A stretch of DNA of 34,021 nucleotides from Sphingobacteriia bacterium (GTDB lineage Bacteria > Bacteroidota > Bacteroidia > Bacteroidales > TTA-H9), in the NCBI GenBank assembly GCA_021286705.1, contig JAJTBW010000020.1, positions 1-34,021 on the forward strand. The letters are read 5' to 3'. The notes beneath the pieces are model-generated. The model ran no database searches, was not told where the DNA came from, and saw nothing but the letters and a program-made list of their open reading frames with translations. Shown here piece after piece: positions 1 to 34,021 of this stretch. A program made the translations under genes and the position numbers. Each line of letters opens with the position of its first letter. Within the stretch, counting starts at the first letter, position 1.

Positions 1-49
1 TAGCAGTTTTCGTGCCTTTCGTGCCTTTCGTGGTTTAAATGATCTACAT

Positions 50-93
50 GCATCTGGCATCTGGCATCTGGCCAGCAGCTAATAGCGAGTAGC
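50..93. repeat. Heptamer-phased repeats (GCATCTG x3, then GCCAGCA-like units)
   Basis: Three exact GCATCTG heptamers (50-70) run without a phase break into GCCAGCA, GCTAATA, GCGAGTA and GCC. GC therefore recurs every 7 nt from 50 to 93. TTGAATTTTGAAT follows at 100-112. The same combination of elements recurs near 9203-9360 and at 33923-34012. A period of 7 excludes a simple coding repeat. Confidence 0.8.
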
Positions 94-123
94 CCATCGT
101 TGAATTTTGAATCGCAGATTACA

Positions 124-202
124 TTTAACCACGAAAACCACTAAAAACACGAAATTCTTCATCTAGCAGTTTTCGTGCCTTTCGTGCCTTTCGTGGTTTA
201 AA
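124..202. repeat. Long imperfect inverted repeat (CGTG-type palindrome)
   Basis: TTTAACCACGAAA at 124-136 is the reverse complement of the end of the second 45-bp copy (TTTCGTGGTTTAAA, 189-202), with one extra T. Between them the left arm continues with ACCACTAAAAACACGAAA and the right arm with TTTCGTGCC units, giving further partial pairing. The segment could extrude as a cruciform or fold as RNA. No gene lies close enough to call it a terminator. Confidence 0.65.
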
Positions 203-223
203 TGATCTCAACATCTCCACAAC

Positions 224-260
224 ATCCCCTCTATATCCCCTCTATATCCCCTCTATATCC
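224..260. repeat. Pyrimidine-rich tandem repeat, period 11 (ATCCCCTCTAT x3)
   Basis: Three exact copies of ATCCCCTCTAT occupy 224-256, and a partial fourth follows. The top strand is almost all pyrimidine apart from the AT steps. The period is close to one helical turn. A purine-rich array of the same period lies about 35 nt downstream. Confidence 0.85.
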
Positions 261-293
261 TCTACCTATATAGTTCCTATCTTACATGAGTTT

Positions 294-326
294 ATAGGGA
301 GAGGATAGGGAGAGGATAGGGAGAGG
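294..326. repeat. Purine-rich tandem repeat, period 11 (ATAGGGAGAGG x3)
   Basis: Three exact copies of ATAGGGAGAGG run from 294 to 326 and fade into AGAACAG. With the pyrimidine array at 224-260 it forms a pyrimidine-then-purine arrangement just upstream of the small ORF at 372. Confidence 0.85.
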
Positions 327-371
327 AGAACAGTCGAAGTCAGAAAAGAGTTTTCAATAGTTAAAGACATT

Positions 372-575
372 ATGCTCTATGGCGTCAAAGAGGGTTATTT
401 TACCGAAGCAGTAGTTGATGATTTGGTTAATCTTTATCTTGACGCTTTAAAGGGGTTAACAATGGTTGCAATGAAGGAAAAGTATTGGAATAACGACTTA
501 CCCAAATTTATTGATGATTTAAAGAAGCAGTTTGTTCTGATTAATAAATTAATAGTGGGTTCAAAGCTGAAGTGA
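372..575 (+). CDS. Small hypothetical protein, doubtful (67 aa)
   Basis: An open frame of 67 codons starting at ATG 372. The translation is charged and probably helical (MLYGVKEGYFTEAVVDD..., ending in GSKLK), with no signal peptide, metal motif or membrane segment. I do not recognise the family. The frame is open for about 20 codons upstream of the ATG until a TAG inside the purine repeats, so it could also be the tail of a decayed gene. It lies between 11-nt arrays (224-326) and a 10-11-nt array (591-654). No TAnnTTTG promoter or terminator was found. The amino-acid composition is protein-like, which is the main argument for keeping it. Confidence 0.3.
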   Translation: MLYGVKEGYFTEAVVDDLVNLYLDALKGLTMVAMKEKYWNNDLPKFIDDLKKQFVLINKLIVGSKLK

Positions 576-590
576 ATTGGCAGGAGACAT

Positions 591-654
591 AAGAGAACAT
601 AAGAGAACATAAGAGAGTCATAAGAGAGATATAAGAGGGATATAAGAGGGATGC
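591..654. repeat. Purine-rich tandem repeat, period 10-11 (AAGAGRRNNAT, six units)
   Basis: Six related units begin at 591, 601, 611, 622, 633 and 644. The first two are AAGAGAACAT (10 nt) and the later ones are 11 nt, such as AAGAGGGATAT. The later units resemble the reverse complement of the array at 224-260, so the small ORF at 372 is flanked by related repeats in opposite orientation. From 655 to 790 I see no gene; an eight-G run lies at 722-729. Confidence 0.8.
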
Positions 655-794
655 TTTAGAGATGTTGAATATCAGAGATTTGGAAGCATGGATATTTGGG
701 GCAGGCAGGTGAAATTTGGATGGGGGGGGCGGTTAAATTGTCAACAGGGAGTCTTTATACTGGAAATTATGGCTATAAGGCTATATATAAAAGC

Positions 795-828
795 AAAAGA
801 GGGCGACCGTTACAGGACGCCCTCTTTT
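795..828 (-). terminator. Terminator of the ferredoxin gene
   Basis: AAAAGAGGGCG (795-805) and CGCCCTCTTTT (818-828) are perfect inverted repeats with a 12-nt loop. Read on the minus strand, the stem ends in CTCTTTT followed by GCTTTTATATAT. It sits 20 nt beyond the stop of the minus-strand ferredoxin gene. Confidence 0.85.
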
Positions 829-847
829 GGGATATGTTGCCTTGAAA

Positions 848-1018
848 TTATTCAGCTGGGTGAATAGCTTCGGTAGGACAAACAGCTGCGCATGAGCCAC
901 AGTCGGTGCAAACATCAGCGTCAATCTTATAGATATCGCCTTCAGAGATAGCCTCAACTGGACATTCATCGATGCATGTGCCGCAAGCAACACAATCTTC
1001 AGTAATTACATATGCCAT
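848..1018 (-). CDS. 2[4Fe-4S] bacterial-type ferredoxin (56 aa)
   Basis: A low-potential electron carrier of the clostridial 2[4Fe-4S] type, acting in the cytoplasm. Translation from ATG at 1018 gives 56 residues (MAYVITEDCVACGTC...). Two full cluster motifs are visible: C9-x2-C12-x2-C15-x3-C19-P and C37-x2-C40-x2-C43-x3-C47-P. The length and internal symmetry match the family, so the gene is complete. It is divergent from korAB and followed by its own strong hairpin terminator. It is the obvious local candidate to accept electrons from KorAB and from the NifJ-type PFOR encoded downstream; that pairing is inferred from position. The gene is short and easily missed by length-filtered gene callers. 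Confidence 0.95.
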   Translation of the reverse strand: MAYVITEDCVACGTCIDECPVEAISEGDIYKIDADVCTDCGSCAAVCPTEAIHPAE

Positions 1019-1056
1019 GATTCGAAATGATTTGGTTTCTGTTTAAAATGAATAGG

Positions 1057-1064
1057 CAAAAATA
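1057..1064 (-). promoter_or_regulatory. Probable -7 element of the ferredoxin promoter
   Basis: On the minus strand this reads TATTTTTG, an exact match to the Bacteroidetes -7 consensus TAnnTTTG. It lies about 38 nt upstream of the ferredoxin ATG. No good TTTG element was found at the usual upstream distance. Confidence 0.5.
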
Positions 1065-1203
1065 ACCATTTCAGATGTCATGAACGATTAAATTCAAAAT
1101 TTATAATAAGTCTAAATAATACTGCTTAAAATCAGTTAATGGGTAATAATAAATCTGACTTAAAGTGGATTGTTTTCGTAATCGTTTTCAGAAGGAAATG
1201 TTC

Positions 1204-1211
1204 TACCTTTG
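1204..1211 (+). promoter_or_regulatory. Probable -7 element of the korAB promoter
   Basis: TACCTTTG matches TAnnTTTG exactly. It covers the TTG at 1209 that would be the longest-ORF start of korA, so translation should begin at ATG 1239, about 20 nt downstream of the expected transcription start. A matching -33 TTTG is not clear. Confidence 0.6.
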
Positions 1212-1238
1212 TCAAATTATTTTAAACCCATCGAACCA

Positions 1239-3089
1239 ATGGCTGAAATTGAAAACAAAGTTGTTGAAATGGATGAAGTGGTTATTAGATTTTCTGGTGA
1301 CTCCGGTGATGGAATGCAATTGACCGGTACCCTATTTTCTGATACTGCCGCTCATACTGGCAACGACCTGGCAACCTTCCCTGATTTTCCTGCCGAGATT
1401 CGAGCACCGCATAACACAGTTGCGGGCGTATCAGGATTTCAGGTTCACTTTGGTAGTGCCAAAATTCATACAAGTGGTGATCTTTGCGATGTATTGATTG
1501 CCATGAACCCCGCCTCCTTAAAAGCTAATCTTCGCTTTGCCAAGAAAGGCTCCACCATCATTACTGATGTGGATTCTTTTGAGGAAAAGGCAATGGAAAA
1601 GGCCGGTTATGCCGCCAACCCGCTGGAGGACGGATCGTTGTCTGATTATATCGTGGTTAAGGCTCCTATCAGGATGCTGACCCGCGAAGCTGTCAAAGAG
1701 TTAGGTCTTGACGCCAAATCGGCTGATAAGTCGAAAAATATGTTTACCCTCGGGATGTTGTTATTTATGTTCTCGAAGGAGATGACCTATACTCATAAGT
1801 TTCTGGAGGTTAAGTTTAAGAAGAATCCAACAGTGGTTGAGGCTAATAAAAGAGTCCTTGCCGCTGGATTCAATTATGCTGAAACTGTTGAAGCAATTAA
1901 ATCAACTGTTTCAAAGGTTCCGGCTGCTAAGATGCCAAAAGGAAAGTATCGTTCAATTACCGGAAACACTGCTACAGCCTGGGGCTTAATGGCTGCTTCT
2001 GAAAAATCAGGACGTCAACTTTTCCTTGGTTCTTACCCTATCACCCCTGCTACAGAGATTCTTATGGAACTCTCTAAACACAGGAACTTAGGTGTTAAGA
2101 CTTTCCAGGCTGAGGATGAAATTGCTGGTGTTACCTCTGCAATCGGAGCTTGTTTCGCAGGCTCACTAGGAATCACCACCACTTCTGGCCCTGGCTTCTC
2201 TTTGAAGAGTGAAGCACTCGGACTTGCTGTTATTACTGAGCTTCCTCTGGTTGTGGTTAATGTTCAGCGTTCCGGCCCCTCAACTGGTATGCCAACCAAG
2301 AGCGAACAGGGAGACCTGTTGCAAGCTCTTTACGGTAGAAATGGTGAGGCTCCTATGCTTATCATTGCCGCCTCTTCTCCTGTTGATTGTTTCTATGCTG
2401 CCTTTGAGACCGCACGTTTTGCATTAGAGCATATGACTCCTGCCATCCTTTTAACTGATGGTTACATTGGATTTGGTTCTGAATTGTTCCAAATTCCAAA
2501 AATGGATGATCTGCCTGCAATCGTGCCTCCTATTGCCGCTCCAAACAGCGATTACAAACCATATCGTCGCGATGAGAACACTCTCGCACGTCAATGGGCT
2601 ATCCCTGGAACAGAAGGTTTACGCCATAGAATTGGTGGCCTCGAAAAGACTGATGTCTTCGGACAAGTATCTACCGATGCCCAGAATCATGAGAAGATGA
2701 CCTATCTCAGAAATGAGAAGGTTATGAGAATCGCTGAGAGATTACCCGAGCAAGAGATATTCGGAGAACCTGAAGGCGATCTTCTGGTAGTAAGCTGGGG
2801 TGGAACTCGTGGCTTTGTAAGATCAGCCGTAGAGAAACTTCAAAAGGAGGGTAAAAAGGTTGGACATGCTCACTTCAGATATATCATGCCGCTTCCTAAG
2901 AATACCCGTCAGGTACTTTCTGCTTATAAAAAAGTGGTCGTAGCTGAGTTGAATGCCGGTCAGTTTGTTAAATACTTACGTATTAACTTCCCTGAAATTA
3001 CCTTTAAGGAATTTAATAAAGTTCAGGGTCAGCCCTTTACTGTAATAGAACTGACAGATAAGTTTAACCAATTACTTCAGGAGGACTAA
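1239..3089 (+). CDS. korA: 2-oxoacid:ferredoxin oxidoreductase, fused gamma/alpha subunit (KorA type)
   Basis: Large subunit of a two-subunit 2-oxoacid:acceptor oxidoreductase, most likely 2-oxoglutarate:ferredoxin (2-oxoglutarate + CoA to succinyl-CoA + CO2 + reduced ferredoxin). The ATG at 1239 gives 616 aa, the usual size of the gamma-alpha fusion. The gamma domain (about residues 10-190) opens with RFSGDSGDGMQLTG. The alpha/pyrimidine-binding domain follows with YPITPATEILMEL and FQAEDEIAGVTSAIGACFAG, and a C-terminal transketolase-like domain is present. The frame is open back to a TTG at 1209, but that codon lies inside the TACCTTTG promoter element, so the ATG is preferred. The gene ends 3 nt before korB, with the korB ribosome-binding site inside its last codons. 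2-Oxoglutarate as substrate follows from family resemblance; branched-chain or other oxoacids cannot be excluded. Confidence 0.93.
   Translation: MAEIENKVVEMDEVVIRFSGDSGDGMQLTGTLFSDTAAHTGNDLATFPDFPAEIRAPHNTVAGVSGFQVHFGSAKIHTSGDLCDVLIAMNPASLKANLRFAKKGSTIITDVDSFEEKAMEKAGYAANPLEDGSLSDYIVVKAPIRMLTREAVKELGLDAKSADKSKNMFTLGMLLFMFSKEMTYTHKFLEVKFKKNPTVVEANKRVLAAGFNYAETVEAIKSTVSKVPAAKMPKGKYRSITGNTATAWGLMAASEKSGRQLFLGSYPITPATEILMELSKHRNLGVKTFQAEDEIAGVTSAIGACFAGSLGITTTSGPGFSLKSEALGLAVITELPLVVVNVQRSGPSTGMPTKSEQGDLLQALYGRNGEAPMLIIAASSPVDCFYAAFETARFALEHMTPAILLTDGYIGFGSELFQIPKMDDLPAIVPPIAAPNSDYKPYRRDENTLARQWAIPGTEGLRHRIGGLEKTDVFGQVSTDAQNHEKMTYLRNEKVMRIAERLPEQEIFGEPEGDLLVVSWGGTRGFVRSAVEKLQKEGKKVGHAHFRYIMPLPKNTRQVLSAYKKVVVAELNAGQFVKYLRINFPEITFKEFNKVQGQPFTVIELTDKFNQLLQED
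3079..3084 (+). promoter_or_regulatory. Strong Shine-Dalgarno for korB
   Basis: AGGAGG lies 8 nt before the korB ATG and inside the end of korA. Such a full Shine-Dalgarno is uncommon in Bacteroidetes, where most genes in this window lack one. It suggests efficient re-initiation giving equal amounts of the two subunits. Confidence 0.7.
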
Positions 3090-3092
3090 TCA

Positions 3093-4130
3093 ATGACAGA
3101 AATAAATAATACTATCGAGAAATCTCCGGTTAAGTTAAGCCGCGAGGATTTTGTTAGCGATCAGATGGTAAAATGGTGCCCGGGTTGTGGCGATCATGCT
3201 GTCTTAGCTGCTGTTTCGAAGGTGTTTCCTGAGATCGGTTACAAGAAGGAGAACTTTGTATTTGTATCCGGAATTGGTTGTTCATCTCGTTTCCCATACT
3301 ATGTGAATACTTATGGATTCCATGGCATTCACGGTCGCGCAACAGCAATTGCATCTGGCGTTAAAATTGCTAATCCTAAACTCTCTGTTTGGATTGTAAC
3401 CGGCGATGGTGACTCAATGGCTATCGGTGGCAATCACTTTATCCATATCATCAGAAGAAATATTGACGTTAACCTATTGCTGTTAAATAACAGGATTTAT
3501 GGTCTGACCAAGGGTCAGTATTCTCCTACTTCTCCGTTAGGTGCTGTTACTAAGACTTCACCTTATGGCACAATTGAACATCCATTTAATCCTGGTGAAT
3601 TGGTGTTGGGAGCACAAGGAACATTCTATGCCCGCGCTATAGATGTTAATCCTAAGTTAATGACTGAGATCATGTTTGAGGCTGCTCGTCATGATGGTAC
3701 TTCAGTGGTAGAGGTTCTTCAAAATTGTGTCATCTTCAATGATGGTGCTTATGATGAACTGACTGATAGAGCTACTCGTGAAGATAGACTTATCACACTT
3801 CAAGCTGGTGAACGTATGATCTTTGGTAAAGACAGAAATAAAGGGTTACGTTTAAATGGAACTAGTATTGAGGTCGTTACTATTGGTGAGAATGGAATTA
3901 CTGAAGAGGATATCCTTATTCATGATCCTTCACAACACGATAGTGGCATCCATCTAATGCTGGCCAAAATGACTGGTCCTGATTTCCCAGTAGCTTTAGG
4001 GGTGATACGCGCCGCTAAGTGCCCTACCTATGATGACCTGATGGAAGAACAGATCACCGAGATTCGTGCTAAAAGCAAGATCCATTGCATGGATGACCTG
4101 CTTAATAGTGGCGATACATGGACGATCTAA
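3093..4130 (+). CDS. korB: 2-oxoacid:ferredoxin oxidoreductase, beta subunit (KorB type)
   Basis: Thiamine-diphosphate-binding catalytic subunit partnering KorA. Residues 28-35 read WCPGCGDH; the two cysteines (C29, C32), with C63 of GIGCSS, fit the [4Fe-4S] ligands of this family. The TPP/Mg motif GDGDS (104-108) is followed by N114 and then NNRIYGLTKGQYSPTSP (132-148), typical of KorB. The 345-aa length is normal. It is cotranscribed with korA (3-nt gap, embedded Shine-Dalgarno) and followed by a terminator at 4151. No separate delta/ferredoxin subunit is present in the operon, so the divergent small ferredoxin is a likely electron acceptor (inference). Confidence 0.93.
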   Translation: MTEINNTIEKSPVKLSREDFVSDQMVKWCPGCGDHAVLAAVSKVFPEIGYKKENFVFVSGIGCSSRFPYYVNTYGFHGIHGRATAIASGVKIANPKLSVWIVTGDGDSMAIGGNHFIHIIRRNIDVNLLLLNNRIYGLTKGQYSPTSPLGAVTKTSPYGTIEHPFNPGELVLGAQGTFYARAIDVNPKLMTEIMFEAARHDGTSVVEVLQNCVIFNDGAYDELTDRATREDRLITLQAGERMIFGKDRNKGLRLNGTSIEVVTIGENGITEEDILIHDPSQHDSGIHLMLAKMTGPDFPVALGVIRAAKCPTYDDLMEEQITEIRAKSKIHCMDDLLNSGDTWTI

Positions 4131-4150
4131 TCGACTTATAATTGACCTGA

Positions 4151-4190
4151 AACAAGGGGGCCTACTTGATGGGTTCCCTTGTTTTTTTGT
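4151..4190 (+). terminator. Terminator of korAB
   Basis: AACAAGGG (4151-4158) pairs with CCCTTGTT (4176-4183), and the T-rich run continues through TTTTTGTTTT. It lies about 20 nt after the korB stop. Confidence 0.85.
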
Positions 4191-4240
4191 TTTAGTATAG
4201 GCCTGAATTTGGAAAATCTGAGTTGGAAGTGAGCTGTTAA

Positions 4241-4278
4241 AAAGTGAAGCGGATCTATCAGTGTTGACAGATCCGCTT
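4241..4278 (-). terminator. Terminator of the DHOD-like gene
   Basis: AAGCGGATCT (4247-4256) and AGATCCGCTT (4269-4278) form a perfect 10-bp stem. On the minus strand it is followed by CACTTTTTAAC, a weak T-run. It is placed about 60 nt after the stop of the minus-strand gene. It lies back-to-back with the korAB terminator, so convergent transcription is blocked from both sides. Confidence 0.7.
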
Positions 4279-4337
4279 TGAATTTAAGAGACTAATAGTT
4301 AATGAATGATTTATCTCAATAATAATCTCATGGTAGA

Positions 4338-5351
4338 CTAAAGGACTGGAAAATCTTTAAGGATTTTGTCTGATTTCATTAGAATGTCAACGTATTGAGC
4401 TCTTTTGTAGGCAAATGGGTCTTTAAGCATCTTATGTGAGAGTTTGCCTCTGAACTCATCAATTGACTTATAGTTGTGCCTAACCATCCAGTCTTCTATC
4501 CCGGTAAGGATATCTGAGATGTAGCTGATTCCATTTTTGTAGAGTGTCGAAACTATTTGGGTGGTATTCGCACCGGCAAGAATCATTCTGATGACATCAG
4601 CGTAATCAGAGATCCCATTAGCTGCACAGAGGTCGCCTTTTATATTTCCATGAAGCAGTCCAATGTATCTTAAAGAGAGTCGGTGGTCATCGGGATTTGA
4701 GAAGTTGTATGGGTAAACGTGGGCTACCTTTTCGATGTCGATATCAGGTTGGAAGAGACGATTAAAGAGCACAAAACCATCGGCGTTAGCACTATCCATC
4801 TTTTTAACAACATGGAGCGGGTTTGTATAGTAGGGGCTTAACTTAGCAACTACTGGAATTTTCAGGTGTTTTTTGACCTCTGAGATAATCTCTACTCGTT
4901 TGTCAACAATCTCTTTAGCGGTGTCTTCAAAACTGGTGACTGCTTGATAGAAATTTAACTCAAGGCCTGCGACTCCTGTTTTCTCCAATCGAGCAGCCCA
5001 TTCAGGCCAGGTCTCATCGTAAACAGCGTTAAGGCTAGCGAAAACCGGAATAGAAACGCTTTTTACCGCTTTAGAAAGGTCATGAAGAAACTCTTCAGGA
5101 CCGGCATGATCAAGGCCAGGGAAGAGGCGTAGCATCTCTGCATGACGTTCGTCATAGGCGTTAAGGCTTTGTTCCAGTTCAAGGTTCTCTAGCTGAATCT
5201 GCTCTTCAAATAGAGATTTATAGACAATAGCTGCTGCGCCAGCCTCTTCCATCTTTTTTAAGTGTTGAACGTCAGAGGTTAATCCGCAAGCCCCAACGAT
5301 GATTGGGTTCTTTAATTCGATGCCTAGGTAGTTAGTTTTAAGATTACTCAT
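4338..5351 (-). CDS. Dihydroorotate dehydrogenase-like FMN protein (catalytic Cys loop not conserved)
   Basis: A TIM-barrel flavoprotein of the dihydroorotate dehydrogenase fold. Visible features (337-aa numbering) are an N-terminal strand with LKNPIIVGACGLT (13-25), K45 in VYKSL, VVAKLSPYYTN (167-177) with the FMN-contacting lysine K170, and a C-terminal phosphate-binding region around NGISDYADVIRMILAGA (245-261). True class 1 enzymes have an N-x-S-C-P-N loop after the E-L-N strand; here it reads ELNFYQAVTS (131-140), with no cysteine or serine in the usual place. It is therefore probably a DHOD-like oxidoreductase with another substrate. The frame is open to an ATG at 5399, but M17 (5351) gives the family-typical N-terminus. 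It sits between korAB and nifJ on the opposite strand with its own terminator. Confidence 0.85.
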   Translation of the reverse strand: MSNLKTNYLGIELKNPIIVGACGLTSDVQHLKKMEEAGAAAIVYKSLFEEQIQLENLELEQSLNAYDERHAEMLRLFPGLDHAGPEEFLHDLSKAVKSVSIPVFASLNAVYDETWPEWAARLEKTGVAGLELNFYQAVTSFEDTAKEIVDKRVEIISEVKKHLKIPVVAKLSPYYTNPLHVVKKMDSANADGFVLFNRLFQPDIDIEKVAHVYPYNFSNPDDHRLSLRYIGLLHGNIKGDLCAANGISDYADVIRMILAGANTTQIVSTLYKNGISYISDILTGIEDWMVRHNYKSIDEFRGKLSHKMLKDPFAYKRAQYVDILMKSDKILKDFPVL

Positions 5352-5503
5352 ACGGCTGAAAATTTGAGGGGGTGAAGAAAATCTTTTAGTTATAACCAAT
5401 CTTATTAAAAAATGTTTGCAAACGATTGTTATATATGCAATAATTTTATTGTGAGTTTTAAACTCTTTCTAAATTAGGGTAAACAGGACACTAAAGGGGG
5501 TAA

Positions 5504-5538
5504 TTTGGTTATCAAATAGGATTAAATGTTTAATTTTG
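5504..5538 (+). promoter_or_regulatory. Probable nifJ promoter
   Basis: TAATTTTG (5531-5538) fits TAnnTTTG. A TTTG at 5504-5507 could be the -33 element, though the 23-nt spacer is a little long. The leader to the ATG is about 50 nt and contains a small AGCTTAAATAAGCT inverted repeat. Confidence 0.55.
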
Positions 5539-5591
5539 CAGATTGTTAAATCGGAGCTTTTTAGCTTAAATAAGCTTATAATATCAATCAC

Positions 5592-8500
5592 ATGGAAAGA
5601 CAGAAAAAGTTTATTACCTGCGACGGTAACATGGCTGCTTCCCATATCGCTTATATGTTTAGCGAGGTGGCCGCAATTTATCCTATTACCCCGTCGTCGA
5701 CAATGGCCGAGTACGTGGATGAGTGGGCCGCAAATGGCCGTAAGAACATCTTCGGCGATACAGTGAATGTTGTAGAGATGCAGTCAGAGGCAGGTGCTGC
5801 AGGAGCCATGCACGGTTCTCTGCAAGCAGGTGCTTTGTCGGCTACATTCACAGCTTCACAGGGTTTGTTGCTGATGATTCCTAACATGTACAAAATGGCC
5901 GGCGAACTTTTACCCGGTGTGTTTCATGTAAGTGCTCGTACTGTTGCATCTCACGCACTATCAATTTTTGGTGATCATTCAGATGTAATGGCTACTCGTC
6001 AAACTGGTTTTGCCCTTTTGGCTTCAGGTAGCGTTCAGGAGATCATGGATATTGCTGCGGTTGCTCATCTTACTGCAATAAAATCAAGAATCCCATTCCT
6101 TCACTTCTTCGATGGTTTCAGATCTTCTCATGAGATTCAGAAGATTGAGATGTTATCAAATGAGGATCTTAGTGGCTTCATTGATCAAGATGCGCTTCAG
6201 GCTTTTCGTGATGGTGCCCTGAATCCGGAGCATCCTGTTACCCGTGGTACCGCACAAAATCCTGATGTTTTCTTCCAGGCTCGCGAAGCTTGCAATCGCT
6301 TCTATGATGCTGTTCCTGATTTGGTTGATCAGTATATGCAGAAGATCACAGAGCTTACTGGCCGTGAATATCATCCTTTCGTTTACTATGGTGCTCCTGA
6401 TGCTGAGAATATCATTGTTGCAATGGGTTCAGCAACAGAAACCATCAGAGAGGTTATCGATTATAAATTGAGCAAGGGAGAAAAGGTTGGTCTTGTGATT
6501 GTTCATCTCTATCGTCCTTTCTCTGAGAAGTACTTCTTTAACGTTCTTCCTAAAACTGTTAAGAGAATCTCTGTTCTTGACCGTACAAAAGAGCCAGGTG
6601 CCAATGGTGAGCCCCTCTATCTAGATGTATGCGAGATGTTCTCAAGACGTGAAAACGCACCATTAATTGTTGGTGGTCGTTATGGCTTAAGCTCAAAGGA
6701 CGTAACTCCTTCACAGATTTTTGCTGTTTATGATAACCTTGCAATGGCTGAGCCTAAGAACCAGTTCACTGTTGGTATCGTTGATGATGTTACATTCAAG
6801 TCATTACCTCTTAAGGCTGAATTTAGTTTAGCTCCTAAAGGAACTTATGAAGCTAAGTTCTATGGTTTAGGTTCTGATGGTACTGTTGGTGCTAACAAAA
6901 ACTCTATTAAGATCATTGGTGAGACTACTGATAAATATTGTCAGGCTTACTTCTCTTATGATTCAAAGAAATCGGGTGGTTTCACCGCTTCACATCTTCG
7001 TTTTGGTGATAACCCTATCCGTTCTACATATCTCGTTACAAACCCTGATTTTGTAGCTTGTCATGTTCCATCATATTTGACAAAATATGATATGCTGAGA
7101 GGTCTTAAGAAGGGTGGTATTTTCCTTCTGAACTCTATTTGGGATGAAGAAGAGACCAAACGTCGTTTACCTGCTCATATTAAGAATTATTTAGCAGTAA
7201 ATGAAATCAACTTCTACATTATCAATGCTACTGCAATTGCCGAAGAGATTGGTTTAGGTAACCGTACCAATACCATCATGCAAAGTGCATTCTTTAAGGT
7301 TTCTGAAGTTATTCCTTACGAGAAAGCAGTTGATGAGATGAAGAAATTCATCAAGAAGTCTTATGGCAATAAGGGTGAGGCTATCGTTAAGATGAATAAT
7401 GCCGCTGTAGATCGTGGAAGCGATGTACAGAAGGTTAATGTTCCTGCTGAATGGGCTAAACTAGATGCTAAGGTAGTTCTTGGTGATGGTGGTTTCAGAC
7501 CAGAATTCATTGCTAATGTTGCTGATCCAATTAATGCTCAGACTGGTGATGATCTTCCTGTTAGTGCTTTCTTAAACCGTGAAGATGGTACTTTCCCCAG
7601 TGGAACAACCCGCTATGAAAAACGTGGTATTGCAGTGAATGTACCAGAATGGCAGGCTGATAACTGTATTCAATGTAACCAATGTGCTTATGTTTGTCCT
7701 CACGCTGCTATCCGTCCTTTCCTTCTAAATGAGGAAGATCTGAAGAATGCTCCGGAAGGCACTCGCACTATTAAAACCAATGGTAAGGGACTTGAAGAGG
7801 TTACTTTCCGTATTCAGGTCAGTGTTCTTGACTGTACTGGTTGTGGTAACTGTGCTGATGTTTGTCCCGCTAAGACCAAGGCTCTTGAGATGAAGCCACT
7901 AGGTGAGCAAATGGCAGAAGTTGAGCGTTTCGAGTATATGGATACCAAGGTTGGTTATAAAGAGCAATATTTCGATAAAACCAAGAGTGTTAAGAATAGT
8001 CAGTTTGCACAACCTCTCTTTGAGTTCTCTGGTGCATGTGCCGGTTGTGGTGAAACTCCATATATTAAAACCATAACACAGCTCTTTGGCGAGCAGATGA
8101 TGGTTGCTAATGCTACTGGATGTTCGTCTATTTATGGTGGTTCTGCTCCAAGCACTCCATATAGTGAACACCATAAGAGTGGTTTTGGACCAGCTTGGGC
8201 GAATTCTCTGTTTGAGGACAATGCTGAGTATGGTTTTGGTTTGGCTACTGGTGTGTCTAAGATGCGTGAGCGTATTGCTCTACGTATGCGTGGTGCATTA
8301 GAGGGTCAGCTAAGTGATGAGCTGAGAGCTGCATTTACTGCTTGGTTAGATGGAAAAGAGAGCACCGAGGCTTCAAAAGCTGCTTCAGAGGCACTTTTAC
8401 CATTACTCGAAAAGAGTAATGATGCTTTAGCACATGAGATTATTTCACTGAAACAATACCTTGTCAAGAAGAGCCAATGGATAATCGGCGGCGACGGCTG

Positions 8501-9131
8501 GGCATATGATATTGGTTACGGCGGATTAGATCATGTTCTTGCTTCTGGCGAAAATGTTAATGTTTTGGTTCTTGATACTGAGGTTTATAGTAATACCGGA
8601 GGTCAGGCTTCTAAATCAACTCCTGTAGGTGCAGTTGCTAAATTTGCCGCTTCAGGTAAGAAGATCAGAAAGAAAGACCTTGGTGCTATGGCAATGACTT
8701 ACGGTTACGTTTATGTTGCACAGGTTGCAATGGGAGCTAACCAATCACAGTTCTTCAAAGCATTGCGTGAGGCTGAAGCATATAATGGACCATCACTAAT
8801 CATTGCTTATTCACCATGTATTAACCATGGTTTACGCAATGGTATGGGTCGTTCACAAGAGGAGTCTAATTTAGCTGTTGAAGCAGGATACTGGCACCTA
8901 TATCGTTACAATCCATTGTTAGAAGAGGAAGGAAAAAATCCATTTGTTCTCGATAGTAAAGAACCAGATTGGAGTAAATTCCAAGCCTTCCTGAATAGTG
9001 AAGTACGTTACACTGCTCTTAAGAAAGCTTTCCCAGCTGAGGCAACTGAGCTGTTCGCTGCTGCAGAGGAGAATAGTAAATGGCGCTATAGAAGTTATCA
9101 GAGAATGGCTGAGATGGATTATACTAAATAA
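5592..9131 (+). CDS. nifJ: Pyruvate:ferredoxin (flavodoxin) oxidoreductase
   Basis: Homodimeric PFOR converting pyruvate + CoA to acetyl-CoA + CO2 and reducing ferredoxin or flavodoxin; a central enzyme of anaerobic pyruvate catabolism in the cytoplasm. The 1179-aa length is standard for the single-chain type. In order: pyrimidine-binding domain I with YPITPSSTMAE (30-40); CoA and linker domains; a ferredoxin domain with two [4Fe-4S] motifs, C692-x2-C695-x2-C698-x3-C702-P and C748-x2-C751-x2-C754-x3-C758-P; proximal cluster cysteines C816 and C819 in CAGCG, plus C844 and C1076; and a TPP motif GGDGWAYDIGYGG (966-978) with SNTGGQASKSTP (1000-1011). It is monocistronic, with its own promoter and terminator. 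The internal ferredoxin module distinguishes it from the KorAB complex upstream. Confidence 0.98.
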   Translation: MERQKKFITCDGNMAASHIAYMFSEVAAIYPITPSSTMAEYVDEWAANGRKNIFGDTVNVVEMQSEAGAAGAMHGSLQAGALSATFTASQGLLLMIPNMYKMAGELLPGVFHVSARTVASHALSIFGDHSDVMATRQTGFALLASGSVQEIMDIAAVAHLTAIKSRIPFLHFFDGFRSSHEIQKIEMLSNEDLSGFIDQDALQAFRDGALNPEHPVTRGTAQNPDVFFQAREACNRFYDAVPDLVDQYMQKITELTGREYHPFVYYGAPDAENIIVAMGSATETIREVIDYKLSKGEKVGLVIVHLYRPFSEKYFFNVLPKTVKRISVLDRTKEPGANGEPLYLDVCEMFSRRENAPLIVGGRYGLSSKDVTPSQIFAVYDNLAMAEPKNQFTVGIVDDVTFKSLPLKAEFSLAPKGTYEAKFYGLGSDGTVGANKNSIKIIGETTDKYCQAYFSYDSKKSGGFTASHLRFGDNPIRSTYLVTNPDFVACHVPSYLTKYDMLRGLKKGGIFLLNSIWDEEETKRRLPAHIKNYLAVNEINFYIINATAIAEEIGLGNRTNTIMQSAFFKVSEVIPYEKAVDEMKKFIKKSYGNKGEAIVKMNNAAVDRGSDVQKVNVPAEWAKLDAKVVLGDGGFRPEFIANVADPINAQTGDDLPVSAFLNREDGTFPSGTTRYEKRGIAVNVPEWQADNCIQCNQCAYVCPHAAIRPFLLNEEDLKNAPEGTRTIKTNGKGLEEVTFRIQVSVLDCTGCGNCADVCPAKTKALEMKPLGEQMAEVERFEYMDTKVGYKEQYFDKTKSVKNSQFAQPLFEFSGACAGCGETPYIKTITQLFGEQMMVANATGCSSIYGGSAPSTPYSEHHKSGFGPAWANSLFEDNAEYGFGLATGVSKMRERIALRMRGALEGQLSDELRAAFTAWLDGKESTEASKAASEALLPLLEKSNDALAHEIISLKQYLVKKSQWIIGGDGWAYDIGYGGLDHVLASGENVNVLVLDTEVYSNTGGQASKSTPVGAVAKFAASGKKIRKKDLGAMAMTYGYVYVAQVAMGANQSQFFKALREAEAYNGPSLIIAYSPCINHGLRNGMGRSQEESNLAVEAGYWHLYRYNPLLEEEGKNPFVLDSKEPDWSKFQAFLNSEVRYTALKKAFPAEATELFAAAEENSKWRYRSYQRMAEMDYTK

Positions 9132-9153
9132 GGTAATCTGTTGATATAGTAAG

Positions 9154-9183
9154 AAAGGGTTCGACTTGTCGAGCCCTTTTTTT
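9154..9183 (+). terminator. Terminator of nifJ
   Basis: AAAGGGTTCGAC (9154-9165) pairs with GTCGAGCCCTTT (9168-9179) with one G-U pair and a tight loop, followed by T residues through 9183. It lies 22 nt after the stop codon. Confidence 0.9.
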
Positions 9184-9247
9184 ATATAAGAGGTTGTCTT
9201 TTAGGGATACTGGCTACTGATCGCTACATTCAGGAATTCAAAGATTA

Positions 9248-9360
9248 GCATCTGGCATCTGGCATCTGGCACCGACATCTGGCATCTGGCATCTGGCATC
9301 TAGCATCTAGCATCTGGCATCTGGCATCTGGCATCTAGCATCTGGCATCTGGCATCTGGC
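9248..9360. repeat. Tandem heptamer array GCATCTG/GCATCTA, about 16 units
   Basis: A 113-bp array of period 7. Most units are GCATCTG and three are GCATCTA; one degenerate unit (GCACCGA, 9269-9275) is followed by a six-base CATCTG. The array lies between the nifJ terminator and the 3' end of the convergent M28 peptidase gene. Immediately upstream, 9203-9224 contains a diverged copy of the GCCAGTA-type heptamers (reverse strand), and GAATTCAA at 9234-9241 recalls the TTGAATTC module near the right edge. It contains no coding frame. Confidence 0.95.
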
Positions 9361-9416
9361 TATTTGCAGATTGTGATGAAATTCAATGTTAAGAAATTAA
9401 AGATGTTAGGGTATCG

Positions 9417-10592
9417 TTAGATTATAATAACTTTCTTAATAAAAGATTCGCCATTGGCTGATTTTATTCTTACTAGGACCATTCCTTTTGAATAACCGCT
9501 CAGGTTGATGGTTAGCTTACCAGTGGCATGATGTTGACTTAGTAAAGCACCAGAAGTAGAGAATAGAGAAACCTCGAATGGCTCAAGGAGATTATTACTA
9601 ATCGTGATTAGGTGATGGGTGATTGTAGGCCACAACTTGAAAGGGTCATACTTGATATGGTTAAATCCGGTGCTAATATCATATGCAGAAGCCCATTCAG
9701 CTGTAGCACACATTACAACTTGTCCAACGTTAAACAGATAGTTGGTATCCATGTTGATAATCTTATCATTGGCGGTATGGACGAAAGAAGACTCATTCGA
9801 TTCATAAAGTCCGGTAATGATATAACCTGCTTCCTGAAATGGTACATAATCTGAGCCATAAGCCATATAGGTTTTTGCCTGTAATGTGGTATAAAGTTCA
9901 GTCATAGTCATTAATGAATCGGTATAAGCTGCACTAACCGTGTTGTTGCTGGTAGGCGCTGATTCATCTCTTTCGCAGGTTATAAAAAGGTTAGGTTCTG
10001 TCTTAATTCCTCCCACCTCGTCGATGTTGAATACAATCTTGATGTCGGTTCTTTGTGGCACCGCGATAGAATTAACATAGTGTGATGATCCTATTAATCC
10101 ATTTTCCTCAGCACTGAAATGACAAAATCTAATCGAGGTTTTAGTAGGAATAGCCTTGAGAATACGAGCTATCTCCATTAAGATGATCGTACCAGAGCCA
10201 TTGTCATTTGCTCCCGGACCGTTTTTAGTATCATAATGCGAGGTTAAATAGACAAATTTATCAGGGGTCTCTGTTCCTGTTTTTTCTATTATAAGATTAC
10301 AAAGTTGCTTTCCATTATAGTTAAAGCTATCTCTTTGAATTATTTCATAACCCAGACTACTATAGTATGCTTCAATCCAATTGGCTGTATTGGTTAAAGC
10401 AGCTGATCCCGGGGATTTAACTCCTAGTGATTCAAAGGTTTTAAGATTTACCATCATGGAATCCTGCCGAACAAGCGAGACGAGTGAGTCGACAAATGAT
10501 GAATAGGTTTGACTGAAGACACTTTCTAGTGGACAGGTGGCTAAGAGAAGAAGAAAGGTAATTCTCAATATCTTATAAGAATGATCTATCAT
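9417..10592 (-). CDS. Secreted M28-family zinc aminopeptidase with T9SS C-terminal sorting domain
   Basis: An extracellular metallo-exopeptidase. Residues 1-28 form a signal peptide (hydrophobic ITFLLLLATC, likely cut after SVFS). The catalytic domain has the five M28 metal ligands in order: H119 (SHYDTKNG), D130 (GANDNGSG), the SAEE pair E162/E163, D191 (NIDEVGG) and H272 (SFVHTAND). Residues from about 318 to 391 form a short beta domain ending GMVLVRIKSANGESFIKKVIII, which fits the type A (Por secretion) sorting domain, so export by T9SS is expected. The divergent GT-C gene shares its upstream region; a weak -7-like TACCTTCG lies on the minus strand at 10641-10648. The exact substrate cannot be told. 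Confidence 0.92.
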   Translation of the reverse strand: MIDHSYKILRITFLLLLATCPLESVFSQTYSSFVDSLVSLVRQDSMMVNLKTFESLGVKSPGSAALTNTANWIEAYYSSLGYEIIQRDSFNYNGKQLCNLIIEKTGTETPDKFVYLTSHYDTKNGPGANDNGSGTIILMEIARILKAIPTKTSIRFCHFSAEENGLIGSSHYVNSIAVPQRTDIKIVFNIDEVGGIKTEPNLFITCERDESAPTSNNTVSAAYTDSLMTMTELYTTLQAKTYMAYGSDYVPFQEAGYIITGLYESNESSFVHTANDKIINMDTNYLFNVGQVVMCATAEWASAYDISTGFNHIKYDPFKLWPTITHHLITISNNLLEPFEVSLFSTSGALLSQHHATGKLTINLSGYSKGMVLVRIKSANGESFIKKVIII

Positions 10593-10693
10593 GATTTTAA
10601 AGGTTAATCTTTTATGGCTGATTTATTCAGATTATAGCGTCGAAGGTATATATAAAAGGCCATTTCAGAAAGAAAAGATTCTGAGCAAACCTT

Positions 10694-10701
10694 TACCTTT
10701 G
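10694..10701 (+). promoter_or_regulatory. Probable -7 element upstream of the GT-C gene
   Basis: TACCTTTG, an exact TAnnTTTG match, ends 17 nt before the ATG at 10719, giving a very short leader. Confidence 0.55.
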
Positions 10702-10718
10702 TAGAAATAACCGGAAAA

Positions 10719-12536
10719 ATGGATTTGACAAGAATTGAGAAAAGGTACTATGGGATCTTAGTTGTGTTGGTTTTTACCTATCTCGTCCTTAGATCTATTT
10801 ATGTCCCATTCGTTTATGATGAGGCAGCCACTTTCTTTATCTATATTAGACTCAATGAGTGGGTTCCATGGTTTTCTTATTGGGATGCCAATAACCATTT
10901 GCTTAACTCAGCTTTGGGAGTTCTTTTTTATCAATTATTTGGTAAGAGTGAGTTTGTTCTGAGACTTCCCTCGTTGCTCTCTTTTTTGTTCTATGCCATT
11001 GCAACAATAGGGATTTCTCGTTTTTTTTCAAGGGAGGTATTACGATATAGTTTTGTATCAGTAATGGTATTAATGCCGGGGTTTCTTGAATTCTTTGCCT
11101 TAGCCAGAGGATATGGATTAAGTATTTCATTTCTGACGCTTTCGGTATGGTATGCTTTAAAATATATAAATGGGGCGCAAGAGCGAAGTGCATTTGCAGC
11201 GTTATGGCTCATTATTGCTGCAACCGCTGCTAATATGTCTCTGTTAAACTCGGCAATAATAACATTGGTATTGGTATCGGTTATTTGGTTTTTACGTAAT
11301 GGGGTTGATAAGTTGATAGTTTACCTCTTCTTGGTTATACCTGGTTTAATCATGCTCTCTTTTTTCGGTACATATAGTATGGCATTGAAGGAACGGAATT
11401 TATTGTATTATGGGCCAGAAACAGAGTTATGGAGCGTTACTTTTAAGTCATTTTCGTTGATGATGGCTGGAACCGATATGATTTGGATGCGGACTTCCAT
11501 CGCACTGGCATTCATTATTGCGCTTTTTGTAGGAGCTGTTTTTGTCTTCAGGAATATTGTTAAATACAACTTTCTTAAACCGTTAAACTATGTTTATCTC
11601 GTATTTGCTGGAAATGTTGCTGCAATTGCGTTGATGAATCTTTTACTTAAGGTTAATCTGCCGGAGGATCGTACCGGTATATACCTATTCCCAATGGTTG
11701 TAATAGTAATGTTCTTTTTGGTAAATGAGATAAAGGGTGTAACTAAAAGATTTTATCGTTCAGATATTATTTTAACGCCAGTATTTGCAATGGTTCTTCC
11801 TCTTTTTTGGATGGTGAATGTGTCATTTACCTCTGTTTATAAAGATAACTATTTTCCACGCAGTTTTGTTGATTCTATCTATTCTGAGTGGTCAAAGACT
11901 GGTGATGAATATCCTCCTTTAGTTGGTGGTACAAAAGGCCGTGATTACCCGTTAGCATGGGAGTCTTTTGTTAGGGATAAGAGTGTTACGCGCATTGAGA
12001 AAAACGGGTTTCCTAATCAAGCTTGTGATTTCGTTATAATTGAACCATCGCTCTATAAAGATTTTAGGGGTAATTACCGGTTGATGGATTCTACTTCGGT
12101 AACCGGTTATTGCTTAATGAGAAGGAAAGTGTTTTTAAAGAGGAGGTCGATTGCTGTGGTGGACTGCTTAGAATCTGAAGGGCCTGATAGAGGAGCGTAT
12201 TACAACTTTAATGATTTTTATGTGGACACTTTGAGAGGCAAAGCACTTGAATTAAGGTGGAATGTTAGAGTGGTAGTACCAGGTAATGGTTGGGGAGGAA
12301 GGTTGGTTTATGAGTTAACTGACCGGAACGACTCTGTTATAGATTACCAGAGTATCCAGCTTGAGAGGTTGTCTCATAAATACAGAAATGGTAGTCCGCT
12401 GAAAGTTAGTATGCTACTTCCGGCACTTCCAAGCGATGCTTATAGGTTGCACTGTTTTTTCTGGAATACAGATTCTATTCCGCTTCATTTACGATCGGGG
12501 AGGATAAATTTGATGTTATTGAAGGAAATGGAATAG
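10719..12536 (+). CDS. GT-C fold membrane glycosyltransferase, GT39/ArnT-like
   Basis: A polytopic inner-membrane protein of 605 aa. The first half to about residue 365 has roughly ten hydrophobic segments; the remainder is mostly soluble and probably periplasmic. The first periplasmic loop carries an acidic pair D34-E35 in FVYDEAATFF, and residues 57-86 (ANNHLLNSALG...LFGKSEFVLRLPSL) match the pattern seen after TM2 in GT39/ArnT-type polyprenyl-phosphate-sugar transferases. It is therefore expected to transfer a sugar from a lipid carrier to an envelope acceptor. Donor and acceptor cannot be inferred, and no lipid-A or glycan cluster is adjacent. It is followed, after a 118-nt gap in which I see no terminator, by a T9SS cargo gene. 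Confidence 0.75.
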   Translation: MDLTRIEKRYYGILVVLVFTYLVLRSIYVPFVYDEAATFFIYIRLNEWVPWFSYWDANNHLLNSALGVLFYQLFGKSEFVLRLPSLLSFLFYAIATIGISRFFSREVLRYSFVSVMVLMPGFLEFFALARGYGLSISFLTLSVWYALKYINGAQERSAFAALWLIIAATAANMSLLNSAIITLVLVSVIWFLRNGVDKLIVYLFLVIPGLIMLSFFGTYSMALKERNLLYYGPETELWSVTFKSFSLMMAGTDMIWMRTSIALAFIIALFVGAVFVFRNIVKYNFLKPLNYVYLVFAGNVAAIALMNLLLKVNLPEDRTGIYLFPMVVIVMFFLVNEIKGVTKRFYRSDIILTPVFAMVLPLFWMVNVSFTSVYKDNYFPRSFVDSIYSEWSKTGDEYPPLVGGTKGRDYPLAWESFVRDKSVTRIEKNGFPNQACDFVIIEPSLYKDFRGNYRLMDSTSVTGYCLMRRKVFLKRRSIAVVDCLESEGPDRGAYYNFNDFYVDTLRGKALELRWNVRVVVPGNGWGGRLVYELTDRNDSVIDYQSIQLERLSHKYRNGSPLKVSMLLPALPSDAYRLHCFFWNTDSIPLHLRSGRINLMLLKEME

Positions 12537-12654
12537 AAATTGATGGTTCAATTTCAGTATACAGATTATCTCTACACTTTGAGATAAAGTGGCTGGAGTA
12601 ATAAAATGAATCTAAGAAAAGAAATATCTAACTTGAAATACCGTTAAGTCAGGC

Positions 12655-14673
12655 ATGATGCGACGATTGTTGTTATTTACTCTAATGATTAGCCTTATAT
12701 ATTCAGTTAAGGCCATTGAGGTTCCAAAGGCTGGATTTACTGCCGCTGATGTAGCTCCTAATGGGGATGTGATTTTAAGGTGGAAGATTATTAAGTTGCT
12801 AGTCGATACCCGGAATGTGATAGTTTATCATGCTGTTGGAAATGGGTCATTTCAGAGGTTAACGAAGGGAATCGATTTAGCTTCATTGATGTACACTCAT
12901 ATAGGTGGTGCAGCGGACAATGCAGTTCATAAGTACTTTATGGTAGTTCCAAATACCTCTTTGGATACAGTAGTCTCTGATACAGTTAGTACCATAATTT
13001 CAAATGCTGTCTCAATTAATGATGCACGTATAGGGGTCTCATGGAATTCGGCTTTAGTCAGGCCTGGTTATATCTGGAATGGGTATTATCAGGTGTATGT
13101 CACTGATCCGGGTGGCTCAGCCGTTTTTATTGACAGTACATCTTCTTTATCTTATGAGTGGACAGCCGATCATTGTATTGAAGGGGTAAAAATGAGTATC
13201 AAATGGAGTGTCTCGGGTGATACGAGTAACACGGTATCGACTGGGCCACTTGTTGATCTCTTTGATCCGGTATCTCCTGTTGTGGATAGTGTGAGTGTTC
13301 AAGACAATGGAATCAACATAATCGGATGGGAGAAAAGCATAGCCCCTGATATTGGGGGTTATATTGTTCTAGCCTATAGGGCAGGAGTTTGGGATACTCT
13401 CTCTGTATTGAATAGTCCTGATAGTTTAAGATATATTGATTCAACGGCTAATAGTTCGATGAGCAGTTGGACCTATGCGGTGTCTGCCTTAGACTGGTGC
13501 GGTAATGCCTCCGGAGACCTAGGGATACCGCGGAAATTGAGCACAATTTTTTTAGAGAAGCCTGATTATATTAAATGCGAGGACAATCTCTCTTTAAGTT
13601 GGAGTGCCTATACTAATTCTTCAGATAGTCTGATAGGTTATGAGATCTTACTCAATGAAAGTGGTACAGGGTGGTATATCGCCGATACAGTACCACCCGA
13701 TTCGTTGCAGTGCAAGATTAAAGGATTAAATGATAGAAAACTATATTCGATAAAGGTTCGGGCTTTGGGTTTTGAAGGAAGCTTCTCTTCGACAAGCAAC
13801 CAACGTACGGTTTATATTGTTAAACCGGTTCGTCCGAAATATGTCTTGATAAGAACTGCCAGCGTTTTAGAGAATCAATTAGCTCAATTGTTTATAGAGG
13901 CTGATACTACTATTAACATTACAGGCTATCAGATTTGGCGTTCTACAGATGGGAAACCTGAAGTTCTTGCTGGTGTAATCAGTGATCCGGGAAGGCAGCT
14001 CTTTTATTGGACAGATAGTTTAGCTCGGCCTGCAGTAAGAATTTATTCTTATCGGGTAGCCTCTCTGGATAGCTGTGGTAACCCCGGTACATGGTCGCAA
14101 TATTTCGAGACTGTTAAAGTGAATCTGGTGAATCAAACATTGGGCGAGATAGACTGGAATAAGCCTGACGGTTTTGATGTGATTCAGTATGATGTCTTGA
14201 GGAAAAGTGATAGTAGTTGGCAGTTGCTCTCAACGGTCTCAAGTGAAACTTATAATGATGTCGATATGCCTACTCTCTCTGTAGAGCAGGATCTATATTA
14301 TCGGATCAGGATTATTGGCCATCCGTATGACTCTATAGAGCTGACTGATACAGCATACTCTTCTATCCTCCATATTATTCCGAAGTTTCGTATGTGGGTT
14401 CCAAATGCTTTCCGCCCGGGCGGAGGGTTTAATGATCAGTTTAAGCCTAAAGCGTGGGCTGTTAAACCTCATAGTTATACTATGTTTATCTATTCTAGAT
14501 TTGGTCAATTGATTTGGCAGACAGAGGATCTGGACGTAGGATGGGATGGAACAATTAATGGGGAGGATGTTCCTGGTGGTGTATACGCTTGGGTGATACG
14601 ATTGACAACCAATAAAGGAAGAATCGAGGAGCAATCAGGAAGTGTAGTTTTATTACGATCCGAAAACAATTAA
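12655..14673 (+). CDS. Secreted fibronectin-III-like protein with gliding-motility C-terminal (T9SS type B) domain
   Basis: 672 aa. An N-terminal signal peptide ([20 protein letters not shown]) precedes several beta-sandwich, fibronectin-III-like segments (roughly 120-570) with repeated patterns such as [15 protein letters not shown] and [15 protein letters not shown]. The last 96 residues (577-672) contain [31 protein letters not shown] and [18 protein letters not shown]. These are hallmarks of the gliding-motility-associated/CHU C-terminal domain used as the T9SS type B signal. It is therefore likely exported and attached to, or released from, the cell surface. No enzymatic motif was seen; an adhesin or structural role is plausible but unproven. 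The start could equally be the second Met (12658). Confidence 0.9.
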
Positions 14674-14691
14674 TAGATTTCTCATTTTTCA

Positions 14692-14699
14692 TACCTTTG
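14692..14699 (+). promoter_or_regulatory. Probable -7 element of the guaB promoter
   Basis: TACCTTTG (TAnnTTTG) begins 18 nt after the previous stop codon. It covers the TTG at 14697 that would be the longest-ORF start of guaB, supporting ATG 14718 as the true start. Confidence 0.6.
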
Positions 14700-14717
14700 C
14701 ACCTCAAAGTCATAGTC

Positions 14718-16184
14718 ATGTCAATAAATACTAATAAAGTCGCAGGAGAAGCCCTAACCTACGATGATGTTTTGCTTATACCGGCATATTCAGAGGTTCT
14801 GCCCAGAGAGGTAGATTTAACAACAAAGTTCAGTAGAAACATCGGTTTAAGGATACCAATTGTTTCAGCTGCAATGGATACGGTTACCGAATCTGATCTG
14901 GCGATTGCAATTGCCCGTCAGGGAGGTATTGGTGTATTACATAAGAACATGACCATCGAGGCGCAAGCCGCCGAGGTACGAAAGGTAAAACGTGCTGAAG
15001 CGGGGATTATCCTTGATCCTATAACCCTTCCTCAGGATGCGGTTGTTGGCGATGCTTACGCCATTATGCGCGAATTTAAGATTGGGGGTATTCCTATCAT
15101 AGATGAAAATAAACATCTGGTTGGTATTGTAACCAATCGCGACTTAAGGTTTGAACGTAATATGGCGAAGCCCATCTCAGATGTTATGACTCGTGAACTC
15201 ATTACTACTGGTGAGCTTACCGATTTGCAGACAGCAGGTGAGATGCTTCAAAAATATAAGATAGAGAAGTTACCTGTAATAAATGACTCTGGCGTTCTTG
15301 TTGGGCTTATTACTTACAAAGACTTTATGCGTTTAAAGGATGCTCCAAATGCCTGTAAGGATAGTAAGGGTCGTTTAAGGGTTGCTGCAGCAGTTGGAAT
15401 AGCTAGTGACACTTTACAACGTGCCGCTGCCCTGATCTCTGAAGGAGTTGATGCGGTCATTATAGATACAGCTCATGGACATAGTCGTGGGGTAATCGAA
15501 ATGGCGTCTCAGGTAAAGAAAGCTTTTCCCAATGTTGATCTTATTGTTGGAAATATCGCCACGGCAGAGGCAGCTCGAGATCTGGCTGCCATTGGAGTAG
15601 ATGCAGTAAAGGTTGGCATTGGCCCCGGCTCAATTTGTACAACACGTGTCGTGGCTGGTATTGGAATGCCACAGTTGACGGCTGTCATGGAAGTTTCTGA
15701 GGCCTTAAAAGGCACGGGAATTCCCGTTATTGCTGATGGAGGTATTCGTTATACAGGAGATATCGTAAAGGCATTGGCTGGTGGTGCAGATACCATCATG
15801 GCAGGTTCGCTGTTTGCCGGAGTCGATGAATCTCCAGGTGAAACCATCCTATATGAAGGAAGGAAGTATAAGGCCTACCGTGGCATGGGTTCAGTAGAGG
15901 CTATGCAGCAAGGTAGCAAAGATCGTTACTTCCAGGACATGGAGGAAGATATAAAGAAGCTTGTTCCCGAAGGAATCGTAGGCCGCGTAGCCTATAAGGG
16001 TTCTTTAAGTGAAGTAATCCACCAGTTAATAGGGGGATTACGTGCAGGCATGGGTTATACCGGTTCATCAAGTATTGAATCGTTGAAGAAAGCCCGCTTT
16101 GTAAGAATAACCCAAGCTGGTATCATTGAAAGTCATCCTCACGATATTACAATAACTCGTGAGGCTCCAAACTATACACGATAA
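14718..16184 (+). CDS. guaB: IMP dehydrogenase
   Basis: Oxidises IMP to XMP with NAD+, the committed step of guanine nucleotide synthesis, in the cytoplasm. The 488-aa length is typical. The N-terminus [20 protein letters not shown] is diagnostic. Two CBS domains occupy roughly residues 95-210. The catalytic loop GPGSICTTR (302-310) carries C307, followed by the phosphate-binding [11 protein letters not shown] (338-348) and the flap region [14 protein letters not shown] (383-396). The open frame extends to a TTG at 14697, but that codon overlaps the promoter -7 element. The parvulin-type gene follows 37 nt later without a visible terminator, so the two may be cotranscribed. Confidence 0.98.
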
Positions 16185-16221
16185 CCTGTTGTTAATTTAA
16201 CCCCATCTTAAAAACAAAACT

Positions 16222-18240
16222 ATGAACTTTGTAAGGAAGAGTATCTTTTTAATGTCCCTCTCAATAATGGCCTCATTTGCAATGAGCCAAAATCAGGGAC
16301 AGGTTCTGCTTGATGTTGCCGGAGAAAAGACTACCGTTGGCGAGTTCATGCAGATTTATAAAAAGAACAATAATCAAGGAGAGGCCCTTGATAAAAAGTC
16401 TATCTCAGAGTATTTACAGTTGTATATCAACTTTAGACTAAAGGTAAGAGATGCTGTAGATGCTGGTTTAGATACTTCAAAGGCTTTTAAACATGAATTG
16501 GCCGGATATCGTAAGCAGCTGGCTCAACCCTACTTTACTGATGAATCTGTTGTTGAGGCATTGATTAAGGAGGGTTATGACAGAATGAAATCAGATGTCA
16601 GAGCAAGCCATATTCTTGTAAGATGCCCGGAAAATGCTCTACCAAAAGATACTTTAATCGCTTGGAAAAAGATTAATGATATCTATGCTAAGTTATTGAA
16701 GGGTTCCGATTTCGCTAAAACGGCTTATGAGTATAGTGAAGACCCTTCAGCTAAGGGAATTGAGGGCTCCGACAGACAGGCTCCTATTAAAGCTAATCGT
16801 GGCGATTTAGGATATTTTTCTGTCTTTAATATGGTTTACCCTTTTGAGACAGCTGCTTATAAAACAGACATTGGTAAATTTTCAAAGCCTATTAGAACCA
16901 GCTTTGGTTACCACATTATCAAGGTAACTGATCGCAAAAATGCTCTGGGTAAGGTGGTCGCTGCTCATATTTTCTTTCCCCTTAATAATAAAAGTGTGAA
17001 GAGTGACTCCTTGAAAGCTGCTGCAACAGCTGACAGTGTCTATCAGCTGCTTAAAAAGGGTGCTTCTTTTGATACACTAGCATTATTGGTGTCAAAAGAT
17101 AAAGGAACCTCGACAAAAGGGGGTGTTTTACCTCCATTTACCTGTAATCGTTTAGTTCCTGAATTTGTCTCTGTTCTATATAATTTAAAACCGGGTGAGG
17201 TGGCTCCTCCTGTTCTTACCCCCTATGGTTGGCACGTAATTAAACTGATTGAGAAACCAGGTATTCCTGCTTTTGAGACCGTGCAAGCAGATATTCGTCA
17301 GAAAGTTAATCGTGACACTCGTGGCAATCAAAGTAAGGAATCAGTCATCGCAAGATTGAAGGTTGAATATGCTTATTCGGAGAACCTAAAGGCTTTGCCC
17401 GCAGTTACAGCATTGGTCACTGATAGTATCTTCAGAGGAACTTGGAAGCCGGTTGCCGAGAAAATGGATAAGGTTCTCTTTAGTTTTGCTGATCAGAAAT
17501 ACACTCAACAAAACTTTATTGATTACCTAGTTTCTACTCAACGTAAAGGCGCCCCCGAACCAATTGAGGTCTATGTTACAAAACAGTTTGCCTCTTTTGC
17601 TGATGATAAACTCTTTACTTATGAAGATAATAATCTTGAAGCTAAATACCCTGATTTTGCTGCTCTCGTAAAAGAGTATCATGATGGAATCCTTCTGTTT
17701 GACAGAACTGACAAGCTTGTTTGGTCAAAAGCTGTTAAGGATACAACTGGTCTAAAGGAGTTTTATCAAACTGTAAAAAACAACTACCTCTATCCTGAAA
17801 GAGTAGAAGCCACTTCGTTAATAGTGAAGAATATTGATGGAGAAAAGAAGGCTAAGAAAATTCTTGATCGTTGTGTTAAACAGTTCATTGATAAAGCAGT
17901 TGCTGTTAATGATCTTAAAAAACAGCTAGAAAAAGATGAAGAACTGGTAGTAATCACAGTAACCGACAAGTATGTACCAGGTGAGGATACTCTGATTTTT
18001 GATCTCGCAAAAAGTGCGGGTGCCTTCACTCAAAAAATTGTAAAGGAGAGTGATGAAACCTATACCGTCGAGATTATTAAAAATGACAGGATGGTTGCTC
18101 CTGAACCTAAGCCTTTAGAAGAGGTAAAGGGTCTTGTCACTGCCGACTATCAGAACTATCTTGAGAAATTATGGGTTGACTCATTGAAACAGCGTTATCC
18201 TGTTTCAGTTAATGAGGAAGTTTTAAAATCGATCCAGTAA
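16222..18240 (+). CDS. Periplasmic peptidyl-prolyl isomerase with two parvulin domains
   Basis: A 672-aa exported folding factor of the PpiC/SurA type. The signal peptide covers about residues 1-22 (cut near AMS-QNQ). A SurA-like helical region (about 30-120) follows, then parvulin domain 1 (127-238; RASHILVR, GDLGYFS, SFGYHIIKVTDR) and parvulin domain 2 (244-367; VVAAHIFFP, KGGVLPPF, TPYGWHVIKLIEK). The C-terminal 300 residues are charged and without a recognised domain. Domain 1 has a short insertion (GIEGSDRQAPIKAN) before its GDLG motif. It probably assists outer-membrane or T9SS proteins across the periplasm. It heads a run of three related folding-factor genes, but a terminator separates it from the next one. 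Confidence 0.88.
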   Translation: MNFVRKSIFLMSLSIMASFAMSQNQGQVLLDVAGEKTTVGEFMQIYKKNNNQGEALDKKSISEYLQLYINFRLKVRDAVDAGLDTSKAFKHELAGYRKQLAQPYFTDESVVEALIKEGYDRMKSDVRASHILVRCPENALPKDTLIAWKKINDIYAKLLKGSDFAKTAYEYSEDPSAKGIEGSDRQAPIKANRGDLGYFSVFNMVYPFETAAYKTDIGKFSKPIRTSFGYHIIKVTDRKNALGKVVAAHIFFPLNNKSVKSDSLKAAATADSVYQLLKKGASFDTLALLVSKDKGTSTKGGVLPPFTCNRLVPEFVSVLYNLKPGEVAPPVLTPYGWHVIKLIEKPGIPAFETVQADIRQKVNRDTRGNQSKESVIARLKVEYAYSENLKALPAVTALVTDSIFRGTWKPVAEKMDKVLFSFADQKYTQQNFIDYLVSTQRKGAPEPIEVYVTKQFASFADDKLFTYEDNNLEAKYPDFAALVKEYHDGILLFDRTDKLVWSKAVKDTTGLKEFYQTVKNNYLYPERVEATSLIVKNIDGEKKAKKILDRCVKQFIDKAVAVNDLKKQLEKDEELVVITVTDKYVPGEDTLIFDLAKSAGAFTQKIVKESDETYTVEIIKNDRMVAPEPKPLEEVKGLVTADYQNYLEKLWVDSLKQRYPVSVNEEVLKSIQ

Positions 18241-18246
18241 ATACCA

Positions 18247-18292
18247 AAAGGGTGTCCGGATGCGTTTGTCTCTTCCGGACTCCCTTTTTTTT
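18247..18292 (+). terminator. Terminator or attenuator between the parvulin genes
   Basis: AAAGGGTGTCCGGA (18247-18260) pairs with TCCGGACTCCCTTT (18274-18287) with a single mismatch and a 13-nt loop, followed by an eight-T run (18285-18292). The run ends 4 nt before the ATG of the next gene, so that gene has no room for its own promoter downstream of the hairpin. Confidence 0.9.
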
Positions 18293-18296
18293 ATAC

Positions 18297-19181
18297 ATGC
18301 AACAACATAAGGTCAGCTATCATTTATTCGTTATTGTATCAGCTCTATTGTTGATCTCTCTTGCTTCTTGTCAGTATATTAAACGACAATTTAGCAATGA
18401 TGAAGACGTTGTAGCCCGGGTTTATGATAAGTATCTTTATAAATCTGACCTGGAGTCTCTGGTTCCCGATGGAACCCCTTTAAGAGATAGTTTGGAGTTA
18501 GTCAGAACATTTATTAACAACTGGATTGCGAATCAGTTATTGATAAAGCAAGCAGAAGAGAACTTAAGCAGCGAACAGAAGGATTTTTCAAAACAACTTG
18601 ATGATTATCGTAACTCGCTACTTCTCTATGCTTATGAATCTGCTTTGGTTAACCAGAAATTGGATACTATAATTACTGATAAACAGATCAGTGATTATTA
18701 TGACTCTAATCAGGCTAACTTTCAGTTAAGGGAGAATATAGTTAAGGTAATAGCCATTAAAATACAGGCAGATTCTACTGCAGCACTTAGAACTGCCCGA
18801 ACCTTACTTAAACCTGACTCGGTTTCCTCGGTCGATAGAATAGAACGTTTCTGTCTGAATAGATCTGTTGACTATTTGTTGAGTTATGACAGGTGGTCAA
18901 CCTTAAGTACACTTATGACCAAATTTCCGATTCAAAACTATAACGAAGAGGCTTATCTGAGAAATAACAGACTTGTTGAGGTAAATGACAAGCCTTTTGT
19001 TTATCTTGTGCGGTTTTACGGTTATATGCTAAAAGATGGTGTCTCTCCGTTGAGCTTTGAACGTGATGCAATCCGAGCAATACTTTTAAATGAGCGTAAA
19101 GCCTCTTTGCTTAAAGAGATGCAAAAATCTTTGATCGATAAGGCACAAAAGAATAATGATTTTGAAGTTTATATACACTAA
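18297..19181 (+). CDS. SurA-like lipoprotein without a parvulin domain
   Basis: 294 aa from ATG 18297. A signal peptide with a lipobox (LISLASC, lipidated C25) makes it a membrane-anchored lipoprotein. The mature part is mostly helical and charged: ARVYDKYLYKSDLESLVPDG (about 40-60) resembles the SurA N-terminal chaperone segment, and a long helical stretch follows, but the G-G-x-L/H-I-L parvulin motifs are absent. It is thus probably a chaperone-only relative of its neighbours. An open frame continues upstream to a GTG at 18252, but that would translate through the terminator hairpin and displace the signal peptide, so it is rejected. The surA-like gene begins 5 nt after its stop, indicating cotranscription. 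Function is inferred from context and weak resemblance. Confidence 0.75.
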   Translation: MQQHKVSYHLFVIVSALLLISLASCQYIKRQFSNDEDVVARVYDKYLYKSDLESLVPDGTPLRDSLELVRTFINNWIANQLLIKQAEENLSSEQKDFSKQLDDYRNSLLLYAYESALVNQKLDTIITDKQISDYYDSNQANFQLRENIVKVIAIKIQADSTAALRTARTLLKPDSVSSVDRIERFCLNRSVDYLLSYDRWSTLSTLMTKFPIQNYNEEAYLRNNRLVEVNDKPFVYLVRFYGYMLKDGVSPLSFERDAIRAILLNERKASLLKEMQKSLIDKAQKNNDFEVYIH

Positions 19182-19185
19182 TAAA

Positions 19186-20571
19186 ATGCATAAAGGCATG
19201 AAGAGGATATCGGGATTATTGTTTGCAGGTTTATCCACATTGGTTATGGTGTTTGTTTCGCTAAGCAGTCAGGCTCAAACGGGCACTGTTATTGATGAGG
19301 TGGTAGCTGTTGTCGGCAGCAAACCTGTGTTGCTTTCTGATATCGAGAATCAGTACCTTCAATATCGGGCTCAAGGTGGTATCAGAGGTTCTGCTAAGGA
19401 GATGAAATGCCATATTATGGAGAGTGCCCTTTTTAGTAAATTATTACTCAATCAGGCAGAACTTGATAGTGTTGAAGTTACCGATAAACAGGTCGATAGT
19501 GAGCTCGATCGCCGTATTCGTTATTATATCCAACAGATAGGGTCAAAGGAAAAACTGGAAGAGTATTTTAAAAAACCTCTTCATGAGATTAAAGAGGAGC
19601 TAAGAACGGTTATTAGTGACCAAATGAAGGTTGAGATGACTCAACAAAAAATCACTAAAGACATTAAAATTACTCCTTCAGAGGTAAGAAACTTTTTCAA
19701 TGAGCTCCCACAAGATAGTATTCCTCTGGTTAACACTGAATATGTTATAGGTCAAATTATACGTAAGCCTAAGGTTGGCCTTGCTGAGGAGATTGAAGTA
19801 AAAGAGAAACTTAGAACGCTGCGTAAAAGAATTATGAACGGTGAGAGTTTCTCAACACTTGCAGTTCTATATAGTGAAGATCCTGGTAGTGCAGCAAAAG
19901 GTGGTGAAGTTGGTCTCTTTGGAAGGGGTGAACTCTATCCGGAGTATGAAGCTGCTGCCTTCAAGCTGAAACCGGGCGAAATCAGTGATATCGTTAAGTC
20001 GAAGGCTGGTTACCATATTATTCAACTTATTGAGAGACGTGGCGATTTTATTAATACTCGTCATATTCTTTTAATGCCTAAGGTTTCACCTTTTGAACTT
20101 GCTAAAGCTTCGAAAGAGTTAGACAGTGTTTATGCTCTTCTTCAAAAAGGATCCTTGACCTTTGATGAGGCAGTACAAAAGATCTCTGATGACCCCAATA
20201 AAATCAATGGAGGTTTAATGATTAATCCTCAATCACAAAACAATCGCTGGGATCCTGATCAACTAGACCCTAAAGTTCTTTATGCCGTCGATAAACTGGA
20301 GCCCGGTCAGTTCTCAAAACCAATGGTCTTTAAATCAGACGACGATAAAGATGCATATAGAATCCTATTCCTTAAAGATAGAACTAAACCCCACAGAGCC
20401 AATATTAAAGATGATTATGACAGACTACAAAACTGGGCTCTCGATAAAAAGAAAGGGGAAGCTCTTAAAGCCTGGGTTGGCAGAAAACTTGCTGAGACGT
20501 ATATCCGGATCTCACCTGAATATAAAGAGTGTAATTACCAGCAAGAGTGGGTCAAGTTTTCTCAAAACTAA
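19186..20571 (+). CDS. surA: SurA-type periplasmic chaperone/peptidyl-prolyl isomerase
   Basis: 461 aa. It has a signal peptide (cut near SSQAQ), a SurA N-terminal chaperone domain opening with VIDEVVAVVGSKPVLLSDIE, and two parvulin domains. The first (about 185-285) contains EYVIGQIIRKP, GGEVGLFGRGEL and SKAGYHIIQLIERRG; the second (about 288-390) contains NTRHILLMPKVS and NGGLMINPQSQ. This is the standard domain order of SurA, the carrier that escorts unfolded beta-barrel proteins to the BAM machinery. The chosen ATG (19186) is 5 nt after the lipoprotein stop; ATG 19198, four codons later, is an equally good start. An upstream ATG at 19156 would overlap the lipoprotein and lengthen the signal peptide unnaturally. 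The MoxR gene follows after 29 nt. Confidence 0.92.
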   Translation: MHKGMKRISGLLFAGLSTLVMVFVSLSSQAQTGTVIDEVVAVVGSKPVLLSDIENQYLQYRAQGGIRGSAKEMKCHIMESALFSKLLLNQAELDSVEVTDKQVDSELDRRIRYYIQQIGSKEKLEEYFKKPLHEIKEELRTVISDQMKVEMTQQKITKDIKITPSEVRNFFNELPQDSIPLVNTEYVIGQIIRKPKVGLAEEIEVKEKLRTLRKRIMNGESFSTLAVLYSEDPGSAAKGGEVGLFGRGELYPEYEAAAFKLKPGEISDIVKSKAGYHIIQLIERRGDFINTRHILLMPKVSPFELAKASKELDSVYALLQKGSLTFDEAVQKISDDPNKINGGLMINPQSQNNRWDPDQLDPKVLYAVDKLEPGQFSKPMVFKSDDDKDAYRILFLKDRTKPHRANIKDDYDRLQNWALDKKKGEALKAWVGRKLAETYIRISPEYKECNYQQEWVKFSQN

Positions 20572-20600
20572 CCTTTTTCATTTACTTTTAAATAGAGATA

Positions 20601-21569
20601 ATGAGTGTGAAATATACTTCAGATCCTGCTGCAGTAGACGATCTGGCTCGTAAATATACCGACCTCAAAGCGGAGATTGGGAAAGTAGTTATCGGACAAC
20701 AAGAAACGGTTAGGGATGTACTTATAGCTATCTTCTCACAAGGCCATGGTCTGTTGGTTGGAGTGCCTGGTTTAGCTAAAACTTTGTTGGTTAATACAGT
20801 ATCACAGGTTCTTGGTCTGAAGTATAACCGAATACAGTTTACTCCTGACTTGATGCCAAGTGATATTCTGGGTACTGAAATCCTGGATGAGAATAGAAAG
20901 TTCAGGTTTATTCAGGGACCAGTATTCTCTAATATCATTCTTGCAGATGAAATAAACAGGACACCGCCTAAAACTCAGGCGGCCCTCCTTGAAGCTATGC
21001 AAGAGCATGCGGTGACAGTCGCAGGTCAACGTTATCCGCTCGATGAGCCGTTCTTTGTTTTGGCCACTCAAAACCCTATTGAACAGGAGGGAACCTATCC
21101 GTTGCCTGAAGCTCAGCTCGACCGCTTTATGATGAATATCTGGCTTGATTATCCCTCGTTTGAGGAGGAACTTAAAGTGGTAAAAAATACTACAACTGAA
21201 AAGTTCGTAAAGCCTAATGTAGTACTTTCAAAAGAGGAGATCATTTTCTTCCAGAACCTGATTAGAAAGATTCCTGTACCTGATCCCGTTTTTGAGTATG
21301 CTGTCAGGTTAACCACCCGCACCCGTCCCGGTAGTTCCGATGCTCATTCTCTAGCAAAGGAGTTTCTTGCTTGGGGGGCTGGTCCACGCGCATCACAAAG
21401 TTTAATTTTAGGGGCTAAATGCCATGCCGCTTTAAATGGTAAATACTCTCCTGATATTGCCGATGTCAAGGCAATTGCAAAACCCGTTCTTCGTCATAGA
21501 CTGGTTCGTAATTTTAAGGCAGAGGCAGAAAACCTTAGAACCGACGATATTATTGAGAAGCTTTTGTAA
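20601..21569 (+). CDS. MoxR-family AAA+ ATPase
   Basis: A 322-aa cytoplasmic ATPase of the MoxR/RavA class, chaperones that remodel or help assemble partner proteins, often with VWA-domain proteins. Walker A is GVPGLAKT (54-61), Walker B is IILADE (112-117) followed by INRTPPKTQAALLEAMQE, sensor 1 is in LATQNP (154-159), and LDRFM (173-177) carries the arginine-finger candidate R175. Family genes are usually followed by a DUF58 protein and BatA-type genes. Here a strong terminator follows immediately and the next gene is a peptidase, so the usual partners are missing from the window. It lies 29 nt after surA and is probably in the same transcript. Confidence 0.95.
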   Translation: MSVKYTSDPAAVDDLARKYTDLKAEIGKVVIGQQETVRDVLIAIFSQGHGLLVGVPGLAKTLLVNTVSQVLGLKYNRIQFTPDLMPSDILGTEILDENRKFRFIQGPVFSNIILADEINRTPPKTQAALLEAMQEHAVTVAGQRYPLDEPFFVLATQNPIEQEGTYPLPEAQLDRFMMNIWLDYPSFEEELKVVKNTTTEKFVKPNVVLSKEEIIFFQNLIRKIPVPDPVFEYAVRLTTRTRPGSSDAHSLAKEFLAWGAGPRASQSLILGAKCHAALNGKYSPDIADVKAIAKPVLRHRLVRNFKAEAENLRTDDIIEKLL

Positions 21570-21594
21570 ACTTAAAGGCTTTTTATTCTTATTC

Positions 21595-21639
21595 CGACAA
21601 TGTACTCTATCTTGAAAAGAATACATTGTCGTTTTTTTT
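21595..21639 (+). terminator. Terminator after the surA-moxR transcript
   Basis: CGACAATGTA (21595-21604) and TACATTGTCG (21622-21631) form a perfect 10-bp stem, followed by eight T (21632-21639). Confidence 0.92.
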
Positions 21640-21977
21640 ATCTCATCTGGTTTGTTGATCGATTATGAATGATCAACTTGTCAAGGGAATTAGTATGGCC
21701 GTGTGTATAGCAGTAGTAATGATAGACAATTTTGTATCGAAATCTCAAATTCACGTTTGTCATCTGATGAATTGAGCCTAAGCTTGAGTGAACCTTTCTG
21801 GATTGTTTATTGGTGATATGATTGGCTGTTTAATAGATGATAAAAATCTGGTTTGAATGGTTATTCGATAGAAACCCTTAAAATCTTAAGATTTCCTCTT
21901 ATTTTTAACATGGAAAAATTGGAGCCGCAGAAAGGGATCCTTTTTCCGGTTTTTGTATTAATAAACATAAAGAATCG
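21640..21977. other. Intergenic region upstream of the S46 peptidase gene
   Basis: 338 nt without a convincing gene; the only ATG frame of note, at 21665, is 36 codons with no family resemblance. A perfect 14-bp palindrome AAATCTTAAGATTT lies at 21881-21894 and could be an operator or part of the promoter region. No exact TAnnTTTG element was found, so the promoter is unassigned. Confidence 0.5.
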
Positions 21978-24134
21978 ATGAGAAGACTGTTTACATTAAC
22001 TATTATTCTGAGCATATTTATTCCCTCCTTGTTTGCTGATGAGGGTATGTGGTTGCCTATCCTTTTGCAAAAGATCAACGAAAAGAAGATGCAGGAGGCC
22101 GGCATGAAAATCACCGCTGAAGATATTTACAGTATAAATAAAAGTAGCCTGAAAGATGCCGTAATGATTTTTGGGGGCGGTTGTACCGGTGAACTGATTT
22201 CAGGCGAAGGGCTTTTAATAACCAATCACCATTGTGGTTATGGTGAAATACAAGCTCATTCAAGTGTTGATCATGATTATCTTTCTGATGGCTTTTGGGC
22301 TATGAGTAGAGAAGAGGAGCTTCCTAATCCCGGACTGACTGTCTCTTTTATGAAATCAATGGAAGATGTTACCTCTTTAGTTTTGAAAGATGTAAAGCCA
22401 TCAATGAATCAGAAGGAGAGAGATGCCTTAATAAGGAAACAAATTAAAATGATTACCGATTCTTTACACAAACAGAGTGGCCTAGAGGCTGTTGTTGAGA
22501 AATACTACTACGGTAATCAGTGGTTTGCTATTCTTTATCAGGATTTTAAAGATGTTCGTCTTGTTGGTGCCCCTCCTTCAAGTATTGGTAAGTTTGGAGG
22601 TGATACCGATAACTGGATGTGGCCAAGACATACTGGCGATTTCTCCCTTTTTAGGATTTACGCTGATAAGGATAATAAGCCGGCTGTCTATTCTAAAGAT
22701 AATGTACCGTATAAGCCGGAACGATTCTATACGATTAGTTTAAAGGGGGTGAATGAGGGTGATTTTACAATGGTTTATGGTTATCCTGGCCGTACGGAAG
22801 AGTATCTTCCATTACAGGCCATTCGTATGCAGGTTGATGAGGTTAATCCGATCAGAATTAGTCTCCGCGATAAGCGTCTTGATATAATGAATAGATATGC
22901 TGCAGTAAATGATACTATACGCATTCAATACGCTGCTAAGAATGCCGGGGTAGCCAATGGCTGGAAGAAGTGGATTGGCGAGAGCAAGGGCATAAATCGT
23001 ATGGGTGGTGTAGCAAAGAAAGAGGCCTTTGAAGCTCGATTTAATGAATGGGCAAGCTCGCAGGCTGGGTCACAATATAAAGATGTTCTAATGGGGTTTA
23101 AAACACTCTATGATCCGTATAATTATTGGAAGAGAAGTGAGACCTATTTCCAGGAGGCTGGTCTTTCTGCTGAGGTTATTCGGTTAGCCCTTCGTTTTAG
23201 AGCACTTGTACAGATGAGCAATCAGAAGGATAGTACTGATGCGGCAGTAAAACGTGAGGCACTAAAGTTGAAAAGCTCTCTTGATGAGTTTTATAAAGAC
23301 TATTCGGTTGCGGTTGATAGAGATATTCTGGTTTCGATGTTGAATAGCTATGTCGCTGCCGGAAGTTCAATCCGAATTCCTGCTTATATAAGTAATCTAG
23401 TAGCTAAAGAGAATGGCGAGAGTCGTAATGTTGTTCTTGAGATGTTTAACTCTTCATTTATGCCTTATAAAGAGAAAACTTATGAGTTTCTTGATAATTA
23501 TAAACGGAAGAGGGTAAAGAAAATAGAGAAAGATCCATTTTATCAGTTTGCAAAGGCAATGGTTGACTTTAGCATCACTGAGCTTCAACCTGTAACGGGG
23601 AAATTTAACCGTGCCAACGATAGTCTTATGAGAATCTATATGGCTGGCCAGATGGAGATGCAGTCTGATCGCAATTTCTATCCTGATGCCAATTTTACAC
23701 TTCGTGTGGCTTATGGCAATGTTAAAGGTTATACTGCTGCTGATGCAAAGAATTACAGGTATTACACCACTCTTGATGGTATCATGGAAAAAGGGGACGC
23801 CGGTGCTTATGACTATATTGTTGATCCAAAGCTTCGTCAGCTCTGGGTGAATAAGGACTATGGTCAGTTTGCCGATAAAACAGGTGAGTTAAGAACCTGT
23901 TTTATTGCTACCAACCACACGACCGGGGGCAACTCAGGTAGCCCTGTATTGGATGGTGAAGGCAGATTGATAGGAGTTAATTTTGATAGATGTTGGGAAG
24001 GTACCATGAGTGATTTGATGTACGATCCTACTGTTTGTCGGAATATAGCTTTAGATATTCGTTATGCCCTATTTATCATTGATCGTTTTGCAGGAGCCGG
24101 TCATCTTTTAAAGGAGATGAGGATCGAACAATAG
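21978..24134 (+). CDS. S46-family dipeptidyl-peptidase, DPP11-like
   Basis: A periplasmic serine exopeptidase releasing N-terminal dipeptides, part of peptide utilisation in asaccharolytic or proteolytic Bacteroidetes. 718 aa with a signal peptide (cut after SLFA, residue 20). The catalytic histidine is H85 in TNHHCGYGE, the likely aspartate is D221 in DTDNWMWPRHTGDFS, and the serine is S653 in TGGNSGSPV. The residue 18 positions after the serine is R671 (NFDRCWEG). In Porphyromonas gingivalis DPP11 (S655, R673) an arginine at this offset gives Asp/Glu specificity, whereas DPP7 has glycine. It is therefore more likely acidic-residue-specific than hydrophobic-specific. It is monocistronic, with terminators on both sides. 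Confidence 0.94.
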   Translation: MRRLFTLTIILSIFIPSLFADEGMWLPILLQKINEKKMQEAGMKITAEDIYSINKSSLKDAVMIFGGGCTGELISGEGLLITNHHCGYGEIQAHSSVDHDYLSDGFWAMSREEELPNPGLTVSFMKSMEDVTSLVLKDVKPSMNQKERDALIRKQIKMITDSLHKQSGLEAVVEKYYYGNQWFAILYQDFKDVRLVGAPPSSIGKFGGDTDNWMWPRHTGDFSLFRIYADKDNKPAVYSKDNVPYKPERFYTISLKGVNEGDFTMVYGYPGRTEEYLPLQAIRMQVDEVNPIRISLRDKRLDIMNRYAAVNDTIRIQYAAKNAGVANGWKKWIGESKGINRMGGVAKKEAFEARFNEWASSQAGSQYKDVLMGFKTLYDPYNYWKRSETYFQEAGLSAEVIRLALRFRALVQMSNQKDSTDAAVKREALKLKSSLDEFYKDYSVAVDRDILVSMLNSYVAAGSSIRIPAYISNLVAKENGESRNVVLEMFNSSFMPYKEKTYEFLDNYKRKRVKKIEKDPFYQFAKAMVDFSITELQPVTGKFNRANDSLMRIYMAGQMEMQSDRNFYPDANFTLRVAYGNVKGYTAADAKNYRYYTTLDGIMEKGDAGAYDYIVDPKLRQLWVNKDYGQFADKTGELRTCFIATNHTTGGNSGSPVLDGEGRLIGVNFDRCWEGTMSDLMYDPTVCRNIALDIRYALFIIDRFAGAGHLLKEMRIEQ

Positions 24135-24148
24135 TGGATATTTTTATT

Positions 24149-24209
24149 GACCCGGGTTGCAATGACCATTCAATTATGGATGATTATTGCAATCTGGGTC
24201 TATTTTTTT
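24149..24209 (+). terminator. Terminator of the S46 gene
   Basis: GACCCGGGTTGCAAT (24149-24163) pairs with ATTGCAATCTGGGTC (24186-24200) with minor G-U/mismatch positions, followed by a T-rich run to 24209. Confidence 0.85.
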
Positions 24210-24236
24210 GATTGTGTATAATTGTTTCTAAATTTG
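24207..24236 (+). promoter_or_regulatory. Probable promoter of the small lipoprotein gene
   Basis: TTTG (24207-24210) and TAAATTTG (24229-24236) are separated by 18 nt, close to the Bacteroidetes spacing. The -33 TTTG is the end of the previous terminator's T-run. The leader to ATG 24322 would be about 80 nt. Confidence 0.6.
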
Positions 24237-24321
24237 TTGTATTGGGTTGATCTCATTTTTTTGAAATCACCTGATTTATAGTTCTATCTTAAGTTCTACC
24301 TTAATCTAAAAATTTCAGCTA

Positions 24322-24711
24322 ATGAGGAAGTTATTTGTGATCCTGATCGTGGTTTTAATATCAAGCGTAGTTTTCTCTTGTAAGAGTTCTTCAACGGTGC
24401 AGAAAGCGACCGAGACAACAGCTAAGAGTGGGGCTGAAATATCAACTGAGAAGGAGGAGACCTTAGATCAGGAGAGTAAAACGAAGATAGAAGAGTTAGC
24501 TGAGAAACGCTTACAGATTTACTGTAAAATGATTAAAGCAGCAAAAGATAGTCCTACTACTGGTATCAATGCACCAGAACAGCAAACCAGTGGTTCACCA
24601 GAGCTAAGTGAATTAGATCGTGAGATCGGAGCTTTCTGTAATACTCAACTCCGCCTGAATTACTATCAGAAAGTTTGGGCTGATGTTGGAAGTAGGGGGT
24701 GTAGAGATTAG
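24322..24711 (+). CDS. Small lipoprotein of unknown function
   Basis: 129 aa with a signal peptide and lipobox VVFSC (lipidated C20), then a Ser/Thr/Glu-rich linker (about 21-55). A charged helix (about 55-80) is followed by a C-terminal region with three further cysteines (C68 near IYCKM, C106 in AFCNT, C127 in RGCRD). I do not recognise the family. Its TAG overlaps the TAA of the convergent PNPOx-family gene, leaving no room for a terminator between them. Confidence 0.75.
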   Translation: MRKLFVILIVVLISSVVFSCKSSSTVQKATETTAKSGAEISTEKEETLDQESKTKIEELAEKRLQIYCKMIKAAKDSPTTGINAPEQQTSGSPELSELDREIGAFCNTQLRLNYYQKVWADVGSRGCRD

Positions 24712-25169
24712 TATCCGTAGGCTCTTCCTTCTATTTTGGTTGCAACCACTTTAAACGGAAGAACCTCCCTAACGGCAGGCATGTTGAATTTGAAATCGCG
24801 CTTAGCGTACTTTCTCATCATGACATTAAGGGCTTCAATACGCTCTTGTTCATCGTTGATGAATTCAACCTCCCCATACAATAAGACACTACGATATTTC
24901 ATACTCCATGAGCAGGCAACCTGTTCGTGCTGATATCTGAGTAAATGATCTGTACTGAATGCAACACAAACCTTAGGATTGTGCTTTAAAGCCTCTATTT
25001 TTTTCCCCTCCTTTGCTCCATGCAGATAAAGAACGCCGTTTTCATAGCCGAAATTTAACGGAACAACATAAGGCATCCCTTCAATATCTATCATTGAGAC
25101 ATAACAAACTTCACATTTGGCGATGATTTCTAATACCTCATCGCTATTTTCAACTATTCGATTCTTCAT
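24708..25169 (-). CDS. Pyridoxamine 5'-phosphate oxidase family flavoprotein (Nim-like)
   Basis: 153 aa, a split-barrel flavin-binding protein. VCYVSMIDIEGMPYVVPLNFGYENG (21-45) and LYLHGAKEGKKIEAL (47-61) match the N-terminal half of PNPOx/NimA-like proteins, and CSWSMKYRSVLLYGEVEFI lies in the second half. Members bind FMN, and some reduce nitro compounds or act on unknown substrates; no vitamin-B6 role should be assumed. Its 3' end overlaps the convergent lipoprotein gene by 4 nt. No exact promoter element was found in the 138-nt gap upstream. Confidence 0.85.
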   Translation of the reverse strand: MKNRIVENSDEVLEIIAKCEVCYVSMIDIEGMPYVVPLNFGYENGVLYLHGAKEGKKIEALKHNPKVCVAFSTDHLLRYQHEQVACSWSMKYRSVLLYGEVEFINDEQERIEALNVMMRKYAKRDFKFNMPAVREVLPFKVVATKIEGRAYGY

Positions 25170-25307
25170 TTCTGTTTATTATTGGTGTTAAAGCACTTCA
25201 CTTAGTTCTGATTGATGCACTGAGTTATCTCTAGAACCCTGTTCTAATCTGATCTCGTGGAGTCTATTTAGATTGATCTTATAAGCGTGAATTAAGCAAT
25301 CAATTGT

Positions 25308-25664
25308 TTATTCATTGGTGCTTTGAGGTCCCTCTGTCATTTTATTAATCACTGAATTGGCGGCTGCATTAAGAAGTGAAAATAGCAGTGCCGGCCAAAA
25401 TCCATCAACCAGAAAACCATCAACTAGCTTAGATGCCATCATGATGATTGCAGCGTTGATAACTAAAAGAAAGAGACCCAAGGTAAAAAAGGTAACCGGG
25501 ATGGTAAAGAGAATCAAGATTGGTTTGACAATGGTATTTAATAATGCCAATACAAACACTAGAATCATTGCACTCCAGAACCCTGAGATTGAAACTCCCG
25601 GAATTATTCTGGATAATAGCATCACAATTATTGCGGAGCCTAAAAATCGTATTATTGTTCTCAT
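25308..25664 (-). CDS. Small four-TM membrane protein, phage-holin-4-superfamily (YvlD-like)
   Basis: 118 aa from ATG 25664, with four hydrophobic segments: FLGSAIIVMLLSRIIPGVSI, FWSAMILVFVLALLNTIV, FTLGLFLLVINAAIIMMA and FWPALLFSLLNAAANSVI. The segment order with PGV after TM1 and N-T-I-V-K-P-I-L fits the widespread YvlD/phage_holin_4_2 family, whose members are usually chromosomal and not lytic. The frame is open to an ATG at 25718 inside the upstream gene. The ATG at 25664, 16 nt after that gene's stop, gives the family-typical N-terminus. It is likely cotranscribed with the outer-membrane peptidase-like gene upstream. Confidence 0.8.
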   Translation of the reverse strand: MRTIIRFLGSAIIVMLLSRIIPGVSISGFWSAMILVFVLALLNTIVKPILILFTIPVTFFTLGLFLLVINAAIIMMASKLVDGFLVDGFWPALLFSLLNAAANSVINKMTEGPQSTNE

Positions 25665-25680
25665 GGATTTAAATAAGAGG

Positions 25681-28539
25681 TTATCGTCGGAAGAAAAGAG
25701 CATCAAAGTTAGCAGCAAACATGATTTCTGCCAAACCAGTATTGTCAGGATTTATAAAGCTATATCGAATTCCCGTTGAAAAGGGAATTTGGATTCGGAA
25801 AAGATGATAATCACACCAAAGTTCCGTACCATAGCTACTAATTTGGTAATCCTCCGCATTTATTCTAATGGTACTTTGATCAAAGAAGAGAGCACCATGT
25901 ATACGTTTTATATATAGAAACATCATGCTTCCCGCATTCGGGTAGGCAATTGGAAATCTATAAGTTGACGAGAAATGTCCTGCCATTCTAAAAGGGATAT
26001 CGGCCACTCCCCGGGGCATTGAAAGGATTAGTCCGAACGGATTATCCACTTCACGTGTACGGCTTTCGAAGCCTAATGAAAGGCGCAAGCTCGAGTGCCG
26101 TGTAAAGCCCGGCACCCATAACGTTGGTTGTATTGCGAAACTGGCATACTGTTCTATTTTACTTTTGGGACAGATCTTGAGCTCTGAGTATATTCCAAAG
26201 CCTAGTCGGGGTTGCAGATCTAGTGCTGACAATCGTGTAATACGCGTCAGATTTAGGGTAAATCCTATTGTTGGATAATTATTTATTAGCTTTTCTGGAG
26301 CGTCAGGGTCATTGAAATAGACATTTACATGATCAAACCCTGCCTCAAAGCTACTGGTAAAGCGGGTAATCCGGTTTCCGTTTTCAAATACCATAGGTAT
26401 TGAGGCCTTAAGCGACGTTGATAGAACATTGTAGTCTCCAATGATTCTTCTATTTGACTTATTGTAATATGATGTTTTTCCTATCTCATCACTTACTTCC
26501 AGCGTCAGGACAGGGAGGAGCCCTGTGTAACTTATGTTGGTGTAAAATTTGTGTTTCCCGGGACTATCCTTATACTCATATCCAGCGGTTGTGATCATGG
26601 TTCCTAATAGATTTTGCGAGAAAAAGGAGACCCCGGGATATACCTCTTCATCATCTACAGAGATTGAAGCTGGTGTCCAACTGTGGAATTTAAAGAGATG
26701 AGATAATTTGGAATAATTAGAGGTTATAGTACTATCGCTATGATTCTTTGGTTTCTCAAATTGTCCGAAATCTTCCTGATAAAATCGATTAAGCGTTGTG
26801 TTTACATCGGATTTCACCTGTTTAGACTTATTGGCAAAGATTATTGTATCTGAACTAGAGCCTTTTCTTGCCTGCCATCCGTAGGGTGTGTAGGTGCTGA
26901 AAATGATCTCTCCTGAGTTGGTTATTGATGACATTGCGGCACCGAATGCCCCTCTTGCAACAGGGATAAACTGTTTTCTTATTCTATTATATATTGCAAT
27001 TATAGCTTCATCATTGAGTTGAGTTGTTACCAGACATTCTGATTGGGAGATTGCACATGGGTCATCAAGAAGAGTTTGGATTTTATCTGATACCCGAGTG
27101 ATATGACTATTTGAAAGGTCTATTTCGTAAAGAGCTTTTGAGTTGCCTTCAAGGACTATACATATCAGAGAGCTGTTAGTCATGAAGACTGGCTTCATTG
27201 CGATCTGCCCTGCCGGAAAGAGGATGGTGTGTAAAGGCTGTAGCTTTTTCCTTTTACGTAATGCTTTGGGGTCTGATGTGCTAAAAACTAATATTTTAGA
27301 GTTATTCGATTGCCCCCATTCAACTAGAGCAAGCAGAGAGCCATCCGATGATACAGAGGGGTTATACCATGAGCTCTTATTGCTTAAACGTTTTTTGCTT
27401 TTTTTATAAGTGTCATAGCACCAAAGCTCAGACCATGAAAGATGGCTCCAACGGGTTGATTGGCTAATCTCTGTCCAATAAATGATCCCATTATTGGCTG
27501 TAAGTGATGAGGGATCAACTCTTCCGACAGAGATAGTCCGTTTGATTTTTTGGGTAGTATCCCAAATGATTATTCTATCTCTTTCTCCCGGAATTCTTTG
27601 TATCGCGGTGAACATTGATGCATTAATCGATTTCACATAGAGCAGTGAACTCTCTTTTCGTAGTTTTGGAGTTATGTTACTGCCTGTTGGGGTTTCGACA
27701 GGGAGAGCTTTTAGTGAGTCAGCCATTTTCTCAAAGATTGCAGATAATGGGAGGCCTGTTTTCTTTTTTATAGCATACGATAGAGCTGCTGGACGCCATG
27801 CCTGAGCCCCTGATTGAGAAATAGCCTGAGGCCAGATATTTCGAGATGATAGGTTTCTGGTGTAGAAAACCATTTGGTATCCGAATTCATAACTATTTGC
27901 CTGAGTTTTATTATATGTACCAAAGGCACTTTTGTTGTAGGTCCAATCATCCTGTCTATGAAGTTGAGCGCGAAATACATTTATGAAAAGTGGGTCACGA
28001 CCACGTCCTGCTTTTGAGAGTAGCGTTTCAGAGTAGACCGCATCTCCCTCAAGGAGCCATGTTGGTAAATGAAGTCCTGCAACCGCACCGAGTACAACCT
28101 CACCAAATATAGAGGACAAAGTTCCTGTGAGGCCAACTTTTAGGGCATTCATTTGAAGGGCGTGTCTGTATTCATGTACGGCAAGTTGATCGGCCCATGG
28201 TTGTGCATAGGTGTCAAAAGGAGGTCTGGAAAAGAGTTCAATTCTTCGAGGTGCCCATGAGGTTACTCCATTTGATATCGAGGAAGAGGTGTGAAGGAGT
28301 AGGGGGAGGGTGAGTTTTGGACCAGGCATTACAAACTGCATCGAATCAGCATACCGGCTGAAAGAGTTATAGAACACTTTAGCAACAAGAGAGTCTGCTC
28401 TGGGATAGACCAAAGAAAAGTCTTTTGATTTTATTATTCTCCATCTAATTGAAGATGGATCAGTCCCACTGATGTAGAATTGTGAAAATGAATGTATCGA
28501 GAATAGTAAAAAGAGAAAGATAAGCCATCCTTTCTTCAT
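25681..28539 (-). CDS. Large outer-membrane protein: HExxH peptidase-like domain, beta-propeller, C-terminal beta-barrel
   Basis: 952 aa with a signal peptide (cut near SIHSFS-Q). The N-terminal domain contains HEYRH (122-126) in QLAVHEYRHALQM and, 38 residues later, LPTWLLEGDAVYSE with E164. This is the gluzincin arrangement (two His plus a downstream Glu in a W-x-x-E-G-x-A context) of peptidase-MA-like proteins. Residues about 310-570 show repeating strands typical of WD40/TolB-like propellers (IIIWDTTQ, ELWCYDTYKKSKKRLS, LYEIDLSNSHITRVSD). From about 620 to 952 the sequence is rich in alternating aromatic strands and ends ANFDALFFRR, consistent with an outer-membrane barrel. The peptidase residues look intact; activity is inferred. 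It is upstream of, and probably cotranscribed with, the holin-like gene. Confidence 0.75.
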   Translation of the reverse strand: MKKGWLIFLFLLFSIHSFSQFYISGTDPSSIRWRIIKSKDFSLVYPRADSLVAKVFYNSFSRYADSMQFVMPGPKLTLPLLLHTSSSISNGVTSWAPRRIELFSRPPFDTYAQPWADQLAVHEYRHALQMNALKVGLTGTLSSIFGEVVLGAVAGLHLPTWLLEGDAVYSETLLSKAGRGRDPLFINVFRAQLHRQDDWTYNKSAFGTYNKTQANSYEFGYQMVFYTRNLSSRNIWPQAISQSGAQAWRPAALSYAIKKKTGLPLSAIFEKMADSLKALPVETPTGSNITPKLRKESSLLYVKSINASMFTAIQRIPGERDRIIIWDTTQKIKRTISVGRVDPSSLTANNGIIYWTEISQSTRWSHLSWSELWCYDTYKKSKKRLSNKSSWYNPSVSSDGSLLALVEWGQSNNSKILVFSTSDPKALRKRKKLQPLHTILFPAGQIAMKPVFMTNSSLICIVLEGNSKALYEIDLSNSHITRVSDKIQTLLDDPCAISQSECLVTTQLNDEAIIAIYNRIRKQFIPVARGAFGAAMSSITNSGEIIFSTYTPYGWQARKGSSSDTIIFANKSKQVKSDVNTTLNRFYQEDFGQFEKPKNHSDSTITSNYSKLSHLFKFHSWTPASISVDDEEVYPGVSFFSQNLLGTMITTAGYEYKDSPGKHKFYTNISYTGLLPVLTLEVSDEIGKTSYYNKSNRRIIGDYNVLSTSLKASIPMVFENGNRITRFTSSFEAGFDHVNVYFNDPDAPEKLINNYPTIGFTLNLTRITRLSALDLQPRLGFGIYSELKICPKSKIEQYASFAIQPTLWVPGFTRHSSLRLSLGFESRTREVDNPFGLILSMPRGVADIPFRMAGHFSSTYRFPIAYPNAGSMMFLYIKRIHGALFFDQSTIRINAEDYQISSYGTELWCDYHLFRIQIPFSTGIRYSFINPDNTGLAEIMFAANFDALFFRR

Positions 28540-28577
28540 GAGCTCAAATGTTAATGAGTTAGCACGCTAAACCAAGT

Positions 28578-28595
28578 ATTAGATTGAAATCTAAT
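28578..28595. promoter_or_regulatory. Inverted repeat upstream of the peptidase-barrel gene (possible operator)
   Basis: ATTAGATT-GA-AATCTAAT is a perfect 8-bp inverted repeat with a 2-nt spacer, 39 nt before the minus-strand start at 28539. It has no T-run and lies 68 nt after the rluA-type stop, so a regulator site is more likely than a terminator. No exact TAnnTTTG was found nearby. Confidence 0.4.
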
Positions 28596-28662
28596 GCCAA
28601 TATATGGAAATAAAGAATAGGAGATCAGGAAATACCTGTTTCCGTATTAGTAAGACTCTGTT

Positions 28663-29364
28663 TTATATGATTGTTGACATGAAGTAATCCCAGAGACTGT
28701 CGGAAGGGGGATCTGCCGTAACAGAAACAGGAGTTTTAAGGGTAGGGTGAATGAGTGTTACGGAGCGAGCATGAAGATGAATAAATGCACCTTCGTTAGA
28801 TCTTGGGAATCCATACTTTAAGTCGCCTTTTATGGGGCAGCCTATTGATGCAAGTTGAGCTCTTATTTGGTGATGTCTACCTGTAAATAGTTTAACCTCG
28901 ACGAGGTGAAACCTATCACTGGATGCAAGTAGTTTGTATGCTAATTCGGCTTTTAGGGCATTCTGTTTTTCATGATCGTAGCAGTACGATTTATTCTGTT
29001 TCTCGTTACGTACCATCCAAGAGACAAGGTGATCTTCCTCTTTGGGTGGTTTGTTTTTTACTACAGCCCAATATGTTTTATCAAACTGCCGCTCTCGAAG
29101 TTGCTCATTGAGGCGGGTAAGTCCTTTGCTAGTTCTGGCAAAGACAACCGCTCCGCTGACTGGGCGGTCAAGACGATGCACCACTCCAATAAAGGCTTTT
29201 CCGGGTTTGTTGTATTTCTCTGCTATGTAGGCAGCAACTTTATCACTAAGAGGGGTATCGCCGGTTTTGTCTCCCTGTACGATTTCTGAGGGAAGTTTAT
29301 TGATTATGATCAGGTGGTTATCTTCGTAAAGTATCCGATCAGTCAGCGGTGAGGTATTGATCAT
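28663..29364 (-). CDS. RluA-family RNA pseudouridine synthase
   Basis: 233 aa, converting specific uridines in rRNA or tRNA to pseudouridine. The catalytic motif VVHRLDRPVSGAVVFA (61-76) contains D66. The N-terminal strand ILYEDNHLIIINKLPSEIVQ and the later GRHHQIRAQLASIGCPIKGDLKYG motif are both typical. There is no N-terminal S4 domain. The exact target site cannot be assigned. Its ATG overlaps the stop of panB by one base (TAATG), so the two are translationally coupled. Confidence 0.93.
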   Translation of the reverse strand: MINTSPLTDRILYEDNHLIIINKLPSEIVQGDKTGDTPLSDKVAAYIAEKYNKPGKAFIGVVHRLDRPVSGAVVFARTSKGLTRLNEQLRERQFDKTYWAVVKNKPPKEEDHLVSWMVRNEKQNKSYCYDHEKQNALKAELAYKLLASSDRFHLVEVKLFTGRHHQIRAQLASIGCPIKGDLKYGFPRSNEGAFIHLHARSVTLIHPTLKTPVSVTADPPSDSLWDYFMSTII

Positions 29365-30218
29365 TAGTATGATTCCCTTTCGTTAGGAAAGTTTTTTGTT
29401 TTTACATCATTAATATACGATTGAACAGAGCCTTTAATCTCTTCATAGAGGTTGTGGTAGCGTCTTAGGAAGCGTGGGGAGAAACCATGGGTAATGCCTA
29501 GCATATCATGTAAAACTAAAACTTGTCCATCGACATGGTTGCCGGCTCCGATACCAATGGTTGGGATCTGTAATCCGGTGCTCACCTGTTCAGCTAAAGA
29601 TGCTGGTATTTTCTCAAGTACTAATGCAAATGAACCACACTCTTCTAAGAGATGAGCATCAGCGATTAGTTTCTGAGCCTCTTTCTCTTCACGTGCTCTG
29701 ACGGTATATGTTCCAAATTTATGGATACTCTGAGGGGTAAGTCCTAAGTGACCCATTACAGGGATGCCAGCAGATAAGATTCGCTCTATTGACTCCTGAA
29801 TCTCTTTTCCCCCTTCTATCTTGATTGCATTAGCACCCGACTCTTTCATGATACGGATGGCTGAGTGTAGAGCCTCTTTTGAGTTCCCTTGATAAGTCCC
29901 AAAGGGTAAGTCAACCACAACTAAAGCTCTTTCAACCGCTCTGACCACAGATGAGGCATGATATATCATCTCGTTAAGAGTGATAGGGAGCGTAGATTTG
30001 TGCCCTGCCATGACATTAGAGGCACTATCACCCACTAAGATGACATCTATTCCAGCTGCATCAAGAATGGCTGCCATACTATAATCGTATGCAGTCAGCA
30101 TAGAGATTTTCTCTTTGCGGAGCTTCATCTCGTGTAATACATGGGTTGTGATACGGGGATATTTTTTAGGACTGCTCTTGTCGCCGGTTGGCTCCTGATC
30201 AGATACTGCTATACTCAT
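29364..30218 (-). CDS. panB: 3-methyl-2-oxobutanoate hydroxymethyltransferase
   Basis: First committed enzyme of pantothenate synthesis: it adds a hydroxymethyl group from 5,10-methylene-THF to 2-oxoisovalerate to give ketopantoate. 284 aa, slightly longer than usual because of about 20 extra N-terminal residues. Metal and substrate residues are in place: D64 in [14 protein letters not shown]103 in [11 protein letters not shown]135 in IKIEGG, and catalytic E202 in [10 protein letters not shown]. The C-terminal [20 protein letters not shown] segment is also diagnostic. No panC or panD lies in the window. It has a good TTTG-N20-TAATTTTG promoter on the minus strand. Confidence 0.97.
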
Positions 30219-30273
30219 GTTTTTGTATTTATTAAACCAATTTCTTAAGTATTGGTCTTAATTATATGTAATG

Positions 30274-30305
30274 CAAAATTACTCATGACACGGGTGAAAA
30301 TCAAA
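30274..30305 (-). promoter_or_regulatory. Promoter of panB-rluA
   Basis: On the minus strand TTTG (30305-30302) is followed after 20 nt by TAATTTTG (30281-30274), an excellent match to the Bacteroidetes -33/-7 pair. The leader to the panB ATG is about 50 nt. Confidence 0.7.
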
Positions 30306-30368
30306 CTTGTTGTTAACTTTGCCTCTAATCACTCTATAGCAATGCAATTTAGACGGATTAATACATGG

Positions 30369-30395
30369 TTGTTCTTCAGATATTGTTTACATTTG
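30369..30395 (+). promoter_or_regulatory. Candidate promoter of the 352-aa lipoprotein gene
   Basis: TACATTTG (30388-30395) fits TAnnTTTG; a TTG at 30369-30371 is a possible, slightly close, -33 element. A second -7 match, TAACTTTG, lies at 30314-30321. Either could serve the gene at 30456. Confidence 0.45.
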
Positions 30396-30455
30396 TGCCA
30401 TACCTGTGATAACCTGTACTGAAAATAAATAAGCGATTAATTTAAGCTTTAGTCT

Positions 30456-31514
30456 ATGAGAAACAGACTTCTTCTTCTTGTGGCCGGACTGGCTTTTCTG
30501 TTGAGTTCATGTAAAACAGATTTTGATCTTAATGCTGAATGGAAAGATATAACCATTGTTTATGGTGTTCTCGATCCTGGGAAATCGGTTCAGCAAGTCC
30601 GCATAAATAAAGCCTTTCTTGGTAGCGGTAGTGCTTTAGAGTATGCTCAGATTGTAGACTCTATCCATTATGATACTGCGGTCATTAATGCCGTATTGGA
30701 AGAGTATGTTAATAATGCTCTCACCAGAACAATCAAACTTAAACCCGTGTGGGTTGATAGGGATAGTGTTAATGTAGGGCCTTTCTATAATCCCGACTTC
30801 CCTAAAGTGATTGTCTATAAGACTGTGAAATATAACTATCATGCTATAAATGGTAAGGATACCACATGGCTTAACCCATCTGCTACCTTTAAAGTTATCA
30901 TTACCAATAAGAAGAGTGGTAAAATCATCTCCTCAGAAGCACCTCTTGTTAGTGGGATAAAGCTGGTATCTCCGGTTTATAACTCGGCTAATCCGCAATT
31001 GAGTGTGACTAATGCATCTAACGTCAACTTTAATTTGAAGTGGACTGCAGGGGACAATGGTAAGAGGTATAGCACAACTATGCGTTTCTTCTATAAAGAG
31101 TATGTTCCCGGTACGGTTGATACAACGATTAAGTATGTAGATTATACTTTCCCAACACTTAAACGTGATAAAACTATTCAGTCAACCACTCAGATGAGTG
31201 TTTCTGTCGTGGGGTCTAGTTACTATGCTTCACTTAAATCACTTGTTCCCTATAACCGCGATGTTCGTCGTATCCCCTATCGTATGACAGTTATGTTCTA
31301 TGTCCTAGGAGAAGAGGCAAGTACTTACCTTGATGTTAATAGCAATACCGGTGGCTTAGTTGAGGATAAAGTTGAGTATACCAATATTGATAATGGTTAT
31401 GGAATATTCTCAGCTGAGATGTCTCTGAATTATACATTCAAGATCTCCTCAACAATGCAATATGAGCTTCAGAGTTATTTCCAAAGCATAGATGGGAGCT
31501 TTATTAAGCCCTAA
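30456..31514 (+). CDS. Surface or outer-membrane lipoprotein, possibly DUF4249-like
   Basis: 352 aa with a signal peptide and lipobox LLSSC (lipidated C19). The mature protein begins KTDFDLNAEWKDITIVYGVLDPGKSVQQVRINKAFLG, a pattern of an early beta domain resembling DUF4249-type lipoproteins of Bacteroidetes. The rest is beta-rich, with alternating hydrophobic strands and no enzymatic motif. It is monocistronic with its own terminator; no SusC/TonB receptor partner is adjacent. Function is unknown. Confidence 0.8.
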   Translation: MRNRLLLLVAGLAFLLSSCKTDFDLNAEWKDITIVYGVLDPGKSVQQVRINKAFLGSGSALEYAQIVDSIHYDTAVINAVLEEYVNNALTRTIKLKPVWVDRDSVNVGPFYNPDFPKVIVYKTVKYNYHAINGKDTTWLNPSATFKVIITNKKSGKIISSEAPLVSGIKLVSPVYNSANPQLSVTNASNVNFNLKWTAGDNGKRYSTTMRFFYKEYVPGTVDTTIKYVDYTFPTLKRDKTIQSTTQMSVSVVGSSYYASLKSLVPYNRDVRRIPYRMTVMFYVLGEEASTYLDVNSNTGGLVEDKVEYTNIDNGYGIFSAEMSLNYTFKISSTMQYELQSYFQSIDGSFIKP

Positions 31515-31535
31515 GTAAACAATCTTATTAGCATG

Positions 31536-31575
31536 AAAGGCGATTGTAAGGCTAGTGCTTGCAATCGCCTTTTTT
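31536..31575 (+). terminator. Terminator of the lipoprotein gene
   Basis: AAAGGCGATTGTAAG (31536-31550) pairs with CTTGCAATCGCCTTT (31558-31572) with one G-U pair and a 7-nt loop, followed by T residues to 31575. Confidence 0.92.
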
Positions 31576-31879
31576 GTATCACTATTCTCAGTGTCAATTT
31601 GCTTGAAAAAATGGCGTGAAATGAGAGAAAGTGGATGAAAGAATTATGCCGTTTTGTCATGTTTTTGTCACTTAGTTAAGTGATTCCTTGAGATGGTATC
31701 TTAATGTGATGTGTTTTAGGATTAAGGTAAGTTATTGATAATCTGTTACTGATTGATGCTCTTTTTTTTGAGGGTTTAAATGAGCATTAGTTAAAGAGGT
31801 AAGAAATGGCTTTTGGCATAATGATTGAGAAGCCTCATGCAGCGAATAAAATATAATAACAGACATAATATCTACTGAA
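31576..31879. other. Intergenic region upstream of dnaK
   Basis: 304 nt with no gene. There is no CIRCE element and no exact TAnnTTTG. Two near-direct repeats, GTTTTGTCAT (31651-31660) and GTTTTTGTCA (31661-31670), lie next to an imperfect palindrome CACTTA-GT-TAAGTG (31669-31682). These are possible regulatory sites for dnaK, but position is the only evidence. Confidence 0.4.
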
Positions 31880-33784
31880 ATGGGTAAAATTATTGGAATC
31901 GACTTAGGAACCACCAACTCATGTGTTGCCGTAATGGAAGGTAACGAGCCTGTTGTGATTCCCAACAGTGAAGGAAGAAGAACAACTCCTTCAATCGTAG
32001 CATTTACAGAAAATGGAGAGAGAAAGGTAGGTGATCCTGCAAAACGTCAAGCTATCACCAATCCTCATAAAACCGTATATTCAATTAAACGTTTTATGGG
32101 AGAGAACTTTGATCGCGTTAATGCGGAAGTATCAAGGGTTCCTTATAAAGTGGTAAAAGGTGATAATAACACTCCACGTGTTGTGATTGATGATCGTCAA
32201 TTTACTCCTCAAGAGATCTCTGCCATGGTTCTTCAAAAGATGAAGAAGACCGCAGAGGATTATCTTGGACAGGAGGTGACAGAAGCCGTTATTACTGTTC
32301 CCGCTTATTTTAGCGATTCACAGCGTCAGGCTACAAAAGAGGCTGGTGAGATTGCTGGTTTAAAGGTTAGACGTATTATAAATGAACCAACAGCTGCTGC
32401 CTTGGCTTATGGCCTTGATAAGAAGCATCATGATATGAAGATCGCCGTTTATGACTTAGGTGGAGGTACATTTGATGTATCTATCCTTGAGTTAGGTGAT
32501 GGTGTATTTGAGGTGAAATCGACAAATGGAGATACCCACTTAGGTGGTGACGACTTCGATCAAGCGGTTATCAACTGGTTGGCTGATGAGTTTAAGAATG
32601 ATGAGGGCATTGATCTTCGCCGTGATGCGATGGCCTTACAACGTTTGAAAGAGGCTGCTGAAAAAGCTAAGATTGAGCTGTCAAGTTCAAATGAGACAGA
32701 GATCAATCTTCCTTACATCATGCCTGTTGATGGCGTACCTAAACACTTGGTTCGCAAATTGACCCGTGCAAAATTCGAAATGCTTATTGATGATTTGGTT
32801 AAGCGTACTATTGAGCCCTGTCGTAAGGCACTTCAAGATGCTAACCTTCAGGCTTCAGATATTGATGAGGTTATTCTGGTTGGTGGATCAACTCGTGTAC
32901 CTATCATTCAAAAGGTAGTGGAAGATTTCTTCCGTAAGTCTCCTTCAAAGGGTGTAAATCCTGACGAAGTGGTAGCTGTTGGTGCTGCAATTCAGGGTGG
33001 TGTATTAACAGGTGAAGTAAAGGATGTACTTCTTCTTGATGTAACTCCTTTGTCATTAGGTATCGAGACACTGGGTGGTGTAATGACTCGCCTGATAGAA
33101 TCAAATACTACTATTCCTACCCGCAAGTCAGAAACATTCTCTACTGCAAGCGATAGCCAGCCTTCAGTTGAAATCCATATCCTACAAGGTGAGCGTCCTA
33201 TGGCTAACCAGAATAAGAGTCTTGGTCGCTTTCACTTAGATGGTATCCCCCCTGCACCACGTGGTGTTCCTCAGATTGAGGTAACTTTTGATATCGATGC
33301 TAATGGTATTCTACATGTTAGTGCAAAGGATAAAGCAACTGGCAAGTCACAGCAGATTCGTATTGAGGCCTCTTCTGGTTTGACCGATGAAGAGATCAAG
33401 AGAATGAAGGCTGAAGCAGAAGCTAATGCTGATGCAGACAAGAAAGCTAAAGAGCAAATTGATAAGCTGAACTCAGCCGATAGCATGATCTTCCAGACTG
33501 AAAAGCAACTGAAAGAGTATGGTGATAAACTACCTGCTGATAAAAAGGGTGCTATTGAGAGCGCATTAGAGCAACTAAAGAGTGCTCATAAGGCTCAGGA
33601 TATTGCTGGTATTGATGCTGCAATGGAGGCCTTAAACCAAGCATGGCAGGCTGCAAGTCAGGATATGTATAATGCTACCAACCAACAGGGTGGTCAAACT
33701 GATCCTAACGCTGGTGGTCAGCAGGGCAACAACGGCGGCAAAGATGGTGCTGTTGAAGATGCAGACTTTGAAGAGGTGAAGTAA
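31880..33784 (+). CDS. dnaK: Hsp70 chaperone DnaK
   Basis: ATP-dependent cytoplasmic chaperone, 634 aa, full length. The nucleotide-binding domain opens [20 protein letters not shown]; later signatures include [18 protein letters not shown] and [17 protein letters not shown]. The substrate-binding domain contains [21 protein letters not shown] helical lid follows, then a Gln/Gly/Asn-rich tail and the C-terminus DADFEEVK. No grpE or dnaJ is adjacent, so dnaK stands alone here, with a strong terminator after it. Confidence 0.99.
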
Positions 33785-33815
33785 TATCTGTTAAAATAGA
33801 TACTTAACCATAGTT

Positions 33816-33852
33816 AATCCCCGGTAAGCAATTGACTTACCGGGGATTTTCG
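33816..33852 (+). terminator. Terminator of dnaK
   Basis: AATCCCCGGTAAG (33816-33828) and CTTACCGGGGATT (33836-33848) form a perfect 13-bp stem with a 7-nt loop; TT follows directly. Confidence 0.9.
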
Positions 33853-33922
33853 TTTAATGCACTTCTTGATAGTGTTGCTTTCTATTGATCCTATATCATT
33901 CGCATTGGATATAGCATTTGTC

Positions 33923-34012
33923 AGCCAGTAGCCAGTTGTCAGTAGCTGTTTAGTGCTTGCAAAGCCTTGAATTCTTGAATTTTGAATTTAGCCAGCGGCC
34001 AGTAGCCAGCAG
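33923..34012. repeat. Heptamer-phased repeats (GCCAGTA type) with TTGAATTTTGAAT module
   Basis: GCCAGTA, GCCAGTT, GTCAGTA and GCTGTTT follow each other at 7-nt steps from 33923. TTGAATTCTTGAATTTTGAAT lies at 33967-33987, then GCCAGCG, GCCAGTA, GCCAGCA and GC (33991-34012) are again in steps of 7. The same units and module occur at 50-112. No gene is present between the dnaK terminator and the window end. Confidence 0.8.
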
Positions 34013-34021
34013 CTCATGTCT

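What the first reader, a model, noticed from the sequence alone, without database searches (positions are those of the whole stretch)
9203..9360. Seven-nt-phased intergenic repeats of several sequence types at three separate loci
Seen directly: heptamers beginning with GC (GCATCTG, GCATCTA, GCCAGTA, GCCAGCA, GCTAATA, GCGAGTA) repeat in register at 50-93, about 9203-9360 and 33923-34012. At two loci they sit next to the same TTGAATTTTGAAT module, and a related GAATTC-containing fragment is at the third. All lie in gene ends or gene-free DNA and avoid coding sequence. Conserving the 7-nt period while the heptamer sequence changes resembles the short tandemly repeated heptamer families known in heterocystous cyanobacteria. 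This suggests a dedicated expansion mechanism or slippage hot spot in this genome.
Basis: partly seen in the sequence, partly recalled or inferred. Interest (0 to 1): 0.6.

Follow-up and report, generated by a model that had tools for sequence, protein, structure and literature searches.

The report
Seven-base repeats tied to S23 elements
The seven-letter repeats between genes in this uncultured bacterium belong to a repeat type that, in many phyla, forms the two matching arms around a small gene (S23) and arrives in the genome together with it, which gives a possible origin for heptamer repeats that have been known for decades without one.

Summary
Period-7 arrays sit at all three window loci and recur genome-wide: (AGCNNNN)3AGC 147 vs 3 in the reversed control, TTGAATTTTGAAT 106 vs 0. 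They avoid coding DNA. TTGAATT is itself a heptamer. The window is one whole contig, two of the three loci are its ends, and the arrays belong to a dispersed composite repeat that also holds period-9 and period-11 arrays.

The explanation came from context. Genes of the S23 / 23S-rRNA-IVP family (PF05635) are framed by short arrays, mostly period 7: 40/55 Bacteroidales loci and 18/29 in other phyla, against 7/163 random ORFs and 0/19 ParE genes. Downstream units are often the reverse complement of upstream ones (32/55 vs 1/163). Closed cyanobacterial plasmids give occupied/empty pairs: the arrays arrive with the S23 gene, at a stop codon, twice with a 5-bp duplication. One plasmid keeps the arms without the gene at the same site.

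I therefore read the window arrays as ORF-less relatives of such elements. The element itself is well supported. Membership of these three arrays is inferred: none has an inverted partner, and no S23 remnant lies beside the sampled solo arrays. I found no paper making this link.

The parts
50..72 (+). heptamer array GCATCTG, 3.3 copies
71..93 (+). further heptamers in register: GCCAGCA GCTAATA GCGAGTA GC
   Evidence: AGCCAGCAGCTAATAGC-type string recurs at many loci
100..112 (+). TTGAATT heptamer module TTGAATTTTGAAT (106 copies genome-wide)
8..32 (+). period-9 array TTTCGTGCC
127..195 (+). inverted period-9 arms AACCACGAA... / TTTCGTGCC... with short loop, no ORF
   Evidence: folds as a hairpin
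224..327 (+). period-11 arms ATCCCCTCTAT (224-264) and ATAGGGAGAGG (294-327), inverted relative to each other
584..712 (-). second period-11 arm GAGACATAAGA, inverted copy of the 'type II' ending of the dispersed composite repeat
   Evidence: mostly 84-96% identical copies at other contigs
9214..9247 (-). TTGAATTC module in reverse orientation, GCTAATCTTTGAATTCCTGAATG
9248..9360 (+). main heptamer array GCATCTG/GCATCTA, 16.3 copies, between convergent PFOR (5592-9131, +) and M28 peptidase (9417-10592, -); begins after the stem-loop and T run near 9158-9185 that looks like a terminator of PFOR (read by eye)
33923..33946 (+). weak heptamer array AGCCAGT, downstream of dnaK (31880-33784) and of its terminator-like hairpin (read by eye)
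33967..33989 (+). TTGAATT heptamer module
33990..34013 (+). weak heptamer array AGCCAGC at the contig end

Best explanation
Heptamer arrays of this kind are, at bottom, the arms of a small inserting element whose only gene is an S23-family (23S_rRNA_IVP, PF05635; four-helix bundle; Avd-like) ORF. The element is: left array of roughly 3-40 seven-base units, S23 ORF of about 120 codons, right array made of the reverse-complement units. It inserts at or next to the stop codon of a host gene. SHOWN in other organisms: the framing, the inverted arms, arrival of the arrays together with the ORF at a previously empty site, one ORF-less derivative that keeps both arms at the same site, and change of copy number by exactly one 7-nt unit. 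SHOWN in this genome: the C192 S23 copy is framed by AGCCAGT/AGCTAGC heptamers of the same type as the solo arrays. INFERRED: the window arrays are ORF-less, rearranged members or spread-out remnants of this system. They grow and shrink by unit-wise slippage, drift freely in sequence while keeping the period, and are tolerated because they lie outside genes. INFERRED, by analogy with rRNA intervening sequences: in transcripts the paired arms fold into a stem that RNase III can cut, so an insertion between genes costs the host little. How the element moves, and whether S23 protein acts in it, is unknown.
For: S23 loci chosen by protein score alone: array within 150 bp in 40/55 Bacteroidales loci (period 7: 38 flanks, 8: 20), against 7/163 random ORFs (Fisher p = 4e-24) and 0/19 ParE toxin genes. 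Upstream vs reverse-complement downstream alignment score > 16 in 32/55, against 1/163 controls, 0/19 ParE and 2/270 mismatched S23 flank pairs. Other phyla: 18/29 with arrays (period 7: 25 flanks), 13/29 inverted. In closed plasmids of cultured cyanobacteria the best lag is 7 on at least one side in all 12 loci. Occupied/empty pairs: L506 vs L510 (98-99% flanks; GTAAT on both sides), L517 vs L502 (TTCTA on both sides), L504 vs L512/L513, L509/L521 vs L514, L502 vs L516, L498 vs L520; all at or beside a stop codon. L515 has GGGAAC/GTTCCC arms at the same junction without the ORF; L511 is a decayed ORF with the left array only. Right arm 6 vs 5 units in L509/L521. L509 folds into a long stem enclosing the ORF, z = -6.2. 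The array starts a median 9 nt from the upstream stop codon (24/45 within 25 nt). Own-genome C192 copy: arrays on both sides. 24/68 own-genome arrays have an inverted partner beyond all 12 shuffles (about 5 expected).
Against: None of the three window arrays has an inverted partner within 300 bp, and the main array does not fold better than shuffles (z = +1.0). No S23 remnant was found beside the sampled solo arrays of this genome, only the 4 intact genes. Solo arrays far outnumber S23 genes: no S23 gene in 867 kb of random relatives' stretches that hold about 16 period-7/8 arrays. Window arrays lie beyond terminator-like hairpins rather than at stop codons. G.U pairs are not in excess over A.C in the S23 arms (76 vs 113), so nothing shows that pairing is kept at the level of sense RNA. 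Target duplications are clear at only 2 of 6 sites. In this genome the heptamers are joined to period-9 and period-11 arrays that S23 does not explain.
Confidence: 0.5

Rival explanations
1. Ordinary slippage-born short tandem repeats plus recombination. Arrays arise and expand in relaxed intergenic DNA, and homologous exchange copies them among sites. S23 genes merely favour such places.
For: Arrays are confined to noncoding DNA; several periods (7, 9, 11) coexist; most arrays have no S23; copy number changes by whole units.
Against: Inverted, locus-specific arms on both sides of S23 and empty sites without any array show the arrays enter with the ORF. Long stretches of the composite repeat outside the arrays are about 80-97% alike between contigs, so element copying, not only slippage, is needed here.
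Confidence: 0.25
2. A MITE- or BrickBuilt-like non-autonomous dispersed element with internal tandem units, moved in trans by an ordinary transposase and unrelated to S23.
For: Fixed module order at 74 contexts; copies about 80-97% identical; intergenic; hairpin z about -4 for two islands; BrickBuilt of Porphyromonas gingivalis is a precedent (PMC4596501). Two Y1 transposase genes exist, one between two TTGAATTTTGAAT copies.
Against: Copies do not share fixed ends: two alternative right halves (type I and type II) and many partial copies. No terminal inverted repeat or target duplication could be defined in this genome.
Confidence: 0.2
3. Regulatory repeats, as proposed for TAACTGA in Beggiatoaceae: protein- or ribosome-binding sites in untranslated regions.
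For: Intergenic placement; proposed for TAACTGA repeats upstream of start codons (PMC4679880).
Against: Window arrays lie between convergent genes or beyond terminators; own-genome arrays show no preferred place upstream of starts; unit sequence is not conserved across relatives.
Confidence: 0.03
4. Assembly artefact of a metagenome-assembled genome.
For: 322 contigs; many arrays at contig ends.
Against: Internal arrays such as 9248-9360 are flanked by unique sequence; the same architecture is present in closed plasmids of cultured strains.
Confidence: 0.02

Closest known systems
23S rRNA intervening sequences (IVS) with S23 ORF (Coxiella, Leptospira; PMC4990558)
   Same: S23-family ORF enclosed by complementary arms that form a stem-loop; inserted into a transcribed unit; sporadic distribution.
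   Different: Here the elements sit between protein genes at stop codons, the arms are arrays of 7-nt (8-nt) units with locus-specific sequence, and ORF-less forms exist. RNase III processing is untested here.
STRR / heptameric repeats of cyanobacteria and Xanthomonas (GGGGAYT, GGGAATC; PMC4692102)
   Same: Seven-nt tandem units, intergenic, spread over the genome, variable copy number.
   Different: Those were described as solitary, G-quadruplex-prone repeats, without S23 association or inverted arms. Units here are GCATCTG, GCCAGYN and TTGAATT.
TAACTGA direct repeats of Beggiatoaceae, cyanobacteria and some Bacteroidetes (PMC4679880)
   Same: Period 7, intergenic; that paper noted mixed heptamers, 7-nt indels, contigs ending in repeats and rearrangement at such sites.
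   Different: One fixed unit, mostly just upstream of start codons in BOGUAY; no S23 link reported.
BrickBuilt MITEs of Porphyromonas gingivalis (PMC4596501)
   Same: Dispersed intergenic element with internal tandem units in Bacteroidales.
   Different: 23-nt unit with leader and tail ends; no S23; here units are 7, 9 and 11 nt and ends are not defined.
Avd accessory proteins of diversity-generating retroelements (PMC10053308)
   Same: PF05635 proteins resemble Avd in sequence and fold according to that paper.
   Different: No reverse transcriptase, template or variable repeat was examined at the S23 elements seen here.

Membership tests
Heptameric intergenic tandem repeats (STRR-like) | tandem units of exactly 7 nt beyond chance | tested here: met
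Heptameric intergenic tandem repeats (STRR-like) | many copies per genome, outside coding sequence | tested here: met
S23 heptamer-armed insertion element (defined in this report) | S23 (PF05635) ORF between the arrays | tested here: not met
   no S23 ORF in the window; met at C192 of the same genome
S23 heptamer-armed insertion element (defined in this report) | inverted heptamer arms | tested here: not met
   window arrays have no inverted partner; 24/68 own-genome arrays do
S23 heptamer-armed insertion element (defined in this report) | arrays absent at the empty site | tested here: inconclusive
   met at six cyanobacterial plasmid sites; no close relative of the window species was available to test the window loci
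23S rRNA intervening sequence | located inside an rRNA gene | tested here: not met
   window loci lie between protein genes
23S rRNA intervening sequence | excision by RNase III | not testable with these tools
   needs RNA work
TAACTGA repeats | unit TAACTGA | tested here: not met
   units are GCATCTG, GCCAGYN, TTGAATT
BrickBuilt / MITE | defined ends with terminal inverted repeats | tested here: not met
   two alternative right halves and partial copies
REP / RAYT system | REP palindromes flanking a Y1 transposase | tested here: inconclusive
   two Y1 transposases; the C44 copy (9525-9869) lies between TTGAATTTTGAAT copies at 9101 and 10354, but no palindromic REP was defined

The most novel reading that the evidence does not exclude
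Period-coded element classes: small non-transposase ORFs each live between arrays of a characteristic period, S23 with 7 (8) and GxxExxY (PF13366, PD-(D/E)XK) with 9. The widespread unexplained heptamer and nonamer arrays of bacteria, including the composite islands of this genome, are the ORF-less members of these classes. This would be a kind of mobile element defined by arm period and complementarity rather than by arm sequence.
Probability: 0.3. Interest if true: 0.9.

Novelty: new variant of a known kind. Interest (0 to 1): 0.72.

Why it matters
Heptamer arrays in cyanobacteria, Xanthomonas, Beggiatoaceae and Bacteroidetes have had no accepted origin, and S23 proteins ('four helix bundle protein', found in 111 of 149 Bacteroidales genomes sampled) have no known function. 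The two being parts of one inserting element links two open questions and gives direct tests of both: empty/occupied site series, arm-period statistics by S23 clade, and binding of S23 protein to paired heptamer arms. It also explains many broken contigs in draft genomes.

Tried and rejected
Empty-site test at the window locus by the M28 peptidase in same-family genomes: best relatives only 28-32% identical, no orthologous junction usable. Wobble test for RNA-level selection on S23 arms: negative. Hairpin fold of the main array: no better than shuffles. Viral contigs: only two GCATCTG array hits, without the composite repeat; no GxxExxY relatives confirmed. Y1-transposase mobilisation considered and kept only as part of a rival. 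ORF remnant at 330-575 matched no Pfam family. Ten literature searches found no paper linking S23 genes with heptamer arrays; subscription papers are mostly not in that library.

Full report
What was checked. The window is the whole contig C140 (34,021 bp) of a 4.16 Mb draft genome in 322 contigs. It is probably a metagenome-assembled Bacteroidales genome; this is inferred from its order containing at least 119 families in the sample and from its genes, since the genome carries no name. 'Bacteroidales' below means this order. The main array reaches 27/28 matches at lag 7; shuffles of the window reach at most 20. The two contig-end loci are too short to stand alone but are copies of a genome-wide family.

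Genome-wide statistics. (GCATCTG)3 occurs 19 times against 0 in the reversed control, TTGAATTTTGAAT 106 against 0, (AGCNNNN)3AGC 147 against 3. In an unbiased 243 kb sample, periods 7, 9 and 11 are enriched in noncoding DNA; strict arrays of any period are absent from coding DNA. Strict period-11 arrays are the commonest (13, against 1 for period 7). TTGAATT is itself a heptamer.

A dispersed composite. Lining up 74 distinct TTGAATTTTGAAT contexts shows one recurring order: GCATCTG/GGCTTCT-type heptamers, GCCAGCAGCTAATAGCCAGTAGC-type heptamers, TTGAATT heptamers, then either a linker and inverted period-9 arms (ACCACGAAA / TTTCGTGCC) or a different linker, then period-11 arrays that fold back on each other. 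BLAST finds most pieces at about 80-97% identity in dozens of contigs. Window 1-712 is such an island. Two islands fold better than shuffles (z = -4.15 and -4.12); the main array at 9248-9360 alone does not. Many copies stop at contig ends, so they are probably a main cause of the fragmented assembly.

Distribution. The exact unit family is private to this genome among 149 genomes of its order. By accident the reversed control hit another genome of the order, G142, with its own heptamer family (CGAYGAC)n paired with inverted GTCCGTC units. Other relatives have yet other heptamers. TTGAATT arrays themselves occur in cyanobacteria, Bacteroidota, Acidobacteriota, Deltaproteobacteria and Patescibacteria.

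The S23 link. In this genome S23-family (PF05635, 23S_rRNA_IVP) genes lie between heptamer arrays: the C192 copy between (GCCAGYN)n blocks of about 300 bp, the C38 copy between GAATTAG-type units. This was tested widely. Of 55 Bacteroidales S23 loci, 40 have an array of period 5-12 within 150 bp (38 flanks of period 7, 20 of period 8), against 7 of 163 size-matched random ORFs (p = 4e-24) and 0 of 19 ParE genes. Complementarity between the upstream and downstream flank exceeds the threshold in 32 of 55, against 1 of 163, 0 of 19, and 2 of 270 mismatched pairs of S23 flanks. Unit sequences differ between S23 loci of one genome, so the match of the two arms is local. Four S23 genes without arrays (L113, L424, L426, L415) share one conserved gene neighbourhood and look like a settled ortholog (read by eye). 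Outside Bacteroidales, 18 of 29 loci have arrays, nearly all period 7. Those genomes were reached because they hold a TTGAATT-bearing hit, which may raise the figure. S23 lies on the same strand as both neighbours in 56 of 76 cases, and the array begins a median 9 nt after the upstream stop codon.

Insertion shown. Closed plasmids of cultured cyanobacteria remove the concern about draft assemblies and supply empty sites. Six occupied sites were compared with empty relatives. In all six the arrays are absent from the empty site. Examples: empty AAAAAGTAATTAACAAAT (L510) against AAAAAGTAAT[array-S23-array]GTAATTAACAAAT (L506), and GGTTCTAGGTTATGC (L502) against GGTTCTA[array-S23-array]TTCTAGTTATGC (L517). 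Insertions are at or beside a stop codon; 5-bp duplications are clear at two sites, 3 bp at one, and ambiguous or replaced at three. L515 carries the same left junction and GGGAAC-type arms as L509 and L521 but no S23 ORF, so solo arms can be left when the ORF is lost. L511 is a decayed copy with the left array only. L509 and L521 differ by exactly one 7-nt unit in the right arm (6 against 5). The L509 element folds as RNA into a long stem around the ORF (z = -6.2).

What this means for the window. The window arrays have no ORF and no inverted partner, lie beyond terminator-like hairpins rather than at stop codons, and no S23 remnant was found at the sampled solo arrays of this genome. The link rests on shared heptamer type with the C192 S23 element, on 24 of 68 own-genome arrays having inverted partners, and on the general association. 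I put it at 0.5. The element class itself, arms plus S23 inserted together, I would put at about 0.85.

Mechanism. Known rRNA intervening sequences are stem-loops with an S23 ORF, cut out by RNase III (PMC4990558). PF05635 resembles Avd of diversity-generating retroelements (PMC10053308). By analogy, intergenic S23 elements may be tolerated because the paired arms are processed in the transcript. A test for this at RNA level failed: G.U mismatches (76) do not exceed A.C mismatches (113) in the arms. Arm matching might instead be kept by DNA-level copying between the arms, which is inference. Why seven bases is unknown.

A possible second class. Both GxxExxY (PF13366) genes found in held loci lie between period-9 arrays: L097 with ACGGATTTT units, in the same contig as the C192 S23 gene, and L327 with CACAGATTA units. 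Of five plasmid copies examined, three show period 9 as the best lag on both sides, at modest scores. The window's own TTTCGTGCC arrays are period 9 without an ORF. The sample is small and no control was run.

Literature. Heptamer repeats are known from cyanobacteria and Xanthomonas (PMC4692102), and TAACTGA repeats from Beggiatoaceae, cyanobacteria and Bacteroidetes, where mixed heptamers, 7-nt indels and contigs ending in repeats were noted (PMC4679880). No paper found connects them with S23 genes.

Noticed in passing
L097:18277-18651 (own genome C192) and L327:1404-1814 (G142): GxxExxY (PF13366) genes lie between period-9 arrays (ACGGATTTT, CACAGATTA), parallel to S23 with period 7; plasmid copies L494, L495, L497 also show lag 9.
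   Followed up: partly
window 1-712: Island with inverted period-9 arms and inverted period-11 arms around a common centre (ATAGGGAGAGG); the same right half recurs at many contig ends.
   Followed up: partly
window 330-575: Open frame of 81 residues without a Pfam match, lying between two period-11 arms; may be a truncated gene.
   Followed up: partly
G000:C44:9101-10366 (L304): A Y1 transposase gene (9525-9869) sits between two same-strand TTGAATTTTGAAT-bearing repeats (GAATCTGGAATCATGAATCCAGA), RAYT-like.
   Followed up: no
G142, e.g. L329, L333, L336: Independent heptamer family CGAYGAC paired with inverted GTCCGTC at gene ends, in another family of the same order.
   Followed up: partly
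L307:9210-9436 and 10776-10955 (G006): A hexamer array (TTGGCN)n runs directly into an inverted heptamer array (GCCANNA)n: two periods in the two arms of one hairpin.
   Followed up: no
L110 (own genome C192) and L400 (G003): S23 elements in two genera sit before the same sugar-transferase-like gene; S23 proteins 59% identical, heptamers related (AGCCAGT vs AGCCAAT).
   Followed up: partly
L414 and L418 (G029, G142): S23 elements with short-period arms of GTGTGGG type appear to be inserted between tRNA genes.
   Followed up: no
L113, L424, L426, L415: S23 paralog without arrays, in a conserved neighbourhood before a gene encoding MAILKPFKGLRPPKEIA..., probably domesticated.
   Followed up: no
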